DNA of 64,000 nt from Terriglobia bacterium (GTDB lineage Bacteria > Acidobacteriota > Terriglobia > Terriglobales > Acidobacteriaceae): positions 62,001-126,000 of the forward strand of contig JAIQGF010000014.1 in the NCBI GenBank assembly GCA_020072845.1, given 5' to 3'. Made by a program: the position numbers and the translations under genes. Of this stretch, positions 1 through 64,000 are shown piece by piece. Each line of letters starts with the position of its first letter. Position 1 is the first letter of the stretch. Under the pieces are notes generated by a model. That model worked only from the letters and a program-made list of their open reading frames with translations. It did not search any database and was not told the origin of the DNA.

Positions 1-282
1 TCTTCCCTCGGGAAAAATGGCCTCGATGCGCAGGGTCCCTCCCATTGCTCTGACGAAGTCCTGAAGCGTGCTGACATACATATCAGCGCGGTGTTCCAGC
101 TTCGAGACAGCCGCCTGATTCACTCTCAAAATCCTGGCGAGGTGTTGTTGCGTCATCTCGCGGGCTACGCGAAGTTCGTCCAGCGCCATGGCCTCTGCGT
201 ATTGACGAGCTTTAGCCCGGGCGCTTTCTTGGGCCTCGGGACTCATCTTTTCTCTTAGCGCCTTGAACCTTTTTGCCATCAT
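1..282 (-). CDS. HigA-like XRE-family antitoxin, partial (3' end off window)
   Basis: Ninety-four codons are visible before the window edge. The middle of the protein (about residues 36-70) reads as a helix-turn-helix of the XRE type, with the core MTQQHLARILRVNQAAVSKLE, followed by a stretch typical of HigA antitoxins in which an aromatic/valine-rich helix leads to GGTLRIEAIFP. I chose the ATG at 282 because AGGAGAGGG lies just upstream (284-292); a downstream in-frame ATG at 246 is possible. It would bind DNA and neutralise the toxin encoded immediately upstream, with which it overlaps by 71 bases. The order toxin then antitoxin is the HigBA arrangement. Family assignment is by motif; the missing C-terminus is outside the window. 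Confidence 0.8.
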   Translation of the reverse strand, partial: MMAKRFKALREKMSPEAQESARAKARQYAEAMALDELRVAREMTQQHLARILRVNQAAVSKLEHRADMYVSTLQDFVRAMGGTLRIEAIFPEGR

Positions 283-664
283 CCCTCTCCTGTTTGCGGC
301 GGTCCCGCTTTATCTCCTTCAAGTGTTCGTCGAACAGATCGTCCGCGATTGGAACAAACTGGTTGTACCAGTCTGGGTTGCCCGTCTTGTCGCCGCCGAT
401 GAGCAGGATCGCGGTCCTGCTCGGGTCAAACGCGTAGAGGACCCGAAGCTCACTCGGCTCTCCTCCCGGCTTCGTTACCCTGCCGCGCAGTTCTTTCATA
501 TTGGCATATCTGGATTGGCCGATCACGTCAGAATGGGGGCGAGGAAGGACGGGCCCACGTTCTTCCAACAATCTGACTTTGGCGTCAATCTCGACCTGCT
601 CGTCGGAGGTCAGCGTGTTCCACCACGCCTCGAATTCAGCCGTGAATTCGACCTCCCATGCCAT
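212..664 (-). CDS. HigB-like toxin (phage Gp49/RelE-type mRNA interferase)
   Basis: A 150-residue protein beginning MAWEVEFTAEFEAWWNTL, with the signature layout of Gp49/HigB toxins: a helical start, then RYANMKELR, then PSELRVLYAFDP and an ILLIGGDKTG strand, followed by a charged basic tail. Family members cleave mRNA on the ribosome. The reading frame is open up to 766, but the ATG at 664 is preferred because the homologous part starts there and a strong promoter lies directly upstream (-10 ends 7 bases before the ATG). The Lys/Arg-rich last 25 residues overlap the antitoxin start. Function is inferred from family resemblance and from the gene pair. Confidence 0.8.
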   Translation of the reverse strand: MAWEVEFTAEFEAWWNTLTSDEQVEIDAKVRLLEERGPVLPRPHSDVIGQSRYANMKELRGRVTKPGGEPSELRVLYAFDPSRTAILLIGGDKTGNPDWYNQFVPIADDLFDEHLKEIKRDRRKQERDDGKKVQGAKRKDESRGPRKRPG

Positions 665-670
665 AGATGG

Positions 671-699
671 AATATAACTTAGACGGAATATATTGTCAA
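671..699 (-). promoter_or_regulatory. Sigma70-type promoter of the toxin-antitoxin pair
   Basis: On the minus strand TTGACA (694-699) is followed after 17 bases by TATATT (671-676). The expected start of transcription falls on or next to the toxin ATG at 664, so the message may be leaderless. Two direct copies of TATATTCC lie 16 bases apart across the promoter and are a plausible operator for HigA-type autoregulation. Confidence 0.65.
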
Positions 700-883
700 C
701 AGGGTTGTGACCGCCCCTATCGGAAGCGGTCAGAAAAGCCATCCGGAAAACGGGTGGCTTTTTCATTTACCATCGCGCCCATTTCGGCGAAACTTTGAGT
801 GCTCGTGGCTGCGTTCCGTCGTACAATCCCGGTACCCCGGTCAGGAAATCTGCAGTGCGTGCTGAGGTGAGGAAGGCACGGCC

Positions 884-1360
884 ATGGAGCTTCGTAACTT
901 CAACACGGTTTCGTCAGTTCGGCCGTTCCTGATCGCTTGCGGTTGCGCCGCGCTGGTGGCGGCCAGCGCCATCGTCGGGCAATGGGTGCTCAATGTTCAC
1001 TTCGGTGTTCCGCGTCTGCACGGGATCGGACTGGTGGGACCGACGATCAGCTTTGTTGTGACCTCGGTGCTGGTGTACATCATCCGGTTCCGGGCGCAGC
1101 AGCGGCGCAAGGCGCGCCTGGCGCGGGCGCAGATCGTGGCGGACTGCAATCACGAGATCCGCAACGCGTTGCAATGCATGGTCGGCCTGAATTATCCGCA
1201 GGAAAGCCTGGCGCAGATCGAAGCAGCGGTGAAGCGCATTGACGGCGCGCTGCGGGACCTGCTGCCGCACCTGGAGGATGACGACGCGGAGGGCGACGGC
1301 GGGGCGGAAAAGTGGGAGATTCACCAAGGACGGCTTAAAGTTAAAGATCAGGTCCGCTGA
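884..1360 (+). CDS. Two-TM membrane protein with histidine-kinase-like H-box, no ATPase domain
   Basis: The 158-residue protein has two likely membrane helices (about residues 13-36 and 48-68), a basic linker rich in Arg/Ala, and then NHEIRNALQCM at residues 89-99. This resembles the phospho-acceptor H-box of histidine kinases (HEIRNPL type, His90). The usual second helix of a dimerisation domain may follow, but there is no N, G1 or G2 box of an ATP-binding domain before the stop; the tail is acidic and short. It could be a phosphotransfer or decoy sensor, or a decayed kinase. There is no visible partner gene next to it. The function is not established. Confidence 0.6.
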   Translation: MELRNFNTVSSVRPFLIACGCAALVAASAIVGQWVLNVHFGVPRLHGIGLVGPTISFVVTSVLVYIIRFRAQQRRKARLARAQIVADCNHEIRNALQCMVGLNYPQESLAQIEAAVKRIDGALRDLLPHLEDDDAEGDGGAEKWEIHQGRLKVKDQVR

Positions 1361-1627
1361 CACGGCCATGTGAATAAGTTCCCCGCCGAAAACCTGGCGC
1401 TGGACCCCCAGTCGCTGGAGCGCTTCCCGCAGCGAAGCCCGGGCTGCTTCCGCCCTCAACCATCACGACATCGCCAGTAATTCTTGCCGCCAGGCCGAAA
1501 TTTCGCCATGACGCCCTTCCGCTGCAATTTCAGCACCCTATTGATTATAAACTACTTAGTAGGAGCAGTCCGTGGTACGCAAGTTGCTGTAATCAAGGTG
1601 TCCTGATAAGGACTGGGGGGATATTCC

Positions 1628-2473
1628 ATGGACCAGGAATCCGGCAAGTCGTTTCAATTCAAGCCAATTTGGGGCGCGGTGGCAGCGCTGACGGTGGCGG
1701 TCGCGCTGGCGGGCGGGTATGCGATCCACGAGCACACCGCGGCACAAAAGCTGTCGGCGGAAAACACGCAGATGACCACGGCGCTGCAAGACACGCGCGG
1801 TCAACTGGACACGCTGGCGTCGAAGGTGAACGCGATGAGCGAGGCGGAGGCACAGCGCCAGCAGGCAGCGGCGGCCGCGGCGCAGCGCGCGCGCGTGACG
1901 CACACCGCGACGGCGCGCCGGCCCAAGGGCATGGACGACAAGCGCTGGAAGGAAATCCAGGCGAAGCTGGACGCGCAGCGCCAGGCGATTGACGCCAACG
2001 GCAAGGCGATCGAAGACACGCGTAGCGACCTGGCAGGCGCCAAGACGGAGCTGTCGGGATCGATCGCGCGCACGCATGGCGAGTTGGTTGCGTTGCAGCG
2101 CAAGGGCGAGCGCAGCTATTTCGAATTTGACGTGGATAAATCCAAGCAGTTCCGCGCCACCGGCCCGGTGGGGATCAAGCTGAAAAAAGCCAACACCAAG
2201 CACCAGTTCGCCGACATGGACCTGATGGTGGACGACGTGGCGGTGAACCAGAAGCACGTCAATCTGCTGCAGCCGGTGATTTTCTATGCCGGCGAAAATG
2301 GAAAACCGGTCGAACTGGTGGTGCAGCGGATCAGCAACAACCATATTCACGGGTACGTGAGCACGCCGAAGTATAAGGACTCGGACCTGGCGGCGATGTC
2401 GACCGCGAATGCCCAGGCCAATGGCGAACAGAGCGCTCCCGCACGGCAGAAGCTGGAATTGCCTAAGAACTAG
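1628..2473 (+). CDS. Hypothetical membrane-anchored coiled-coil protein
   Basis: I do not recognise a named family. The 281-residue product has a short cytoplasmic start, one membrane helix at about residues 15-33, and two long heptad-like segments (about 35-90 and 105-160, rich in Gln, Ala and Glu) separated by a basic stretch. A C-terminal domain of about 100 residues (about 164-265) with alternating strands follows, beginning near SYFEFDVDKSKQFRATG. The topology suggests a protein anchored in the inner membrane with a periplasmic coiled coil and a globular end. GGGGGGAT lies just before the ATG. It stands alone, followed by a GTTTCA repeat tract. Confidence 0.65.
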   Translation: MDQESGKSFQFKPIWGAVAALTVAVALAGGYAIHEHTAAQKLSAENTQMTTALQDTRGQLDTLASKVNAMSEAEAQRQQAAAAAAQRARVTHTATARRPKGMDDKRWKEIQAKLDAQRQAIDANGKAIEDTRSDLAGAKTELSGSIARTHGELVALQRKGERSYFEFDVDKSKQFRATGPVGIKLKKANTKHQFADMDLMVDDVAVNQKHVNLLQPVIFYAGENGKPVELVVQRISNNHIHGYVSTPKYKDSDLAAMSTANAQANGEQSAPARQKLELPKN

Positions 2474-2496
2474 TTTCAGTTTCAGTTTCAGTTTCG
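2473..2496. repeat. GTTTCA hexamer tract
   Basis: Four consecutive GTTTCA units (the last degenerate) sit directly after the preceding stop codon. The same hexamer occurs at 4423-4450 and 13757-13784, always in gaps between genes. Confidence 0.85.
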
Positions 2497-2588
2497 GTTG
2501 GACGGCGCAGAGGGATCTGCGCCGTTTTCGTTGTCGACACAGCTTGGCGAGTCCGCGCAGACAGGCAGCGCGATTCAGGCGAGGACAA

Positions 2589-2852
2589 TCAGGCGAGGAA
2601 GTAGATGTCGGGCTGGTCCACGACTCCCGAATCTTCTTGCGCACGCGGCACTGCGGGAGAGGTGACGAACCCTCGCGCCTTTGCCAGGTCCGTGACCTCA
2701 AACCAGGTAACGACCTCGTTGGGGTCGTCGAGGTTGCGCAACACCTTATCGAGGCGCAATCCTGACTGGCGTTGCGCCTCGGCGTGGGAATCGAACACCC
2801 GCTTCCAATTGGCAAAGTCCGCCACTTTGAGCCGCACCAGCAAATAAGGCAT
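2589..2852 (-). CDS. Small dimeric alpha/beta-barrel (ABM-like) protein
   Basis: Eighty-seven residues starting MPYLLVRLKVADFANWKRVF. The pattern of a beta strand, then an F..WK helix, a Gly-rich strand (GLRLDKVLRNLDDPNEVV) and a second strand-helix (TWFEVTDLAKARGFV) matches the ferredoxin-like ABM/dimeric barrel fold used by small monooxygenases and many uncharacterised proteins. The ATG at 2852 was chosen over an upstream one at 2903 because GGGGAGG is placed 8 bases before it. There is no operon partner, and the substrate is unknown. Confidence 0.6.
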   Translation of the reverse strand: MPYLLVRLKVADFANWKRVFDSHAEAQRQSGLRLDKVLRNLDDPNEVVTWFEVTDLAKARGFVTSPAVPRAQEDSGVVDQPDIYFLA

Positions 2853-3024
2853 GCAATTATCCTCCCCATCGCGTTCGAGGGCGAACGCGCTCCAACTGCT
2901 CATCGCGGCCCTCCGGACGACAAACCGGCATTGTACTGCCGAGGGAAAAATATCGCCGAGGCACGGATTTATTGAACTCGGACGGATGGCGTATCGTAAT
3001 AAACATCAAGTCAGGAGATACGGC

Positions 3025-3573
3025 ATGAAACTCAAATTCCTGGTAGTCACGCTTGTCCTATTGTTCGCCGCTGGGGCGTTGCAGGCGCAAACGCCGCGGC
3101 CTGCGCCCGGCGGATCGCCGTTTATGGGCAACTGGAACCCGCCGGCCGCGTTGACAACCGACTGGTGGAATAATCCCGATATCGCCAACGACCTGCGCCT
3201 TACCGAAGCACAGAAGAAGCAGCTCGAGCAGGTGAGCACGAACGTGAAATTGACGCTGATCGATGCCGGGGCCACGGGGCTGAAGTCATACGTGCGGCTG
3301 CAGTCGCTGCTCGATGGCGATCCGTTCGACCGCGCCGCCTTTAACCAGGAGCTGGATGCGGCGTCCAACGCGGCCAGCAAGTTGGTGAAGGATTTTGGGC
3401 AGATGGCGGTCACCGTGCGCACCATTCTGACGGCGGAGCAGTGGCACAAGCTGGAAGCGATGAAGTCCGCCGGCCGCATGCGCGCGCGCCCGCATCCCGA
3501 CGCGATGCATGACGGCATGCACGACCACATGCATGCGGCGCCGCCTCCATCGCTGCAAACGCCGCCGCAGTAA
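3025..3573 (+). CDS. Secreted Spy/CpxP-like LTXXQ-motif protein with His-rich tail
   Basis: The protein (182 residues) begins with a signal peptide (hydrophobic residues 3-18, cleavage near LQAQ) and contains LRLTEAQKKQLEQ, the LTxxQ motif of Spy/CpxP periplasmic chaperone-like proteins, followed by helices and a second TAEQWHKLEAM segment. The C-terminus is rich in His and Met (HPDAMHDGMHDHMHAA), which suggests metal binding. The open frame extends upstream to 2851, but the ATG at 3025 has AGGAGA 7 bases before it and directly begins the signal peptide. The role in envelope stress or metal handling is inferred. Confidence 0.75.
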   Translation: MKLKFLVVTLVLLFAAGALQAQTPRPAPGGSPFMGNWNPPAALTTDWWNNPDIANDLRLTEAQKKQLEQVSTNVKLTLIDAGATGLKSYVRLQSLLDGDPFDRAAFNQELDAASNAASKLVKDFGQMAVTVRTILTAEQWHKLEAMKSAGRMRARPHPDAMHDGMHDHMHAAPPPSLQTPPQ

Positions 3574-3712
3574 ACAGGCTCCAGGCTGCAGGCGCCAGGC
3601 TGCAGGCGCGGCGATTTCGGCATGACAGGAGCAGTTCGGTTCGTGAGAAATCGGCAATCTGCAATCGACAATCGGCAATGGTTTTGTTTTTTTGCATGCT
3701 AGACTGAATTGA

Positions 3713-4411
3713 ATGAAAGTCGGCGTCATCCAGTTTCCCGGCTCCAACTGCGACCAGGACCCTTACTGGGTATTCCAGCAGGTGGCAAAAGAGCCGGTCA
3801 CCTACCTGTGGCACGAGTCGCAGGACCTGGAAAACTGCGATCTGATCGTGGTTCCCGGCGGTTTTTCCTACGGCGATTACCTGCGCACCGGCGCCATCGC
3901 GCGCTTTTCGCCGGTGATGGAAGCGGTGGGCCGCTTCGCCGCCGCGGGCGGGCTGGTGCTGGGCATCTGCAACGGATTCCAGATCCTGTGCGAATCGCAC
4001 CTGCTGCCGGGCGCGCTGCTGCGCAATGCCGGATTGAAATATATCTGCAAGCCGGTGCAGGTGCGGGTGGAGAACGCGGAAACGCCGTTCACCAGCGGCT
4101 GCCGCCGCGGCGAGGTGCTGCAGATCCCCATCGGGCACATGGACGGCAACTATTTCTGCGACGCGGCAACGCTGGAGGAGCTGCGGAACGAACAACGTAT
4201 CGTGTTCCGATATTGTTCCCCGGCGGGGGAGATCAGCGAAGCGGCCAATCCCAACGGGTCGCTCGACAACATCGCCGGAATCTGCAACCCCGGACGCAAC
4301 GTGCTGGGCATGATGCCCCACCCCGAGCGCGCCAGCGAAGCCCTGATGGGCGGCACCGACGGCTTCAGGATTTTCGAGTCCCTGGCCGGCGCCATGGCGC
4401 CGCGACCGTAA
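3713..4411 (+). CDS. purQ: Phosphoribosylformylglycinamidine synthase, glutaminase subunit
   Basis: PurQ supplies ammonia from glutamine to PurL for conversion of FGAR to FGAM in purine synthesis. The 232-residue product has the class I amidotransferase layout: [14 protein letters not shown] at the start, the [13 protein letters not shown] segment, the nucleophile elbow GICNGFQ with Cys86, and the MPHPER histidine near the C-terminus. The length fits the family. purL and purS are not in this window. No clear Shine-Dalgarno sequence precedes the ATG. Identification is firm from the motifs. Confidence 0.95.
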
Positions 4412-4422
4412 AACAGCTTAGA

Positions 4423-4476
4423 GTTTCAGTTTCGGTTTCAGTCTCAGTTCAGAAGGACGAACTGAAATCGAGAATG
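4423..4476. repeat. GTTTCA repeat tract with small hairpin
   Basis: Degenerate GTTTCA units are followed by a perfect inverted repeat TCAGTTC/GAACTGA with an 8-base loop. It lies between purQ and proC and may act as a weak transcript 3' end; there is no U-run. Confidence 0.5.
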
Positions 4477-4525
4477 AAACCTCCTTCCGAATCGATCAAA
4501 ATCTTCAACTCCGAGGACAACGTAT

Positions 4526-5380
4526 ATGCAGCAGGCCACCAAGACGGCAAAACAAGAAGCTCGGTCCGGCGTGAAAAAGGTCGCGCTCCTGGGCGCAGGA
4601 AAGATGGGCGGCATCCTGCTGGAAGCTTTTGCGCGCTACCAGGGATCGCCGCGCCTTGCGCTTAGCGCCACGGTGCAGCATGCCGCCCGCGCCGAGACGC
4701 TTGCGCAGCGCTTCAACGTTCCCATCGGCACGGACAATCGCAAGGCCGCTCGCGCCGCCGACATCATTTTTTTGTGCGTCAAGCCGCAGGTCGTAGACCA
4801 GGTGCTGGCGGAAATCCGGCCCGAGGTCGGACACGGCAAGCTGGTCGTCTCCATTGTCGCTTCCGTCCCCACCAGCTATATCGAGCAAAGGCTGAAGGGG
4901 AAAGTGCCGGTGGTGCGTTCCATGCCAAACACGCCCGCGGTGGTGGGCTGCGGAATGACCGCCATCTGCAAGGGAAGCTTTGCCACGGACGAGCACATGG
5001 AAATCGCCCGCCAACTGTTTGGCTCCGTGGGACGGTGCGCGATTGCCGAGGAGAAGCAGATGGACGCGATCACCGGACTTTCGGCCAGCGGTCCGGCGTA
5101 CATTTTCATCATTCTCGAATCCCTCGCCGAGGCCGGCGTCAAAGTCGGGCTGTCGCGCGAGCTGGCTACCGAACTGGCGGCGCAGACCGTGCTCGGCGCC
5201 GCACAAATGGTGCTGCAAACCGGGAGTCATCCCGCGCTGCTGAAGGACGCGGTCACCACGCCCGCGGGGTGCACGATTGACGGCATCCTCGAACTGGAAG
5301 AGGGCAAGCTGCGGGTGACGCTGATCAAGGCGGTGGTGAAGGCGACGCAGAGGGCGAAAGAACTGCTGATGTCGCGGTAG
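4526..5380 (+). CDS. proC: Pyrroline-5-carboxylate reductase
   Basis: ProC reduces 1-pyrroline-5-carboxylate to proline with NAD(P)H. After a 16-residue polar extension the Rossmann motif VALLGAGKMGGILLEA appears, then the family's FLCVKPQVVDQVL, the RSMPNTPAVVGCGMT segment and the C-terminal signature region GSHPALLKDAVTTPAGCTIDG. The length (284) matches ProC with a short N-terminal extension. The start may be the internal GTG of SGVKKV; the ATG at 4526 is kept. It is a single gene between repeat tracts. Confidence 0.95.
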   Translation: MQQATKTAKQEARSGVKKVALLGAGKMGGILLEAFARYQGSPRLALSATVQHAARAETLAQRFNVPIGTDNRKAARAADIIFLCVKPQVVDQVLAEIRPEVGHGKLVVSIVASVPTSYIEQRLKGKVPVVRSMPNTPAVVGCGMTAICKGSFATDEHMEIARQLFGSVGRCAIAEEKQMDAITGLSASGPAYIFIILESLAEAGVKVGLSRELATELAAQTVLGAAQMVLQTGSHPALLKDAVTTPAGCTIDGILELEEGKLRVTLIKAVVKATQRAKELLMSR

Positions 5381-5576
5381 GAGTTAGGACGAGTTAGTAG
5401 TTTGGAGTTAGCGTCTATGCCCAAGCGCAACTCTCACCGGCGAAGAGTTATGCCTTTGTGTCTATCCCCATGCAAGCCAGGAAGAGAACTTACTGCCAGA
5501 ACGACGCCATTCGTTACATGAAGCCGGGCGGACGCGTCTTCCTCCGGCAAAACATACAGGCCACCGGAACTAATTC

Positions 5577-6629
5577 TCAGAAACCCCCGAGCTCCAGCAT
5601 TCCGGTTTCGTTCAGGTAATAAAGTCGACCGTACGCTACTTTCCGTCGAAATTCAGCATCTTGCTCCAACTGACACAGCCACCCGCGAACTACGGCGTCG
5701 GACAGCAAGTTGTAGCAAGCGTTACAGACGCTGTCTTCTATATAACTTTTCGGCAGATGCTGGCCCAGACCGGCTTCTCGCAACAGAGAAATAAGTCGGT
5801 TCGGACCCCACAGCCTGAGGGCATGTAATGCGACGCTCGTCTCGGCTCGATCGAAAATGTCAGCCACGGAGGATTCCCGCAGGTTGCCCAGAAGAAGCGG
5901 GTGCTTATGCTGTAACTCAATCAGCGGCCCTATGCAACCGTAAACGCGCGCGTCAGGAAAAATACAGGGCGAGCTAGCAGCCTGGCAGGCCTCTTTTGGC
6001 GGCTCATCGCTAAGCCCAAATCTCAATTGCGAGATCATCTGGGAAGCTCGGCCCAATGGGAAGGTAATCCCCGTACGAATATTCTCTTGATCGGTAAGCT
6101 GGAGAAGCTCGGAATTGACCCGTTGATACTCAGGATCCCTCTTATTGTCGGTGACGACTGAGATGTAGTAGGGTATCCCACACTGTTGGGCCGCCCAGAT
6201 AGCATTTTTTACATGCTCAAACGGCACGTAATGCTGATGGTATACATCAGTGCTAATCGACAAAAAACAGATCTTCGGCAGGCTCTCCAGCAACCGCTTG
6301 GCCGTTTCCCGTTTAGTCGCCCAAAACCCATTGGTCACAACTGATATGTACAAGTTACATTCAGCGGCGAACTCCATCACTTCTCTAAGCAGCTTTAGAT
6401 TGGAGAATGGCTCGCCGCCCGTTAACGAAAGAACATACACATAATGATTGCGATAGGAAGCGATCTGGCGAATCCAATTGCGGGCATCATCCAGAGTCAC
6501 TTCCTCGTGTCGATCCGGTCCGGCCTTAACGATGCAATGGGCGCAGGATGCCTGGCAATGATAGGTCAGGAATAGGCCTACGTTGCGCACAAATGGCGGA
6601 TCCCCACCCGTTCTTTGTACAGTATCCAT
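5577..6629 (-). CDS. Radical SAM protein with SPASM-like C-terminal cysteines
   Basis: A 350-residue radical SAM enzyme. CQASCAHC (Cys25, Cys29, Cys32) is the CxxxCxxC motif that binds the catalytic 4Fe-4S cluster, and LTGGEP (residues 69-74) is the SAM-binding GGE motif. Additional cysteines at 215, 222, 232, 302 and 305 look like ligands of an auxiliary SPASM/twitch cluster, as in peptide-modifying maturases. It is the second gene of a tight pair: the 84-codon gene upstream ends 17 bases before this ATG. The DNA looks lower in GC than its neighbours. The substrate is unknown; the arrangement would fit modification of the small upstream protein. The enzyme class is certain, the role is inferred. 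Confidence 0.85.
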   Translation of the reverse strand: MDTVQRTGGDPPFVRNVGLFLTYHCQASCAHCIVKAGPDRHEEVTLDDARNWIRQIASYRNHYVYVLSLTGGEPFSNLKLLREVMEFAAECNLYISVVTNGFWATKRETAKRLLESLPKICFLSISTDVYHQHYVPFEHVKNAIWAAQQCGIPYYISVVTDNKRDPEYQRVNSELLQLTDQENIRTGITFPLGRASQMISQLRFGLSDEPPKEACQAASSPCIFPDARVYGCIGPLIELQHKHPLLLGNLRESSVADIFDRAETSVALHALRLWGPNRLISLLREAGLGQHLPKSYIEDSVCNACYNLLSDAVVRGWLCQLEQDAEFRRKVAYGRLYYLNETGMLELGGF

Positions 6630-6646
6630 CTGACTGTGAGAGGCTC

Positions 6647-6901
6647 TTACTTCAATTGTTCAGGCACTTTCTGCATTACCACCAGCTGCCCCTGTGCCCG
6701 TTTCAGCGCGTCGAGGTGGTCGGCAAGCGCTGCGCCCGCCTTCGGGTCACCGCGACGTAGAACTGATGTCAACATGTCAATGTCAAAGATAATGTAACCA
6801 TTGTTGTGGGGAATCTGCGGTACGAACCTAACCTCATTAGTGAATGCCTTCAGCAAATCAACCGGAATCCTGAATTCTGCGGTGGGCGTTGTTTTGTCCA
6901 T
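6647..6901 (-). CDS. 84-residue protein upstream of radical SAM enzyme; candidate substrate or partner
   Basis: I do not recognise the family. The protein starts MDKTTPTAEFRIPVDLLKAF, has a central NNGYIIFDIDMLTSVLRRGD segment and a Lys/Gln-rich end, contains no Cys, and has no signal peptide. The start is well supported: AGGAGG (6910-6915) is 8 bases upstream of the ATG. It is the first gene of a two-gene unit with the radical SAM gene. Size and position match RiPP precursor or leader-binding proteins, but no canonical core or leader motif is visible. It could equally be a small accessory or chaperone subunit. Confidence 0.6.
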   Translation of the reverse strand: MDKTTPTAEFRIPVDLLKAFTNEVRFVPQIPHNNGYIIFDIDMLTSVLRRGDPKAGAALADHLDALKRAQGQLVVMQKVPEQLK

Positions 6902-7205
6902 TGTGGAATCCTCCTTCTGTAAGGTCGAACTGAAACCTTGTTCCGCTTAGACCTACTTGAACCCCGCATGTGCGAAGTGTTCGCTCCAACAGAAAGTACG
7001 ATGGGTGCACTGATCCGTGTACCCTGTACTCGTCTCGGTTATCGGGAGCCTGGGCCTACTGGGTAGTGACTTATGGTAGTCCCATTGCTAGCACTTCGCC
7101 TGAAGATTTTTTCGCAGCCGTGCCATTGTGGGAATCGAAACTTCTAACGACTAACTACTACCTACTAGCTACTAACCACTCTAACAACTAACTACGAATC
7201 CCCAA
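6902..7205. other. Intergenic stretch upstream of the radical SAM pair
   Basis: No gene is evident in these 304 bases. The half next to the small gene should hold its promoter, but I could not pick a convincing -35/-10 pair. The last 55 bases (7143-7198) are a degenerate CTAAC/CTACTAAC tract, the reverse-complement type of the GTTAG tract at 5381-5413 on the other side of the pair. Confidence 0.5.
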
Positions 7206-8318
7206 CTACTGCTTCTTGAACGCTTCTTTGTTCACCACGAACGGCATCTTGCTGGGATCAGCGTTGTAGTGGTTCTCCAGCACATCAATGAGGCCTTGCA
7301 CGCAGCGGCCCGCCATGCCTTTGTCGGGATCGGTGGAGAGCCGCGTGATCTTGCCGGCGCTGGCGAAGTGCGGGTAGAGGCGGCAGCGGTCTTCGATGGC
7401 GGGGTCGCGCAACGGCGAGTCGGCGGGCAGCGGTTCTTTGGCGAAGACATCGAGCGCGGCGCCGGCAATCCAGTTTTCCTTCAGCGCCTTGGCGACCGCG
7501 ACCTCGTCCACCACCGGCCCACGCGAGTTGTTGATCAGGTATGCGGAGGGCTTCATCATGCGCAGCGTCTTCTCGTTGATCAGGTGATAGGTCGGCGTGC
7601 CGCCCTCGCCGGGACGGACCAGCGGCACGTGAATGGTGACGAAGTCGGATTCGTGCAATGCCTGCTCGAAGTCCGCGTACTTGATCCAGGTGCGGTCTTT
7701 GGTGATGCCGAGAGAATGGCGCAGGTTCTTGAGCAGCTGGATGGCCTGCACGAACTGGTGGTTCTGGTACACCGGGTCGTAGCAGAGGATGTTCATGTCG
7801 AAGCCGTCGCATTTTCTGATGATCGCCTGCCCGATGCGGCCAGTGCCGATGACGGCGATGGTTTTGCCGGTGACTTCGTCGCCCAGGAACGGGAGATACG
7901 GGTGCCAGGTGCCCCACTCGTTCTTGCGCACGTTATGTTCGGCGCTCCACAGCTTGCGGGCGAGGGCGCCCATCATGAAAAAGGCAAATTCGGCAGTGGC
8001 TTCGGTGAGAACGTCGGCCGTATTGGTGAACGGGACGCGGTAGCGGTTGGCGTCGGCGCGATTGATGTTGTCGAATCCGACGGCGAGCTGCGAGACCACC
8101 TTCAGGTGGCCCTTGCCCGCCTCGAAAATTTCCGCGTCAATGGGATCGCGCAGGGTGGTGATGAGGCCGTCCACGCCGCTGCGCAGCTTTTCGATGACGA
8201 GTTTTTTCGGCGGCGGCTCCGGGCCGGGATAGACCTCGACGTCGTAGCCGCGCTGGCGCAGCAGATCGAGAGCTTCACCGATATCGCAGGTGGCGTACAC
8301 GCGCTTCTGGTCGGCCAT
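7206..8318 (-). CDS. NAD-dependent D-isomer-specific 2-hydroxyacid dehydrogenase
   Basis: The 370-residue protein belongs to the D-2-hydroxyacid dehydrogenase family (glyoxylate/hydroxypyruvate reductase, lactate or phosphoglycerate dehydrogenase relatives). Visible features are SQLAVGFDNIN, the NAD-binding IAVIGTGRIGQAI, the substrate-binding arginine in INNSRGPVVDE, the catalytic glutamate in FAKEPLPADSPL and the catalytic histidine in LYPHFASAG. A segment of about 25 residues between the Rossmann motif and the VTIHVPL strand (QAIQLLKNLRHSLGI region) is longer than usual. The ATG at 8318 is preferred over 8342 because GGAGG lies 5 bases upstream. The exact substrate cannot be read from sequence. 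Confidence 0.85.
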   Translation of the reverse strand: MADQKRVYATCDIGEALDLLRQRGYDVEVYPGPEPPPKKLVIEKLRSGVDGLITTLRDPIDAEIFEAGKGHLKVVSQLAVGFDNINRADANRYRVPFTNTADVLTEATAEFAFFMMGALARKLWSAEHNVRKNEWGTWHPYLPFLGDEVTGKTIAVIGTGRIGQAIIRKCDGFDMNILCYDPVYQNHQFVQAIQLLKNLRHSLGITKDRTWIKYADFEQALHESDFVTIHVPLVRPGEGGTPTYHLINEKTLRMMKPSAYLINNSRGPVVDEVAVAKALKENWIAGAALDVFAKEPLPADSPLRDPAIEDRCRLYPHFASAGKITRLSTDPDKGMAGRCVQGLIDVLENHYNADPSKMPFVVNKEAFKKQ

Positions 8319-8394
8319 GTCGTCCTCCCCACAGGAAAGCAAACAGCCTAGCTTACGGGAGGGGGTCGGGGAAAATCCAGTTGGGAAGGAAGTG

Positions 8395-8440
8395 GTCAGT
8401 GGTCAGCGGTCAGCGGCCGGTAGGCAGTGGTCAGTCAAAG
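8395..8440. repeat. GTGGTCAGCGGTCAG degenerate repeat
   Basis: A run of GTCAG-containing units between the dehydrogenase start and the argS end; related to the CAGTC/GTCAG tracts at 14628-14660, 23165-23200 and 49622-49830. Confidence 0.5.
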
Positions 8441-8487
8441 TCGCGGGCGAGGGCGCCCGCGCCACAAGAATTTCAGAGGTTTCAGAT

Positions 8488-10509
8488 TCACATGACGGGC
8501 GGAACGGTGATGCCCATGACATCGAGAATGCGGAGGAGTTCGCGGCGCACCACCGCAGCCGTCGCCAGCAGGAATTGTTTCCTGCCCTCGTCGGGTTCGT
8601 TGAGGATGTGGTGGCGGTGGTAGAAGTTATTGAAGAGCTGCGCCAACTGGAAAGCGTGCTTGGCGGCGTAGGCGGGCTCGGCGGTGGCGATGCACTGCTC
8701 GATGACGTAAGAAGTTTTCGAGGCGGCGAGCCAGAGCTCCCAGAGTTCGTTGGCAGAAGGCGCGCTGAGATAAGTGGCGAAATCGATGGACGTCGATGGT
8801 CCATGGTCGATGGTCGATGGCGAATTGCCGATTGTCGATTGCCGATTGTTGATTGAGGAGAGCACCGATTCGGGATCGACCCCGGCTTTGCGGAAGATGT
8901 TGGTGGCGCGGACGACGGCGTACTGGGAGTAAGGGCCGGTTTCTCCCTCGAAGCTGAGCGCTTCCTTGAAGTCGAAGGCGATGACGCTCGGCTTGGTGAA
9001 CTTGAGCATGAAGTAGCGCAGCGCGCCGATGGCGATTTGGGTGGCGATCTCGCGGCGCTCTTCCTCGCGCAGCTCGGCGTGGCGCGAATCCACTTCCTTG
9101 CGGGCGGCAGCGATCAGCGTGTCGATGAGGTCGTCGGCCTTGACGCCGAAACCCTTGCGGCCCGAGACCTCGATGTAAGCCTTGCCCCAATCGTCCTCGC
9201 TCAGCTGATAGCCGAGTTCAGAGGCGCAGCGCGGAGTGAGCGCGACCATTTCGTAGGACAGATGCGTGTAATGCTCGGCAGCATGGGTGTAGCCGAGCCC
9301 GCGCAGCGCTTCGATCACCGTGTTCTGCGCTTCCGCCTGGCGCGCGTCAATCACGTTGTAGATGGCGCTCACCCCGCCGAAATGTGGATGATCTTTTTCG
9401 CCTTCGACCGCCGAAATCCAGACTTCATGCCGATTGGGATACTGGTAGAAGCGGCGATATTCGAAGTCGCGACCGAGCAGCCCGAATTTCCACAAGTGAT
9501 ACGCGATGTCCTTGCCGACGTAACCGACGGTGCCGTTGGAGCGCACGATGACCTTCTGGTCTTCTTCGGTGTGCTCCTCCTCGGACTTCCCTGCCGCGTG
9601 CGGACGCCCCATGACCCAGCATCCCTTGTTCTTGCCTTCGGGTTCGAGGTAGAGCACGCCTTTGTCCTTCATCTGCTGGAAGGCAAGGTCCCAGAAATGC
9701 AGGCGGAGAATTTCGCTCTCGCGCGGCAGGAAGTCGTACTCGATGGAGAGCCGCTCCATGGTTTCGAGATGGCGGCGCAGAACGGCGGCGGAGATGATCT
9801 CGGCGATATCGGCGGATTCATTGCCGCCCTGCTCGATCGCGTGCAGCGCCTCGGCACGCTTCTGGAGGTTCGCGTTGTCTTCCTGGTACCACTGCGAGAC
9901 GCGCGCGTAGAGGTTCCAGCAGAGGTAATCGAAACGCGGCTCGCGGCGCGCAAGCTGTTCGATGTCCTGCTGGCTCTTAGGTTCGAGCTCGCGGAAGCCG
10001 ACGACCACGTCGGCGACCTGGACGCCGGTGTTGTCGATGTAGTTCTGCACGTCCACGGTGCGGCGGGCGGCGCGCAGCAGGCGAACGAAGGTGTCGCCGA
10101 GAATGGCGTTGCGCAAGTGGCCGATGTGCGCGGCCTTGTTGGGATTGATGCTGGTGTGCTCGACCAGAATCTTGCCTTCGACGCCGGGAAGTTGCGGCGG
10201 CTCTTCACCCGCGGCGAGCGCGGCGGCGGCGGCGGCGCGATGGAGGCGCGCGTTGATGTATCCCGCGCCCGCGACTTCCAGCTTCTCGAAGCCTTCGATC
10301 GCACCGATGCCGTTGACGATGTCCTCGGCAATCTTGCGCGGCGGCTTGCGCAGGCGCTTGGCAAGCTCGAAGCAAAGCGGCAACGCGAACTCGCCGAGCT
10401 CGACCTGCGGCGGCTGCTCGATGACTACGTTGTCCAGATCAATGTCGTAGGCTTCGCGCAGGTAGGCGCGAACGCGATCGGCGAGTTGCTGCTGGAAATG
10501 GCGGTACAA
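8488..10509 (-). CDS. argS: Arginyl-tRNA synthetase
   Basis: ArgRS charges tRNA-Arg. The 673-residue protein shows, in order, an N-terminal Add-1-type domain, the class I motif HIGHLRNAILGD preceded by INPNKAA, the YIDNTGVQVADV helix, the KMSKS-equivalent region around SGRKGFGVKADDLID, and a C-terminal DALR anticodon domain. An oddity is a low-complexity stretch of about 25 residues (SINNRQSTIGNSPSTIDHGPS) between catalytic and anticodon domains, encoded by GTCGATGG/CGATTG repeats (8784-8856). That whole stretch stays in frame. The start is read as TTG at 10509 with AGAGG upstream. argS is divergent to metG. Confidence 0.95.
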   Translation of the reverse strand: MYRHFQQQLADRVRAYLREAYDIDLDNVVIEQPPQVELGEFALPLCFELAKRLRKPPRKIAEDIVNGIGAIEGFEKLEVAGAGYINARLHRAAAAAALAAGEEPPQLPGVEGKILVEHTSINPNKAAHIGHLRNAILGDTFVRLLRAARRTVDVQNYIDNTGVQVADVVVGFRELEPKSQQDIEQLARREPRFDYLCWNLYARVSQWYQEDNANLQKRAEALHAIEQGGNESADIAEIISAAVLRRHLETMERLSIEYDFLPRESEILRLHFWDLAFQQMKDKGVLYLEPEGKNKGCWVMGRPHAAGKSEEEHTEEDQKVIVRSNGTVGYVGKDIAYHLWKFGLLGRDFEYRRFYQYPNRHEVWISAVEGEKDHPHFGGVSAIYNVIDARQAEAQNTVIEALRGLGYTHAAEHYTHLSYEMVALTPRCASELGYQLSEDDWGKAYIEVSGRKGFGVKADDLIDTLIAAARKEVDSRHAELREEERREIATQIAIGALRYFMLKFTKPSVIAFDFKEALSFEGETGPYSQYAVVRATNIFRKAGVDPESVLSSINNRQSTIGNSPSTIDHGPSTSIDFATYLSAPSANELWELWLAASKTSYVIEQCIATAEPAYAAKHAFQLAQLFNNFYHRHHILNEPDEGRKQFLLATAAVVRRELLRILDVMGITVPPVM
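8784..8856. repeat. GTCGATGG / CGATTGCCGATTG repeat inside argS
   Basis: About 73 bases of tandem GGTCGATGG units followed by CGATTGTCGATTGCCGATTG units, identical in type to intergenic tracts elsewhere in the window, lie in frame in the argS coding sequence. Confidence 0.85.
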
Positions 10510-10538
10510 GCGGCCTCTAGCGGTGATAGACAGAAGCG

Positions 10539-10544
10539 ATTATA
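10539..10544 (-). promoter_or_regulatory. Possible -10 element of argS
   Basis: TATAAT on the minus strand, 29 bases before the argS TTG start. No good -35 hexamer is seen at 16-18 bases. Confidence 0.35.
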
Positions 10545-10635
10545 GCAATGCCGGAGGTTTGACGCGGGTGGAGCGCTTCCCTATGATGAAGGATTCGAGA
10601 ATTGAGAAGTAAGAATTAAGAAGTCAGAAGTCAGA

Positions 10636-12786
10636 ATGAAGAGTGAAGAATTGTCGGAAAAGTTCTACATCACGACGCCGATTTACTACGTGAACGCGCG
10701 GCCGCATCTGGGGCATGCGTACACCACCATCGTCTGCGACACCATTGCGCGGCGGCAGCGCATGTTGGGCAAAGACACGTTCCTGCTGACCGGAACCGAC
10801 GAGCACGGGGTCAACGTGGAGCGCGCGGCGCAGGCGGCGGGACGCGATCCCAGCGAATACGTGGACGAGATCGCGGCGGCGTTCAAGGCGATGGCCGACC
10901 GGGTGGGCGCGACTTACGATAAATTCATCCGCACCACCTCGGCGGAACACAAGCACGGCGTGCAGGCGCTGTTCCGCGTGCTGCGCGACAACGGCCACAT
11001 CTACAAGGGAACGTACACCGGCCAATACTGCGTCCACGACAACCTGTACGTGGATTCCGCCGGTCCGGGCGCGCCTTGTCCGACCTGCGGGCGCCCGACG
11101 GAAACGATCAGCGAGGAGAACTACTTCTTCAAGCTGTCGGCGTTCGAGGACAAGCTGCTGCGCCATTACCAGGAGAATCCGGAGTTCATCCGCCCGGAGA
11201 CGCGGCGCAATGAAGTGATGTCGTTCGTGAAGGGCGGACTGCGCGATCTCTCCATCAGCCGCAGCACGTTTCAATGGGGCATTCCGGTGCCGGACGATCC
11301 CGGCCACGTGATCTACGTGTGGCTGGACGCGCTGAGCAACTACATCACGGCGATCGGGTACGGATCGGAGAAGAAAAAAGACCAGCAGCAGTTCGAGAAA
11401 TACTGGCCGGCGGAAGTGCACATGATCGGCAAGGAGATCGTGCGCTTCCACTGCGTCTACTGGCCGGCGTTCCTGATGGCGGCGAACCTGCCGCTGCCCA
11501 AGACGATCATGGCGCACGGGTGGATCCTGTTCGAGCAGGACAAGATGTCGAAGTCGCGCGGCAACATCGTGCGCGCGGAGACCATCATTGACGTGCTCGG
11601 CCTGGACTCGCTGCGCTACTTCCTGCTGCGCGAGATCGTGTTCGGGCAGGACGGGTCGTTCTCCTTCGACGCGCTGGTGGGGCGCTTCAATTCCGATCTG
11701 GCGAACGACTACGGCAACCTGGCGAGCCGCACGTTGAGCATGATCCAGCGCTATTTTCGCGGCGAGGTGCCGTACCCGTCGGCGACCGGGTCGCGGACCG
11801 CGGCGGACAACGCCATCCAGGAGCACGCGACGCGCGCCATCGAAGAGTGCCGGCGACTGTTCGACGATTACCAGTTCTCGCGCGCGCTGGAATGCGTGTG
11901 GGGCGTGATTGGCGCGGTGAACAAGTACATCGTGGAAAACGAGCCCTGGGCGGTGGCGGAAAAAGAGGATGAGCCGAGCCGGTCGCGGCTGGGCACGATC
12001 CTGTACACCGCGGCGGAGGCGCTGCGGGTGGTGACCGCGCTGGTGCACCCGGTGGTGCCGGAGTCGAGTTCGCGGATATGGAAGCAGCTTGGTCTCGGAG
12101 AAATTTCCAAGTTCCGCCTGGACAAGCTCAAGTGGGGACAATTGGAGTTGGGAACGAAGCTGGGCAAGGTGGAGCCGGTGTTCCCGCGCGTCGACAAGAG
12201 CGCGATCGAGAAGATGCACGAGATGGAGCAGCAGGGCCGCGCGCCCGTCGCATCGGCCGAGACAAAGAAGCCGCCCGCAACCGCCGGAGCGCGCCAGCCG
12301 GTGGAGATGGCGATGGGCCAGAACGGTGAGACCGCGCCGCCCGCGCGAAGCGCAGCGACAGCGGGACAGCAGGGGACGCCAGCGGCGCCGAACGGCCCGG
12401 CGGCGTCGCCGAGTGCCGGCACAGTGGCGGCAAGCACAAAGCCGGCCGCGGCGCCAGAGGGAAAAATCTCGATTGACGATTTCCTGAAGGTCGAGATGCG
12501 CGTCGGGCAGGTGAAGTCGGCGGAAAAAGTCAAAGGTGCGGACCGGTTGCTGCGGCTGGAAGTGGATATCGGAACAGAAGTGCGGCAGCTTGTCGCCGGC
12601 ATCGCCGAGGCGTACACGCCGGAGCAGTTGATCGGACGCAAAGTGGTGATCGTGGCCAACCTGGCGCCACGCAAGCTGAAAGGACTGGAGTCGAACGGCA
12701 TGATCGTGGCGGCGTCGGTCGAGGGCGGCAAGCCGGTGCTGGCGGGATTCCTGGAAGACGTTCCGGTCGGGGCAAAATTGAAATAA
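10636..12786 (+). CDS. metG: Methionyl-tRNA synthetase with C-terminal tRNA-binding domain
   Basis: MetRS charges tRNA-Met. HLGH at residues 24-27 and KMSKS near residue 302 are the class I signatures; a CPTC pair lies in the connective domain. After the anticodon domain comes an Ala/Pro/Thr-rich linker of about 70 residues and then a Trbp111-like domain beginning ISIDDFLKVEMRVGQV and ending NGMIVAAS near the C-terminus, which strengthens tRNA binding and dimerisation. Length 716 fits MetRS with this appendix. The bases just before the ATG are an AGAAGT repeat tract. It is divergently transcribed from argS and followed by tatD. Confidence 0.96.
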   Translation: MKSEELSEKFYITTPIYYVNARPHLGHAYTTIVCDTIARRQRMLGKDTFLLTGTDEHGVNVERAAQAAGRDPSEYVDEIAAAFKAMADRVGATYDKFIRTTSAEHKHGVQALFRVLRDNGHIYKGTYTGQYCVHDNLYVDSAGPGAPCPTCGRPTETISEENYFFKLSAFEDKLLRHYQENPEFIRPETRRNEVMSFVKGGLRDLSISRSTFQWGIPVPDDPGHVIYVWLDALSNYITAIGYGSEKKKDQQQFEKYWPAEVHMIGKEIVRFHCVYWPAFLMAANLPLPKTIMAHGWILFEQDKMSKSRGNIVRAETIIDVLGLDSLRYFLLREIVFGQDGSFSFDALVGRFNSDLANDYGNLASRTLSMIQRYFRGEVPYPSATGSRTAADNAIQEHATRAIEECRRLFDDYQFSRALECVWGVIGAVNKYIVENEPWAVAEKEDEPSRSRLGTILYTAAEALRVVTALVHPVVPESSSRIWKQLGLGEISKFRLDKLKWGQLELGTKLGKVEPVFPRVDKSAIEKMHEMEQQGRAPVASAETKKPPATAGARQPVEMAMGQNGETAPPARSAATAGQQGTPAAPNGPAASPSAGTVAASTKPAAAPEGKISIDDFLKVEMRVGQVKSAEKVKGADRLLRLEVDIGTEVRQLVAGIAEAYTPEQLIGRKVVIVANLAPRKLKGLESNGMIVAASVEGGKPVLAGFLEDVPVGAKLK

Positions 12787-12790
12787 TTGA

Positions 12791-12864
12791 CCACGGATTT
12801 TCACGGATTCACACGGATCATTTTTTCTTCTGTTTTATCCGTGTGAATCCGTGGCGATCCGTGG
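12791..12864. repeat. Long inverted repeat between metG and tatD
   Basis: Two 28-base arms (12791-12818 and 12837-12864) pair at 25 of 28 positions around an 18-base T-rich loop. The arms are built from ATCCGTG units. The 3' arm ends 9 bases before the tatD ATG, so the hairpin would cover the tatD leader. Confidence 0.85.
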
Positions 12865-12873
12865 TTCGCTTTT

Positions 12874-13728
12874 ATGTACGTTGACTCTCACTGTCATCTT
12901 GACGGGCAGAAATTTGCGCCGGACCGCGAACAGGTGCTGGCGCGGGCGCGGGAAGCGGGCGTCGAGGCGCTGGTGGCGATCGGGAACGGCAGCGGGCCGG
13001 ATGACGTGGCGTGTGGGATCAGGTTGGCCGGCCAATGGTCGATGGTCGATGGTCGATGGCAACAGCAGATTCCCCCCTCCGGTCGAAATGACAACTTCAT
13101 AAGAATTTTCGCGACCATCGGCGTGCATCCGCATGAGGCGGCGCTGGCCCAGGAACGGCATTACGGCGAAATGGAAAAGCTGGCGCGAGACCCGCGGGTG
13201 ATCGCGTGGGGCGAGATTGGGCTGGATTATTTCTACGACCACTCGCCGCGCGAGGTGCAGCAGAAAGTATTCATCCGGCAGATGGAGCTGGCGCGCGCCG
13301 CCAAGCTGCCGATCGTGATCCACAACCGGCCGTCGGACAACAGCGAAAATGCCTGGGAAGACCTGTTCCGCCTGCTGCGCGAGCATTGGCAGTCGAGCGG
13401 CTTGGGCGGGATTCTGCACTGCTTTACCGGCACAGTGGAGCACGCGCGGGCGGGAATGGATTTGGGATTCATGATTTCCTTCGCCGGAAACGTGAGCTAT
13501 CCGAAAGCGGTTTCCATTCGCGAGGCAGCGGCGCAAATCCCGCTGCAACGGATGTTGATTGAGACGGACTCGCCGTACCTGGCGCCGGTACCGCATCGCG
13601 GGAAACGCAACGAGCCGGCGTTTGTGGCAGAGACGGCGCGGCATATTGGGGAGCTGCGCGGGATATCGGCGGAAGAGATTGGCTCGGCGACAACGGAAAA
13701 TTTCTACCGCTTCTTCGGGATTGATTAG
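12874..13728 (+). CDS. tatD: TatD-family metal-dependent hydrolase/DNase
   Basis: TatD proteins are amidohydrolase-fold, metal-dependent nucleases. Motifs seen are YVDSHCHLD, GVHPHEA, the metal-ligand GEIGLDYFYD, IHNRPSDN, LHCFTGTVEHA and the terminal ETDSPYLAPVPHRGK. The length (284) exceeds the usual 255-265 because of about 24 extra residues (GQWSMVDGRWQQQIPPSGRN region, bases 13033-13104) encoded by intergenic-type repeats inserted in frame before the FATIGVHPHE strand. Catalytic residues are all kept, so the protein may be active. The stop codon lies inside an inverted repeat shared with ubiE. Confidence 0.92.
   Translation: MYVDSHCHLDGQKFAPDREQVLARAREAGVEALVAIGNGSGPDDVACGIRLAGQWSMVDGRWQQQIPPSGRNDNFIRIFATIGVHPHEAALAQERHYGEMEKLARDPRVIAWGEIGLDYFYDHSPREVQQKVFIRQMELARAAKLPIVIHNRPSDNSENAWEDLFRLLREHWQSSGLGGILHCFTGTVEHARAGMDLGFMISFAGNVSYPKAVSIREAAAQIPLQRMLIETDSPYLAPVPHRGKRNEPAFVAETARHIGELRGISAEEIGSATTENFYRFFGID
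13033..13104. repeat. Intergenic repeat types inserted in frame in tatD
   Basis: Three GGTCGATGG-like units (about 13036-13060) are followed by a CAGCAGATTCCCCCCTCC...CGAAATGAC segment. The second part resembles the AGCAGGTTCCTCGACTCGAAATGAC element at 14741-14765 in intergenic DNA. Confidence 0.8.
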
Positions 13729-13855
13729 CCACAGAGGGCACAGAGAAAGAGGAAGGTCAGTTTCAGTTTCAGTTTCAGTTTCAGAAAAGCATAGATCCTG
13801 AGCGCGCGCTCAGAATGACTTCCTTCATCCATTTCCTCTGTGTCCTCTGTGGCTA
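13726..13855. repeat. Inverted repeat spanning both stop codons of tatD and ubiE
   Basis: Arm 13726-13745 and arm 13836-13855 are complementary at 19 of 20 positions (TAGCCACAGAGGGCACAGAG type). Each arm begins with the TAG stop codon of its gene. The interval contains a GTTTCA tract (13757-13784). It could act as a bidirectional 3'-end structure. Confidence 0.8.
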
Positions 13856-14605
13856 GCTTTTCTTTCCGCGATACAAGCCCGCGATCCCAAACGTGTACGG
13901 CGTCCAGGAAACGTCGGCGAATCCGGCGAGGCGCATGCGGTCCAGCATTTCTGCGGGCAAAGGAAAGCGCTCGACGGAGGCAGGCAGATAGGCGTAGGGG
14001 CCTTTGACGCCGGAGATGACGGTGCCGACGGCGGGCAGGACGCGCTTGAAGTACAGGCGATAGAAGCGGCCGATGAGGCCCGTGGGCTCGCCGAAATCGA
14101 GGATGCCGATTTCGCCGCCCGGGCGCAGGACGCGGAAGATTTCGCGCAGTCCGGCGTCGTAGTCGGCGAGATTGCGGAAGCCGAAGGCGGAGGTGACGAG
14201 ATCGAAGCTGGCGTCGGATAGGGGAAGCCGGAGAGCGTCGGCCTCGAGCCAGCGGAGCGAAGTGCCGCTGGATTTCTGGACGGCGCGGACGAGCATGGCG
14301 TGAGAGAAGTCGGCGCCAAGGATTTCAGTTTGCTTGCCGGAGGCGCGGTGCAGGGCGAAGGCCATGTCGCCGGTGCCGCAGCAAAGGTCGAGAGCGCGGG
14401 CGCCGGGGCGTTGCAGGATGTGGCGAAAGCTGCGGGCCGCGCGGCGCCACCACAGGCGGTCAATGTTGAAAGAGAGCAGGTGGTTGAGCAGGTCGTAGCG
14501 GGGCGCGATGGAGGTGAACATGTCGCGCACCGCGGCGGCGGCCTGCCGGCGGTCCTGCGCGCCTTCGGGGGTGGCGCCGACGACGGGCTTGGGGGAATCC
14601 GCCAT
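13853..14605 (-). CDS. ubiE: Demethylmenaquinone/ubiquinone methyltransferase
   Basis: The 250-residue SAM-dependent methyltransferase matches UbiE/MenG, which methylates demethylmenaquinone (and 2-polyprenyl-methoxybenzoquinol in ubiquinone makers). Visible are MFTSIAPRYDLLNHLLSFN (family signature 1), the SAM-binding LDLCCGTGDMAFAL, and FGFRNLADYDAGLREIFRVL with the following RPGG (signature 2). In an acidobacterium menaquinone synthesis (menG) is the more likely role. It converges on tatD, sharing an inverted repeat at the stop codons. Confidence 0.93.
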   Translation of the reverse strand: MADSPKPVVGATPEGAQDRRQAAAAVRDMFTSIAPRYDLLNHLLSFNIDRLWWRRAARSFRHILQRPGARALDLCCGTGDMAFALHRASGKQTEILGADFSHAMLVRAVQKSSGTSLRWLEADALRLPLSDASFDLVTSAFGFRNLADYDAGLREIFRVLRPGGEIGILDFGEPTGLIGRFYRLYFKRVLPAVGTVISGVKGPYAYLPASVERFPLPAEMLDRMRLAGFADVSWTPYTFGIAGLYRGKKS

Positions 14606-14627
14606 GGGTTTAGTTAACCACAGAGGA

Positions 14628-14768
14628 CAGTCTTCAGTCGTCAGTCTTCAGTCGTCAGGAACATCCCCACCCTGTCTCGCCCCGGCGACTGCGTCAGCGC
14701 AAGCTCCATCGCGGCGAGACAAGGGTGGGGCAACCGAAAAAGCAGGTTCCTCGACTCGAAATGACGAG
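14628..14768. repeat. Intergenic repeat cluster with CCCCACCCTGTCTCGCC hairpin
   Basis: CAGTCTTCAGTCGT units (14628-14657) precede an inverted repeat with arms at 14665-14681 and 14713-14730 (complementary apart from one bulged base) and a copy of AAAAAGCAGGTTCCTCG (14737-14753) that recurs at 52726-52742. Confidence 0.75.
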
Positions 14769-14848
14769 AAGATATTTTGCCCGAGACGCCGTGCCCTTCT
14801 CGAAAGGTCTAATTCGGACCAAGCCTAATTGCGAGGAGGTAAGGGTGC

Positions 14849-15946
14849 CTACGCCTGGGAGAGGTGGCGGAGTTCTTCGACCGCCTGGATGACGACGCGC
14901 TCGGGGACGTCGGAAACGACTTCGACCTTGCCGACCTCGAGGGGGAGGATGAAGTGGACGATGCCGTTCATGGTCTTCTTATCGTGCGCCAGGCGGCGGG
15001 CGATGCGCTTGCCGCGCGCCTCGACCTTGGGCAAAGCGGCATAGGCGAGCACGGAGGAGATGATGCGGCGCGCGGTTTCGGAGTCGGCCTTCTGCATGGC
15101 GGCGGAGATCATGGAAGCGGCGACCATGCCCCAGGCGACCGCTTCACCATGCAGGAAGCGCTTGTAACCGGTTTCGGCTTCCAGAGCGTGGCCGACGGTG
15201 TGGCCGAAATTGAGGATGCGGCGCAGGCCGGCTTCGCGCTCGTCGGCGGCAACCACGTCGGCCTTCACTTGCACACATTCGGCGATCAGCCACTCGAGCG
15301 CGGCGGGATCGCGCTGCAGGATGCGCTCGCGGTTCTGCTCCATGAAGTCGAAGATGTCGGGGCGGCGAATGATGCCGCATTTCAGGGCTTCGTAAAGGCC
15401 GGAGCGGTATTCCCGCGGGGCGACGGTGGAGAGCACGCCGGGATCAATGAGCACGGCGCGCGGTTGATGGAAGGTGCCGAGAAGATTCTTTCCCTCGGGG
15501 AGGTCCACCCCGGTTTTGCCGCCGATGGAGGCGTCCACCTGCGCCAGAAAGGTGGTGGGAATTTGCACCACGTCGATGCCGCGCATGTAAATGGATGCGA
15601 CAAAGGCGGCAACGTCGCCGACAACGCCGCCACCGAGGGCGATGACGGCGGACTTGCGGTCGGCGCCGCGGCGTACCAGCTTGGTGGCGAGGTCGCGAAC
15701 GGTTTCCAGGGTCTTGGCGCGCTCGCCGTCGGGCATTTCGATGACGGTGTGCGCGAGCTTAGCCTTGGCGAGGGAGGCGGTGAGCGTTTTGGCCCAGTGT
15801 TTCTTGACCGGCGGAACCGTGATGATGAAGTAGCGCGAGCGGTCGGGCAGAGCGGCACGGAGAAGCTCACCGGCGCGCTTCAGCAGGCCCGATTCGATGG
15901 TCGCCGTGTAGCGATGGGAGGGGAGTTGAACCTCGACTTGCCGCAC
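14849..15946 (-). CDS. aroB: 3-dehydroquinate synthase
   Basis: AroB converts DAHP to 3-dehydroquinate in the shikimate pathway. The 365-residue product has GGGVVGDVAAFVASIYMRGI with IPTTFLAQVDASIGGKTGVD (NAD and substrate binding), EALKCGII, and the metal-binding FGHTVGHALE and LHGEAVAWGM histidines. The length is typical. The start codon is GTG at 15946. No other aro gene is adjacent. Identification is firm. Confidence 0.96.
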   Translation of the reverse strand: MRQVEVQLPSHRYTATIESGLLKRAGELLRAALPDRSRYFIITVPPVKKHWAKTLTASLAKAKLAHTVIEMPDGERAKTLETVRDLATKLVRRGADRKSAVIALGGGVVGDVAAFVASIYMRGIDVVQIPTTFLAQVDASIGGKTGVDLPEGKNLLGTFHQPRAVLIDPGVLSTVAPREYRSGLYEALKCGIIRRPDIFDFMEQNRERILQRDPAALEWLIAECVQVKADVVAADEREAGLRRILNFGHTVGHALEAETGYKRFLHGEAVAWGMVAASMISAAMQKADSETARRIISSVLAYAALPKVEARGKRIARRLAHDKKTMNGIVHFILPLEVGKVEVVSDVPERVVIQAVEELRHLSQA

Positions 15947-16083
15947 GATGCCATGATAGCGCAGAGGTGAGGCGCGGGTCGCGGCAGTTGGGCAGGCGGT
16001 AGTCCCTAATCGGTAGTGATCGGTGGCGTCACTCGGCGGTAATACTGACTATCGCAGGGGCGAAGATGTAACATCATGCGGCC

Positions 16084-17652
16084 ATGAAACCCGTACCCAG
16101 TGAGACCGATTTCATCGTGGTGGGAGCGGGGATTGCCGGGCTGCGCGCGGCCATCGATCTGGCGCCCGGCGGGCGTGTGCTGGTGCTGGCCAAGCGCGAG
16201 TTGAGCGAATCGGCAACCCAGTACGCGCAAGGCGGGATCGCGGCGGCGCTGAGCGATGAAGACGAGATCGGGCTGCACCTGCAGGACACGCTGAACGCGG
16301 GGGACGGGCTGTGCAACGAGGCGGCGGCGCGGGTGCTGGTGGAGGAAGGGCCGGAGCGGATCGAGGAGCTGATCGCCTGGGGCACGGAGTTCGACCGCAA
16401 TGGGAGCAAGCTGGTATTCGCCCGCGAAGGAGCGCACAGCCGCAACCGCATCCTGCACGCACATGGGGATTCCACGGGGCGCGAAATCGGGCGCGCGCTG
16501 TGGCTGAAAACCAAGGCGCTGAAAAATGTCACGCTGCTGGAGTTCGAGTTCGCAACCGAGCTGTGCACCGAGGATGGACGCGTCACCGGGTTAAGCGTGA
16601 TGAACGAGAAGGGTGCGCGCAAGCAGGTGCACGCGTCGGCGGTGCTGCTGGCCACTGGAGGGTTAGGCCAGGTCTATCGCGAGACGACCAATCCCGGCGT
16701 GGCGACCGGGGACGGCGTGGCCATGGCGTACCGGGCGGGGGCGGAGATCAGCGACATGGAGTTCGTGCAGTTCCATCCAACGGCGCTGTACGTGCCGGGA
16801 GCGCCGCGATTCCTGCTGTCGGAGGCGCTGCGCGGAGAGGGAGCTTACCTGCGCAACATGGAGCTGGCACGCTTCATGCCGAAGTACCACGACATGGCGG
16901 AATTGGCCCCACGGGACGTGGTGGCGCGGGCGATTGCGCACGAGATGGAACTGGTGAAGTCGCCGCACGCGGTGGTGTATCTCGACCTGACGCACCTGAA
17001 TGCGAAAAAGCTGGAGAGCCGCTTCCCACGGATTTACAAGACCTGCCTGGATTACAACGTGGACATCACCACCGACCTGGTGCCGATTCGTCCGGCGGCG
17101 CACTACGCCATGGGCGGCGTGCGCACCGACCTGGACGGCAAAACCAACCTGCGCGGGCTGTTCGCGGCGGGCGAGGCGGCGTGCACCGGGGTGCACGGCG
17201 CCAACCGTCTGGCGAGCAATTCCCTGCTCGAAGGGCTGGTGTACGGCGCACGCGCGGCGAAGGCGATGCGGGAAGAGCGGCGCGGGCACCACTCCGCTGC
17301 GGAACACGTCGCGGGTGACGCGGGAGGCGCGGGCGGGACGGCTTCAGCCGCCGATGTGGTGCAACAGATCCAGGACCTGATGTGGCGCGAGGTGGGGATC
17401 GTGCGCAGCGGATCGCAGCTCCGGCATGCGATTCACGAATTGGAAAAGCTGCGGGGCGGATGGCCGCAGGAGATGCATCGGGCGGCGTGCGAAGCCGCGA
17501 ATATCCATGAGGTTGCGCTTTTGATTGCGCGCTCGGCGCTGGCACGGGAGGAAAGCCGGGGAGCGCAGTATCGCACGGATTTTCCGCTGCACAACGATGT
17601 CAAGTTCAGGAAGCATTCGGTGGTCAAGGGCGACAGCATAAGATTTGAGTAA
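16084..17652 (+). CDS. nadB: L-aspartate oxidase
   Basis: NadB oxidises L-aspartate to iminoaspartate, the first step of de novo NAD synthesis. The 522-residue flavoprotein begins with the FAD-binding VVGAGIAGLRAAID, then TQYAQGGIAAAL, HSRNRILHAHGDSTGREI, LATGGLGQVY, EFVQFHPTAL, HYAMGGVRTDLDG and GANRLASNSLLEGLVYG, which are in order the conserved blocks of the succinate dehydrogenase/NadB superfamily. The C-terminal helical domain has an Ala/Gly-rich insertion near residues 405-425. nadA and nadC are not in the window, although nadK is at 26510. Confidence 0.95.
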   Translation: MKPVPSETDFIVVGAGIAGLRAAIDLAPGGRVLVLAKRELSESATQYAQGGIAAALSDEDEIGLHLQDTLNAGDGLCNEAAARVLVEEGPERIEELIAWGTEFDRNGSKLVFAREGAHSRNRILHAHGDSTGREIGRALWLKTKALKNVTLLEFEFATELCTEDGRVTGLSVMNEKGARKQVHASAVLLATGGLGQVYRETTNPGVATGDGVAMAYRAGAEISDMEFVQFHPTALYVPGAPRFLLSEALRGEGAYLRNMELARFMPKYHDMAELAPRDVVARAIAHEMELVKSPHAVVYLDLTHLNAKKLESRFPRIYKTCLDYNVDITTDLVPIRPAAHYAMGGVRTDLDGKTNLRGLFAAGEAACTGVHGANRLASNSLLEGLVYGARAAKAMREERRGHHSAAEHVAGDAGGAGGTASAADVVQQIQDLMWREVGIVRSGSQLRHAIHELEKLRGGWPQEMHRAACEAANIHEVALLIARSALAREESRGAQYRTDFPLHNDVKFRKHSVVKGDSIRFE

Positions 17653-17754
17653 GTTTTCCCGCACAATTCAGCCGTCCCTACGGTGTCTGTGTCATAGCTC
17701 GATTTCGCGCGTTGCAGTGGTCCAAAAGCGAACCGAAACCAGCCGCGGAGCGGC

Positions 17755-17885
17755 GAAATTCGTTAGCCCAGCGCGGCAGCGCTGGGTAAAGTGGACCAAA
17801 AAGCGTGAGCGCCAGCGGCCGAAATTCGTTAGCCCAGCGCGGCAGCGCTGGGTAAAGTGGACCAAAAAGCGTGAGCGCCAGCGGC
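17755..17885. repeat. Tandem pair of a 66-bp repeat
   Basis: Two adjacent copies (17755-17820 and 17821-17885) are identical as far as I can align them. Each contains the palindrome CCCAGCGC-ggca-GCGCTGGG and ends in a CGTGAGCGCCAGCGG tract. Confidence 0.92.
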
Positions 17886-17942
17886 GCGGCACGGCGATGA
17901 CGCAGACACCTACGGGACTTGACCGTAACTTGCTGATGCCTT

Positions 17943-17962
17943 CCCGGCACTGAAGTGCCGGG
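17943..17962. repeat. Perfect hairpin CCCGGCACT/AGTGCCGGG
   Basis: Nine paired bases with a 2-base loop, 53 bases before the proposed start of the M13 peptidase. No U-run follows, so it is not a classic terminator. Confidence 0.7.
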
Positions 17963-18014
17963 CTACTTTTACCCGTCGCTCACGCGACAGACTTCAATTC
18001 GCGAGGACATTCTC

Positions 18015-20132
18015 GTGCACTTATCGAGAGCTGTTTCCGTACTTCTGCTCCACCTTTGCTTCTGTGCGGCCTGCGCCCCAATGGCGATCGCTCAGCAGTC
18101 GGCGCCCGCCACGCAGCATCCAGCGCCAAAACCAGCAGAAACAGCGAATAGCATCCCCGCGTCGTACACGCCGGGGCTTGACGTGACGGCGATGGACAAA
18201 AGCGTGGACCCGTGCGTGGATTTTTATGCATACGCGTGCGGCGGGTGGCAGCAGAAGAACCCGATTCCGGCGGACCAGTCGTCGTGGAGCTTGACGGCAA
18301 AGCTGCAAGAGGAGAATCGCCAGGTATTGCGGCTGATTCTGGAAAAAGCAGCGGCGCCGGATCCGCACCGCGGGCCCATCCAGCAGAAGATCGGGGATTT
18401 CTACGCGTCGTGCATGGATGAGAAAGCGGTGAACGCGACCGGCGCCGGCGCGCTGCAGGTTGATCTCGATCGCATTGCGGCGGTGCGCACCAAGGGAGAT
18501 CTGGCGGATTACCTGGCGCGCGCGCATCCGGAGGACATCGGTATTTATTTTGGGCAGGCGCCGCTGTTCCGGTTCGGCTCGACGCAGGACGCGAAGAATT
18601 CCGCGGAGGTGATTGCGGAGGTGGACCAGGGCGGGCTGGGGCTACCCGACCGGGATTACTACCTGAAAGATGATGCGAAGTCGCAGGAGCTTCGCGCGAA
18701 ATACGTGGCGCACGTGCAAAAGATGCTCGAGCTTGCGGGGGAGACAGGGCCTGCGGCGGCGGCGGACGCGCAGGCGGTGATGCGAATTGAAACCGCGCTG
18801 GCGAAAGGTTCGATGACGCGAGTCGAGCGGCGCGATCCCAAGGCGACCTATCACCGCATGTCGCGGCAGGAACTGCAGGCGTTGAGCCCGGCATTCCCGT
18901 GGGACCGCTATTTCGGCGCCTACGGCTTGTCGGGCGTGAAGTCGCTGAACGTGGTGTCGCCAGATTTCGTCAAGGCCATGGACGCCGTGATCGCCAGCGA
19001 AGAGCCGGCGGCGTTGCAGGGATACTTGCGGTGGCACCTGGTGCACGCGCAGACGCGCTGGCTGGCGTCTCCGTTCGTGGAGGAGGACTTTAACTTCTAC
19101 AGCCGGACACTGACAGGCGCGCGCGAGCTGCAGGCGCGGTGGAAGCGGTGCGTGCGCTTCACCGACCGCGCGCTGGGTGAGGCGCTGGGGCAGGCGTACG
19201 TGGAGGTCGCGTTCAGCGCGCAGGCCAAGCAGCGCACGCTGACGATGGTGCAGCAGATCGAACAGGCGATGGCGCGCGACATCCGGCAGTTGAGCTGGAT
19301 GAGCGAGCCGACGAAACAGCAGGCGCTCACCAAGCTGCACACGGTGGTCAACAAGGTTGGATATCCGGACAAGTGGCGCGACTACGCGGCATTGAAGATC
19401 GCACGCGGCGACGCGCTGGGCAACGGCGAGCGGGCGAATGCGTTTGAGTTCATGCGGCAGTTGCGCAAGATCGGAAAGCCGGTGGACCGGACGGAGTGGT
19501 ACATCACCACGCCGACGGTGAACGCGTACTACGATCCGCAGAACAACAGCATCAACTTCCCTGCCGGGATTTTGCAGCCGCCGCTGTTCGATCCCAAGAT
19601 GGACGACGCGCCCAATTACGGCGACACCGGCGGCACCATCGGGCACGAGCTGACGCACGGCTTCGACGATCAGGGCCGGCAGTTCGATGCCGAAGGAAAC
19701 CTGCGCGACTGGTGGCAGTCTCAGGATGCGAAGGAATTCGAGCGGCGGGCGCAGTGCGTGGCCGACCAGTACGCGCAGTACACGATCGTGGACGAGATCA
19801 AGATCAACAGCAAGCTGACGCTGGGCGAGGACGTGGCCGACATCGGCGGACTGATCCTGGCGTACATGGCGTGGCGCGAGGAAACACGCGGGCAGAAGCT
19901 GCCGCCGGTTGAGGCACTGACGCCGGAGCAGCGGTTCTTCATCGGCTATGGGCAGAGCTGGTGCAGCAACCAGCGTCCGGAGGTGATGCGCATGCGGGCG
20001 ATGACCGATCCGCACTCGCCGCCGAAGCATCGCACCAACGGCGTGGTGCGCAACATGCCGGAGTTTCAGGAGGCGTTCCACTGCAAGACGGGCGCGCCCA
20101 TGGCGCCGGCTGAGAAATGCAGGGTGTGGTAA
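18015..20132 (+). CDS. Secreted M13-family (neprilysin/PepO-like) metallopeptidase
   Basis: M13 peptidases are zinc endopeptidases acting on short peptides outside the cytoplasm. HELTHGFDDQGRQFD carries the zinc-binding HExxH, ADIGGL the downstream third-ligand region (ExxAD), and NAYYDPQNNSINFPAGILQPP the substrate-cleft signature. The N-terminal family block DFYAYACGGW and the C-terminal CRVW end are also present. The GTG at 18015 is chosen because GAGGA sits upstream and it starts a good signal peptide (residues 5-27); the frame is open to an ATG at 17955 that falls in a hairpin repeat. Length about 705, normal for M13. Confidence 0.92.
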   Translation: MHLSRAVSVLLLHLCFCAACAPMAIAQQSAPATQHPAPKPAETANSIPASYTPGLDVTAMDKSVDPCVDFYAYACGGWQQKNPIPADQSSWSLTAKLQEENRQVLRLILEKAAAPDPHRGPIQQKIGDFYASCMDEKAVNATGAGALQVDLDRIAAVRTKGDLADYLARAHPEDIGIYFGQAPLFRFGSTQDAKNSAEVIAEVDQGGLGLPDRDYYLKDDAKSQELRAKYVAHVQKMLELAGETGPAAAADAQAVMRIETALAKGSMTRVERRDPKATYHRMSRQELQALSPAFPWDRYFGAYGLSGVKSLNVVSPDFVKAMDAVIASEEPAALQGYLRWHLVHAQTRWLASPFVEEDFNFYSRTLTGARELQARWKRCVRFTDRALGEALGQAYVEVAFSAQAKQRTLTMVQQIEQAMARDIRQLSWMSEPTKQQALTKLHTVVNKVGYPDKWRDYAALKIARGDALGNGERANAFEFMRQLRKIGKPVDRTEWYITTPTVNAYYDPQNNSINFPAGILQPPLFDPKMDDAPNYGDTGGTIGHELTHGFDDQGRQFDAEGNLRDWWQSQDAKEFERRAQCVADQYAQYTIVDEIKINSKLTLGEDVADIGGLILAYMAWREETRGQKLPPVEALTPEQRFFIGYGQSWCSNQRPEVMRMRAMTDPHSPPKHRTNGVVRNMPEFQEAFHCKTGAPMAPAEKCRVW

Positions 20133-20185
20133 AGCGGGCTTCAGGCTTCAGGCTTCAGGCTTCGGGCCTTAGGCTTCAGGCTTTG
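20133..20185. repeat. GCTTCAG heptamer tract overlapping the terC stop
   Basis: Repeats of GGCTTCA(G) run from the M13 stop into the last codons of the convergent terC gene, supplying its stop and the final KPEA residues. Confidence 0.8.
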
Positions 20186-21140
20186 GGCGGTTCTCTTTAG
20201 GCGCGATGAGGAGCGAGGCGACAACCGAGGTCAGCAAGACCAGGCCGACCGTGATGAGCGCGTATTCGGTGGGGATGGGGTAATAGCTGGAGAGCAGCAT
20301 TTTCATGCCGATGAAGATGAGGATGGCGGAGAGGCCGTAATGGAGAAAGTGGAAGGCTTCCATCATGCCGGCGAGCGCGAAATAGAGGGAGCGCAGGCCG
20401 AGGATGGCAAAGACGTTTGAGGTGTAGACGATGAACGGGTCGCGGGTGATGGCCAGCACGGCGGGAATGGAGTCGGCGGCGAAGAGAACGTCGGTGGTTT
20501 CGACCACGATGAGCACCAGCAGCAGGGGCGTTGCGAACAGGCCCGGTTGGCGGACGGTGAAGCGCCCGCCGACGTAGTCGGGCGTGACCGGCACCCAGCG
20601 CCGGAACATTCTCAGGACGGGGTTATGTTCGGGGTGGATTTCTTGCTCCTGCTCGCGAAACAGGCGCGCGCCGGTGTAGATGAGGAAGGCGCCGAAGACG
20701 TAGATGATCCAGTGAAAGCGGCGAATGAGCGTGACCCCGGCGAGGATGAAGGCGCCGCGCATGATGAGCGCGCCCAGGATTCCCCAGAACAAGACTTTGT
20801 GCTGGTAATGCGAGGGCACGCGGAAATAACGGAAGATCAGAAGAAAGACAAAGAGATTGTCGACGCTGAGCGATTCCTCGACCAGGTAGCCGGTGACGAA
20901 TTCCAGCGCCGTGGCGCGCCCGCGCCAATAAAAGACGAGGACCGCGAACGCCGCCGCCATCGCCACCCACATGATGCTGAAGCCGAGCGCCTCGCGAAAA
21001 CGGATGGCGTGCGGCTTGCGGTGGAAGACCGCCAGGTCCAGCACCAGCATCAGCACTACGAAAGTATTAAACGCGATCCAGAAGGTGAGATGGTTCACGG
21101 TCGTCGGTCGACGGTCGATGGTCGATGGCGGTGCTGCCAT
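20169..21140 (-). CDS. TerC-family integral membrane protein
   Basis: The 323-residue protein has at least eight membrane helices and the TerC/Alx hallmarks: EESLSVDNLFVFLLIFRYF with conserved acidic residues in the membrane, GILGALIMRG, and ETTDVLFAADSIPAVLAITR with DPFIVYTSNVFAILGLRSLYF. TerC/Alx proteins are linked to manganese export and metal homeostasis. The first 14 codons (MAAPPSTIDRRPTT) are GTCGATGG-type repeat sequence, so the native start may be the GTG at 21098 that opens VNHLTFWIAF; no clear ribosome site separates the two. The 3' end also runs into a repeat tract. Confidence 0.9.
   Translation of the reverse strand: MAAPPSTIDRRPTTVNHLTFWIAFNTFVVLMLVLDLAVFHRKPHAIRFREALGFSIMWVAMAAAFAVLVFYWRGRATALEFVTGYLVEESLSVDNLFVFLLIFRYFRVPSHYQHKVLFWGILGALIMRGAFILAGVTLIRRFHWIIYVFGAFLIYTGARLFREQEQEIHPEHNPVLRMFRRWVPVTPDYVGGRFTVRQPGLFATPLLLVLIVVETTDVLFAADSIPAVLAITRDPFIVYTSNVFAILGLRSLYFALAGMMEAFHFLHYGLSAILIFIGMKMLLSSYYPIPTEYALITVGLVLLTSVVASLLIAPKENRPKPEA
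21105..21130. repeat. GGTCGATGG repeat at the 5' end of terC
   Basis: GGTCGTCGGTCGACGGTCGATGGTCGATGG-type units overlap the annotated first codons of the TerC gene. The same repeat is found in frame in argS and tatD. Confidence 0.75.
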
Positions 21141-21276
21141 CGTAATCCGGTGACCGGCGACAATTTGGCATTAAAAATGAAATCGCGCGAAAGAGCCAGC
21201 CCTCAAGGTTGACGGGCGGAAAGACCGGTTCGGGCCATCCTGTTGACGCAAGGAGCAACACGCCGCGTAGCGCGAT

Positions 21277-21383
21277 TCACCACCGAGGCGCCGAGTTCAC
21301 CGAGATACACCGAGGAATCTACTTCAAGGAACACGAACAGAAATTCTCGGTGGGTCTCGGTGTCCTCTGTGTCTCGGTGGTGA
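21277..21383. repeat. CACCGAG inverted repeat
   Basis: Arms 21277-21318 and 21343-21383 can pair over about 40 bases with a few mismatches (TCACCACCGAG...CACCGAG), around a 24-base loop. It ends 5 bases from the stop of the M28 gene and may be a 3'-end structure. Confidence 0.75.
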
Positions 21384-21388
21384 CCCTC

Positions 21389-22351
21389 TCAGTTCGGGTT
21401 CAGCAGGCTGATCGTCTGCAGCACTAGACTTCCCACAATTTCCAGGCTCTGCGGGCTCAGTTTGTCCAGCGTGTCCTGGGGCGTGTGCCAGTAAGAATTG
21501 TTGGGACCGTAGTTCAGATCTATGAGGTCAGCCACGGGGACGCCGGCGCGGGCGAACGGCAGGTGGTCGTCTTCGATCTGGTTTGGGCGGCCAAAAAAGT
21601 GCGGTGCATAGCCGAGTTCGGTCGCGGCCTTGTAGATCACGTCTTGCAGCCACGGAGTTGAATTGGCATCGCGCTCGACGTTGAGGTCGGCGTCGCCGAT
21701 CATATCGAGCAGCAGGAAGGCCTGGATCTTCTTGAGCGTGCCGTCGTTCGCCCACTTCGTGGCCAGATGCCTGCTGCCGTAGGTGGAATCCGTGGGCGAC
21801 CACTGCCGGATGGCCTCCTCGCCGTCAAACCAGACCAGCCAGACACTGTAGCCGTCAAGTTGCTTGCCGCGGAGTTGGCGGGCGAGTTCCAGCAGCAGGC
21901 CGGTGGAAGAGCCGCCATCGTTGGCGCCGACGAAATCTTTGCGTCCGTAGAGGGTGTCGTAGTGGCCGGTGACGACGATCAGTCCGTCCTTTTTGCCCGG
22001 GAACTTGGCGATGAAGTTGGTCATGCGGAGGCTGCCGGCGGGGGTGGAGGCGGTGAAGGTGTCTTCCTGGAGGTTGTCGCCGCTGAGTTCCTTGCGCAAA
22101 TACGCCTCGGTTTGGGCGTGGCCGGGGCTGCCGACATAGCGCGGGCCGAAGGCGACGACCTCGCGCGTATATTGCAGCGCGCGCTGTCCGTCAGCATGCG
22201 GTAGCGAAGCGCCGGCGGGCACCGAAGCGGGTTTGGGCGCGGGTTCGGCGGGGGAGGCGCTGACGGAGCTGTCTCGATTGCAGGCCGAGAAGACGAGCAT
22301 AATCAGGAGCGCGAACGCGATGGTGCTCAGGCGCGGGTGCCAATTGATCAT
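21389..22351 (-). CDS. M28-family lipoprotein, glutaminyl-peptide cyclotransferase-like
   Basis: The 320-residue protein starts with a lipoprotein signal (hydrophobic stretch, LVFSAC lipobox with Cys near residue 24). The M28 zinc-site motifs are present in order: VTGHYDTLYG, GANDGGSSTGLLLELA, WLVWFDGEEA, LLLDMIGDADL and YWHTPQDTLDKL. STYGSRHLA after the Glu motif and EDDHLPFARAG are typical of glutaminyl cyclases rather than aminopeptidases. Such enzymes form N-terminal pyroglutamate on secreted proteins. It probably faces the periplasm from a membrane. Choice between cyclase and peptidase is by these motifs only. Confidence 0.85.
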   Translation of the reverse strand: MINWHPRLSTIAFALLIMLVFSACNRDSSVSASPAEPAPKPASVPAGASLPHADGQRALQYTREVVAFGPRYVGSPGHAQTEAYLRKELSGDNLQEDTFTASTPAGSLRMTNFIAKFPGKKDGLIVVTGHYDTLYGRKDFVGANDGGSSTGLLLELARQLRGKQLDGYSVWLVWFDGEEAIRQWSPTDSTYGSRHLATKWANDGTLKKIQAFLLLDMIGDADLNVERDANSTPWLQDVIYKAATELGYAPHFFGRPNQIEDDHLPFARAGVPVADLIDLNYGPNNSYWHTPQDTLDKLSPQSLEIVGSLVLQTISLLNPN

Positions 22352-22455
22352 GCGATGTACCGCGCATCAGCATATCAGGTCGCGCACGGGCTCCAGTGCC
22401 GGGTGAATTCCTTCACCATGGCGCCGCGCAAAATCCAGTAAAATCAACCTTTCCT

Positions 22456-23160
22456 ATGGCGACCCTGGTATCCCAGGCAGCACCGGCCATGAGCTGGCAG
22501 GCGGCTGCCCGCATGATCGATCACACGCTGCTGAAGCCGGAAGCCTCGCGCGAGCAGATCGAAAAGCTTTGCCGCGAGGCGGCGCGCTTCGACTTCGCCT
22601 CGGTGTGCGTGAACGCGTACTGGATCCCGGTTTGCGCCGCCATCCTGCGGCCCACGCCGGTGAAGGTGTGCACCGTCGTGGGGTTCCCACTGGGAGCAAC
22701 GCTGACCAGCGCGAAGCGCTTCGAGACGGTGGAAGCGCTGCGGCTGGGGGCCGATGAAATTGACATGGTGATGAACGTGGGCGCGATGAAGTCGGGCGAC
22801 CACGCGCGGGTGGAGAACGACATCCGCGCCCTTGCCGAGGTCACGCACGATGCCGGCGGGCTGCTGAAGGTCATCTTTGAGAATGTGCTGCTGACGCGAG
22901 AAGAGAAAATCGCCGCCAGCGAGCTGAGCCTGGCCGCGGGAGCGGATTTCGTGAAGACCTCCACCGGGTTCTCGTCGGGCGGCGCGACGGTGGAGGATGT
23001 TGCGCTGATGCGCGCGACGGTGGGCAATCTGGCGGGAGTGAAGGCGGCGGGCGGGATCCGCACGGCCGATCAGATGATGGCCATGGTGGCGGCCGGCGCG
23101 GATAGGATCGGGGCGAGCGCCTCGGTGGCGATTTGCCGGAAATTGGGGGCGCCGTACTAA
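22456..23160 (+). CDS. deoC: Deoxyribose-phosphate aldolase
   Basis: DeoC cleaves 2-deoxyribose 5-phosphate to glyceraldehyde 3-phosphate and acetaldehyde. IDHTLLKPEA, VCVNAYWIPVC, VVGFPLGA, DEIDMVMNVGA, LLKVIFENVLL, DFVKTSTGF (Schiff-base lysine) and VKAAGGIRT (second active-site lysine) are all present. The frame opens at 22396, but the ATG at 22456 fits the family N-terminus. The protein is 234 residues, a normal length for bacterial DeoC. It is a single gene with no nearby nucleoside-catabolism genes. Confidence 0.95.
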   Translation: MATLVSQAAPAMSWQAAARMIDHTLLKPEASREQIEKLCREAARFDFASVCVNAYWIPVCAAILRPTPVKVCTVVGFPLGATLTSAKRFETVEALRLGADEIDMVMNVGAMKSGDHARVENDIRALAEVTHDAGGLLKVIFENVLLTREEKIAASELSLAAGADFVKTSTGFSSGGATVEDVALMRATVGNLAGVKAAGGIRTADQMMAMVAAGADRIGASASVAICRKLGAPY

Positions 23161-23205
23161 ACCAGTCGTCAGTCGCCAGTCGCCGGTCGCCGGTCGTCAG
23201 AAAGA
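23161..23205. repeat. GTCGTCAGTCGCCAGTCGCCGGT tract
   Basis: Degenerate CAGTCG/CCGGTCG units follow the deoC stop; related to the tracts at 14628 and 49622. Confidence 0.6.
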
Positions 23206-23317
23206 ATCAAATCGGTTGAGGGTCTTCCCGTTCAACTCCGACTCCGCACTAGTCGCTGAACCGCCGCTGCTGAAGCTGGGACCCGCCTGATATCATCCAA
23301 TCCTAACGGCCCAGACC

Positions 23318-25138
23318 ATGACTACGATGCCTCGAACCATGACCACAACCGCGACCCAGACCGTGCCCGTGCAGGTTGACTCGCTGCTGCTGGAAGTGGC
23401 CGACGTGGTGAACACCACGCTCGACCTCAACACCATCCTGCGGCGGGTTGCGGAACTGGTGCGCCGGGTCATTGAGTACGAGCATTTCGCCATCATGCTG
23501 CTGAACGAGAAAACGCAGGAGATGCGCATCCGGTTTTCGATCGGGCATCCGCCGGAGGCGATTGAGCGCTGCCGGATCAAGGTGGGCGAAGGCGTGACTG
23601 GGCTGGCCGCGCAGCGCCGCGAGCCGGTGCTGGTCAACGACGTTCTGAAGGCACCGCACTACATCGAGACGCTGCCCCAGGTGCGCTCCGAGCTGGCGGT
23701 GCCGCTGATTATCAAGAACCGCGTCATTGGAGTCATTGACATCGAAGCGCCGCAGCCGGGGTATTTTACCGAAGATCACAAGCGGCTTCTCTCGCTGGTC
23801 GCGTCGCGCATTGCCATCGGAATCGAAAATGCGCGGCTGTACACGCGCACCTCGCGGCAGGCGAAGACGCTGGCGGTGCTGAATGAAATCAGCCGGGACC
23901 TGACGTCGATTCTCAACCTCGACCAGTTGCTGCAGCGCGTCGGCGAGGCGGTAACGCGGCTGATTGACTACCAGATGTTCAGCGTGCTGCTGGTGGACCC
24001 GGCGCGCGCAATCCTGGAGCACCGGTTCTCGCTGCGCTTCAACGAGTCGGTGCAGATCAAGCACGACATCCCCCTCGGCAAGGGCCTGGTCGGTTACTCC
24101 GCGCAGCACAAAGAGCCGGTGCTGGTGGGCGACGTCGGCAAGGACCCGCGCTATATCAACGCCAACCCGGAGACGCGCTCGGAGCTGTGCGTGCCGCTGA
24201 TCTACAAGGACAAGGTGATTGGGGTGCTCGACATCGAGCACACGCGGCGCGGCTATTTTACCGAAGACCACGTGCGCACCATGACGACGCTGGCGGCGCA
24301 GGTGGCGATCGCGATCGAGAATGCGCGGCTCTACGAGCACGTGGCGCGGCAGGAACGCCGGCTGCAGAAGGACCTGGCACTGGCGCACGAACTCCAGTTC
24401 CGGTTGCTGCCGCAATGCTGCCCGGTGATTGGGAATGCGGAGCTGGCGGCGAAGTTCGTACCCGCGCGCGAGATCGGCGGCGACCTGTACGACTTCCTGC
24501 CATACGAGCGGCGCGCGCAGGGCCGTAAGCGCGGCGAGGAGCGCAATCCGAATCTTGGCATCGCGATTGGCGACGTGAGCGGCAAGGGCGCTCCCGCCGC
24601 GTTATATGCCGCGCTGGCCAGCGGGTTTCTGCGGTCGCACGCCAGTTCGCGGCCGGGCGCAGCCGAGATGCTGTCGCTGCTGAACCAGTCGCTGTCCGCA
24701 CGCCGTATCGACGGACAATACATCTCGGTGGCGTATGCGCTGTGGGACGATCATTGCCGACAGCTGCGCGTGGCCAACTCCGGGCTGCCGCGGCCCTTGT
24801 ACTGCCATAACGGCCGCGTCGAGCGAGTGGAGAGCGTGGGCCTGCCGCTCGGCTTGTTCGACGACCCCCAGTACGACGAGGTGACTTACCGGGCGAATCC
24901 CGGCGATGTGTTCGTCTTCTTCAGCGACGGCGTGCTCGACGCGCAGAACCGGGAGGGCGACATGTTCGGGGGCACGCGGCTGGTGAAGGTGATCGAGGCC
25001 AACTGCGAGCGCAGTGCCGACGACATCGTGACCGCAATCTTCGCGGCCGTGGGCGAATTTACGGCGGGCGAGAGCCCGTACGACGACCAGACCGTGGTCG
25101 TGCTCAAGGTCCTGCGGCAGTCCGGCAAAAAGAAATGA
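23318..25138 (+). CDS. GAF-GAF-SpoIIE/PP2C-type protein phosphatase
   Basis: The 606-residue protein has two tandem GAF domains (about residues 25-180 and 200-345), each ending in a GYFTEDH...A..IAIENARLY motif, then a coiled linker and a PPM/SpoIIE phosphatase domain (about 375-600). REIGGDLYDF, IAIGDVSGKGAPAALYAA, FFSDGVLDAQN and SPYDDQTVVVLKV hold the metal-binding aspartates. These proteins act as RsbU-like regulators of anti-anti-sigma factors in response to a ligand or redox signal. No Rsb partner is adjacent. Its last four bases (ATGA) overlap the start of lysA. Confidence 0.9.
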   Translation: MTTMPRTMTTTATQTVPVQVDSLLLEVADVVNTTLDLNTILRRVAELVRRVIEYEHFAIMLLNEKTQEMRIRFSIGHPPEAIERCRIKVGEGVTGLAAQRREPVLVNDVLKAPHYIETLPQVRSELAVPLIIKNRVIGVIDIEAPQPGYFTEDHKRLLSLVASRIAIGIENARLYTRTSRQAKTLAVLNEISRDLTSILNLDQLLQRVGEAVTRLIDYQMFSVLLVDPARAILEHRFSLRFNESVQIKHDIPLGKGLVGYSAQHKEPVLVGDVGKDPRYINANPETRSELCVPLIYKDKVIGVLDIEHTRRGYFTEDHVRTMTTLAAQVAIAIENARLYEHVARQERRLQKDLALAHELQFRLLPQCCPVIGNAELAAKFVPAREIGGDLYDFLPYERRAQGRKRGEERNPNLGIAIGDVSGKGAPAALYAALASGFLRSHASSRPGAAEMLSLLNQSLSARRIDGQYISVAYALWDDHCRQLRVANSGLPRPLYCHNGRVERVESVGLPLGLFDDPQYDEVTYRANPGDVFVFFSDGVLDAQNREGDMFGGTRLVKVIEANCERSADDIVTAIFAAVGEFTAGESPYDDQTVVVLKVLRQSGKKK

Positions 25139-26424
25139 GCAAGAGCGCCGTGCCCGAGGGGCGACCGCCCGCATTCGTGTATCGCCGGGACGTGCTGCAC
25201 TGCGAGCGCGCGCCGCTGCCCGAGCTGGCGCAGAAGCACGGCACGCCGCTGTACGTTTATTCGGCGACGACCATCCGCGACCGCTACCGCACCTTCGACC
25301 GCGCGTTCCGCGGGTTTCCGCACACCGTCTGCTATTCCGTCAAGGCGAATTCCAACCTGGCGCTGCTGAAAATGCTGGCCGGCCTGGGCTGCGGCTTCGA
25401 CGTGGTCTCAGGCGGCGAGTTGCGGCGCGTGCTGCGCGCCGCCAGAACAGCGGCCAGGCGCGTGGTGTTCTCGGGGGTGGGCATGACGGCGGAGGAGATG
25501 GATGCCGCGCTGCGCGCCGGCATCCTGATGTTCAACGTGGAAAGCGAAAGCGAGATGGCGGCGTTGGCGCAACGTTGTGCGCGCCTGAAGAAGACGGCGC
25601 GGCTGGCTTTTCGAGTCAATCCCGACGTTCCCGCGGAAACGCACCCCTACATCGCCACCGGGCTGCATCAACACAAATTCGGAGTGCCGATTGATGCCGC
25701 GCGGCGCCTGTACGAGCGGGCCGCGCAGGAAAAATGGCTGGAGGTGGCGGGCGTCAGCGTGCATATCGGGTCGCAGATCACCAGCGTGGAACCGTTCGGG
25801 ATGGCGATGGAGCGCGTGGCCGAACTGGTGCGCGCGCTGAAGAGCGACGGACATCGCATCCGCTACGTGGATGCCGGCGGCGGACTGGGCATCCGCTACG
25901 ACGCGCAGGAATTGCCGGAATTTGCCGAGCATGCGCGGGACTTTGCCCGGGCCGTGACACGTCCGCTGCGCCGGTCAGGAGTGCATCTGCTGCTGGAGCC
26001 GGGGCGCGCGATCGTGGGTCCGGCGGGCGCGCTGCTGGTGCGCGTGCTCTACCGCAAATCGAACAACGGAAAGTCGTTCGTCGTGGTGGATGCCGCGATG
26101 AATGACTTGATCCGCCCCGCCCTGTATGGCGCTCACCACGAGATTGTTCCGGTGGAACGCACGCGAGTGCAAGAGCGCGACATTGTGGACGTGGTCGGGC
26201 CGATCTGCGAGACCGGCGATTTCTTCGCCCGCGACCGCGCCCTGCCGCCGGTAGAGGAAGGCGGGCTGCTGGCGATCCTCGACACCGGGGCGTACGGGAT
26301 GTCCATCTCTTCCAACTACAACACGCGGCCGCGCGCGGCAGAGGTGCTGGTGGAGGGAAAGAAGGCGCGCGTGATCCGGAAGCGGGAAACGGTTGTGGAG
26401 TTGTTGAGGAATGAGAGGCTTTAG
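25135..26424 (+). CDS. lysA: Diaminopimelate decarboxylase
   Basis: LysA decarboxylates meso-diaminopimelate to lysine. The fold III PLP signature CYSVKANSNLALL contains the cofactor lysine; FRVNPDV, HQHKFGV, GVSVHIGSQI, DAGGGLGIRY, LEPGRAIVGPAG, GPICETGDFFARDR and YGMSISSNYNTRPR follow in the right order. Length 429 is typical. The ATG overlaps the stop of the phosphatase gene by 4 bases, so the two are translationally coupled. A TTTAGG tract lies downstream (26411-26445). Confidence 0.96.
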   Translation: MSKSAVPEGRPPAFVYRRDVLHCERAPLPELAQKHGTPLYVYSATTIRDRYRTFDRAFRGFPHTVCYSVKANSNLALLKMLAGLGCGFDVVSGGELRRVLRAARTAARRVVFSGVGMTAEEMDAALRAGILMFNVESESEMAALAQRCARLKKTARLAFRVNPDVPAETHPYIATGLHQHKFGVPIDAARRLYERAAQEKWLEVAGVSVHIGSQITSVEPFGMAMERVAELVRALKSDGHRIRYVDAGGGLGIRYDAQELPEFAEHARDFARAVTRPLRRSGVHLLLEPGRAIVGPAGALLVRVLYRKSNNGKSFVVVDAAMNDLIRPALYGAHHEIVPVERTRVQERDIVDVVGPICETGDFFARDRALPPVEEGGLLAILDTGAYGMSISSNYNTRPRAAEVLVEGKKARVIRKRETVVELLRNERL

Positions 26425-26509
26425 GCTTTAGATTTTAGGTTTTAGGAAGCCCGGCGCTTCCCGCACACGCATTACTCTTTGGTCCGGACCATTCGAGCAC
26501 GGCCCTAAC

Positions 26510-27367
26510 TCACCGTATGCCCATTTTCAACTTGTTCCGCAGCACGTCGAAAAAGGTCTTGCGCATGCGCAGCAGAGTGGTGTGGTAGGCGGACTTGTGG
26601 CAGACGACGCGGTCCTCATCGGCGAGCGGGACGCCGACCTGGCCATCAATGCTGAGGTATGCCTCCTCGCCCGCGCTCTTGACGACGATCTCGATCTCGA
26701 CCGTGTCCTTCACCACCAGCGGCCGGTGGGTGAGCGAATGCGGGCAGACGGGCACAATCACCATCGCATCCACGGAGGGCATGAGGATGGGCCCTCCGGC
26801 GGCCAGCGCGTACGCGGTGGATCCCGTGGGGGTGGAAATGATGACGCCGTCGGCCTTGTAATTGGACACGAAGACGGTATCGAGATAGAGATCGAAACTC
26901 ACCAGCCGCGAGATGGCGCTCTTATTGACCACCGCGTCGTTGAGGGAGTCGTAGTTCGCCACCATTTTTCCGTCGCGCATCAACCGGCAGTTCAGCATGT
27001 TGCGGGTTTCGTGGGCACAGCGGTGCTGGTCAACGGCTTCGAGAGTCTCCCAGAGCTCATCGAGCGGGACCTCGGTGAGAAAACCGAGCGAGCCGAGATT
27101 GACGCCGAGGATGGGGATGTTGGCCAGCGCAACCGCACGCGCCGCCGAAAGCAGGGTGCCGTCGCCGCCGAGCACAAGGACGAATTCGGGCTTCTTCCCG
27201 GCAAGTTCGTCGCGTTCCACCGCCTCGGCTGCCGGCAAGTAGGCCGCGGTTTCGCGGTCGAGCCAAACGCGCTCGTAGCCGTGCTCCTGGAACCAGCGCA
27301 GCACTCTCGGAACCAGTTCTTCGAGTTCCGGTTTCTCCGGCTTGGAAACGATGGCGGCGATCTTCAT
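26510..27367 (-). CDS. nadK: NAD kinase
   Basis: NadK phosphorylates NAD to NADP. The 285-residue product has the FVLVLGGDGTLLSAAR motif, GVNLGSLGFLTEV, SLNDAVVNKS, the ADGVIISTPTGSTAYALAAGGPI block and CPHSLTHRPLV, all hallmarks of the family, and ends with a strand-rich domain (YLSIDGQVGVPL). It is followed 40 bases upstream on the same strand by tlyA (transcribed first), suggesting one operon. Confidence 0.96.
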   Translation of the reverse strand: MKIAAIVSKPEKPELEELVPRVLRWFQEHGYERVWLDRETAAYLPAAEAVERDELAGKKPEFVLVLGGDGTLLSAARAVALANIPILGVNLGSLGFLTEVPLDELWETLEAVDQHRCAHETRNMLNCRLMRDGKMVANYDSLNDAVVNKSAISRLVSFDLYLDTVFVSNYKADGVIISTPTGSTAYALAAGGPILMPSVDAMVIVPVCPHSLTHRPLVVKDTVEIEIVVKSAGEEAYLSIDGQVGVPLADEDRVVCHKSAYHTTLLRMRKTFFDVLRNKLKMGIR

Positions 27368-27407
27368 GGGGCAATCGGGGATTGTACAGGCTGGCGGCGG
27401 AAACGGG

Positions 27408-28139
27408 CTAGCGTTCGGCGTAGAGGAGAAATTCGCGGTTGCCGTGAGCGCCCAGAATGGGCGACTCGATCACGCCGGTGATGCGCCAGCCCAGGTCCGC
27501 CAGGGCCTTGCGCACCGTATCGGCCGCGGCCTGCTGCGCCACGGGGTCGCGCACGATGCCGCCCTTTCCGACCCGTTCCCTGCCGACTTCGAACTGCGGT
27601 TTCACCAGGACCACGATGCCGCCGAGCTTGTCGCCGGCGGCTGCGATCACCGCCGGCAGCACCAGGGTGGCGGAGATAAACGAAACATCCATGGCGACGA
27701 ACTCCACCGCTTCGGCCACGTCCTCGCGCCGCAAGTAACGGGCGTTGGTCTTTTCCAGCAGACGGACGCGAGGATGGTTGCGGAGCCGGAGATCAATCTG
27801 GCCGTAGCCGGTATCCACGGCGATGACGCGCGCGGCGTCGTGCTGCAGCAGGCAATCGGTGAAACCGCCGGTGGAGGCGCCGATGTCCATGCAGATGCGG
27901 CCGCGAACATCAATGTGCCAGTGATCGAGGGCACGCTCCAGCTTGAGTCCGCCCCGGCTGACGTAGCGCATGTCCTCGCCCAGCAGGCGGATGACAGCAT
28001 CTTGTTCAACCCCTGCTCCCGCTTTCTCCACCTTCTGCTCGTTGACCAGCACTTTGCCCGCCAGGATCAATGCCTGCGCGCGTTCGCGCGAGGGCACGAG
28101 GCCGCGCTCCACCAGGAGCTTGTCAATGCGGGTCTTCAC
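27408..28139 (-). CDS. tlyA: TlyA-family rRNA 2'-O-methyltransferase / hemolysin A-like
   Basis: TlyA enzymes methylate 2'-O ribose positions in rRNA. The N-terminus (about residues 3-60, RIDKLLVERGLVPSRERAQ...GKVLVNEQ) is an S4 RNA-binding domain. The Rossmann methyltransferase core then has YVSRGGLKLERAL, CMDIGASTGGFTDCLL (SAM site), DTGYGQIDLRL, DVSFIS and VLVKPQFEVG with its catalytic lysine. Length 243 fits. The start is GTG at 28139. It lies upstream of nadK on the same strand with a 40-base gap. Confidence 0.93.
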   Translation of the reverse strand: MKTRIDKLLVERGLVPSRERAQALILAGKVLVNEQKVEKAGAGVEQDAVIRLLGEDMRYVSRGGLKLERALDHWHIDVRGRICMDIGASTGGFTDCLLQHDAARVIAVDTGYGQIDLRLRNHPRVRLLEKTNARYLRREDVAEAVEFVAMDVSFISATLVLPAVIAAAGDKLGGIVVLVKPQFEVGRERVGKGGIVRDPVAQQAAADTVRKALADLGWRITGVIESPILGAHGNREFLLYAER

Positions 28140-28163
28140 CGCGCCAGCGTAGCAGGAAAGCGG

Positions 28164-28208
28164 CGATCAGCAATTAGCAATTAGCGATTAGCAATTAGCG
28201 ATTAACAA
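28164..28208. repeat. CAATTAGCGATTAG tandem tract
   Basis: Alternating GCAATTA and GCGATTA heptamers upstream of tlyA. The remaining gap to 28405 shows no gene. Confidence 0.75.
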
Positions 28209-28405
28209 TAAGCTGGTCAGCGATGGCAAACAAATTTTTTCTTCGCCCACGCAGGTGTGCAGTTTGCTAAACGAAGCGTCAATCCTTGACTTGCGAGTCT
28301 AAAGCGGGTGATTTGCACACGCTTTTTCACACTCGTGTTGAAAATTTCAGAAAGCGTTTGGCAGCAGACGCGCTGAAGCGGCGGCGCGGCGGGAATCGCA
28401 GGCCA

Positions 28406-28999
28406 CTACTTGAACCATGTGTATCCCACGCGGAACTGTATGGTCGCGTTGATGCCCGGGTTGTGGTCGGCGAGGCTGGCATTGGAGATGTGCGTGATGT
28501 GCACCGACAAATCCACCGCCTGCCGGTTGCTGCGCAGGAAGTAAAAGCCGAAGGCGCCGCCGGGCATGAAGTTCACCCGCGAGGTGTCGCCCGGCGGTAT
28601 TTCCTTGGAGCTGAAAAGCAAACCGCCTTCCGCCGCGAGGTAAGGCACGACCCGGTTGCCGCCGGTCCAGTTGTATTTCAGTACCACCGGATTGGCGGCG
28701 AAGCTGTAGATCCACTGCTGCGGCCCGGAGGTGTAGAGCGCCGATTGCCGGACCTCATACACCGGCATGATGTCGGCGGCCCATTCAAAGGTACCGCGCA
28801 TGCGGCCGCTGCCCAATTCGCCGGTGAGCACGCGTCCGATGCGCAGGCCGCCGTTGATGAACTTGAATTCCGAGGCTTGGCCAAGCCCGGTGCCTCCTCC
28901 GAACCATGGCCCAAGCTCCCACACCGGCCGGCGCAACGGATTGTCCTGCGCCACGGCCGCCGCGCTCAGCAGCACCACCACCGCAATCAGTTTTTTCAT
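28406..28999 (-). CDS. PagL-like lipid A deacylase / acyloxyacyl hydrolase family outer-membrane protein
   Basis: A 197-residue protein with a short signal peptide (MKKLIAVVVLLSAAAVAQ) and alternating amphipathic strands of a small beta barrel. HITHISNASLADHNPGIN near the C-terminus matches the PagL active-site block (His-x-Ser/Asn followed by NxG), and the final residues YTWFK end in an aromatic-type outer-membrane signature. PagL removes a 3-O-acyl chain from lipid A. GGGAAGGGAAC precedes the ATG. Activity on lipid A is inferred from the motif. Confidence 0.75.
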   Translation of the reverse strand: MKKLIAVVVLLSAAAVAQDNPLRRPVWELGPWFGGGTGLGQASEFKFINGGLRIGRVLTGELGSGRMRGTFEWAADIMPVYEVRQSALYTSGPQQWIYSFAANPVVLKYNWTGGNRVVPYLAAEGGLLFSSKEIPPGDTSRVNFMPGGAFGFYFLRSNRQAVDLSVHITHISNASLADHNPGINATIQFRVGYTWFK

Positions 29000-29044
29000 G
29001 TTCCCTTCCCGAGTCTGAGGAATGTAACAGGGAATGAAAGGAAT

Positions 29045-29078
29045 TGTCGATTTTCGATTGTCGATTGCCGATTGACGA
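29045..29078. repeat. CGATTGTCGATTGCCGATTG tract
   Basis: Same repeat type as inside argS (8821-8856) and at 38222-38262, here in intergenic DNA between yebC and the PagL-like gene. Confidence 0.8.
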
Positions 29079-29111
29079 CGGTGCGTCCCCGGGACAGTGG
29101 GAACTTACAAA

Positions 29112-29137
29112 CGAAAACCCGGCCGAGGGCGGCCGGG
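29112..29137 (-). terminator. Rho-independent terminator of yebC
   Basis: On the minus strand CCCGGCC-gccctc-GGCCGGG (29118-29137) is followed by TTTTCG. It lies 33 bases after the yebC stop. Confidence 0.75.
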
Positions 29138-29169
29138 CTATAAACTCTCAACTCTGCTGAAACTCGAAA

Positions 29170-29916
29170 CTAGCTCGCCACTTCCTCCAACTGCTTCAGG
29201 TCCACATCGAAATTCGACCAGACGTGCTGCACGTCGTCGAGCTCTTCCAGAGCCTCCACCAGGCGGATCATGGTGGTGGCCTGCGAGCCTTCCAGTTTGA
29301 TGTAGTTCTGCGGGATCATGGCAATTTCCGATGCGGTCGGGGTGATCTTCGCCTTCTTCACCGCCTCCAGCACCGTGTCGAAGGCGTGCGGATCGGTGAT
29401 GATCTCCCAGGTCTCGCCGTCGTCCTTCAGGTCCTCGCCGCCGGCTTCCAGCACGATGTTCATCAGGTCGTCTTCCTTGGCCGCCGGCTTGGGCACCACG
29501 ATATCGCCCTTCTTGTGGAACATCCATGCCACCGACCCGGCTTCGCCGAGGTTGCCGCCGAACTTGGCGAAGGCGTGGCGGATCTCGCTGACGGTGCGGT
29601 TGCGGTTATCGGTGGAGAGATCCAACAACACGGCAACCCCGCCAGGGCCGTAGCCTTCCAGGTTGAATTCTTCGTAGGTAACGCCGGGTAATTCGCCGGT
29701 GCCGCGCTGAATGGCGCGCTTGATGTTGTCGGCCGGCATGTTTTCGGCTTTGGCGTCGAGGATGGCCTTGCGCAGGCGCGGATTCTTGTCGGGATCGCCG
29801 CCCGACTTCGCCGCCATGGCAATTTCGCGGATCAGACGGGTGAAAATCTTGCCGCGCTTGGCATCCAGCGCGCCCTTCTTGTGCTTGATGGTGGCCCATT
29901 TTGAATGGCCAGACAT
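29170..29916 (-). CDS. yebC: YebC/PmpR-family translational/transcriptional regulator
   Basis: The 248-residue protein begins MSGHSKWATIKHKKGALDAK, the diagnostic start of the YebC/TACO1 family, followed by KNPRLRKAILDAKAENMPADNI, the YEGYGPGG-like EGYGPGGVAVLL, and RHAFAKFGGNLGEAGSVAWMF. Members act as DNA-binding regulators or help ribosomes through proline stretches. Length is typical. A clear hairpin terminator follows. It is a single transcription unit. Confidence 0.95.
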   Translation of the reverse strand: MSGHSKWATIKHKKGALDAKRGKIFTRLIREIAMAAKSGGDPDKNPRLRKAILDAKAENMPADNIKRAIQRGTGELPGVTYEEFNLEGYGPGGVAVLLDLSTDNRNRTVSEIRHAFAKFGGNLGEAGSVAWMFHKKGDIVVPKPAAKEDDLMNIVLEAGGEDLKDDGETWEIITDPHAFDTVLEAVKKAKITPTASEIAMIPQNYIKLEGSQATTMIRLVEALEELDDVQHVWSNFDVDLKQLEEVAS

Positions 29917-30051
29917 GAGAGACCTCGATGAAAAAAGAAGTGGGCACGATTATGCCCCGGCGCACTAGGACGCCCAAAAACACTGCAGCAATCGGGGATT
30001 ATAGCACGCGGGAAACGGCGGAATCAGGCAGTTGCCAGCGGGTGGGCAGTA

Positions 30052-30549
30052 TCACCGCAGCGGCGGCAAAATCTCAATTTCGGGTTGGCCGGCTCCTTGC
30101 TTGTGCCGAGACCGGTACGCATACAGGACTGCCAGCAACGGCGCGGCCAGCAACACACCCCAGAAGCTGAAGATCATTCCCAGGACGATGGGCGCCAGGA
30201 TGGAAGCCCAGATCGGCACCTTGGCGGTGCGGCGCATCAGGTAGGGCTGCAGCACAAGTCCATCGGTCACGGCGACGACGGCGTAAAGGATGAACACATA
30301 GAGCAGGCGCATGATGCCGCCGCTGACCACGGCCGCGACCGCCGGTCCAGCCAGCGCCATGACCGGCCCAAGATGAGGAATGAACTGCAGGATGGCGGCC
30401 AGCACCGCCCACAGCGGCGCCCACGGAACGCGGATGATCAGCAGGCCGATCAGCCATAGACATGCCACCGCGGCCGAGTCCTGCAGTTGGGCGATGAACC
30501 ATCGCTGCAGTGCCCCGCCGGTCACGCCGGCATGTTCGCGGAAGTCCAT
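30052..30549 (-). pseudogene. N-terminally truncated AI-2E/PerM-family permease
   Basis: About 165 residues match only the C-terminal half of an AI-2E family exporter-like permease (usual length about 350): RWFIAQLQDS, PLWAVLAAILQFIPHLGPV, and DGLVLQPYLMRRTAKVPIWA followed by FSFWGVLLAAPLLAVL. The frame stays open to 30669, but the upstream 40 codons are made by a hairpin repeat (30606-30636) rather than by family sequence. The first half of the gene appears lost at that repeat. It could still give a small membrane protein from the ATG at 30549, though no good ribosome site is seen. Confidence 0.6.
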
Positions 30550-30605
30550 TTGCTTGGTTTGGATGCGCGGGCTGCCATGACCGTCTCGAACAAGGGGCGG
30601 ACAGA

Positions 30606-30636
30606 CCCACATCTGCCAAGTGCGGGCAGATGTGGG
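30606..30636. repeat. CCCACATCTGCC hairpin element
   Basis: A perfect 12-bp stem (30606-30617 with 30625-30636) and 7-base loop, lying at the broken 5' end of the truncated permease gene. Confidence 0.8.
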
Positions 30637-30686
30637 GCACCCACTTGCACCCATTTGCGTTTCGATCACCGGATCGGGGCGGCGCG

Positions 30687-31413
30687 CTAGCTCTTCCCCA
30701 CGTAGGCATCGCGAATGTATTTGTTGTTGATCAGCGACTTGCTGCTGCCGGACAGCGTGATACGCCCCGTCTCCATGAGGTAGGCCGTTTCCGACATTTG
30801 CAGCGCGTAGCTGACGTTCTGGGCGACCAGGAGAATGGTGACACCCTCCTTGCGGATTTGCTCAACGTGGCCGAAGATTTCGTCCACCAGCTTGGGGGCG
30901 AGGCCGAGCGAGGGTTCGTCGAGCATCAGCAGTTCGGGTTCACCCATGAGGCCGCGTCCGACGGCGCACATCTGCTGCTCGCCGCCGGACAACGTGCCGG
31001 CAAGTTGCCCGCGGCGCTCCTTGAGGCGAGGGAAGAGATCGTAAACGCGGGTGAGGCCCTTGTGGGCGCCGCGGCGCAGGTTGGGCGGAAAGGCGCCCAT
31101 GAGGAGGTTGTCTTCCACCGTCATGCGCGGCCAAAGCTGGCGGCCTTCGGGGACGAGGCTGATGTGGCGCTTGACGCGCTCGTGCGGCGGCAGGGCGGTG
31201 ATGTCCTCACCTTTGAAAACAATGCGGCCGCTCTTGATCTTCAGGACGCCGATCACCGCGTTCAAGGTGGTGGTTTTGCCGGCGCCATTGGAGCCGATCA
31301 TGGTGACGATCTCGCCGCGCGGCACCGACAAGGAAACGTCCCACAAGACCTGCACCGCGCCGTAGCCGGCCGCGAGGCGCTCAATGGAGAGCAGGACATT
31401 GTTGGCCGAGGCG

Positions 31414-31421
<8 letters not shown>
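30687..31421 (-). CDS. livF: Branched-chain-type ABC transporter ATPase LivF
   Basis: One of two ATPases of a LIV-type importer. Walker A is GSNGAGKTTTL, the LivF-typical SLVPEGRQLWPRMTVEDNL follows, then the signature LSGGEQQ, Walker B ELLMLDEPSLGLAP, and a Q/H loop with VAQNVSYAL (Asn in place of the usual His-containing region, typical for LivF). The ATG at 31421 overlaps the livG stop by 8 bases and is preceded by AAGG; an upstream ATG at 31442 is the alternative. It is the last gene of livK-H-M-G-F. Confidence 0.92.
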
Positions 31422-32178
<757 letters not shown>

Positions 32179-33111
32179 GGATCCTCCTGATCCTGCGAAT
32201 GAGATTGCGAAGCGCGCCCAGAATTCCCCCCGGCTCAACCAGCACGATCACGATCAGCAGCCCTCCATAGAGGAGCAGGTGAGCCTGGGGAAAGCGGGCG
32301 ACGATCTCTTCCTCAATGATGCCGACAACACCGCCGCCGATCACGCCGCCCCAAACCGTGCCCAGCCCGCCGATGACGGGCATGAGCAGGATCTGAACGC
32401 TGGTTTGAAAAGCAAAGACGCCGTTGGGATGAATGAACGCGGCATAACGGGCGAACAAGCCGCCGGCCATGCCGGTGAGGGCGGCGGCAACGGCGTGGGC
32501 CTTGAGCTTGTAAGTGAAAGGATTGACGCCGGAATCGGCGGCGGCGTCCTCATCCTGGTTGATGGCGCCCAGGCCAAGCCCGAACTTGGAATTGGCGATC
32601 CAGTACGAGATGGCGACCGCGGCAGCGGCCAGGACCAGGGCCGAGTAATAATGCTCGGCCTGGTTGAAGGGACGGAGTTCGGAAATCCGGTAGCCGCTGG
32701 CGCCGCCGGTAAATCCGACGTTGGTGGCCACCACGCGCACGGTTTCGCTGACCCCGATGGTAGCGATGGCGAAATAGGGGCCGCGAAGACGGAATGTCGG
32801 CAAGCCGATCAGCACCGAGGCGATCGCAGCCGTCACACCCGCACATAGAAAAGCAACGTACGGGTGCAGATGGACGGCATCGATCAGGATGGCCGCGGTG
32901 TAGGCGCCGATGCCGTAAAACACCGCGAAGCCAAACGAGACCTGCCCGGCATAACCGCCGAGAATATTCCACCCGACACTGGCCGTGATCCAGACGAACG
33001 TAATGAACAGGAGACGAACAGCGTTGGCCTGGAGTCCGAAGGCAGGAAGAAGCGCCAGGACGGCGAGGAGCAACAACGCCGGCAACAGTTGCCACAAGCG
33101 CCGTGTTGGTT

Positions 33112-34005
33112 TCATGCGAGCCGCCGGATTCTCCCGAGCAGACTGGCGATGCCTCCGGGAAGGACAAGCAGCACGACTACCAGCAGGCCGAAGGAAATGG
33201 CAAGCTGGTAGCCGGCAGGTAGCCAGATGATGCTGAGACTTTCGACCAGAGACAGCACGAGTGCGCCCACGGCGACGCCCCCAACCGATTCCAGCCCGCC
33301 GAGCACGATGATGACGAAGGCGCGGATCAGGAAGGGCCGGCCGAAGTCAGGATTGAAAGAGTACAAACTGGCGAGCAGCGCGCCGGCAAGTCCGGCAAAG
33401 CCAATGCCAATCCCGAACGTCAGGCCCGCGACCCTCTGGTCGTTGACCCCGACAATTTGCCCGGCATAGCGGTTTTGAACCAGCGCCCGGAGTGCGCGGC
33501 CGAACCATGTCCAGTTGAGCAGCAATTCCAGCAGCAGCACACACCCGGCGGCGGCGCCGAAAACGTAGAGGCGAATCGTAGGAATGATGATCGGGCCGAG
33601 GTGGATCACATCGAGCGTGCGGGGAGTGAAGATGGACCGGTCGGTATTGCCCCAAATCAGGTAGCCCAGGTTCTGGAGCACGAGCCAGAGGCCAAACATC
33701 AGCAGCAGCGAGGGCAGGGTCGGCTGGTCGGAACGCGGCAGCCAGCGCACCAGCAACCAGTGAACGAAGATGCCCACGATCACCATGAGGGGAAACACGG
33801 CCAGCGCGGCCAGGATGGGATCGAGGTGGAAACGGTCAAACAGCTCCATCGCGAAATAGGCGCCCAGCATCATGAACCCCGCATGTGCGAGGTTCACGAT
33901 CTTCATCACGCCATAGATCACCGTCATACCGACCGACATCACGGCGTAGATGCCCGCCAGCAGCACCGCGGCCACCAGCAGGTTGGCAAAGTCAGCCAGG
34001 TCCAT
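33112..34005 (-). CDS. livH: Branched-chain-type ABC permease LivH
   Basis: The 297-residue permease with about eight helices shows GIYAVMSVGMTVIYGVMKIVNLAHAG near the N-terminus and FGIGIGFAGLAGALLASL and IVLGGLESVGGVAVGALVL further on, as in LivH. It forms the membrane channel with LivM. It starts 2 bases after the binding-protein gene and overlaps livM, so the operon is tightly coupled. Confidence 0.92.
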   Translation of the reverse strand: MDLADFANLLVAAVLLAGIYAVMSVGMTVIYGVMKIVNLAHAGFMMLGAYFAMELFDRFHLDPILAALAVFPLMVIVGIFVHWLLVRWLPRSDQPTLPSLLLMFGLWLVLQNLGYLIWGNTDRSIFTPRTLDVIHLGPIIIPTIRLYVFGAAAGCVLLLELLLNWTWFGRALRALVQNRYAGQIVGVNDQRVAGLTFGIGIGFAGLAGALLASLYSFNPDFGRPFLIRAFVIIVLGGLESVGGVAVGALVLSLVESLSIIWLPAGYQLAISFGLLVVVLLVLPGGIASLLGRIRRLA

Positions 34006-34007
34006 GG

Positions 34008-35246
34008 TTATCTCTTCGGCATTGGGGCTACGGATTCGCCCGTGGCCGCGTCCTTTGGAAACACGATGTCCGCCTTACCACCGGGCTTGGCCTGAACGAT
34101 GACATAGGGTAGATGGGCCTGGCCATTGGCGGCGAACTTCACCACCTGCCCGGGAGTCAGGGCGCCCTTGAACTCAATCTTGTGAAGCTGGTCGCGGATG
34201 GCATCCTTATTGAGCGAACCGGCCTTCTCGATGGCCTGAACCAGGATGCGCACCGCATCGTAGGCGGTGGCCGGATAATAGGAATCCGGGTCGTGCCCGG
34301 TGAACTGCTTGTAATCCTGGTTGAACTTTTTCACCTGCGGGTAGGGCAGGTCTTTCGACCACCAGATTCCGGCAAAGATGTAGTTGATGCCGTCACCCAG
34401 CGCCTTGCGAGCGTCAGTCTCGGCAGCGCGGGCGCCGTAGCTGACCATCTGGTGGTACATGCCGTTTTGCAGGTACTGGCGCTGCATGGTGATGTAGTCC
34501 TGCAGGTGGGCGTCGGAGAGGAAGATGTCGGCGTGGGTGTTCTTCACCTTTTGCAGGAGGGCGGAGAAGTCGGGCGAGCCGAGATCGAACTTCTCATTAA
34601 AAACAATCGAGAAGTAGCCCGGATTTTTCTTGACCCAGTCAACAATGCCATTGACGTAGTCCACGCCATGGTCGGTATTTTCCACCGCGATGGCGATCTT
34701 CAGTCCCTTTTTCAACTTGCCGGAATCCACCATCGACTTGAGGTACTCGCCGGTGGTTTCGCCGAGGAGGTTGACCGGGCTGAGATTACCAAAGGTGTAC
34801 TTGTAACCCTTGGCGAAGATGGTGGAGGCGGCGGCGCCCGGCGTGATCCAGGGCGTCTTGTAGCGGTCGGGCATCACCGATTGGGCCTCGCCGATAGCGC
34901 TGGAATAGGGGCCAACAACGGCGATGACCTGGTCAGAGCTCATGGCGCGCTCGGCAAGCGAGGCGGACTTGGCCTGATCAGAGCCGTCGTCGTAGAAGAT
35001 TTCCTTAATGGGCAGCTTCTTCTTCAGGCTCTTCACGAACACTCCGCCCTGCTCGTTGATCTGTTTGATGGCGAGCTCGACGCCTTCCTTCTGATATTGG
35101 CCGGGCTTGGCTTCACGGCCGGTGATGGAGAAGATGACGCCAACCTTGATTTCGTCCTGGCTCCACGCCGTGGAAACGAAGCTAGTGGTGAAGAGAATGC
35201 AACTGGCAACAGCAACGCAGAGTGATCGAATGTGGCGAGTGCTCAC
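34008..35246 (-). CDS. livK: Periplasmic substrate-binding protein of LIV-type ABC importer
   Basis: The 412-residue protein has a signal peptide (residues 5-28, cleavage near STAWSQ) and the type I periplasmic fold of amino-acid/amide binding proteins: IKVGVIFSITGREAKPG, VELAIKQINEQGGV, VAVVGPYSSAIGEA-like VIAVVGPYSSAIGEA, and PWITPGAAASTIF. The GTG at 35246 is chosen because AGGAGAGGG precedes it; the frame opens at 35285. The ligand could be a branched-chain or other amino acid, amide or small acid, and cannot be read from sequence. First gene of the operon. Confidence 0.88.
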   Translation of the reverse strand: MSTRHIRSLCVAVASCILFTTSFVSTAWSQDEIKVGVIFSITGREAKPGQYQKEGVELAIKQINEQGGVFVKSLKKKLPIKEIFYDDGSDQAKSASLAERAMSSDQVIAVVGPYSSAIGEAQSVMPDRYKTPWITPGAAASTIFAKGYKYTFGNLSPVNLLGETTGEYLKSMVDSGKLKKGLKIAIAVENTDHGVDYVNGIVDWVKKNPGYFSIVFNEKFDLGSPDFSALLQKVKNTHADIFLSDAHLQDYITMQRQYLQNGMYHQMVSYGARAAETDARKALGDGINYIFAGIWWSKDLPYPQVKKFNQDYKQFTGHDPDSYYPATAYDAVRILVQAIEKAGSLNKDAIRDQLHKIEFKGALTPGQVVKFAANGQAHLPYVIVQAKPGGKADIVFPKDAATGESVAPMPKR

Positions 35247-35400
35247 GATTCCCTCTCCTGTAGATTTGGAAGTAAACACAACCAAAGTGGGCCGCGGAAC
35301 AGGTGCAGTCGCGCATCATAGTCTGTCGAGTGGAAAGCCGCAAGCATGGGAGTTATCTCATGTGGTGTTCCGTTCCGGGTCGCCCATTTCGGCACCGAAA

Positions 35401-37668
35401 TCAGCCCTCAAGCTGCGGGAGCAGGGCCGCGAGGAGTTCGGTCGGATAAAACACCTGGCGTTTGAGTCCGGACGCGAGTTGCTCGTGGCACGAGGTTCCG
35501 GTGGCCACCAGCACGCGCGCCCCGCCAGACTCGGCTTCGGATACCTGCTGGAACAGGTCCTGGCCCACGGCCAGGCTGAGATCGTAATACTCTTTCTTGT
35601 ACCCGAAGCTGCCGGCCATACCGCAGCATTCGACGTTGGAGGTGGCAACGTCAAAACCGGCGGCTCGAAGCAGGGCCTCGGTGGCAGCCGCGCTGCCCAC
35701 GGTCTTCTGCTGGCAATGGCTGTGATAGAAGAGGCGCGTGCCGAGCGGGTGGCGCGAGGCCGGGAACAGTTTCGCCGCGTCCAGGCCGGTTCCCTGCATG
35801 AACGCCCAAAGGTACTCGACGGCGTCGAAGCTGTGATCGCGAAGACTCTCGAACAGGAGCTGGCCTTCGGCATCGGTCAGCAGGCGGCGGTAATCGAGGC
35901 GGAACATGGCCAGCACGCTGGGCTCGATGACGACCACGTCGCGGCCGTCTTCAATGTACTTGCGCAGCAATTCGGCGGTACGGCGCGCCTGGCTGGCGGC
36001 GGTGGAGATCAGTCCCTGGGAGAGGGCGGCACGGCCGTCGGCACAGGTGTCGCTGACCACCACGTCAATGCCGAGCGATTGGAACACCTTGAGTGTTGCC
36101 AGGCCGCGCGAGGGTGAGCCGTAATTGGTGAAGATGTCGGCGAATAGGACAGCTTTCGCTTTCGGGTCCGACACCCCAGCCACGCGATTTTTCGCCGCTT
36201 CCACCAACGTTGGACTTGCAAATGGCGGCAACTCACGGCGGCGATCCAGGCCAACCAATTTTTCCATGAACGCGCGGGCACCGGGGATGGCGCTCATCCA
36301 GTTTGACAACGGCGCCAGCAGCGAGCCCCATCGGCCAGAAGCGTCGTAGCGTCCGAAAAAGAGTTTTTGCAGGGGTGCGACTTCGCCGTCGTGCGCTAGC
36401 GACCTCGAGAGCAGTTGGGAAATATTGCCCGCGTCGCGTTGATTGAGCCGTTGCCGCAACGTCGAGTTGAGAAACGGAATATCAATGCGAACGGGACATT
36501 GCGAAACGCAGCGCGAGCAGCCGGTGCACAGCTCGCTGAAGCGCGCAGCCTCAAGCGCGCGAGTGCCGGCCTCCCAGGAGCCGCCGATGCCTCCCGAGTA
36601 GGTCTCGCCGCCGAAAGCATGGCCGCCGACAGTCTGGAAATTGGCGCACGAGTTCAGGCAGGCGCTGCAGCGGATGCAGTAAAGCGCCTCGTGAAGCACG
36701 GGGTCCTGGCGCATGCTCATGCGGCCGTTATCCACCAGCACGAGATGGAATTCGCGGCGCGGCGCGGTGTCGCTGTTGGTGAGCACGGGCACGGCGTGCA
36801 ACGGGGGAGTGATGATACTGGTGTAGGACGACAGCCTCTGGCCGGTGGCGCTGGCGGCGAGCAGCTCGAGGAAGGGCGCAAAGTCGGCCCGTGACGGCAG
36901 CACCTTCTCCACGCCGGCGATGGCGATGTGCAGCGGCGGGAGCAGCGTCGTCATGCGGATATTTCCCTCGCTCTCCACCAGGGCGATGGATCCGGAGTCC
37001 GCGGCAATCAGATTGGCGCCGGAAATGCCGGCGTCGGCGGCCAGGAACTTCTGCCGCAAGTGCTCGCGAGCGAAGCGCGTAAGTTCTTCGCCTGTATCGA
37101 GTGGCAGGTCGGTCTTAAAGCGGCTCTTGAACAGTGCCGTAATTCGTTCGCGGCTGTAGTGAATGGCCGGCGCGATGATGTGCGAGGGCTGCTCGTCGGC
37201 AACCTGCAGGATGAATTCGGCGAGATCGGTCTCGGCGACTTCAATTCCCTGCGCCTGCAGCACGTGGTTCAGCCCGACCTCTTCCGAGGTCATGCTCTTC
37301 CCTTTCACCACCAGGCGGGCTCCGGCGCGGGTGCAGACGCCGGCGATGTAGTGATTGGCATCGTGCGCATCCCTGGCCAGATAAAAGTGTCCGCCGTTGC
37401 GCTTGACGCTGGCTTCCAGGGTGGCGAGCAACTCCGGCAGGGCGGCGATGGCGCGTTCCTTGATGGCGCGGGTGCGGTCCTTGAGCTGGTCGTAGTCAGG
37501 CAGAGCGCTGGTGGCCGCGTAACGGTTGCGATTGAAAGTCTGCGTATTGCGGCGCACCGCTGGACTCTCGACGCGCAGCGCCATGCGGATGGCGGCCAGC
37601 AGCGTGCGCTTGGAGCTCTTGTTGGCGACGGCGCGCGGCGACTCCGGTGCTGGCGCAGGTGTGGCCAT
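35401..37668 (-). CDS. Fused LutB-LutA L-lactate dehydrogenase iron-sulfur protein
   Basis: The 755-residue protein joins two subunits of the lactate-utilisation complex. Residues 1-about 310 form a LUD domain (KGKSMTSEEVGLNHVL, EGNIRMTTLLPPLHIAI), residues about 329-400 carry two ferredoxin-type motifs (CIRCSACLNSC and CTGCSRCVSQCP), and the C-terminal 240 residues form a LutA/GlpC-type CCG domain (HSHCQQKT near 647, VECCGMAGSFGY near 679). In Bacillus these parts are separate LutA and LutB. It starts 2 bases after lutC. Role: oxidation of L-lactate to pyruvate with electrons to the quinone pool, inferred. Confidence 0.88.
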   Translation of the reverse strand: MATPAPAPESPRAVANKSSKRTLLAAIRMALRVESPAVRRNTQTFNRNRYAATSALPDYDQLKDRTRAIKERAIAALPELLATLEASVKRNGGHFYLARDAHDANHYIAGVCTRAGARLVVKGKSMTSEEVGLNHVLQAQGIEVAETDLAEFILQVADEQPSHIIAPAIHYSRERITALFKSRFKTDLPLDTGEELTRFAREHLRQKFLAADAGISGANLIAADSGSIALVESEGNIRMTTLLPPLHIAIAGVEKVLPSRADFAPFLELLAASATGQRLSSYTSIITPPLHAVPVLTNSDTAPRREFHLVLVDNGRMSMRQDPVLHEALYCIRCSACLNSCANFQTVGGHAFGGETYSGGIGGSWEAGTRALEAARFSELCTGCSRCVSQCPVRIDIPFLNSTLRQRLNQRDAGNISQLLSRSLAHDGEVAPLQKLFFGRYDASGRWGSLLAPLSNWMSAIPGARAFMEKLVGLDRRRELPPFASPTLVEAAKNRVAGVSDPKAKAVLFADIFTNYGSPSRGLATLKVFQSLGIDVVVSDTCADGRAALSQGLISTAASQARRTAELLRKYIEDGRDVVVIEPSVLAMFRLDYRRLLTDAEGQLLFESLRDHSFDAVEYLWAFMQGTGLDAAKLFPASRHPLGTRLFYHSHCQQKTVGSAAATEALLRAAGFDVATSNVECCGMAGSFGYKKEYYDLSLAVGQDLFQQVSEAESGGARVLVATGTSCHEQLASGLKRQVFYPTELLAALLPQLEG

Positions 37669-37670
37669 GG

Positions 37671-38189
37671 CTATACCACGATGACGTGCAGGCGATGCGG
37701 GCCGTGAACCCCGCGCACCAGCGGTCCCATGTCAGCGGTGGCGCTGGGCCCGGTGATAAAGACGAAGTTGCGCCGCAGACCATCGCCGTTCAGGCGGTCG
37801 GGGCGGAACAGGTCGGCGGGACGCTCGACGATGTTCTCGGCGGGCAGCACCGCAACATGAAAACGGGAGAGCAGGCTGATGAAGCCGGCATAGTCGTGAT
37901 CGATGCAGACGCAAATGGAACCGCTGTGCGCCACGCCGGCAAAGGCGTCGGTGATGCCGACCACGCAGTCGTCCATTGCCTTGCGGCTGCGTGCGTCAAA
38001 CGCACCGGGAAGACGGCGGCAGGCGTCGAACAAATCGGCAGGCACGTAAAGAGGTGCGGCGACGGCCAGGGGCCCGGCGGGCGCGACGCGGGCAACGGCG
38101 GCGGCAATCTGATCGGGATCGCGGGGGACACGTTCGACCGTTGCTGCGGCAGCAGTGGCCGATTTTTCGAAGGCATCGAGCAGGGACAT
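37671..38189 (-). CDS. lutC: LutC-like lactate utilisation protein
   Basis: The 172-residue LUD-domain protein shows DDCVVGITDAFAGVAHSGSI, FHVAVLPAENIVERPADLF and a C-terminal NFVFITGPSATADMGPLVRGVHGP, the conserved end of LutC/YkgG proteins. It is somewhat shorter than most LutC proteins (about 200-240). It lies 2 bases upstream of the lutBA fusion, forming a two-gene lactate operon. Upstream DNA is repeat-rich. Confidence 0.88.
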   Translation of the reverse strand: MSLLDAFEKSATAAAATVERVPRDPDQIAAAVARVAPAGPLAVAAPLYVPADLFDACRRLPGAFDARSRKAMDDCVVGITDAFAGVAHSGSICVCIDHDYAGFISLLSRFHVAVLPAENIVERPADLFRPDRLNGDGLRRNFVFITGPSATADMGPLVRGVHGPHRLHVIVV

Positions 38190-38501
38190 GGTTATCGGTT
38201 ATCGGTTATCGGTTTACGGATGCGAAAGGCATTGCCGATTGTCGATTGTCGATTGCCGATTGAAAAACAAGCCTAGACCCTCGCTGCGCGCGGAATGCGC
38301 TAAAAGCCGCGCCCATTCGCGTGTTTGCGGGTTGACTTTGTAGTTTCGATTGACAAACCGATTGTAAACAGCATATATCATGCCGCACAGAACGCCTTCC
38401 AGGCGTGGGGCATTCGTAGGGATCCGGCCAACAACTTCGTGTTATGGGCAGTGAATTGTGCCGGATCAAGGGGCTCCCTTGGACTCTCCAGGAGGAAAGT
38501 G
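38190..38501. other. Repeat tracts and promoter region between lut and sugar ABC operons
   Basis: GGTTATC units (38190-38214) and CGATTGTCGATTGCCGATTG units (38222-38262) occupy the lut side. The other side has a promoter at 38350-38378 and a leader of about 115 bases to the sugar-binding protein gene. No gene is seen. Confidence 0.7.
38350..38378 (+). promoter_or_regulatory. Sigma70-like promoter of the carbohydrate ABC operon
   Basis: TTGACA (38350-38355) is followed after 17 bases by ATATAT (38373-38378), with TATATC one base further as an alternative -10. It faces the binding-protein gene at 38502. Confidence 0.6.
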
Positions 38502-39830
38502 ATGGCCAAGAAAAAAGCATCCAGCAAACGAGGAATCACGCGCCGCGACTTTGTCAAAATCGCCGGCATGGCGGGAGCGTCCGTGGTGGGCGCCGGAGTA
38601 TTGGGGAAAGCCCCGGCCTTCGCGCAGGAGAGGTCGCTCCATTTCCTGCTGTGGAAGAATTTCTCGCCGCCGGCCGACGTTGAGATCCTGCGCCAAGGCG
38701 AAGAGTGGAGCAAGCAGAGCAAGGTCAAGGTCAAGATCGAGCAGATCAACGCCAACGACATTCCCGCCCGCGCCGCCGCCGCCATCGAGAGCAAGCAAGG
38801 GCCGGACATCATCCAGTTCTTCCATAACTGGCAGAACCAGTACGGCGATTCGCTGGTTGACGTCACCGACATTTGCACCGCGCTCGAGTCCAAGTATGGC
38901 GGATACATCCCCTACGCCAAGGCGGATGCGATGCTGAACGGAAAGTTCAACGCGGTCCCGCACACCATCGTTCCCAACATTTTCGTGGCGCGCCAATCGT
39001 ACATGAAGGCGGCGGGGACGGCGCAGTGGCCCAAGACGTGGGAAGAACTGCGGCGCGAAGGGAAAAAGTGGAAGGCGGCGGGACATCCGATCGGCCAGAC
39101 GGTCGGGCACACCTTCGGCGATGCGGTCGACTTTACCTATCCTTATCTCTGGAGCTACGGCGTAGCGGAACGGGACGAGAAGGGCCGCATTACGATCAAC
39201 AGCAAACAAACGCTGGAGGCACTGAAGTTCTTCAAGGCGTTGTGGGACGATGCCATGGATCCGGCGGGCGCGGGGTGGGACGATTCGGCCAACAATCGCG
39301 CGTTTCTGGCGGGATCGATCGCCGCGACCAACAACGCACCCAGCATCTACCTGACGGCGACGAACCAGGTGATCCTGGACGACAAAGGCTCCCCGCTAGT
39401 GAACGACATCCTGCACGTGGCGAATCCTGCCGGTCCTGCCGGGATATTCCACTACCACTACAGCCAGCAGTTAGCGATCCCCAGGTATTCGAAAAACGCC
39501 GACGTCGCCAAAGAGTTCATCCGCTGGCTGATGGACAAGGAGCAGTTCACAAAGTACCTGCGGCGCGGCCAGGCGTACCAGGCGGCAGCGCTGAAGGACT
39601 ACATGAAAGACGCCATGTGGGACATGTTCCCGGCGCTGAAGCCTTACCGGGACCATCTCCTGGAAGCGCAGCATGTCGGCTGGAAAGGCGCCGCCGACGC
39701 CAGCGCTGCCCGGGTGGTGCAGAATTACGTGCTGATCGACATGCTGGCCAATGTGGCCACCGGGAAGATGACGCCGGACGAGTCGTTGAAGTGGGCCGAG
39801 GGGCAGCTCAAGACCATCTATGGTGCGTGA
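38502..39830 (+). CDS. Carbohydrate ABC transporter substrate-binding protein (Tat-exported)
   Basis: The 442-residue protein starts with a twin-arginine signal (RRDFVKIAG at 14-22, then AGASVVGAGVLG and a cleavage site near AFAQ). The mature part resembles extracellular solute-binding family 1 (maltose/multiple-sugar type): GPDIIQFFHNWQNQYG, LNGKFNAVPHTIVPN, QWPKTWEEL and AFLAGSIAATNNAPS. The ATG at 38502 follows AGGAGG (38490-38495); the open frame extends to 38325. Its stop overlaps the next permease start by 11 bases. The sugar is unknown. Confidence 0.88.
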   Translation: MAKKKASSKRGITRRDFVKIAGMAGASVVGAGVLGKAPAFAQERSLHFLLWKNFSPPADVEILRQGEEWSKQSKVKVKIEQINANDIPARAAAAIESKQGPDIIQFFHNWQNQYGDSLVDVTDICTALESKYGGYIPYAKADAMLNGKFNAVPHTIVPNIFVARQSYMKAAGTAQWPKTWEELRREGKKWKAAGHPIGQTVGHTFGDAVDFTYPYLWSYGVAERDEKGRITINSKQTLEALKFFKALWDDAMDPAGAGWDDSANNRAFLAGSIAATNNAPSIYLTATNQVILDDKGSPLVNDILHVANPAGPAGIFHYHYSQQLAIPRYSKNADVAKEFIRWLMDKEQFTKYLRRGQAYQAAALKDYMKDAMWDMFPALKPYRDHLLEAQHVGWKGAADASAARVVQNYVLIDMLANVATGKMTPDESLKWAEGQLKTIYGA

Positions 39831-40824
39831 CGCGGCAGGGACCGTGCCCCAGGTCGGTACGGAAACATCGCATCCCGAGCAAGGACCAGGGAAGCCAGGA
39901 AAAAGCAGGTACAAGGCCGCTCTAGAGTTGCTGGAGCGGCCGAATGTGCTTGGCTACCTGCTGATGATGCCGGCCGGGTTCATCATCCTGTTCTTCATCG
40001 CCTACCCGTTCGCCTGGGGCGTCTGGATGAGCCTCACCAACAAACAGATCGGAATGGCGTGGTCGCAGGTGAAGTTCGTCGGGTTGGGCAATTATGTAGA
40101 CCTGGTGACCAAGGATGCGATTTTCCGGGGCACGGTGTGGAACAGCTTCGCCTATACGGGCGTCGCGACGGTAATCAAGTGGGCCCTGGGCATGTGGCTG
40201 GCTGTCCTGCTCAACCGGATGACCCGCCTGCAGCGCATCGTGCGTGCCGCCGTGCTGCTGCCGTGGATCGTGCCCACGGTGCTCAGTTCGATCGCCTTCC
40301 TCTGGATCTTTGACCCCGACTTCAGCGTGATCAATTGGACGCTGCGGCATTTTTACAGTTGGATGGGGTGGGGATACTTCCGCGGGCCGCTCTGGCTGGC
40401 CAACCCGACGCTGGCGCTGGCGTCGGTTACGTTTGTGAACATTTGGCGCGGCACGCCGTTTTTCGCCATCTCCTTTCTCGCCGGTCTGCAGACGATCAGC
40501 CCGGAGCTGTACGAGGCGGCGATGATCGACGGCGCCAACGGGTGGCAGCGCTTCTGGCATGTGACGCTGCCGGGCATCAAGCCCATCATGATCGTCGTCC
40601 TGGTCTTTTCCGTGATTGTGACCTTCTCCGACTTCCAGATCGTCTACGTGCTGACGCGCGGGGGCCCCGCGAACAGCACGCACCTGTTTGCCACCTACGC
40701 GTACCAGGTGGCGATGGTCGGGTCGCGGCTGGGACTGGGGGCGGCGGTGTCGCTTTTCATGTTGCCAATACTTACCGTCATGATCATCTTCCAGCTCGTC
40801 TACCTGCGGCGGGAGAAGGCATAG
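39820..40824 (+). CDS. Carbohydrate ABC permease (MalF/UgpA type)
   Basis: The 334-residue protein has a polar N-terminal 40 residues and six membrane helices, starting near NVLGYLLMMPAGFIILFF. The EAA loop that docks the ATPase reads YEAAMIDGANGWQRFWHVTLP, shortened by me to its core EAAMIDGANGWQRF. It pairs with the MalG-type permease that begins one base after its stop. Confidence 0.92.
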   Translation: MVRDAAGTVPQVGTETSHPEQGPGKPGKSRYKAALELLERPNVLGYLLMMPAGFIILFFIAYPFAWGVWMSLTNKQIGMAWSQVKFVGLGNYVDLVTKDAIFRGTVWNSFAYTGVATVIKWALGMWLAVLLNRMTRLQRIVRAAVLLPWIVPTVLSSIAFLWIFDPDFSVINWTLRHFYSWMGWGYFRGPLWLANPTLALASVTFVNIWRGTPFFAISFLAGLQTISPELYEAAMIDGANGWQRFWHVTLPGIKPIMIVVLVFSVIVTFSDFQIVYVLTRGGPANSTHLFATYAYQVAMVGSRLGLGAAVSLFMLPILTVMIIFQLVYLRREKA

Positions 40825-40825
40825 C

Positions 40826-41755
40826 ATGGCGAGCAAGGTGGTCGGCGAGACCTTTGCCAAGCGGCTGGCGTTTTTTCATCTGCCGCTTTTCTTATTTGTT
40901 CTCTTCGCCCTGTTCCCCTTCTACTGGATGTTCGTGACGTCGATCAAATCGACGCACGAAACCTACAACCGCGAGGTCAACCCGTACATTCCCGTGGCGT
41001 GTACGACGACGGTGGTGGAGCAAGTGCGCACGCTGCACTTCGACGGATCGGCGCTGATGGAGAACTGCGCCTACCACTGGCGGTCGCTGCTGCGGGACAC
41101 GCTGTTCGTGCGCTGGCTGGAGAACACGTTGCTGGTGGCGATCGTTTCCACGGCCATCTCGCTGTTCGCGGGGATCACCTCGGCCTATGCCCTGGCGCGG
41201 CTCAATTTCCGGGGCGCAAACACGCTGGGCATCCTGATCTTCATCACCTACCTGGTGCCGCCCACGCTGCTCTTCATTCCGCTCTCGGACGTGATCGGCA
41301 ATATGCCGATCCTGCACACCAACCTGCTGAACTCGCCGTGGGCGCTGATTATCGCTTATCCGACCTTCCAGGTTCCCTTCTGCACCTGGCTTCTGACGGG
41401 TTATTTCCGGACCATTCCGAAGGAGCTGGAAGAGGCAGCGATGGTGGACGGAGCGACGCGAATCCAGGCGATGGTCAAGATTGTGCTTCCGCTGGCATTG
41501 CCGGGCGTACTATCGGCGGGGATGTTCGCGTTTACGCTCTCGGCGAATGAGTTCCTGTATGCGCTGATCATGATCTATGATGCGGGGAATAAAACCGTCC
41601 CGGTCGGCGTGGTCAGCGAACTGATCAAAGGCGATGTTTTTTACTGGGGAGAGCTGATGTCGGGCGCGCTGCTGGGGTCGGTGCCGGTGGCCCTGATCTA
41701 TTCGTTCTTTGTCGAGCACTACGTGGCGGGCATGACCGGCGCGGTGAAAGGTTGA
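40826..41755 (+). CDS. Carbohydrate ABC permease (MalG/UgpE type)
   Basis: The 309-residue partner permease has six predicted helices and the EAA loop EEAAMVDGATRIQAMVKIVL. An extended periplasmic loop of about 65 residues between helices 1 and 2 (residues about 38-95, with two Cys) is longer than in the maltose system, where MalG also has an enlarged second loop. No ATPase gene follows; the importer probably uses a shared MsmX/UgpC-type ATPase encoded elsewhere. Confidence 0.92.
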   Translation: MASKVVGETFAKRLAFFHLPLFLFVLFALFPFYWMFVTSIKSTHETYNREVNPYIPVACTTTVVEQVRTLHFDGSALMENCAYHWRSLLRDTLFVRWLENTLLVAIVSTAISLFAGITSAYALARLNFRGANTLGILIFITYLVPPTLLFIPLSDVIGNMPILHTNLLNSPWALIIAYPTFQVPFCTWLLTGYFRTIPKELEEAAMVDGATRIQAMVKIVLPLALPGVLSAGMFAFTLSANEFLYALIMIYDAGNKTVPVGVVSELIKGDVFYWGELMSGALLGSVPVALIYSFFVEHYVAGMTGAVKG

Positions 41756-41766
41756 AGGAGGTCCAA

Positions 41767-42252
41767 GTGGAATCGCGGAGGAATCGCACGGCAAGCCGGA
41801 CGATGATTCTGGCCGTCATTCTTTTTGCCATGGTGGCCGGATTGAGCGGCTGCAGCAAGAAGCAGGAACAGAACACTGCGGCGGCGGCAGCGAACGCCGG
41901 CCCGCGCGGCGAGATCTCGGGAACCATCACCCTCAGCCCGGAGTTAACGGACAAGGTGGGCAAGGCGCCACTGCTCCTGATCTTCGCTTCGACTTCATCC
42001 GATCCGAGCCAGCCGGCCTTAGTGGTCCAACGGGAAGCCGGTGCGGGTTTTCCCTACTCGTACAAGCTTTCCGCCGAAGATATCACTCTCACAGGTTCAT
42101 CGTTCCGGGGGAAGTTGTATGTAACGGCCCGGATCGATCCTTCCGGTATGGTGGGCCCGCCGCGTCCCGGCACGTTCGACGGCACTTATGCGGGTAACCC
42201 CGTCCCTGTGGGGTCGAGCAAGATTGATATCGTGATCAATAAAGCCCACTAG
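41767..42252 (+). CDS. Lipoprotein with CcmI/CcmH C-terminal-like domain
   Basis: The 161-residue product has a lipoprotein signal (MILAVILFAMVAGLSGC; lipobox LSGC) and a single domain beginning ISGTITLSPELTDKV, continuing through LLLIFAS and PYSYKLSAEDI to LYVTARIDPSGM. This resembles the C-terminal beta domain of cytochrome c biogenesis factor CcmI/CycH. GTG at 41767 is supported by AAGGAGG 5 bases upstream, just after the permease stop. Co-transcription with the sugar importer is likely; why it is there is unclear. Confidence 0.7.
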   Translation: MESRRNRTASRTMILAVILFAMVAGLSGCSKKQEQNTAAAAANAGPRGEISGTITLSPELTDKVGKAPLLLIFASTSSDPSQPALVVQREAGAGFPYSYKLSAEDITLTGSSFRGKLYVTARIDPSGMVGPPRPGTFDGTYAGNPVPVGSSKIDIVINKAH

Positions 42253-42891
42253 GCCAACGCCGGCGTTCGTCCTGCGTGAGCACGCTTCCGAATCCAAATT
42301 GCCGACCGTATGTGCGGCCAAGCTTAACTTCGCAGGTATTAACGCCGCTCGTCGGGTGTTTACCCACCCCCCTCCCCCCTCGGGCTCGAGGCCCAAGGCG
42401 CAAGGCCCACGGCAAGAGGCAGTTGCTGGCAAATGGACATTCCCGGATACCGCCGGGATACCGGCCGATAACCGAGGGTTACCTGGAACGGTGGTGTGTA
42501 CCGTTGAGGCAACTCTGGCGCTGCCGGCGCGCGGTGAAAGATAACTAATAGTGCAATGCAGTTCCTTCGGCCTGCGGGCTCCCGCTCGCTGGCGCTCGCT
42601 CACGCCCACGAAGCAGCTCAAGTTGTCAAAGAACTAAACAGCGGTCGTGAGCGACACAAGCACCTCCGCGCATTGTGCGCAAAAACAGGTTAGCGGGTTG
42701 GGAGAGAGATGTCTGTGACGAGCGCGGAAAATTTGCAGCGTGTTTTGTGCGGCTTGCAGAACTGGGAATGGGGTTGTCGGTTAATAGCTGTCGCTGAGGC
42801 GGTTCGGGGCCTTTGGTGATGCCGGAGACTCTTCGAGGTCGTTCAATGTAAAGGTTGATTCCTCAACGCAAGGCAGGTATATACAAGGAAC
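42253..42891. other. 639-base gap before the restriction-modification locus
   Basis: No convincing gene, tRNA or terminator was found. There is a C-rich run (42362-42380), a low-complexity GCTCGCTGGCGCTCGCTCACG tract near 42580, and at the right edge a promoter for the methylase (42855-42883). Short open frames on both strands lack ribosome sites. Confidence 0.55.
42855..42883 (+). promoter_or_regulatory. Promoter of the cytosine methylase gene
   Basis: TTGATT (42855-42860), 17-base spacer, TATATA (42878-42883). The -10 ends 8 bases before the GTG start, so the message would have almost no leader. A GTTGA/TCAAC inverted repeat overlaps the -35 element and could be an operator. Confidence 0.65.
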
Positions 42892-43908
42892 GTGCGTCAG
42901 CAATTCAAGTTTATTGATCTGTTCGCTGGCATCGGAGGTATGCGACTGGCGTTTGAAAGAGCCGGCGGTCGCTGTGTATTCTCCTGCGAGTGGGACCAAT
43001 TCGCGCAGAAGACCTACGCGGCGAATTTCGGTGAGACGCCGGTCGGCGACATTACCAAGGTTGCATCCTCCGACATTCCGACGCATGACATTCTGCTCGC
43101 TGGTTTTCCTTGCCAACCGTTTTCGATTTCTGGTGTGTCGAAGAAGAACAGCTTAGGACGGCCGCACGGATTCTTAGACAAAACTCAAGGCACGTTGTTC
43201 TTTGACGTGGCCCGGATCATTCGGGACAAACAGCCGAAAGCGTTTGTCTTAGAGAACGTGAAGAACCTGCTCGGGCACGATCGCGGCAAAACGTTTCGAG
43301 TGATCTATGAGACTCTGGCGGATGAGCTGGGGTACGACGTACAGTTCAAGGTCATTGACGCGCGATATTTCGTGCCGCAGCACCGGGAAAGGATCTTCAT
43401 TATCGGGTTCCGAGATCCCAGGCGCTTCTCTTGGCCGGTGCTGAGACACAAACCCACGAAGATATCCGACATTCTCGAGCGGAATGCCCCATTGAAGTAC
43501 GTCCTAAGCGACCATCTTTGGGCATACCTTCAACGCTATGCTGCCAAACACCGCGCCGCTGGAAACGGATTCGGCTACGGGCTGGTGCAACTCGACGGTA
43601 CCTCACGAACACTCAGCGCACGGTACTACAAGGACGGTTCCGAGATACTCATCCCAAGAGGGCCGGGTATGAGCCCACGACGTTTAACTCCGCGAGAATG
43701 TGCACGGCTTATGGGTTTTCCCACACGCTTCAAAATTATTGTGTCTGACACGCAGGCATATCGGCAGTTTGGAAATAGCGTCGTCGTGCCGGCAGTTTAT
43801 GCCGTAGCCAAGGAAGTGGTTCGAGCTTTGCGAGGCAGGGTTTTCAGCAGACGGCTATTCAAGGAATTCGAGCCGAGTGGACGTATTCACCAGAACAAAA
43901 CGCAGTGA
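42892..43908 (+). CDS. DNA (cytosine-5) methyltransferase, Dcm/EcoRII type
   Basis: The 338-residue enzyme has the C5-methylase motifs in order: [13 protein letters not shown] (I, SAM), the catalytic [11 protein letters not shown] with Cys74 (IV), VLENVKNLL (VI), [11 protein letters not shown] (VIII) and [10 protein letters not shown] (X), with a target-recognition region between VIII and IX. The flanking Vsr and EcoRII-like nuclease imply methylation of the inner C of CCWGG. The GTG start lies directly behind a promoter. It overlaps vsr by 32 bases. Codon use and GC look lower than in the surrounding genes, consistent with transfer. Confidence 0.93.
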
Positions 43909-44299
43909 AGTGATGTCTCGGATACGAGGCCGGGACACGAAACTAGAAATTCTAGTGCGGCGCCGTCTGTTCCGGGATGGATTCCGTTTTCGCGTGAACG
44001 TGCGATCTCTGCCTGGGAAGCCTGACATTGTACTGCGCAAGTACCGAGCGGCGATTTTCGTAAACGGTTGTTTCTGGCACCACCACCGCCGTTGTAAGCT
44101 CGGGGTCCTGCCCACGACTCGCAGTTCGTTTTGGAAAGAGAAGCTGCTCGGGAACCGCGTCAATGACAGGAGAAAAATCCAGATGCTAAAGAAATCTGGA
44201 TGGAACACGTTCGTACTGTGGGAGTGCCGGTTGGAGAGAGACCTCGACTGGGAAATGCAAACATTGGCGCGCGCGCTACGCGACCTAATCAGCACCTAG
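43877..44299 (+). CDS. vsr: Very short patch repair endonuclease Vsr
   Basis: The 140-residue protein has [20 protein letters not shown], the PGKPDIVL motif with the catalytic aspartate, [12 protein letters not shown] with zinc and active-site histidines, and [15 protein letters not shown], all diagnostic of Vsr. It nicks T:G mismatches created by deamination of 5-methylcytosine at Dcm-type sites. The gene starts (GTG) inside the end of the methylase gene and ends 10 bases before the nuclease gene, as expected for a CCWGG R-M unit. Confidence 0.93.
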
Positions 44300-44309
44300 A
44301 GCTGACAAC

Positions 44310-45509
44310 ATGAACCTGGCCGACGTGATTTCCGCGGCAGTGTATAAGCAGTTGGTCAACGTCGATCTGCCGAAGCGTGGTTCTAATCAACATGAGATCA
44401 ATGGAGTCGTCGCTCTTCGCCAGTTTTTTGGCACCGGAGAGGTGACGCGAGGGACGATCACTTGGCATCGTCTAGCTGACAATGAAGAGCCTGTCCGGGA
44501 AGTGTCGGATTTTACGTTTTACGATGCCAGAGCTAAACATCCGAGCCGAACTGAGTGGAGACTGTATTACGTAGGAGATTTTCTCCATCGTGCGGACGAC
44601 GGGGACGTGCTTGTCCTCATCCGGACCGCTGCAAGTGTTCCAGAAATACACGGGTTGGTGCTGCAGAAAAGCTCTGCATGGCTTCGTGCGGCAGAACGCC
44701 TGTTTGTTGTAAGCAGTCTGAATCCAGCGAATTTCGAATTGCTCTCGCGGAAAGAGCTTTCGAGCACAGAACTGGGCATAGTCGGACAGCAGGTTCTGGA
44801 GGAGCTTGGGGTAGAAGACGTCTTACTCCCCACGAGCGACCAGGATGCGTCATTGGTATATCGGACGTTCAAGAGAACGTTTCCAACTACGCGTGTAATG
44901 TCGCGTTTTGCTCGGCAGCACACTGTCGGTGTTGATGTTGCGAATGCGGACGATACTCTTGTGAAATGGTTGCAGCGCGAAGAACAACTGTTCAGAGCCC
45001 TCGAACGCATTTTGGTTGAGGAGCAAGTCCGAAAGGGTTTTGCGAGCGTGGATGAATTCGTGGCATTTTCCCTGTCGGTGCAGAATCGGCGTAAGTCGAG
45101 GATGGGATATTCACTGCAAAACAATCTCGCCGCGCTTTTTGACGCGAACCGCGTCCAGTACGAACCGCAGGCCGTCACCGAAGGCAAGAATAGGCCGGAC
45201 TTCCTATTTCCCAGCGCAAAAGCCTACCACAATGAAAAGGTCGACTCGCAATTGCTCGTAATGCTTGGGGCGAAATCAACGCTCAAGGACAGGTGGCGTC
45301 AAATACTCACCGAGGCGAATCGGATACGCACAAAACACCTGTGCACCCTTGAAGCGGCAATATCTCGCGACCAGATCACCGAAATGACGACGCGGCATGT
45401 ACAGCTCGTCATCCCTGAGGCATTCCGTGAAACGTATCCGCCGGTCCAACGACGTGAAGTGTGGAGTCTCAAAGCTTTCATTGAGTTCGTGAAAAGAAAA
45501 CAGAATTAG
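44310..45509 (+). CDS. EcoRII-like type II restriction endonuclease
   Basis: The 399-residue protein matches EcoRII in size and layout: an N-terminal effector DNA-binding domain (about residues 1-170; INGVVALRQFFGTGEV, DFTFYDAR) and a C-terminal PD-(D/E)xK nuclease domain with NRPDFLFPS and, about 30 residues later, LGAKSTLKDRWRQIL, then NRIRTKHLCTLE. EcoRII cuts before CCWGG and needs two sites. The combination with a Dcm-type methylase and Vsr supports the CCWGG assignment; specificity itself is inferred. The lower-GC style is shared with the two genes before it. Confidence 0.88.
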   Translation: MNLADVISAAVYKQLVNVDLPKRGSNQHEINGVVALRQFFGTGEVTRGTITWHRLADNEEPVREVSDFTFYDARAKHPSRTEWRLYYVGDFLHRADDGDVLVLIRTAASVPEIHGLVLQKSSAWLRAAERLFVVSSLNPANFELLSRKELSSTELGIVGQQVLEELGVEDVLLPTSDQDASLVYRTFKRTFPTTRVMSRFARQHTVGVDVANADDTLVKWLQREEQLFRALERILVEEQVRKGFASVDEFVAFSLSVQNRRKSRMGYSLQNNLAALFDANRVQYEPQAVTEGKNRPDFLFPSAKAYHNEKVDSQLLVMLGAKSTLKDRWRQILTEANRIRTKHLCTLEAAISRDQITEMTTRHVQLVIPEAFRETYPPVQRREVWSLKAFIEFVKRKQN

Positions 45510-45561
45510 TTGACTCGCGGCAGGGTATGCGGTGCGGTCTCGCCGAGAATCAGTGAATGTG

Positions 45562-45655
45562 AGAAGTGAAACCAAAAATAATTTTCCACTTCTAACTTCT
45601 GACTTCCCTTCCTACTCCGGCGGATTGTTGCTGCTCTGGTCAGAAGTGCCTGGAC
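45562..45655 (-). pseudogene. Residual 3' fragment of BON-lipoprotein-like gene and repeat
   Basis: 45607-45641 is an exact copy of 49857-49891, where it encodes the last residues and stop (SSNNPPE) of a truncated BON-lipoprotein gene copy. Similarity fades on both sides (about 45583-45655). Just before it AGAAGTG...CACTTCT can form a hairpin. It is a short scar, not a working gene. Confidence 0.7.
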
Positions 45656-45762
45656 GCCTTTCACATTTCTGTTGTGGGAACATGCCCATAATGACAGCAA
45701 GCCTGCACAATCGAAGGTAACGAAGCGCACGCCCGCCGACCCTGCGACACGACAATGGAAGG

Positions 45763-47016
45763 GTGCGGAGTGCCGGCGCAACACGACGGACACGGCTGCT
45801 TCATGTCAGCGCCTGCCTGGTGGTGGCAACCGCATTTGTGATGGCGCAAGAATCGGACTGGCAAAACGCCGTGCGCTCGGAGGTCGAGCATAAGAATCTC
45901 GACCGCGCGGCCGCGCTGGTGGACGTGCGTCTGGCGGCGAATCCCGGCGATCTGGAAGCGCGTGCCTGGCGGGCGCGCCTGCTGGCATGGCGAGGGCGTT
46001 GGGCAGAGGCGGAGAGCGAATACCGCCGGGTGCTGGAACAAGCACCGGCGGATGCCGAGGTCATGGCCGGACTGGCGGACGTGCTGACCTGGCAAGGCAA
46101 GCTCGACGAGGCGCTCCGTGTCCTGGATCGAGCGCGCACGATTCTGCCGCCGCAATCCTACGTGCTCGACCGGCGTGCGCGGATCCTGACACGCCTGAAC
46201 CGTTTGCGGGAAGCTCGCGCCGAGTACCAGGCCGCATTGCGCCTGGATCCGAACGATCGCGAAGCACGGGCGGGCCTGCAATCCCTGTCCGGCGAACGGC
46301 GCCATGAACTGCGGTTCGGCGTTGATACCGACACCTTCAATTACACCGACAGCGCAGCCGCCCAAAGCGTGGTCTTGATTTCGCGCTGGACCTCGAACTG
46401 GATCACAACCTTTTCTTCGACCACCTACCAGCGCTTCGGCGCCGATGCCGAACGGCTGACCGCGCGCATTAGCCGCCGCGTCGGCAAGAACTGGTTCTCC
46501 GTGGGCGGGGGCGCCGGCCACGACCAGGGCGTGATTCCGCGGCGGGAACTTGCGCTGGAGTACGGCCGCGGTTTCCGCATCGGCAACCGCGGCCTGGTGC
46601 GCGGGATTGAGTTCAGCTTCAGCCCGCAGTGGTTCTGGTATCGCGACTCCAGCGCCGTGACGCTGACCTCGGCGGCAATCTTCTATCTTCCGCGGGACTG
46701 GATGTGGTCACTGACGGTGGTGGCCGCGCGCAGTTCGTTCCCCATCGTTGGAGCGCAGTGGCAGCCGTCGGGAAACACGCGGCTGTCGTTCCCGCTGCGC
46801 TCCGAACGGCTGCGCGGAAACATTTCATTCGGCGTCGGGACGGAGAATTTCGCCAAAGTGGACGAGGTCGGCCGTTTCTCGGCACGGACCTTCGCCGGCG
46901 GCCTCAAGTACCAGATCAACGCCCGGCAGGACGTCGGCGGATACGTCGCATATCAAGCGCGTTCGCAGCAACGAACGCAGACCAGCGTGGGATTCTTTTA
47001 TGGGCTCCGCTTCTGA
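45763..47016 (+). CDS. YaiO-like TPR outer-membrane beta-barrel protein
   Basis: The 417-residue protein has a signal peptide (LLHVSACLVVATAFVMAQ), then three to four TPR-like repeats at about 30-180 (ARAWRARLLAWRGRWAEAESEYRRV pattern, DEALRVLDRAR, EARAEYQAALRLDPND), then a domain of about 14 amphipathic strands ending GFFYGLRF with the terminal Phe typical of outer-membrane proteins. This is the layout of E. coli YaiO, whose neighbour YaiP is a GT2 enzyme. First gene of a three-gene unit; start read as GTG at 45763. A role in polysaccharide export is inferred. Confidence 0.82.
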   Translation: MRSAGATRRTRLLHVSACLVVATAFVMAQESDWQNAVRSEVEHKNLDRAAALVDVRLAANPGDLEARAWRARLLAWRGRWAEAESEYRRVLEQAPADAEVMAGLADVLTWQGKLDEALRVLDRARTILPPQSYVLDRRARILTRLNRLREARAEYQAALRLDPNDREARAGLQSLSGERRHELRFGVDTDTFNYTDSAAAQSVVLISRWTSNWITTFSSTTYQRFGADAERLTARISRRVGKNWFSVGGGAGHDQGVIPRRELALEYGRGFRIGNRGLVRGIEFSFSPQWFWYRDSSAVTLTSAAIFYLPRDWMWSLTVVAARSSFPIVGAQWQPSGNTRLSFPLRSERLRGNISFGVGTENFAKVDEVGRFSARTFAGGLKYQINARQDVGGYVAYQARSQQRTQTSVGFFYGLRF

Positions 47017-48205
47017 ATGGATGGCGCGGCTGGCGCCGGCGGCAATCGTGCTGAAGGCGATTGTTGTCTCCCTGGCGGGAATCTCGGCGCTGATGATCTT
47101 CATCCTGCTGCGGCGGTGGGTGCGCGCGCGCTATTTCGCGCGGCGGGAACGGCAGACGTTTGAAATCCGGCAACGATGGAACGACCTGATCAGCGGCAAA
47201 GTGCTGCCGGAAACCTGGCGCTTCGACCCGCTTGCCTGCGAGGTGCTGGAAACCATGCTGCTGGACAGCATCGAGGTAAGCAATGGGGAGGAACTGCCGC
47301 GCCTGGTGAGTTGCCTGCGGCACAGAGGCCTGATTGACCGGCGCATCGAGGAAGCGCGCACGGCGGAGGGCTGGCAGCGATGGCGAGCGCTGGTGGCCCT
47401 CGGCCGGACTCGCGCCCGGGAAGCGGTACCCGCGCTGGCCGAGGCGCTTGACTCCGGCGACATGGAGACCCGGATCGCGGCGGTCCGCGGCATGGGGAAG
47501 CTCGCCTTCCCGGAAGCCGCCATCCCCATCCTCGACCGCTGGACGGACGGCCGCCTCATGGTCCCGGGACCGGTGTTGAAGAATGCCCTGTTGAATTGCT
47601 GCCGCAGCAAACCCGGCGTGCTGCTCCTCCACATCGTCCATGCGAAGGGTTCGCAACGCGAATTGCTGGCGAGGGTACTGGCGGAACTGGCGGACCCGTC
47701 CATGACGGATGAAATGCTGGTCCTGGCCAGCGATGCCTCGCCCGAAATACGGGCCGCCGCCGCGCGCGGCTTGTCGCAGGCCGAAGGGCGGATCGCGGTG
47801 CCGCCGCTGGCGCAACTGGCCTCCGACGCGGAGTGGTTCGTGCGCTTGCGCGCCGTGGTGTCCCTGGGGTCGTTCGACGCGGCCGATGCCACGGCGGTGC
47901 TGATCCGCGCCCTCGCCGATCGGAATCGTCACGTCCGGCAGCGGGCCGCGTGGGCGCTGATGAATTCACGCCAGACCATGGCGCGCGTGCTGCGGCAGGT
48001 GGTCGGTGCGGGAGACAATTACGGGCTGCAGGCAGTGGTGGCGGAGTTGGAGCGCTCGGGACGTTTCGCCGAAACATTGAGCGAGGTGGAGCGCACGCCA
48101 GGAGCTGAGGCGGAACGCCTGGCGGCCGCGCTGCGAGCGGCGCACTCGCGGCTGGCCCTGGAGCCGGCAGTGGAAGCGGAAAAAGAAACGGCAGGCGTGG
48201 CATGA
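47000..48205 (+). CDS. Membrane-anchored HEAT-repeat protein
   Basis: Four hundred and one residues from the ATG at 47000, which overlaps the preceding gene by 17 bases (the frame is open further upstream; ATG at 47021 is another choice). One membrane helix at about 15-38 is followed by an RRWVRARYFARRERQ basic stretch and then HEAT repeats (WRALVALGRTRAREAVPALAEAL, ETRIAAVRGMGKL, EIRAAAARGLSQ, WFVRLRAVVSLGSF, HVRQRAAWALM). It is likely a cytoplasmic scaffold for the glycosyltransferase encoded next, with which it overlaps by 4 bases. Confidence 0.85.
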   Translation: MGSASEWMARLAPAAIVLKAIVVSLAGISALMIFILLRRWVRARYFARRERQTFEIRQRWNDLISGKVLPETWRFDPLACEVLETMLLDSIEVSNGEELPRLVSCLRHRGLIDRRIEEARTAEGWQRWRALVALGRTRAREAVPALAEALDSGDMETRIAAVRGMGKLAFPEAAIPILDRWTDGRLMVPGPVLKNALLNCCRSKPGVLLLHIVHAKGSQRELLARVLAELADPSMTDEMLVLASDASPEIRAAAARGLSQAEGRIAVPPLAQLASDAEWFVRLRAVVSLGSFDAADATAVLIRALADRNRHVRQRAAWALMNSRQTMARVLRQVVGAGDNYGLQAVVAELERSGRFAETLSEVERTPGAEAERLAAALRAAHSRLALEPAVEAEKETAGVA

Positions 48206-49623
48206 TCAAACTACTGCAACTTTCGAACTGGATCCTGTTCTTCTATTTCCTGCTGTCGAACATTTTTTACCTGGCGCTGCTGATCACCGCCATCTTCGCC
48301 AGCCTGCGGCACCGGCGGCGTTTGAGCAGCCTGCGGCTGGAGACACTGGAGTTGTCTCCATTCACCCCGCCGATCAGCATCCTGATTCCGGCGCATAACG
48401 AGCAGGCCAACATCGTCGAAAACGTGGGCGCGTTGCTGACGCTGGATTATCCGTCGCTGGAGTTGATTGTCGTCAACGACGGCTCGACGGATGAGACGCT
48501 GTCCTGCCTGACATCGGCATTCCGGCTGCGGCCCGCGAACCTGCTCTACTTGCCGCAGGTAGCGTGCGCGCCTGTGCGGGCTGTGTACGCCAGCGACGCG
48601 GACCCGCGATTGATCGTGCTCGACAAGCAGGCGGGCGGCACCAAGGCCGATGCCACCAATGCCGCGCTGAACGCCGCCACCGGGCCGTATGTCTGCGTCA
48701 TCGACGCGGATTCGATCCTGGAAAAAGATGCGCTGCTGCGCATCATGGCGGAGGTCTTCTCCGACCCGGTGCGCGTTGCCGGCGCCGGCGGGATCGTGCG
48801 CGTGCTGAACGGGTCGGTGGTTTCGGAGGGGCGGGTCAGCGAAATCCGCCTGCCGCGCAGTCCCGTGGAGTGCATCCAGGTGGTCGAATACCTGCGCGCG
48901 TTTCTCATCGGCCGGCAGGCGTGGGGACGCGCCAACATGCTGCCCATCATCTCCGGCGCATTCGGCGTGTTCAGCCGCGAAGCCATGCTGCAGATCGGCG
49001 GCTACCGGCCCAAGGCGATCGGCGAGGACATTGATCTGGTGGTGCGCATGCACCGCTCGTTGCTGGAGCACCGCGAGCAGTATCGCATTGGATTCGTGCC
49101 GGAGCCGACTTGCTGGACGCAGGTGCCACGAAGCCTGCGTGCCCTGTCGCGGCAGCGGGCCCGGTGGCAAAAGGGCCTGCTGGATGTGCTGTGGCGCAAC
49201 CGCGACATGGTGTTGAAGCCGCGCTACGGGCGGTTCGGCTGCGTCGTCCTGCCTTACCTGTGGATTTTCGAACTGTGCGCGCCCGTGATGGAAGCGATCG
49301 GCTACGCCAGCATTTTGCTGGCCCTGATGCTGGGCGTGCTCAGCGCCGAGTTCTTCGTCAAGTTCATGATCTTCGGCTATGCCTTTGCCACGATGATCTC
49401 AATCGGGTCGGTCGTGCTGGAGGAAGTTACCTACCGCAGATACGGTCGTTGGACGGAAGTTGCGCGCTTGCTGCTGTACTGCTTTGCCGAACACCTGCCC
49501 TATCGCCAGATGTACATGGTCTGGCGGCTGCAGGGAATGTGGCAGTACATGCGCGGGAACGTGAAGTGGGAAGCGGCGGAGCGGACGCACTTCGCCCCTG
49601 CCGCTGGAGGAACGAAGAACTAA
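48202..49623 (+). CDS. Processive membrane glycosyltransferase family 2
   Basis: The 473-residue enzyme has an N-terminal membrane helix, a GT-A domain with ISILIPAHNEQANI, VVNDGSTDET, VIDADSILE and a GEDIDLV acceptor aspartate, followed by the QxxRW-type motif (RQRARWQKG) of processive synthases and then four to five C-terminal helices. Relatives make poly-N-acetylglucosamine, hyaluronan or cellulose. The residues 118-150 insertion (VACAPVRAVYAS) is unusual in length. As the last gene of the YaiO-HEAT-GT2 unit it is the probable polymerase. The polymer cannot be predicted. Confidence 0.92.
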   Translation: MIKLLQLSNWILFFYFLLSNIFYLALLITAIFASLRHRRRLSSLRLETLELSPFTPPISILIPAHNEQANIVENVGALLTLDYPSLELIVVNDGSTDETLSCLTSAFRLRPANLLYLPQVACAPVRAVYASDADPRLIVLDKQAGGTKADATNAALNAATGPYVCVIDADSILEKDALLRIMAEVFSDPVRVAGAGGIVRVLNGSVVSEGRVSEIRLPRSPVECIQVVEYLRAFLIGRQAWGRANMLPIISGAFGVFSREAMLQIGGYRPKAIGEDIDLVVRMHRSLLEHREQYRIGFVPEPTCWTQVPRSLRALSRQRARWQKGLLDVLWRNRDMVLKPRYGRFGCVVLPYLWIFELCAPVMEAIGYASILLALMLGVLSAEFFVKFMIFGYAFATMISIGSVVLEEVTYRRYGRWTEVARLLLYCFAEHLPYRQMYMVWRLQGMWQYMRGNVKWEAAERTHFAPAAGGTKN

Positions 49624-49832
49624 GAAAAGTCTTCGGTCGTCAGTCTTCAGTCGGCAGTGAAAGCCTGAAGAAAAGTCTTCGGTCGTCAGTCTTCAGTCGT
49701 CAGGGAAAGCCTGAAGAAAAGTCTTCAGTCGTCGGTCTTCAGTCGTCAGTGAAAGCCTGAAGAAAAGTCTTCGGTCGTCAGTCTTCAGTCGTCAGGGAAA
49801 GCCTGAAGACCGAAGACTGATGACTGAAGACT
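49622..49832. repeat. Four tandem copies of a 46-bp repeat plus inverted end
   Basis: Units begin at 49622, 49668, 49714 and 49760, each reading AGAAAAGTCTTCGGTCGT... and ending AAAGCCTG, with single-base variants. After the fourth unit GAAGACTGATGACTGAAGAC (about 49812-49831) is the reverse complement type of the unit core, so the array can fold back on itself. Confidence 0.9.
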
Positions 49833-49861
49833 TTTTCACTTCTTACTTCTGACTTTCCTTC

Positions 49862-50193
49862 CTACTCCGGCGGATTGTTGCTGCTCTGGTCGGTGGTGCC
49901 GGGACGACGCCTCAGAACCGGCCGGTTGGGGTCGCTGCTGCGATTGGAATCGTCCGAGTAATCAATGATGTCGTTGTCATTGCTCGACGGCGGCGCATTG
50001 TAGTTGTTGTTGGACGGCGGCGCATTGTACCCGCCGCTGTAATCGTTGCGCGGGCGCTGAAGGCTGCTCACCGGCATGACCGTAATCGGACTCTCCAGGC
50101 GGAAGCTGAGCAGCGCTTCCGATTCCACCCGCACCTGCTGCGGCCTGCTGGCGGCTTGCGCTCCGCCGCCAATGCCTGCACCTGTCGCCGCTT
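49862..50193 (-). pseudogene. Truncated duplicate of the BON-domain lipoprotein gene
   Basis: The frame encodes the C-terminal 110 or so residues found in the intact gene at 52790-54070 (PITVMPVSSLQRPRNDYSGG, DNDIIDYSDDSNRSSDPNRP, ending NPPE). Similarity stops abruptly at about 50193, where unrelated sequence begins. BON domain, signal peptide and start are missing, so it is a partial copy. Confidence 0.85.
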
Positions 50194-50544
50194 GGGGCAC
50201 GCAGTTCCTCTTTTTCGACGGGAAGGCCGTTCGCTGGCTGACGCGCGATGCCTACTTCGACGGTAGCTACCGCACTCGCATTGAGCACGTCCTGGAAGGC
50301 AACCCTTCGGGCATCCTGGTTCGCAGGCACATTGGCGACTTTCCGAAGGGCAAGCCTCCCGGACGAGTGGCCTGTCTGGCTCATTGATCCTTCCAATCCC
50401 GACGCCGGCCTCCAGAAACCCGCCGACTTGACGGTTGAGAACGGACCGGCGATCTCGCTCGGCGCCGTCGTTGGCTCGCTCGACGCCGACACCCTGGTCG
50501 CGGAGCTTCCGGATTCGATCGTGCTTCTGCGCCGCGCGCACTGA
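50194..50544 (+). pseudogene. Frameshifted coding remnant of unknown family
   Basis: The plus strand reads like protein in two consecutive frames: WGTQFLFFDGKAVRWLTRDA...HIGDFPKGKPPG in one, then, after a shift near 50355, DEWPVWLIDPSNPDAGLQKP...LPDSIVLLRRAH and a stop at 50544 in the next. The 5' end is replaced by the duplicated lipoprotein tail. I do not recognise the family. It appears to be a broken gene. Confidence 0.5.
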
Positions 50545-50762
50545 CCGGCCGAACCCGCAAGGGCATGTTCCAGGGTTCGGGCAGGACAGGGGTGCGCCAG
50601 CGCGGAAGGCCCTTCCCATCACCCCTCCGTGTGACCCCAATCACTGTGGCCCCAGTGCCCACGTTTGATACTGGGCCGCGCCTTCCGCAATGAAATGGCG
50701 CACACTGTTAGGGAGACCGGCGACTAAAGTGGAACTGGAGGCAAGCCCAAGGAGGTCATCCA
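50545..50762. other. Gap with leader of the 106-residue protein gene
   Basis: A GGAAGGCCCTTCC-like dyad lies near 50608. The last bases contain AAGGAGG, the ribosome site of the next gene. Nothing else is recognised. Confidence 0.45.
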
Positions 50763-51083
50763 ATGGATAGTGCACAGACGCTTCTAGGGACCGCCGAAGT
50801 ACAGGAGAAAGCCGTTGTTGTCATGCAACGCTGCCAAACGCCAGATGACGTACGCGCCGGGTTTTTGCAGATCGCAGAACTTATGAGCGCACTCCCTGGG
50901 ATGGAGACTCTTGTCAGAAGCCTAAAAGCGGGGGCCACCCGAGGAGCACTCGACGATTCTCAAGTGCTTCAGCTCCGCCAGGAGCTTCTACAACAGCTTC
51001 CAAAACAAGCTGAGTTTTTCCGGCAAACTGCCCGAAAGCTTCGCCAACAATTTGGAAAGAAATGGTGGCAGTTCTGGAAGTAG
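50763..51083 (+). CDS. Small helical hypothetical protein (106 aa)
   Basis: Unrecognised family. The sequence is almost entirely helix-forming, with a QKAVVVMQRCQTPDDVRAGF start, a Gln/Leu-rich middle (LQLRQELLQQLPKQAEFF) and a basic, Trp-rich end (RQQFGKKWWQFWK) that might contact membrane or nucleic acid. AAGGAGG is placed 6 bases before the ATG. It is 33 bases upstream of the next gene on the same strand, and the two probably form a unit. Confidence 0.65.
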   Translation: MDSAQTLLGTAEVQEKAVVVMQRCQTPDDVRAGFLQIAELMSALPGMETLVRSLKAGATRGALDDSQVLQLRQELLQQLPKQAEFFRQTARKLRQQFGKKWWQFWK

Positions 51084-51116
51084 GTATACGTGTAAAACAG
51101 ACAAGGGTGGATCGGG

Positions 51117-51980
51117 ATGAGAGTCTTGAAGAGACTTCTTGGGAACGAAAGTTTGGATGAGCGCATCGATCGTTTGTGGGAGAAAGCGAAGAAACTAGGG
51201 TGGTCGGATGCGGAGCAGCAAAAGGCGATTGAGACCTACACCGAACTGCTCACCTTGATCGATAAGCAGTCAACCGCCTACAACATCTGCGCCATCTTAC
51301 GCAACCGAGCGATCGGCCACAGGAGTCTCAAGAACTATGATGCGGCCCTCGACGACCTTGCCCGGGAACTGGAGATCGCTCAAAGGCGTGATGACCGCAA
51401 CCGCGTTATGGAGTGCCGCAGAGTAACCGAGGAGACTCAGGAGTGGAGGCGGAAGGCGCAGATCCAGGCTGAGGGCGGAGAAAAGGCTGCAAGGCTTCAG
51501 GCCATGGAAGAGCAGGCACACGGACTCTGGCGTGATGGACCCGACTTCGGCAAGGCCTTCGATAGTCTCTTCGCGGACTTGGAGAACAATGATCCGGATG
51601 TTCGCGCTGAAGCATCACGGCTGCTGGCGGACGCCAGTAAGGCGCTGGAAAAGGTGATTTCTGTCTATCAGCAATGCCTGAATTCTGATCCCCGGCGTGC
51701 CAGTCTTGCCGGCCGGGTCCTTGGGCGAAAACTGGCCAAGGGCTCCGATGACATGTTCCCCGCGCAGCTCACCCAGATAATGTATGGCCTGTCTGCATCC
51801 TTCATTCCATGCTCCTGCGTTCATTGTGGCCATCAGAACAAGGGAATCGCCGCGCCTCCTAACGGCCCCAGCGTGCCTTACTACCACCAAGGTGATGACA
51901 AAGGGGCCTATGCGGTCCCCGTGCTGTGTGATAACTGTGGAAAGGAATTCTTTGTGGTGTGGGACAGGGACCCAGGATAG
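51117..51980 (+). CDS. TPR-like protein with C-terminal zinc ribbon
   Basis: The 287-residue protein starts with helices resembling tetratricopeptide repeats (AIETYTELLTLIDKQ, NRAIGHRSLKNYDAALDDLARELE), then a long polar coiled stretch and a second helical block. It ends in a zinc ribbon with CSCVHCGHQNKGI and, about 35 residues later, VLCDNCGKEFFVVWD (CxxC...CxxC). No family is recognised. With the small gene before it, it may form an accessory two-gene unit. Base composition is lower in GC than the housekeeping genes. Confidence 0.65.
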   Translation: MRVLKRLLGNESLDERIDRLWEKAKKLGWSDAEQQKAIETYTELLTLIDKQSTAYNICAILRNRAIGHRSLKNYDAALDDLARELEIAQRRDDRNRVMECRRVTEETQEWRRKAQIQAEGGEKAARLQAMEEQAHGLWRDGPDFGKAFDSLFADLENNDPDVRAEASRLLADASKALEKVISVYQQCLNSDPRRASLAGRVLGRKLAKGSDDMFPAQLTQIMYGLSASFIPCSCVHCGHQNKGIAAPPNGPSVPYYHQGDDKGAYAVPVLCDNCGKEFFVVWDRDPG

Positions 51981-52789
51981 GCGGCCAGAATGCAGGACAG
52001 CTTGCTGGAGCAGGTCGACTGCGATGGGAACGTCCGACTCAACGCAGCGGGGTAAAGGTAAAGCCGTCGCCTCCGCTTGCGCCGTTGTCTGACTTGCCCC
52101 TGGAGCGGGCGGCGCGGGTCTTCAAAGGAATCTTGATCTAATGATCGGGAATGGCCGTTCTCGGCGGCGATTCGTTCAGGAGCTAACGGCTGGCACTGAG
52201 CCGCTGGAACCCGTCCGCAGCGAGTGGCTCAAGGCAGAGCTGTGAAAATAAGCTCAGCGCCTCCAAACACGGAGCCGGGTTCCGGTCGGTCTGCAGCGCG
52301 TTGTCAGGCAGCGGGGCATCTCCCGTTGTTCCGATTCCTTCGACTCAGGCAACAACATCGCCGGGAGATGGCAGCGGATGCTTCTTGGCCAGCGCCGAGG
52401 CCGATTCGGCCGTCTTGGATACCGAGCCAAAGACCCTCCAAGCGGCCGAGTTCGGCTCGGGATTAGCCACGAGCGCAGCCGCGAAGTAAGGCTTCGCCGC
52501 TTCTGTTCCTCTGAGTCTTTCAACCTTTCGACCGAGGAAGTAGTAGAAACCACTTGAACAGCGAGGTGCCCGATGAGGAAAACGCAAATCGAATTTTAGT
52601 TAAGGATGCAAGGGTGGGCCGGTCTCCGACACGGAGGAGAAACCCCGGCCAAGCCAACCCCGGGCATGACCGGGGCACCCTCAGGTTCAGTTCCTGCGCT
52701 TGGCCGAGGCCATCGGCAAGAATTCAAAAAGCAGGTTCCTCGCAGGGTTTTTATCCTCTTAACAGCGCGAACTGCTCAAGCAGCACGAA
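51981..52789. other. Decayed intergenic region with gene remnant and repeats
   Basis: No intact gene is seen. On the minus strand around 52345-52587 a stretch reads GFYYFLGRKVERLRG...AKPYFAAALVANPEPN, which resembles the tail of a TPR-type protein but has no start or upstream part. 52610-52745 holds intergenic repeats: a CCCCGG/CCGGGG dyad and a copy of AAAAAGCAGGTTCCTCG (52726-52742). Confidence 0.5.
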
Positions 52790-54070
52790 CTATTCCGGGG
52801 GATTGCTGTAGCCCTGTTGGTAATTGTCGGTTTGCGGACGACGCTTCAGGACCGGCCGGTTGGGGTCGCTGCTGCGATTGGAATCGTCCGAGTAATCAAT
52901 GATGTCGTTGTCATTGCTCGACGGCGGCGGCGCATTGTAGTTGTGGTCGGAGGGCGGCGCGTTGTACCCGCCGCTGTAATCGTTGCGCGGGCGCTGAAGG
53001 CTGCTCACCGGCATGACCGTAATCGGACTCTCCAGGCGGAAGCTGAGCAGCGCTTCCGTTTCGACCCGCACCTGCTGCGGCTTGGTGACGGCTTGCGCTC
53101 CGCCGCCGACGCCCGCGCCGGTCGCCGCTCCAATCGCGGCTCCCCTGCCACCGCCGGCGATCCCGCCGATGACCGCACCAATGGCCGCCCCGGCTCCAAC
53201 TTTCTTGGCGGTGCTGGCGCCGCGCGACGTGCCCTGCCGCGTGTACTGGTTGGTGTGCAGGGTGTACTTACGGCCGTTCACCGACAGGCTGGCAAGTTCG
53301 AGCGCCAACTGCGGCTGGCCGGCAAAGTGTCCGGCATCCTTCAGCTCGGCAATGCGGCCCACCACGTCGGCGCCTTCGGGAATGATGACCTTGTCACCGA
53401 TGGTGATCGGCGAATCGAGGGTGGCGCGGAAGCTGTCACCCGGATGATTTCTGCCGGTGTCCACCGCATCGATCATGCGGATGTTGAGCATCGTCCCGCT
53501 CTCGATCGTGACGGGTGTCGGCGGAGGCGGCGGTGGCGGAACCACCGGCGCGGTCACGTTGGAGGTCGGCATGGGCGCCATGGCGGCCGTGCTGGTGGTA
53601 TAGGCCGCCGGGCCCGAGGAGACGATCGGCATGTCGCTGCTGCTGCCCTTGGCTTCATTCCTGGCGTGGCGGTTTTCGCGATATGCGGAGGGCTTCCTGG
53701 CCGGGCGCGCGGGAGCCGCGGCCTTCGCGGCGGGCTGTTCTTGCAGAGCCGGAGGCAGCTCGCTCGCCTGCAACGATGGCGGCGCGGCGATCAGCAGGTT
53801 GTTGACAACGGTCTTCACGCCCTCGACCTGGGCGGCGTCGTTGGCAGCCTGGGCGCGCTCTTCCTCGGTGGCGGCGGACCCGCTCAGGGTGACCACACCG
53901 TTGCTGGACATGACGGAAATGTGTTTTTCGGAAATCTTCGGATCGCTGTTGATCCTGGTCACCACTTCGCCGATCACCTGCGCGTCGCTGCGCCCGCGGC
54001 TGCAGCCCACGGCGACAGCCAGCGCCAGCACGGCCGCGATCAGCACGATGGATACACGCTTCGTCGTCAT
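52790..54070 (-). CDS. BON-domain lipoprotein with glycine-zipper segment
   Basis: The 426-residue product has a lipoprotein signal (VSIVLIAAVLALAVAVGC), a BON domain at about residues 30-95 (DPKISEKHISVMSSNGVVTLSG, VEGVKTVVNNLLI), an Ala/Pro linker with a polyproline run, a beta domain (about 185-275; SGTMLNIRMIDAVDT, GDKVIIPEGADVVGRI), a glycine zipper (AIGAVIGGIAGGGRGAAIGA) and an Asn/Ser/Asp-rich tail. BON domains bind membranes or phospholipids in OsmY-type proteins. The ATG at 54070 with AGGAG 6 bases upstream is preferred over the GTG at 54073. A truncated copy of its tail lies at 49862. Confidence 0.85.
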   Translation of the reverse strand: MTTKRVSIVLIAAVLALAVAVGCSRGRSDAQVIGEVVTRINSDPKISEKHISVMSSNGVVTLSGSAATEEERAQAANDAAQVEGVKTVVNNLLIAAPPSLQASELPPALQEQPAAKAAAPARPARKPSAYRENRHARNEAKGSSSDMPIVSSGPAAYTTSTAAMAPMPTSNVTAPVVPPPPPPPTPVTIESGTMLNIRMIDAVDTGRNHPGDSFRATLDSPITIGDKVIIPEGADVVGRIAELKDAGHFAGQPQLALELASLSVNGRKYTLHTNQYTRQGTSRGASTAKKVGAGAAIGAVIGGIAGGGRGAAIGAATGAGVGGGAQAVTKPQQVRVETEALLSFRLESPITVMPVSSLQRPRNDYSGGYNAPPSDHNYNAPPPSSNDNDIIDYSDDSNRSSDPNRPVLKRRPQTDNYQQGYSNPPE

Positions 54071-54221
54071 CACTCACTCCTGCCTGCCCAGAGCCAACTC
54101 TTACATATGACGCTGGACCTTGCACACCAGAACCGGAAAACTGTTACCAGAATAAACCCGCTCACCCAAGAAAAGTTCCTCGGCGCGCCGGACCAGGAGG
54201 TACTAAGGCCAACGGGCGCCG

Positions 54222-55601
54222 CTACTTGGCCCCAGGCGCGGAGGCTGCCAGATCAACCTGCTTTGCGATGTGGTCCCGGATCCAATGCGCGTCCCACCAC
54301 TCCTTGGGGTCGATCTGCACTCCATCGAGTTGCATGCTGAAGTGGATGTGGTCGCCGCCGGCAAGCCCGGTTTGGCCGCTCTTGCCCATGACCTGCCCGC
54401 GTTTGACCATGTCGCCTTCATGCACGGCAATCTCGCTCAAGTGGCCGTAAATAGACTGCAAGCCGTATCCGTGGTCCACGACGATGCAGTTGCCATAAAT
54501 GCCGAGTGGCGCGGCATACACCACCCGTCCGTCGTTGCTCGCCTGCACTCCCACATGCTGCGTAATCGACAGGTCGTAACCAAGGTGCACCTGCTGGTCG
54601 ATTTTCTTGCCCTGGTAAAAGTAATTCCGCACGTCGGCGAAGTTGGATTCCACCTTCGAGTTCGGCTGCTGCTGAAACGGTAGCGCCCACAGGAACCGCG
54701 CTTCCGTCTTCAAACGCAAGTCGGAAAGCGTCTTGTTGTTGGCGCGGCGCATTTCGCCGTTGATCTTCAGGAAGCGGGTCACCAGATCGCCCGAGCCATT
54801 GGGGTCGAGTTCGCCCACGGCCTTTTGTAAGAAGCGATCGTCCAACGGCAAGTCGCGTACGCGGTATCGGGGCTGCTCTTTCTTGGGGAACGAGAAGACC
54901 ATTTGGCCGGTCACCTGATTGCCGGCGGGATTGGTGGCGTATACAACCGGGGCGGTACCGGCCGGCGCGTCCCAGGGAAACGCGAACAGCGAAAAGAAAC
55001 CAGGCTTGCCGCCGGGCATGGGCCAGCTCCGGAATGTCAGGTTGCCGATCTTCACGCCCGCCTCCGTGGAGTAACCGGAGAGGTTGAAGGACACCAGGTC
55101 AGCCATGCCGAGATAGAGATAATGCTGCTCGGAGTCAACGCTGAGGACGGGCGGCTGGGTCACGATCGTCACCTCGCGCTCCAGCCGCACGGTGCTTCCC
55201 CGGAAATCGTTGGAGGTTGCTTCGACCAAGAGCCGCGCCTTGCCGTCTTTCAGTTGTGGCGTGGTCTTCGCACCGGCCGCGAAATCCCACGTGGCGTCTG
55301 ACAGGTGCCGTTGCCACAGGATTCGACGCGCCGGCTGCATCTGTTGCGCGAGCTGATAGCGGGCGCCATTCTGCTCTACGTACGCCGCCAGGCGCCGTAC
55401 TCCATGCGGATCGCTCACGCGAACCGAAACCGGCGTCGCTTGGCCGAGCACGGTGACCGCAGGCGCCAAGACGAGGACCGGCGAGACTGACAACACAAGC
55501 AGGGCGATAATCGCAACTGCCGCCAGGAAGATGAAAATGATAATGGTTCGCACGATGGACAATGAAGTTAGCACACCCGGTGCGCGCGGGGGATCAGCCA
55601 A
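54222..55601 (-). CDS. Membrane-anchored M23 (LytM-type) peptidase
   Basis: The 459-residue protein has one N-terminal membrane helix (IVRTIIIFIFLAAVAIIALLV, quoted core IIIFIFLAAVAIIALLV), about 280 residues of strand-rich extracytoplasmic sequence, and a C-terminal LytM/M23 domain with HLGYDLS (first zinc ligands), YGNCIVVDHGYGLQSIYGHL and DHIHFSM (HxH). M23 enzymes cut peptidoglycan cross-links. All zinc ligands are present, so it is likely active. The start is uncertain: TTG at 55601 is the first codon; GTG at 55574 or 55553 are alternatives without clear ribosome sites. Confidence 0.87.
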   Translation of the reverse strand: MADPPRAPGVLTSLSIVRTIIIFIFLAAVAIIALLVLSVSPVLVLAPAVTVLGQATPVSVRVSDPHGVRRLAAYVEQNGARYQLAQQMQPARRILWQRHLSDATWDFAAGAKTTPQLKDGKARLLVEATSNDFRGSTVRLEREVTIVTQPPVLSVDSEQHYLYLGMADLVSFNLSGYSTEAGVKIGNLTFRSWPMPGGKPGFFSLFAFPWDAPAGTAPVVYATNPAGNQVTGQMVFSFPKKEQPRYRVRDLPLDDRFLQKAVGELDPNGSGDLVTRFLKINGEMRRANNKTLSDLRLKTEARFLWALPFQQQPNSKVESNFADVRNYFYQGKKIDQQVHLGYDLSITQHVGVQASNDGRVVYAAPLGIYGNCIVVDHGYGLQSIYGHLSEIAVHEGDMVKRGQVMGKSGQTGLAGGDHIHFSMQLDGVQIDPKEWWDAHWIRDHIAKQVDLAASAPGAK

Positions 55602-55642
55602 ATGTGCACTATGTGCTCAGCCGAGCTCTCCGTAAGCGAAGG

Positions 55643-56767
55643 CTACGGCCGCGCGTAATAGCCGTCTCGGGACTGCACGATCAAGTCTTTCTGCCGGGTG
55701 GCGAGTTGAATCTTGTGATAGCCGCCTTCGATGCGGTCGGGAGTGTAACCCAGGCTGTACTGGTTGCGGAGTTCTTCCTGGATCTGGGCATAGATCTCGC
55801 CGATGGGCTGCTTTTTGGAAACCTCAAACATGCGGGCGCCGGTTTCCTTGGAGATTCTTTCCAGCACCTTTTTGCCGTCGGCGGTGGATTCCCGACGTTG
55901 AGGCCTGGGGTAGCCTCCGCCGCCGCTCCGGCCCCATGGGCCGCTGATGCCCCCTCTGCCTCCGAAGCCGCCGCCGCCGTAGGCTTCCGAGTCGGCGAAC
56001 AGAATCGAGTACACCATGGTATCGGCACGCTGCGCGGATTCGATGGCGCGCTCCAACGAGATGCGGCTGGCGTTGTCCACGCCGTCGGAAAGAATAATGA
56101 GCGCCTTCCGGCCTTCCGTTTTGTTGATGACCTCATCGGAGGCGAGAAAAACCGCGTCGTAGAGCGCGGTGCCGCCACCGCCGTGCGCACCGCCGCGCGA
56201 GCCGCCGCGGCCTGACCCGCGCCCACCACCGCCGCCCGACCCGGGATAGCCGCCGCCGTGGCTGCTCTGCATCTGGGGAGCTTGCAGCGCGTCCAGCGCC
56301 GACTCCAGCTTCTGGCGCGACGAAGTCAGGTCCTGCAGCAGTTCGACCTCGCCTTCAAAATGGATCACAAATGCCTTGTCCCGGTCTACCCGCAGCATTT
56401 GCTGCAGAAAGGCATAACTGGCGCTTCGTTCCTGTTCGATAAGACGCCGCTGGCTCCCGCTGGTGTCCACCAGCAACCCGATGCTGAGTGGAAGATCGCT
56501 CTCCCTGGCAAAATACTTGATGGATTGCGGGCGCCCGTCGTCGGTCAGCGTGAAATCATCCTTGGAGAGGTCGCGGACAATTTCGCCTTTTTTCGTCCGC
56601 ACCGTCGCCGGCACGTTCACCACCTTCACGTTCGATGAAAACGTGGGCACTTGTTGCGCGCTCAGCGGGGCTAAGGCGGCGCAAACGGAGAGCACGGAAA
56701 GGAATGAGCAGAATTGGCGCCAGCGCCGAAACCTGCCGCTACATTCGTGTTGGGTTGGTGGCTTCAC
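55643..56767 (-). CDS. VWFA-related protein of acidobacterial type
   Basis: The 374-residue secreted protein has a signal peptide ending near LSAQQ, a strand domain (NVKVVNVPATVRTKKGEIV, DFTLTDDGRPQ) and a von Willebrand A domain with the MIDAS motif LLVDTSGSQRRL, LIILSDGVDNAS and MVYSILFADS. Two Gly/Ser/Arg-rich loops (about residues 172-200 and 262-290) interrupt the domain. The VWFA-related family is strongly expanded in Acidobacteria. GTG start at 56767. Function (adhesion or complex assembly) is not known. Confidence 0.87.
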   Translation of the reverse strand: MKPPTQHECSGRFRRWRQFCSFLSVLSVCAALAPLSAQQVPTFSSNVKVVNVPATVRTKKGEIVRDLSKDDFTLTDDGRPQSIKYFARESDLPLSIGLLVDTSGSQRRLIEQERSASYAFLQQMLRVDRDKAFVIHFEGEVELLQDLTSSRQKLESALDALQAPQMQSSHGGGYPGSGGGGGRGSGRGGSRGGAHGGGGTALYDAVFLASDEVINKTEGRKALIILSDGVDNASRISLERAIESAQRADTMVYSILFADSEAYGGGGFGGRGGISGPWGRSGGGGYPRPQRRESTADGKKVLERISKETGARMFEVSKKQPIGEIYAQIQEELRNQYSLGYTPDRIEGGYHKIQLATRQKDLIVQSRDGYYARP

Positions 56768-56872
56768 GTTGGTGGATCCTGCAAGGCTGGCCGGGGCGGC
56801 GCCGTCCCTAACGGTCTTAACACGAAATGCGGTAAAAAGTTAGCCGGGCAATCACGGAATCGCAGGCGGCCG

Positions 56873-59113
56873 CTAATCCTGCCGTGCCATCTTACCCGTT
56901 AACACCCGGACATTGTCGGTTTCCAGAATCAGCGCCTGGTCGGAATCCAAAATGTACAGGATGAAGCCGGCATTGCTGAGGACAGCTGAGCTGGGAAGCG
57001 CCGTGGCAAATCCGCGGCCAGTGTTGACATCCACCGTGAAACCGCCAACTGTAAAGGCGCCCCCCTGGGTTGCCGTACCGTTGGCAACAATGTCGAGCAC
57101 GCCGGTGAATGGCGCGCCTCCGGGTAGAGCAACGTGACCCGTAATGCTCTCGTTGGCGACGCTACTGGGCGGCTCGGCCCCTGCCAAGGTGACGGCGAAA
57201 TTCCCCTGCAGCGAAAAAGTGCTGGGAGCGGACACGGTTTGCGGAAGAACCACGCCCTCGGCGGCCGCGCCTCCGTCGACCTCAAGCATCACGAATCCGC
57301 CATCGTTGCGCGGGTAGAACACGAATTGCGACATCGCTCCGTTGTTGACGGTCCAGGTAACGGTGGTGCGACCCAAGGCAGAGTCGGTAACCACGTACGA
57401 TCCTTGCGTATCAAACACGGTCTGGTTCACGCCATCAAGCAGCCGGTTCGTAATCCCGCCGAGGTTCATGGTGAACAGGCCGCCCATCCCGAAGGAGGCC
57501 CCGCCCCTGGAGCCCGCCGCCGTGAAAGCGAACCGGCCATTGAAGCTGGTATTGGCGAAGGGACCCGCCGGCTCGATTGACAGATCGCCGGCCAGGGCGT
57601 TGGCGCCATCGATTTCAACCAGCTTGAGACGCGTGTCGTCAACCTGGTAGTAGGCGAACGTCTGAACCCCGAGAGTGCTGGTGATGGTGAGCACTCCGCG
57701 GCCGGACGAGGATGGAGAGGTCAACGTGCCGGAAGCGCCCACGTTCGTGGTCACGGTGGCGTTGCGGCTGAGGTCGAGAATGCCGCGACTGACGTTTCCG
57801 GCGCCATCGGCGGCCAGGCTTCCAACCATGGCGGTAAAGGCGGGCGAAGCGCCCGCGCTGACGCCCACCAGGCTCATCGCATAATTCCCCTGGATCGAGG
57901 CCAGGTTGAATTTGCTTGCCTGCTGCAATTCAAGGGTGCCGCTGGCGGTCGCACCGTTGCTGTCGAAACGAACGACGAACCCCAACGGTTGGTTGGTCAG
58001 AACGAATTGCCAGGCAACCAGTCCCTGGGCCGTGTTTACGACGGCAGTTCCGCGTCCATCGCTGCCCACCTGGTAGGTGCCCCCGTTGATGGCAATGGGC
58101 GAGCCGCCATCGTCGCTGCGATCGATGATGCCGGCGGTGATGTTGCCGTTGCCATCGAAGGTAATCGTGCCCGCTTCCGCGGACAATGCCTGGGCGGAGC
58201 GAATCACGAAAGCAAACGCGTACTGGCCGGCGAGCGAAGCACTGGAAAACTGGATCGAGACAGTGGTGCTTGCCGGGACCGCACTGCCATCCGCCATCTT
58301 CGCCGTGACGGTCACCGTCCCGCCCGGAGGTGGCAGCGACGGCGCGATAAATAAACCGCCCGACGAAAGCGTCCCACAGGCGCTCGGCAACTGGCTCCGG
58401 CAAGCAAGACTCCAAACCGGGGTGACGCTCGCCCCATTCACCGTGGCGGTGAACGCCTGCTGCGCGCCGGCCGCAAGGGTTAGCCCGGTGGGACTGATGA
58501 CCAGCGACGGAGGATTGATGGTCACCGTCGCGGACACAGTTTGCGTCGGATCAGCCTGGGCGACGACCGTGACGGTGACGCTATTGGGGTTGGGCAGGCT
58601 CGCCGGGGCGGTGTAAAGACCGGCGGTAGTGATGGTGCCGACCGTTGCATTGCCGCCAGTGACGCCATTCACCTGCCAGGTAACCGCCGTATTGGTGGAA
58701 AAAGTCACGGTGGAGGCAAATTGCACCGTCCCGCTGAGACCGATCGCGGCGGTGGTAGGCGAAATCGAGATCGGCAGCGCCACGGTCACCGCTGCCGAGG
58801 CGCCCTGGGTGGTGTTGGCCACGGAAACGACGGTCACGGTGACCGAGGCGGGACTGAGCGGAGCCGTGTACAGGCCGTTGGTGGTGATCGTGCCCGTGTT
58901 CGAGTTACCGCCGGTCGTCCCATTCACCTGCCACGTGACCGCAGTATTGGAGGTGTTCTTCACGGTGGCGGTGAACTGCTGCGTGCGTCCCAGAGCAACC
59001 GTCGCGCTGGTCGGAGAAATGGAAATGGAAACCGTGCCGCTGGTACTGCTGCTGCTGCAGCCGGTCATCGTAGCGGCGAAAAGGATCGCAATCGCCGCAG
59101 CTACGTGCTTCAT
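56873..59113 (-). CDS. Ig-like repeat surface lipoprotein
   Basis: The 746-residue lipoprotein (lipobox MTGC near residue 19, followed by a Ser run) carries three bacterial Ig-like repeats at about 28-300 (ISISPTSATVALGRTQQFTATV, ISPTTAAIGLSGTVQFAST, ISPTGLTLAAGAQQAFTATV) and then repeated strand modules of about 110 residues with the pattern LAGQYAFAF..., IQGNYAMSL..., FNGRFAFTA..., LQGNFAVTL. Such proteins are exposed on the cell surface in Acidobacteria. GGGAGA precedes the ATG. The binding partner is unknown. It is followed upstream by another Ig-like lipoprotein gene on the same strand. Confidence 0.85.
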   Translation of the reverse strand: MKHVAAAIAILFAATMTGCSSSSTSGTVSISISPTSATVALGRTQQFTATVKNTSNTAVTWQVNGTTGGNSNTGTITTNGLYTAPLSPASVTVTVVSVANTTQGASAAVTVALPISISPTTAAIGLSGTVQFASTVTFSTNTAVTWQVNGVTGGNATVGTITTAGLYTAPASLPNPNSVTVTVVAQADPTQTVSATVTINPPSLVISPTGLTLAAGAQQAFTATVNGASVTPVWSLACRSQLPSACGTLSSGGLFIAPSLPPPGGTVTVTAKMADGSAVPASTTVSIQFSSASLAGQYAFAFVIRSAQALSAEAGTITFDGNGNITAGIIDRSDDGGSPIAINGGTYQVGSDGRGTAVVNTAQGLVAWQFVLTNQPLGFVVRFDSNGATASGTLELQQASKFNLASIQGNYAMSLVGVSAGASPAFTAMVGSLAADGAGNVSRGILDLSRNATVTTNVGASGTLTSPSSSGRGVLTITSTLGVQTFAYYQVDDTRLKLVEIDGANALAGDLSIEPAGPFANTSFNGRFAFTAAGSRGGASFGMGGLFTMNLGGITNRLLDGVNQTVFDTQGSYVVTDSALGRTTVTWTVNNGAMSQFVFYPRNDGGFVMLEVDGGAAAEGVVLPQTVSAPSTFSLQGNFAVTLAGAEPPSSVANESITGHVALPGGAPFTGVLDIVANGTATQGGAFTVGGFTVDVNTGRGFATALPSSAVLSNAGFILYILDSDQALILETDNVRVLTGKMARQD

Positions 59114-59140
59114 GAGGTCTCCCGAAGTCCGCCCATCCGA

Positions 59141-59788
59141 CTATGGCGCGGTCACGGTCAGCGTGGCCGTCTGGCTGGTTACAGTGCCGACCGAGGCGTT
59201 AATCATCGTCACGCCGGGGGCAAGTCCGGTCGCGAGCCCATTGGTGCCGACAATCGCAACCCCGGCAGAGCTGTTGTGCCAGGTGAACGTGACCCCGCTG
59301 ACAGGATTTCCGCTGGCATCCACGGCGCTGGCGGTGAACTGCTGAGTTTGGCCGACCTTGATGGTGGAACTGAGTGGCGTCAGCGAAACGGAAGCGACGG
59401 CGGTGGTCGTACTCACGACGTTGAGGTTCGCCGCCGCGCTGGTCACGCCCGATGCCGACGCCGTGATTTGAGCCGTACCGACCGTGTGGGCGGTGGCGAC
59501 GCCTGCGCTGTCAATGCTGGCAACGTCGGGCGCATTACTGGTCCAGGTAAACGTGATTCCACTCAGGGTTTTTCCTTTGGAGTCCTGGGCCGTTGCGGTA
59601 AACGTCTCCTGGGCATTGATGCCGAGAAAGCTGGTAGCGGGGCTAATGACGATTGCGACCAGTGAGCCGGTCGAAGAGCCCCCACATCCCAAGAGCAGCA
59701 AGAGCAGCGCGGCCAGCGCCAGCAAGGAGCACCAGCGATGTGCGCTGAGACGAGACTTGGGCTGCGTCGCGGAAAAACGCGTTCGCAT
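59141..59788 (-). CDS. Short Ig-like (Big2) lipoprotein
   Basis: From the ATG at 59788 (AGGAG 10 bases upstream) the product has 215 residues with a lipobox (LLLLLLGC) and two Big2-type domains: IVISPATSFLGINAQETFTATA with VASIDSAGVATAHTVG, and VSLTPLSSTIKVGQTQQFTASA. The frame is open to 59887. It is on the same strand as and 27 bases upstream of the large Ig-like lipoprotein gene, so they are likely co-transcribed. Confidence 0.78.
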   Translation of the reverse strand: MRTRFSATQPKSRLSAHRWCSLLALAALLLLLLGCGGSSTGSLVAIVISPATSFLGINAQETFTATAQDSKGKTLSGITFTWTSNAPDVASIDSAGVATAHTVGTAQITASASGVTSAAANLNVVSTTTAVASVSLTPLSSTIKVGQTQQFTASAVDASGNPVSGVTFTWHNSSAGVAIVGTNGLATGLAPGVTMINASVGTVTSQTATLTVTAP

Positions 59789-60119
59789 GCGCGCGATAAC
59801 TCCTGGATATCCTGAGGTTCGCCGCTTCCAAACACCTGGCGTTGGGCAAAGTTGCTGGGCGAATTGATCAGCGGACACAAGCTTCACAAGAAGTTTACCA
59901 TCTCCCGAAGATCTTGCGGTACACTCCCCATCTGCTGCCGACTTTCCGATAGGCGCTGTGTCCGCGTATGATGTGTGTCAGCGCGATGCGCCGCAATTTA
60001 CCGCAAACGAATCGTGCAGCCGGCCAGGCAACTTAATGTGGCACGCAGGGTTGAAAGCGGATGCCGACCGCATGCCGCGCTTCTGCACCTGCGCCACGGC
60101 CAGGTTGGCCTCCAAGATC

Positions 60120-60749
60120 ATGCTCATGGCACTTGCCCGTAGGACTACTCGACGCGCTGCTGTACTGATGTGCTTGCTGGCTCTCAGCGTTTCCCTTGCG
60201 AGCTGCGGGGGCAGTTCCTCGTCCAGTTCGACGGGACCGCCGGCGACCATCAACATCACGCCCCTAAAGGCATCCATCTCGCCCAACCAGGTGCAATCGT
60301 TCTCGGCAACGGCTCAAGACTCGAAAGGGAATACGCTCACGGGCGTGAGGTTTGCCTGGGCGAGCAGTACGCCGAATGTGGCCAGCATTGACAGCAACGG
60401 ACTTGCGCTGGGGCGCAGCAACGGCAGCACGCAGATCACGGCTTCTGCGTCCGGCGTGACCAGCGCCCCGGCAACGCTCACCGTCACACAACCCATAGCC
60501 TCCATCACCATCGCGCCGCCAACCGCGACGATCGCGGTGAATGCAACCCAGCAGTTTACGGCGGCGGCGGTGGACGCCAATGGCAACGCCGTAACCGGCG
60601 TTACCTTCAACTGGGCTTGCAGTTCCTCAGTGATCGCAACCATTGACCCCAACGGACTGGCTAAGGGCGTAGCGCCCGGAACTGTCAGCATTTTCGCGAC
60701 TGCTTCGGGAGTGACGAGCCCGCTGGCCACGCTGACCGTAACACCGTAA
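60120..60749 (+). CDS. Short Ig-like (Big2) lipoprotein, divergent paralogue
   Basis: About 209 residues with a lipobox (LSVSLASC), a Ser/Gly run and two Big2-type domains (INITPLKASISPNQVQSFSATA with VASIDSNGLALGRSNG; ITIAPPTATIAVNATQQFTAAA with IATIDPNGLAKGVAPG). The parallels with the gene at 59141-59788, including the order of the two domains, show a paralogous pair in divergent orientation. The start is chosen at 60120 or 60126 next to the signal peptide; the open frame begins at 59958. Confidence 0.78.
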   Translation: MLMALARRTTRRAAVLMCLLALSVSLASCGGSSSSSSTGPPATINITPLKASISPNQVQSFSATAQDSKGNTLTGVRFAWASSTPNVASIDSNGLALGRSNGSTQITASASGVTSAPATLTVTQPIASITIAPPTATIAVNATQQFTAAAVDANGNAVTGVTFNWACSSSVIATIDPNGLAKGVAPGTVSIFATASGVTSPLATLTVTP

Positions 60750-60781
60750 TCGCAGATCTCAGCGACAATGCAGCCGCGAGA

Positions 60782-61924
60782 CTAGAAATTGCTGGCGATC
60801 GCCGCCGGATTTCCCACCACCGTTGCAAACGGTGAACCGCTCGCCGCACTTAGCGCTCCGCCACCGCCTACCTGGAACACAGAAATATTGTTGGATCCCT
60901 GATTGGCAACAAACACCAGCCCGCCCGAGTTGCCAGATGCGATATATACAGGATTCGTGCCAGCGGCGTAGGGCGAGCCGCTGATTGCCGTCAGCGCTCC
61001 CGAGCCGCCGATGGAGTAGCCCGATACGTTCCCCGACCCGGAATTGGCGACGTACACCGAACTTCCGACAACCCGCACACTCACGGGCGTTGTTCCCGCC
61101 GCAATCGGCGATCCGGAGATAGCTGAAAGCGAACTCCCCGCTACGGCAAAGGCGAGGACGCTGTTCGCCGCCTGGTCGGCGACATAAAGAAACTTGCCGC
61201 TGGAATCGACGTCGAGCGCCGTCGGGCTGGTTCCCGCCGCAAAGGGTGAGCCGGCCGCCTGGGTCAGACTCCCGCTCGCCTGATCAACCGTATAGACCGA
61301 CACCGTTCCCGCACCCTGGTTGGCGACGAACAGCGTGTTCCCGGTCGTTGCCAAACCGCTCGGCCCGGCGGAAGTGGCAAAAGGCGATCCTGTTATCTCG
61401 GTCAGAAGACCGGTGCTGCCGTCCTGGCTGAATACGGAAATTGAATTCGAGCCCTGGTTGGCCACGAACACGAACTTGCCGTTGGAATCCATGACCATGG
61501 AAAGCGGGTTCAAGCCGGTCTTGGGTGGCGTGGAGGTCACCGTCGTGGTGCTGAGAACCTGGGCGGTGCGGGCCCCCGAGAGCGTACCCGAACCTCCGAT
61601 CGCGTACTCCGATATCCCGCCTGGCTGAGCGCCGCCGGTGGAATCGAGAACGTAGGCGTAGTGGCGAGTCAGGATGATTGCGTCCGGCCGGGAGCCGGTG
61701 CCGGCCAGGTTGTTGGTGTCCGCCGTCAACCCCCCTGAGCTGGAGGCCCCGAAGATTTGCACATTCGGCGTTCCCAAGCCGACAACGTAGATCTTCTTGC
61801 CATTGCTGCTGCCGCCGCACGCCGTCAAAGCCGCAGTCAACAACACAAGTGCGGCTATGGAAAATGTCCGGGCAGCCCGACGAATGCCGCACTGGGGTTC
61901 GACTGTGATGGCACGCACGCGCAT
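60782..61924 (-). CDS. Seven-bladed beta-propeller lipoprotein (lactonase-like)
   Basis: The 380-residue lipoprotein (lipobox LTAC near residue 36) contains about seven propeller repeats, each with a pattern like KFVFVANQGSNSISVFSQD or KFLYVADQAANSVLAFAV followed by G.L..ISGSPFA.GT.P. These repeats belong to the YVTN/6-phosphogluconolactonase-like beta-propeller group, abundant in Acidobacteria. The anchoring to a lipid argues against a cytoplasmic lactonase role; a surface or periplasmic binding role is more likely. Confidence 0.85.
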   Translation of the reverse strand: MRVRAITVEPQCGIRRAARTFSIAALVLLTAALTACGGSSNGKKIYVVGLGTPNVQIFGASSSGGLTADTNNLAGTGSRPDAIILTRHYAYVLDSTGGAQPGGISEYAIGGSGTLSGARTAQVLSTTTVTSTPPKTGLNPLSMVMDSNGKFVFVANQGSNSISVFSQDGSTGLLTEITGSPFATSAGPSGLATTGNTLFVANQGAGTVSVYTVDQASGSLTQAAGSPFAAGTSPTALDVDSSGKFLYVADQAANSVLAFAVAGSSLSAISGSPIAAGTTPVSVRVVGSSVYVANSGSGNVSGYSIGGSGALTAISGSPYAAGTNPVYIASGNSGGLVFVANQGSNNISVFQVGGGGALSAASGSPFATVVGNPAAIASNF

Positions 61925-62057
61925 GGCTTTACAGTGTATATGAATTGTCCTGTTGCAGAGCAGGGATGGAAAAGCTCAGCGCACAACTATGCCCTGTGAC
62001 TCGATCACTCTCACGCGGAGGCTAAACACCGGGAAAACCCAAAAGTTGCGGCGCTGA

Positions 62058-62252
62058 CTAATACCTGTCGTTTTGTTCAAAGCAGGGCCGACCCTCGTGG
62101 CCGCCGGCCTGGTGAGTGCGTATCTCTCGCGCTATTCGGACGTAGGTCTCCTCCAATTCCTTCTTGCGCTGTTCCGGCAGGCTGAGATCTTCCAGCGCGC
62201 TGACAATGTCGTCGAACTCCGACTCGAGGCGCTCCATCTCTGCGCAAAGCAT
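62058..62252 (-). CDS. Small helical hypothetical protein (64 aa)
   Basis: A predicted helical hairpin (ERLESEFDDIVSALEDLSLP, then EQRKKELEETYVRIAREI) with a short Gly/His/Cys tail. GGAGGTGAAAA directly before the ATG supports translation. It begins 27 bases after the stop of the Kbl-like gene and is probably the last gene of that operon. No family is recognised. Confidence 0.6.
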   Translation of the reverse strand: MLCAEMERLESEFDDIVSALEDLSLPEQRKKELEETYVRIAREIRTHQAGGHEGRPCFEQNDRY

Positions 62253-62279
62253 TTTTCACCTCCATTTCCGCGCCGCGGA

Positions 62280-63527
62280 TCACGCCGCGCACCGGGCGAT
62301 GAGTTCCTTCCTGCTCAATCCCAGGATCCCGTGTTTCTGGCCGACTTTCTTGAAGGCCGCAATCGCCGAATCCAGATGATGCTTTTCGTGAGCGGCCGAC
62401 ATCTGGGTGCGAATGCGCGCCTGGCCCTTGGGCACCACCGGAAAGAAGAAGCCGACCGCGTATACGCCCTCCGCAAACAGATCGCGGGCAAAGTCCTGCG
62501 CCAGTTTGGCGTCGTAGAACATGACCGGCACAATCGGGCTGTCGCCTTCCTTGATGTCGAATCCGGCCTCCTTCAGCAACCCGCGCCAGTACTTGGCGTT
62601 CCATTCCAGTTTGTCGCGCCGATCGGTGCTGGCCGTGATCAGGTCCATGACCTTAAGCGCGCCCGCCACGATCACCGGCGCCACTGCGTTGGAGAAAAGG
62701 TAAGGACGCGCCCGCTGGCGGCACATCTCCACCAGCTCGCGGCGCCCGCTGACGCAGCCGCCGGAAGCGCCACCTAGCGCCTTGCCCAGCGTGGTGGTGA
62801 TCACATCGATCTTGCCGAGAACGCCACAATGCTCGTGCGTTCCGCGGCCGGTGCGCCCGATGAAGCCGGTGGCGTGCGAGTCGTCGAGAAACACCATCGC
62901 GTTGTATTTTTCGGCGAGCTCGACGACTTGATCGAGCTTGGCCGTGTCGCCATCCATCGAGAAAACGCCGTCCGTGATGATCATGCGCGCGCGCTTGTCC
63001 TGGTGCTCTTGCAGCTTTTCCTCCAGGTGTTCCATGTCGGAATGCTTGAAGGTGTCCTGCATGGCCTTGCACAGGCGCATGCCGTCAATGATGGAGGCAT
63101 GGACCAAGCGGTCGGCGATCATCACGTCCTGCTCGTTCAGACAAGCCTCGAAAAAGCCGGCGTTGGCGTCCATGCAGGAAGGAAACAGCAGAGTATCTTC
63201 GGTGCCGAGAAATGCGGTGAGGCGATTCTCCAGCTCGCGATGGATGTCCTGCGTGCCGCAGATGAAGCGCACCGACGACATGCCGTACCCGCGGCTGTCC
63301 AGGCCGGCGTGAGCGGCGGCGATCACGTCGGGATGACTGGAAAGACCCAGGTAATTGTTGGCACAAACGTTGATGCACTTCCTGATCCCGCTTCCGACGG
63401 GAAACTCAACCTCGATTTCCGAAGATTGCGGCGAATGAATGAAACGCTCTTCTTTAAACAGGCCGGCGGCCTTGATCGCCTGGATGTCGGCCAGATAGGA
63501 ATTGCGGACTGCATCGTGAAAGGCCAC
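62280..63527 (-). CDS. Alpha-oxoamine synthase, Kbl (glycine C-acetyltransferase)-like
   Basis: The 415-residue PLP enzyme closely follows 2-amino-3-ketobutyrate CoA ligase: CINVCANNYLGLSSHP, MSSVRFICGTQDIHRELE, MIITDGVFSMDGD, FLDDSHATGFIG, TTLGKALGGASGG with the PLP lysine, and VVPKGQARIRTQMSAAHE. The family (Kbl, BioF, serine palmitoyltransferase) condenses an acyl thioester with an amino acid. No threonine dehydrogenase is adjacent; instead an acyl carrier protein and an AMP-forming acyl ligase precede it, which raises the possibility of a long-chain acyl-ACP donor as in sphingolipid base synthesis. GTG start with GGGAGG upstream. Confidence 0.85.
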   Translation of the reverse strand: MAFHDAVRNSYLADIQAIKAAGLFKEERFIHSPQSSEIEVEFPVGSGIRKCINVCANNYLGLSSHPDVIAAAHAGLDSRGYGMSSVRFICGTQDIHRELENRLTAFLGTEDTLLFPSCMDANAGFFEACLNEQDVMIADRLVHASIIDGMRLCKAMQDTFKHSDMEHLEEKLQEHQDKRARMIITDGVFSMDGDTAKLDQVVELAEKYNAMVFLDDSHATGFIGRTGRGTHEHCGVLGKIDVITTTLGKALGGASGGCVSGRRELVEMCRQRARPYLFSNAVAPVIVAGALKVMDLITASTDRRDKLEWNAKYWRGLLKEAGFDIKEGDSPIVPVMFYDAKLAQDFARDLFAEGVYAVGFFFPVVPKGQARIRTQMSAAHEKHHLDSAIAAFKKVGQKHGILGLSRKELIARCAA

Positions 63528-63584
63528 GGGTTGCCCTCCCAGTGAAGTTATGAATTCGAAGCCCGAGAACCGAACGCCCGGGGC

Positions 63585-63845
63585 TCATGCCACGGGGACT
63601 TGCTGGAAACGCCGCACCAGCGCCACGATGCTCTGCACGGTGTCAAAGGCCTGGGGCGTGGCGTCAGCGTCGGGAATCTTGATCGAGCACTTCCTCTCCA
63701 GGAAACGCTTGAGAGAAACCATGGAGAAGGAATCGACGATGCCCCCCGAGATCAGGGGCGTCGTCTCGGTAACCTCCCGCTCGTCACCTTCCTCCAGGTA
63801 CTCCTTGATCACGTAATCGCGCACCATTTTGGCGAGTTCGTCCAT
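63585..63845 (-). CDS. Acyl carrier protein
   Basis: Eighty-six residues, acidic, with the four-helix ACP pattern and the phosphopantetheine site in GGIVDSFSMVSLKRFLE (Ser of DSFSMV). ACPs carry acyl chains as thioesters. The ATG at 63845 with AGGAGA upstream is preferred over 63869. It lies 57 bases upstream of the Kbl-like gene and 37 bases after the acyl-ligase stop, forming a ligase-ACP-synthase operon. Confidence 0.85.
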   Translation of the reverse strand: MDELAKMVRDYVIKEYLEEGDEREVTETTPLISGGIVDSFSMVSLKRFLERKCSIKIPDADATPQAFDTVQSIVALVRRFQQVPVA

Positions 63846-63882
63846 TGCCCTGTTCTCCTGTTTGCGCAAACCGCTGCGCGTA

Positions 63883-64000
63883 TCACTCGTTCATCACGGT
63901 GGAAAGATCGCCCACCGGCTCGTGGAACTCCTTGCAGCGCAAAATCCGGCGCACGATCTTGCCGCTGCGGGTCTTGGGCAAGGAGTCCACGAACTCGATT
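63883..64000 (-). CDS. AMP-dependent acyl-CoA/acyl-ACP synthetase, C-terminal end only
   Basis: Only the last 39 codons are inside the window. They read [20 protein letters not shown] followed by a short tail, the A10 motif of ANL-superfamily adenylating enzymes with the catalytic lysine (TRSGKI). It is the first visible gene of the operon with ACP and the Kbl-like enzyme and may load the ACP. Substrate not readable from this fragment. Confidence 0.8.

Follow-up and report, generated by a model that had tools for sequence, protein, structure and literature searches.

A small gene and an EpeE-like radical SAM gene form a recurrent two-gene pair in an acidobacterium and in archaea

The 64,000-nucleotide stretch of Terriglobia DNA analysed here (the window) carries on its minus strand a small gene for an 84-residue protein without cysteine (6647-6901) and, directly behind it, a radical SAM gene for a 350-residue enzyme related to EpeE/YydG (5577-6629). 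The two genes belong together, as they recur in the same order in four further genomes, all of them archaeal, and the protein encoded by the small gene is likely to be the substrate of the enzyme. We give an even chance to the fuller reading, according to which the pair is a mobile two-gene RiPP-type cassette in which the enzyme modifies the small protein by C-alpha radical chemistry.

The gene pair and its surroundings

The two open reading frames are separated by a gap of 17 nt (6630-6646, minus strand), which is consistent with a single transcript for both genes. The ATG of the small gene is preceded by the Shine-Dalgarno-like sequence AAGGAGGA (6902-6915, minus strand), and the start of the radical SAM gene has no strong sequence of this kind. 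The spacing and the strong ribosome-binding site that a preliminary description of this region had reported are thus both present. Scans for promoters and terminators gave matches at chance level. The same description had judged the pair to be lower in GC than the flanking genes, and this view is supported by the composition: the small gene and the enzyme gene have GC contents of 0.514 and 0.520 and GC3 values of 0.60 and 0.57, respectively, versus 0.62-0.64 and 0.75-0.86 in the neighbours that were examined (purQ, proC, a D-isomer-dehydrogenase-like gene, argS, metG and tatD). The genes that flank the pair are proC and the dehydrogenase gene. Since proC followed by the same dehydrogenase gene was found in none of the ten relatives whose flanks were fetched, an empty site could not be reconstructed. 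A short run of units resembling ACTAACTACTA occupies positions 7143-7210, in the space that separates the pair from the dehydrogenase gene, with 4 matches versus 0.03 expected.

The enzyme, a divergent relative of EpeE

The best curated family for the enzyme is TIGR04078 of NCBIfam, the YydG/EpeE peptide epimerases (E 5.4e-26). It should be noted that the score of 91.8 bits (91.5 in a whole-genome search) falls short of the curated equivalog cut-off of 300 bits. The best sequences in the PDB are likewise EpeE entries (8ai6, 8ai3 and 8ai1, E 2.5e-18 to 3.4e-18), and the match to EpeE spans residues 15-312. Prokaryotic viperins (pVip) resemble the enzyme in the radical SAM core, over residues 18-131 only, with a score of 41.2 bits versus a curated cut-off of 180, and this similarity ends before the C-terminal cysteines. 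Judged by these matches, the enzyme is distantly related to EpeE/YydG and represents a divergent branch of the EpeE-like enzymes within the RiPP-maturase superfamily. The CxxxCxxC and GGEP motifs noted earlier were found at residues 25/29/32 and 71-74. The five additional C-terminal cysteines of the preliminary description need correction, as there are six (residues 215, 222, 232, 302, 305 and 319), five of which are common to the window enzyme and its two closest archaeal relatives. C215, C232, C302 and C305 align with cysteines of EpeE, are present in all five members of the clade described below and, together with C25, C29 and C32, are invariant in alignments of eight and of five sequences. 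These four residues are therefore candidate ligands of an auxiliary 4Fe-4S cluster.

EpeE contains two [4Fe-4S] clusters and abstracts C-alpha hydrogens at Val36 and Ile44 of its peptide, and its Cys223 is thought to quench the radical (PMC8326336, PMC5682303). Entry 8ai3, a C to A variant, reads YPCA, which places Cys223 at the second cysteine of YPCC; the window enzyme reads YGCI. Indeed, the position of Cys223 is occupied by isoleucine (Ile233 in the window enzyme) in five of five clade members, versus a second cysteine kept in 12 of the 13 sequences outside the clade among 18 EpeE-like sequences. In a tree of EpeE-like enzymes, the five members form one clade (support 98/96), with the window enzyme beside two close archaeal enzymes.

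The pair resembles the EpeE (YydG)/EpeX (YydF) epipeptide system of B. subtilis in several respects, namely a small gene that immediately precedes the gene of a radical SAM enzyme, the CxxxCxxC motif, four aligned C-terminal cysteines and a small protein without cysteine. However, apart from its low family score and the isoleucine in place of Cys223, the window enzyme extends at its C-terminus for about 45 residues past the CxxC, the small protein bears no relation to the 49-residue EpeX, and counterparts of the EpeP peptidase and the EpeAB transporter are absent alongside. Genes for a peptidase and an ABC transporter are part of the epeXEPAB operon of B. subtilis (PMC12871923).

Other EpeE-like enzymes occur with Frankia-type, proteusin-like and other precursors (in G565, Halocatena, G455 and G642). 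These systems share the enzyme superfamily and the gene order with the window pair, but their enzymes keep the CC motif and are only about 30% identical to the window enzyme, and their small genes are unrelated; some of the clusters include genes resembling B12 radical SAM methyltransferases. In Macrococcoides, YydF is encoded at the small-gene position before an EpeE-like enzyme, and in G565 this position is taken by a Frankia_peptide-like leader (PF14407, E 8e-4).

Several further clusters came to light in this wider family. On a plasmid of Halocatena salina (L018:3443-5044), a protein of 177 residues with a V/A/N-rich, polytheonamide-like C-terminus is encoded directly before an EpeE-like gene that keeps the CC motif, and this pair is a candidate proteusin-like epimerase system of a haloarchaeon. 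A genome of the same class as that of the window (G642, L051:2920-7729) has a separate RiPP-like cluster with two tandem CC-motif EpeE-like genes, a B12-type radical SAM gene and an upstream small gene of 104 residues. A RiPP-like cluster of another member of the phylum (G008, L052:329-6563 and L016:3501-3731) comprises a precursor-like gene of 76 residues ending in GCGCDDGFEYE, two radical SAM genes, one of them EpeE-like with histidine in place of Cys223, a gene similar to B12 radical SAM genes and two genes that by eye resemble glycosyltransferases. Lastly, in G456 (L033:2484-3068) a protein of 194 residues with a weak match to PqqD (RRE-like; E 0.054) is encoded directly before another EpeE-like enzyme.

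Recurrence, divergence and transfer of the pair

Close relatives of the enzyme were found by a two-motif scan of 84,980 species genomes, which returned Methanosarcina sp. UBA10923 (L024, 71% identity) and Methanosarcinales archaeon Methan_01 (L025, 67%). This genome-contig scan was steered by an alignment of the window enzyme with three made-up rows fixing the two motifs, TNGFWAT[PKY] and VP[FY]E[HN]V[KRL]N[ALV]; it misses relatives without the exact motifs, for example G448, and does not imply absence elsewhere. Profile searches added two more genomes from archaeal groups, G448 (51%) and G1141 (55%). Two samples of 297 and 399 genomes, which overlap, gave further enzyme matches of a distant kind only, namely in G008 (30% identity) and in G642 (a score of 140 bits against the clade profile). 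For the small protein, 396 genomes of the phylum contained no second copy that was credible; hits with E-values of 0.009-0.09 fell within larger or unrelated frames and were put down to chance. Scans of viral contigs, of phages and of plasmids, run singly with the small protein or the enzyme, did not yield a close relative.

A homologue of the small gene is located directly upstream of the enzyme gene in all four archaeal relatives, and thus in five of five genomes when the window is included. The link between the two genes that the preliminary description had supposed is thereby borne out, and radical SAM homologues occurring without the small gene, which would have counted against it, were not found among those of at least 50% identity. 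The small genes fall into a long and a short form. A search of 2649 ORF fragments from 15 loci with a profile of the three long-form sequences placed the three short-form genes of the clade at ranks 1-3. The short-form genes also scored higher than each of 6000 shuffled sequences, and a profile-profile comparison yielded 91.5%. Apart from the pair, no gene is common to the loci, and the flanking genes are different at every one of them. That the two genes are chance neighbours with unrelated functions is hardly credible, given that the same order occurs in five genomes with different flanks and that dS is equal for both genes.

In G448 the small gene is present as a tandem duplicate. The locus (L036:2355-7705) consists of six genes on the same strand, encoding a SPASM radical SAM enzyme, a B12 radical SAM enzyme, a protein of 230 residues, the two small-gene copies and the EpeE-like enzyme. 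The 230-residue protein has no match in Pfam or NCBIfam and contains six EP[VA]H motifs (WMEPVH, CIEPVH, QMEPVH, HMEPVH, WLEPAH and so on). In its make-up, this archaeal run of genes resembles a multi-core RiPP cluster.

The two closest archaeal copies, L024 and L025, were compared in their rates of change. Their enzymes are 83% identical with a pS of 0.45; for aIF2-gamma, the identity between these genomes is 64-67% and pS is 0.80. Because aIF2-gamma is far more diverged than the enzyme, the GC contents of the host contigs differ (39% and 59%) and the flanks are different, the cassette must have moved between archaea. The bacterial copy is 71% identical to an archaeal copy, and therefore transfer between the domains is indicated as well. 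On these comparisons, the cassette has been transferred horizontally, including between bacteria and archaea in one direction or the other.

In the same sequence pair, dS was 0.61 for the small gene and 0.67 for the enzyme gene, and dN was 0.42 and 0.09, respectively, a ratio of 4.4 (95% bootstrap interval 3.0-6.6). For this single pair, omega was 0.67 (95% interval 0.37-1.20) for the small gene and 0.14 (0.10-0.20) for the enzyme. No stretch of 88 codons in the enzyme exceeded a dN of 0.15. Within the small gene, the segment encoding the C-terminal GELVIMQQ was the slowest (dN 0.11) and the segment preceding it the fastest (dN 0.78). This pattern, seen in one pair, would fit better with a substrate that has a constrained target than with a subunit that is co-adapted to a conserved enzyme.

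The small protein and the fate of the radical

Searches of Pfam, NCBIfam, PHROGs and PADLOC gave no family match for the 84-residue protein, and nothing credible was found in the PDB. NCBIfam gave no match to YydF/EpeX precursors either. Elsewhere in the analysis, matches to SspB and to Dicty class I RNA stayed below threshold. The sequence and the profile searches agree with the preliminary description in that the protein lacks cysteine as well as a known family, and placement in a known non-substrate family, which would have spoken against a substrate role, did not emerge. With no cysteine in the protein, a sactipeptide or ranthipeptide, of which the substrate contains cysteine, does not apply. 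Across its relatives, the protein is characterised by an N-terminal motif, [FI]xIPx[DE]LLxxFxx[ED][VLI]R, and a C-terminal one, G[EQ]LV[IV]MQ. AlphaFold modelled the proteins with low confidence (pLDDT 55.8 for that of the window, 52.7 for a homologue from G448), so that a leader and a folded domain are indistinguishable in the models. With respect to a leader and core organisation, the sequences have a conserved C-terminus and a variable middle.

We propose that the small protein would be made first and that the enzyme encoded behind it would act on it. SAM bound at the N-terminal [4Fe-4S] cluster of the enzyme would give rise to a 5'-deoxyadenosyl radical, and this would most likely abstract a C-alpha hydrogen from the small protein, as EpeE does from EpeX. 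The best candidate site would be the conserved hydrophobic C-terminal segment, LVVMQ in the window. Because the thiol that returns the hydrogen in EpeE, Cys223, is replaced by isoleucine in five of five members, the radical would probably be resolved in a different way, through another hydrogen donor, desaturation or a cross-link. The product may then exert its effect in or on the cell, with no dedicated exporter gene alongside.

The substrate role would be in line with the wider family, where the gene at the same position is in several cases a recognisable precursor. It is also supported by the tandem copies of the small gene in G448 and by the fact that the loci have no other gene in common. 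Several observations count against it. In the G448 duplicates most of the variation falls in the middle and both ends are kept, which is unlike precursors with a leader and a hypervariable core; genes for a protease, an exporter or immunity are missing next to the pair in the window, in L025 and in L050; and the 230-residue repeat protein offers an alternative substrate in the G448 operon. The earlier reading of the pair as a RiPP precursor with its maturase thus stands with respect to the pairing and the enzyme superfamily; the small protein does not look like a classic leader followed by a hypervariable core.

The main rival, which we consider possible although less probable than a substrate role, is that the small protein is an accessory, for instance a subunit that delivers the substrate or sets the specificity, in function similar to a discrete RiPP recognition element, and that the substrate of the enzyme is encoded elsewhere. 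Indeed, the similarity between the window, L024 and L025 proteins spans their full length with a conserved hydrophobic pattern, and the G448 operon with its repeat protein, SPASM radical SAM and B12 radical SAM genes would suit this explanation too. PqqD and discrete RREs resemble the small protein in size (60-90 residues) and in their location next to a radical SAM gene. However, PqqD/RRE models did not match the 84-residue protein at E-values up to 10, and its predicted structural elements appear to be different, at low model confidence. Moreover, amino-acid change in the small gene runs about 4.4 times faster than in the enzyme that its product would have to fit, the G448 repeat protein is without a homologue in the window genome, G396, G397, G455 and G565, and no second candidate substrate was found near the window pair.

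Alternatively, the enzyme might still be an epimerase that introduces D-residues into the small protein, with a hydrogen donor other than the residue at the Cys223 position. It belongs to the EpeE-like fold family, and an alignment reading puts C222, which is present in the window, L024 and L025 enzymes, two residues past the approximate counterpart of EpeE D210, from where it could face the active site. C222 cannot be the common hydrogen donor of the clade, however, because it is isoleucine in L050 and L030. The uniform loss of the Cys223 thiol in the clade, set against its retention in nearly all other EpeE-like sequences, and the peptide breakage reported for EpeE mutated at Cys223 (PMC8326336) make this explanation unlikely.

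A regulatory role, in which the small protein would bind DNA or be of the antitoxin type, in the manner of AbrB/MazE, and would control the enzyme gene only, was suggested by the resemblance, by eye, of IPx[DE]LLxxFxxE to VxIPxELRxxLGI of AbrB-like proteins. Profile comparison gave a probability of 5.7% over 14 columns (the AbrB/MazE reference sequences were used as a check only), there was no match in Pfam or the PDB, and conservation extends to the C-terminus of the small protein. We consider this role very improbable, and the reading of IPxEL as AbrB-like was dropped.

We therefore retain the substrate reading. The preliminary description had also singled out the pair as the best candidate in the window for an undescribed modification system, and this remains apt for the small protein, which belongs to no known family, but less so for the enzyme, which is a branch of the EpeE-like enzymes. 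More tentatively, the pairs may represent a new RiPP-like class of bacteria and methanogenic archaea, in which a possibly folded small protein would be acted on by an EpeE-type enzyme without the hydrogen-donor cysteine, the C-alpha radical would lead to desaturation, a cross-link or a backbone change, and two genes would suffice as a mobile unit.

The five enzymes make up a small EpeE-like clade that has lost the single residue by which EpeE is known to act as an epimerase, and each of them has a conserved partner. As the cassette has two genes and would need neither a leader peptidase nor a transporter for a first assay, the fate of a C-alpha radical without a cysteine donor should be directly testable. 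The comparisons also point to a peptide-modification cassette that has crossed the boundary between bacteria and archaea.
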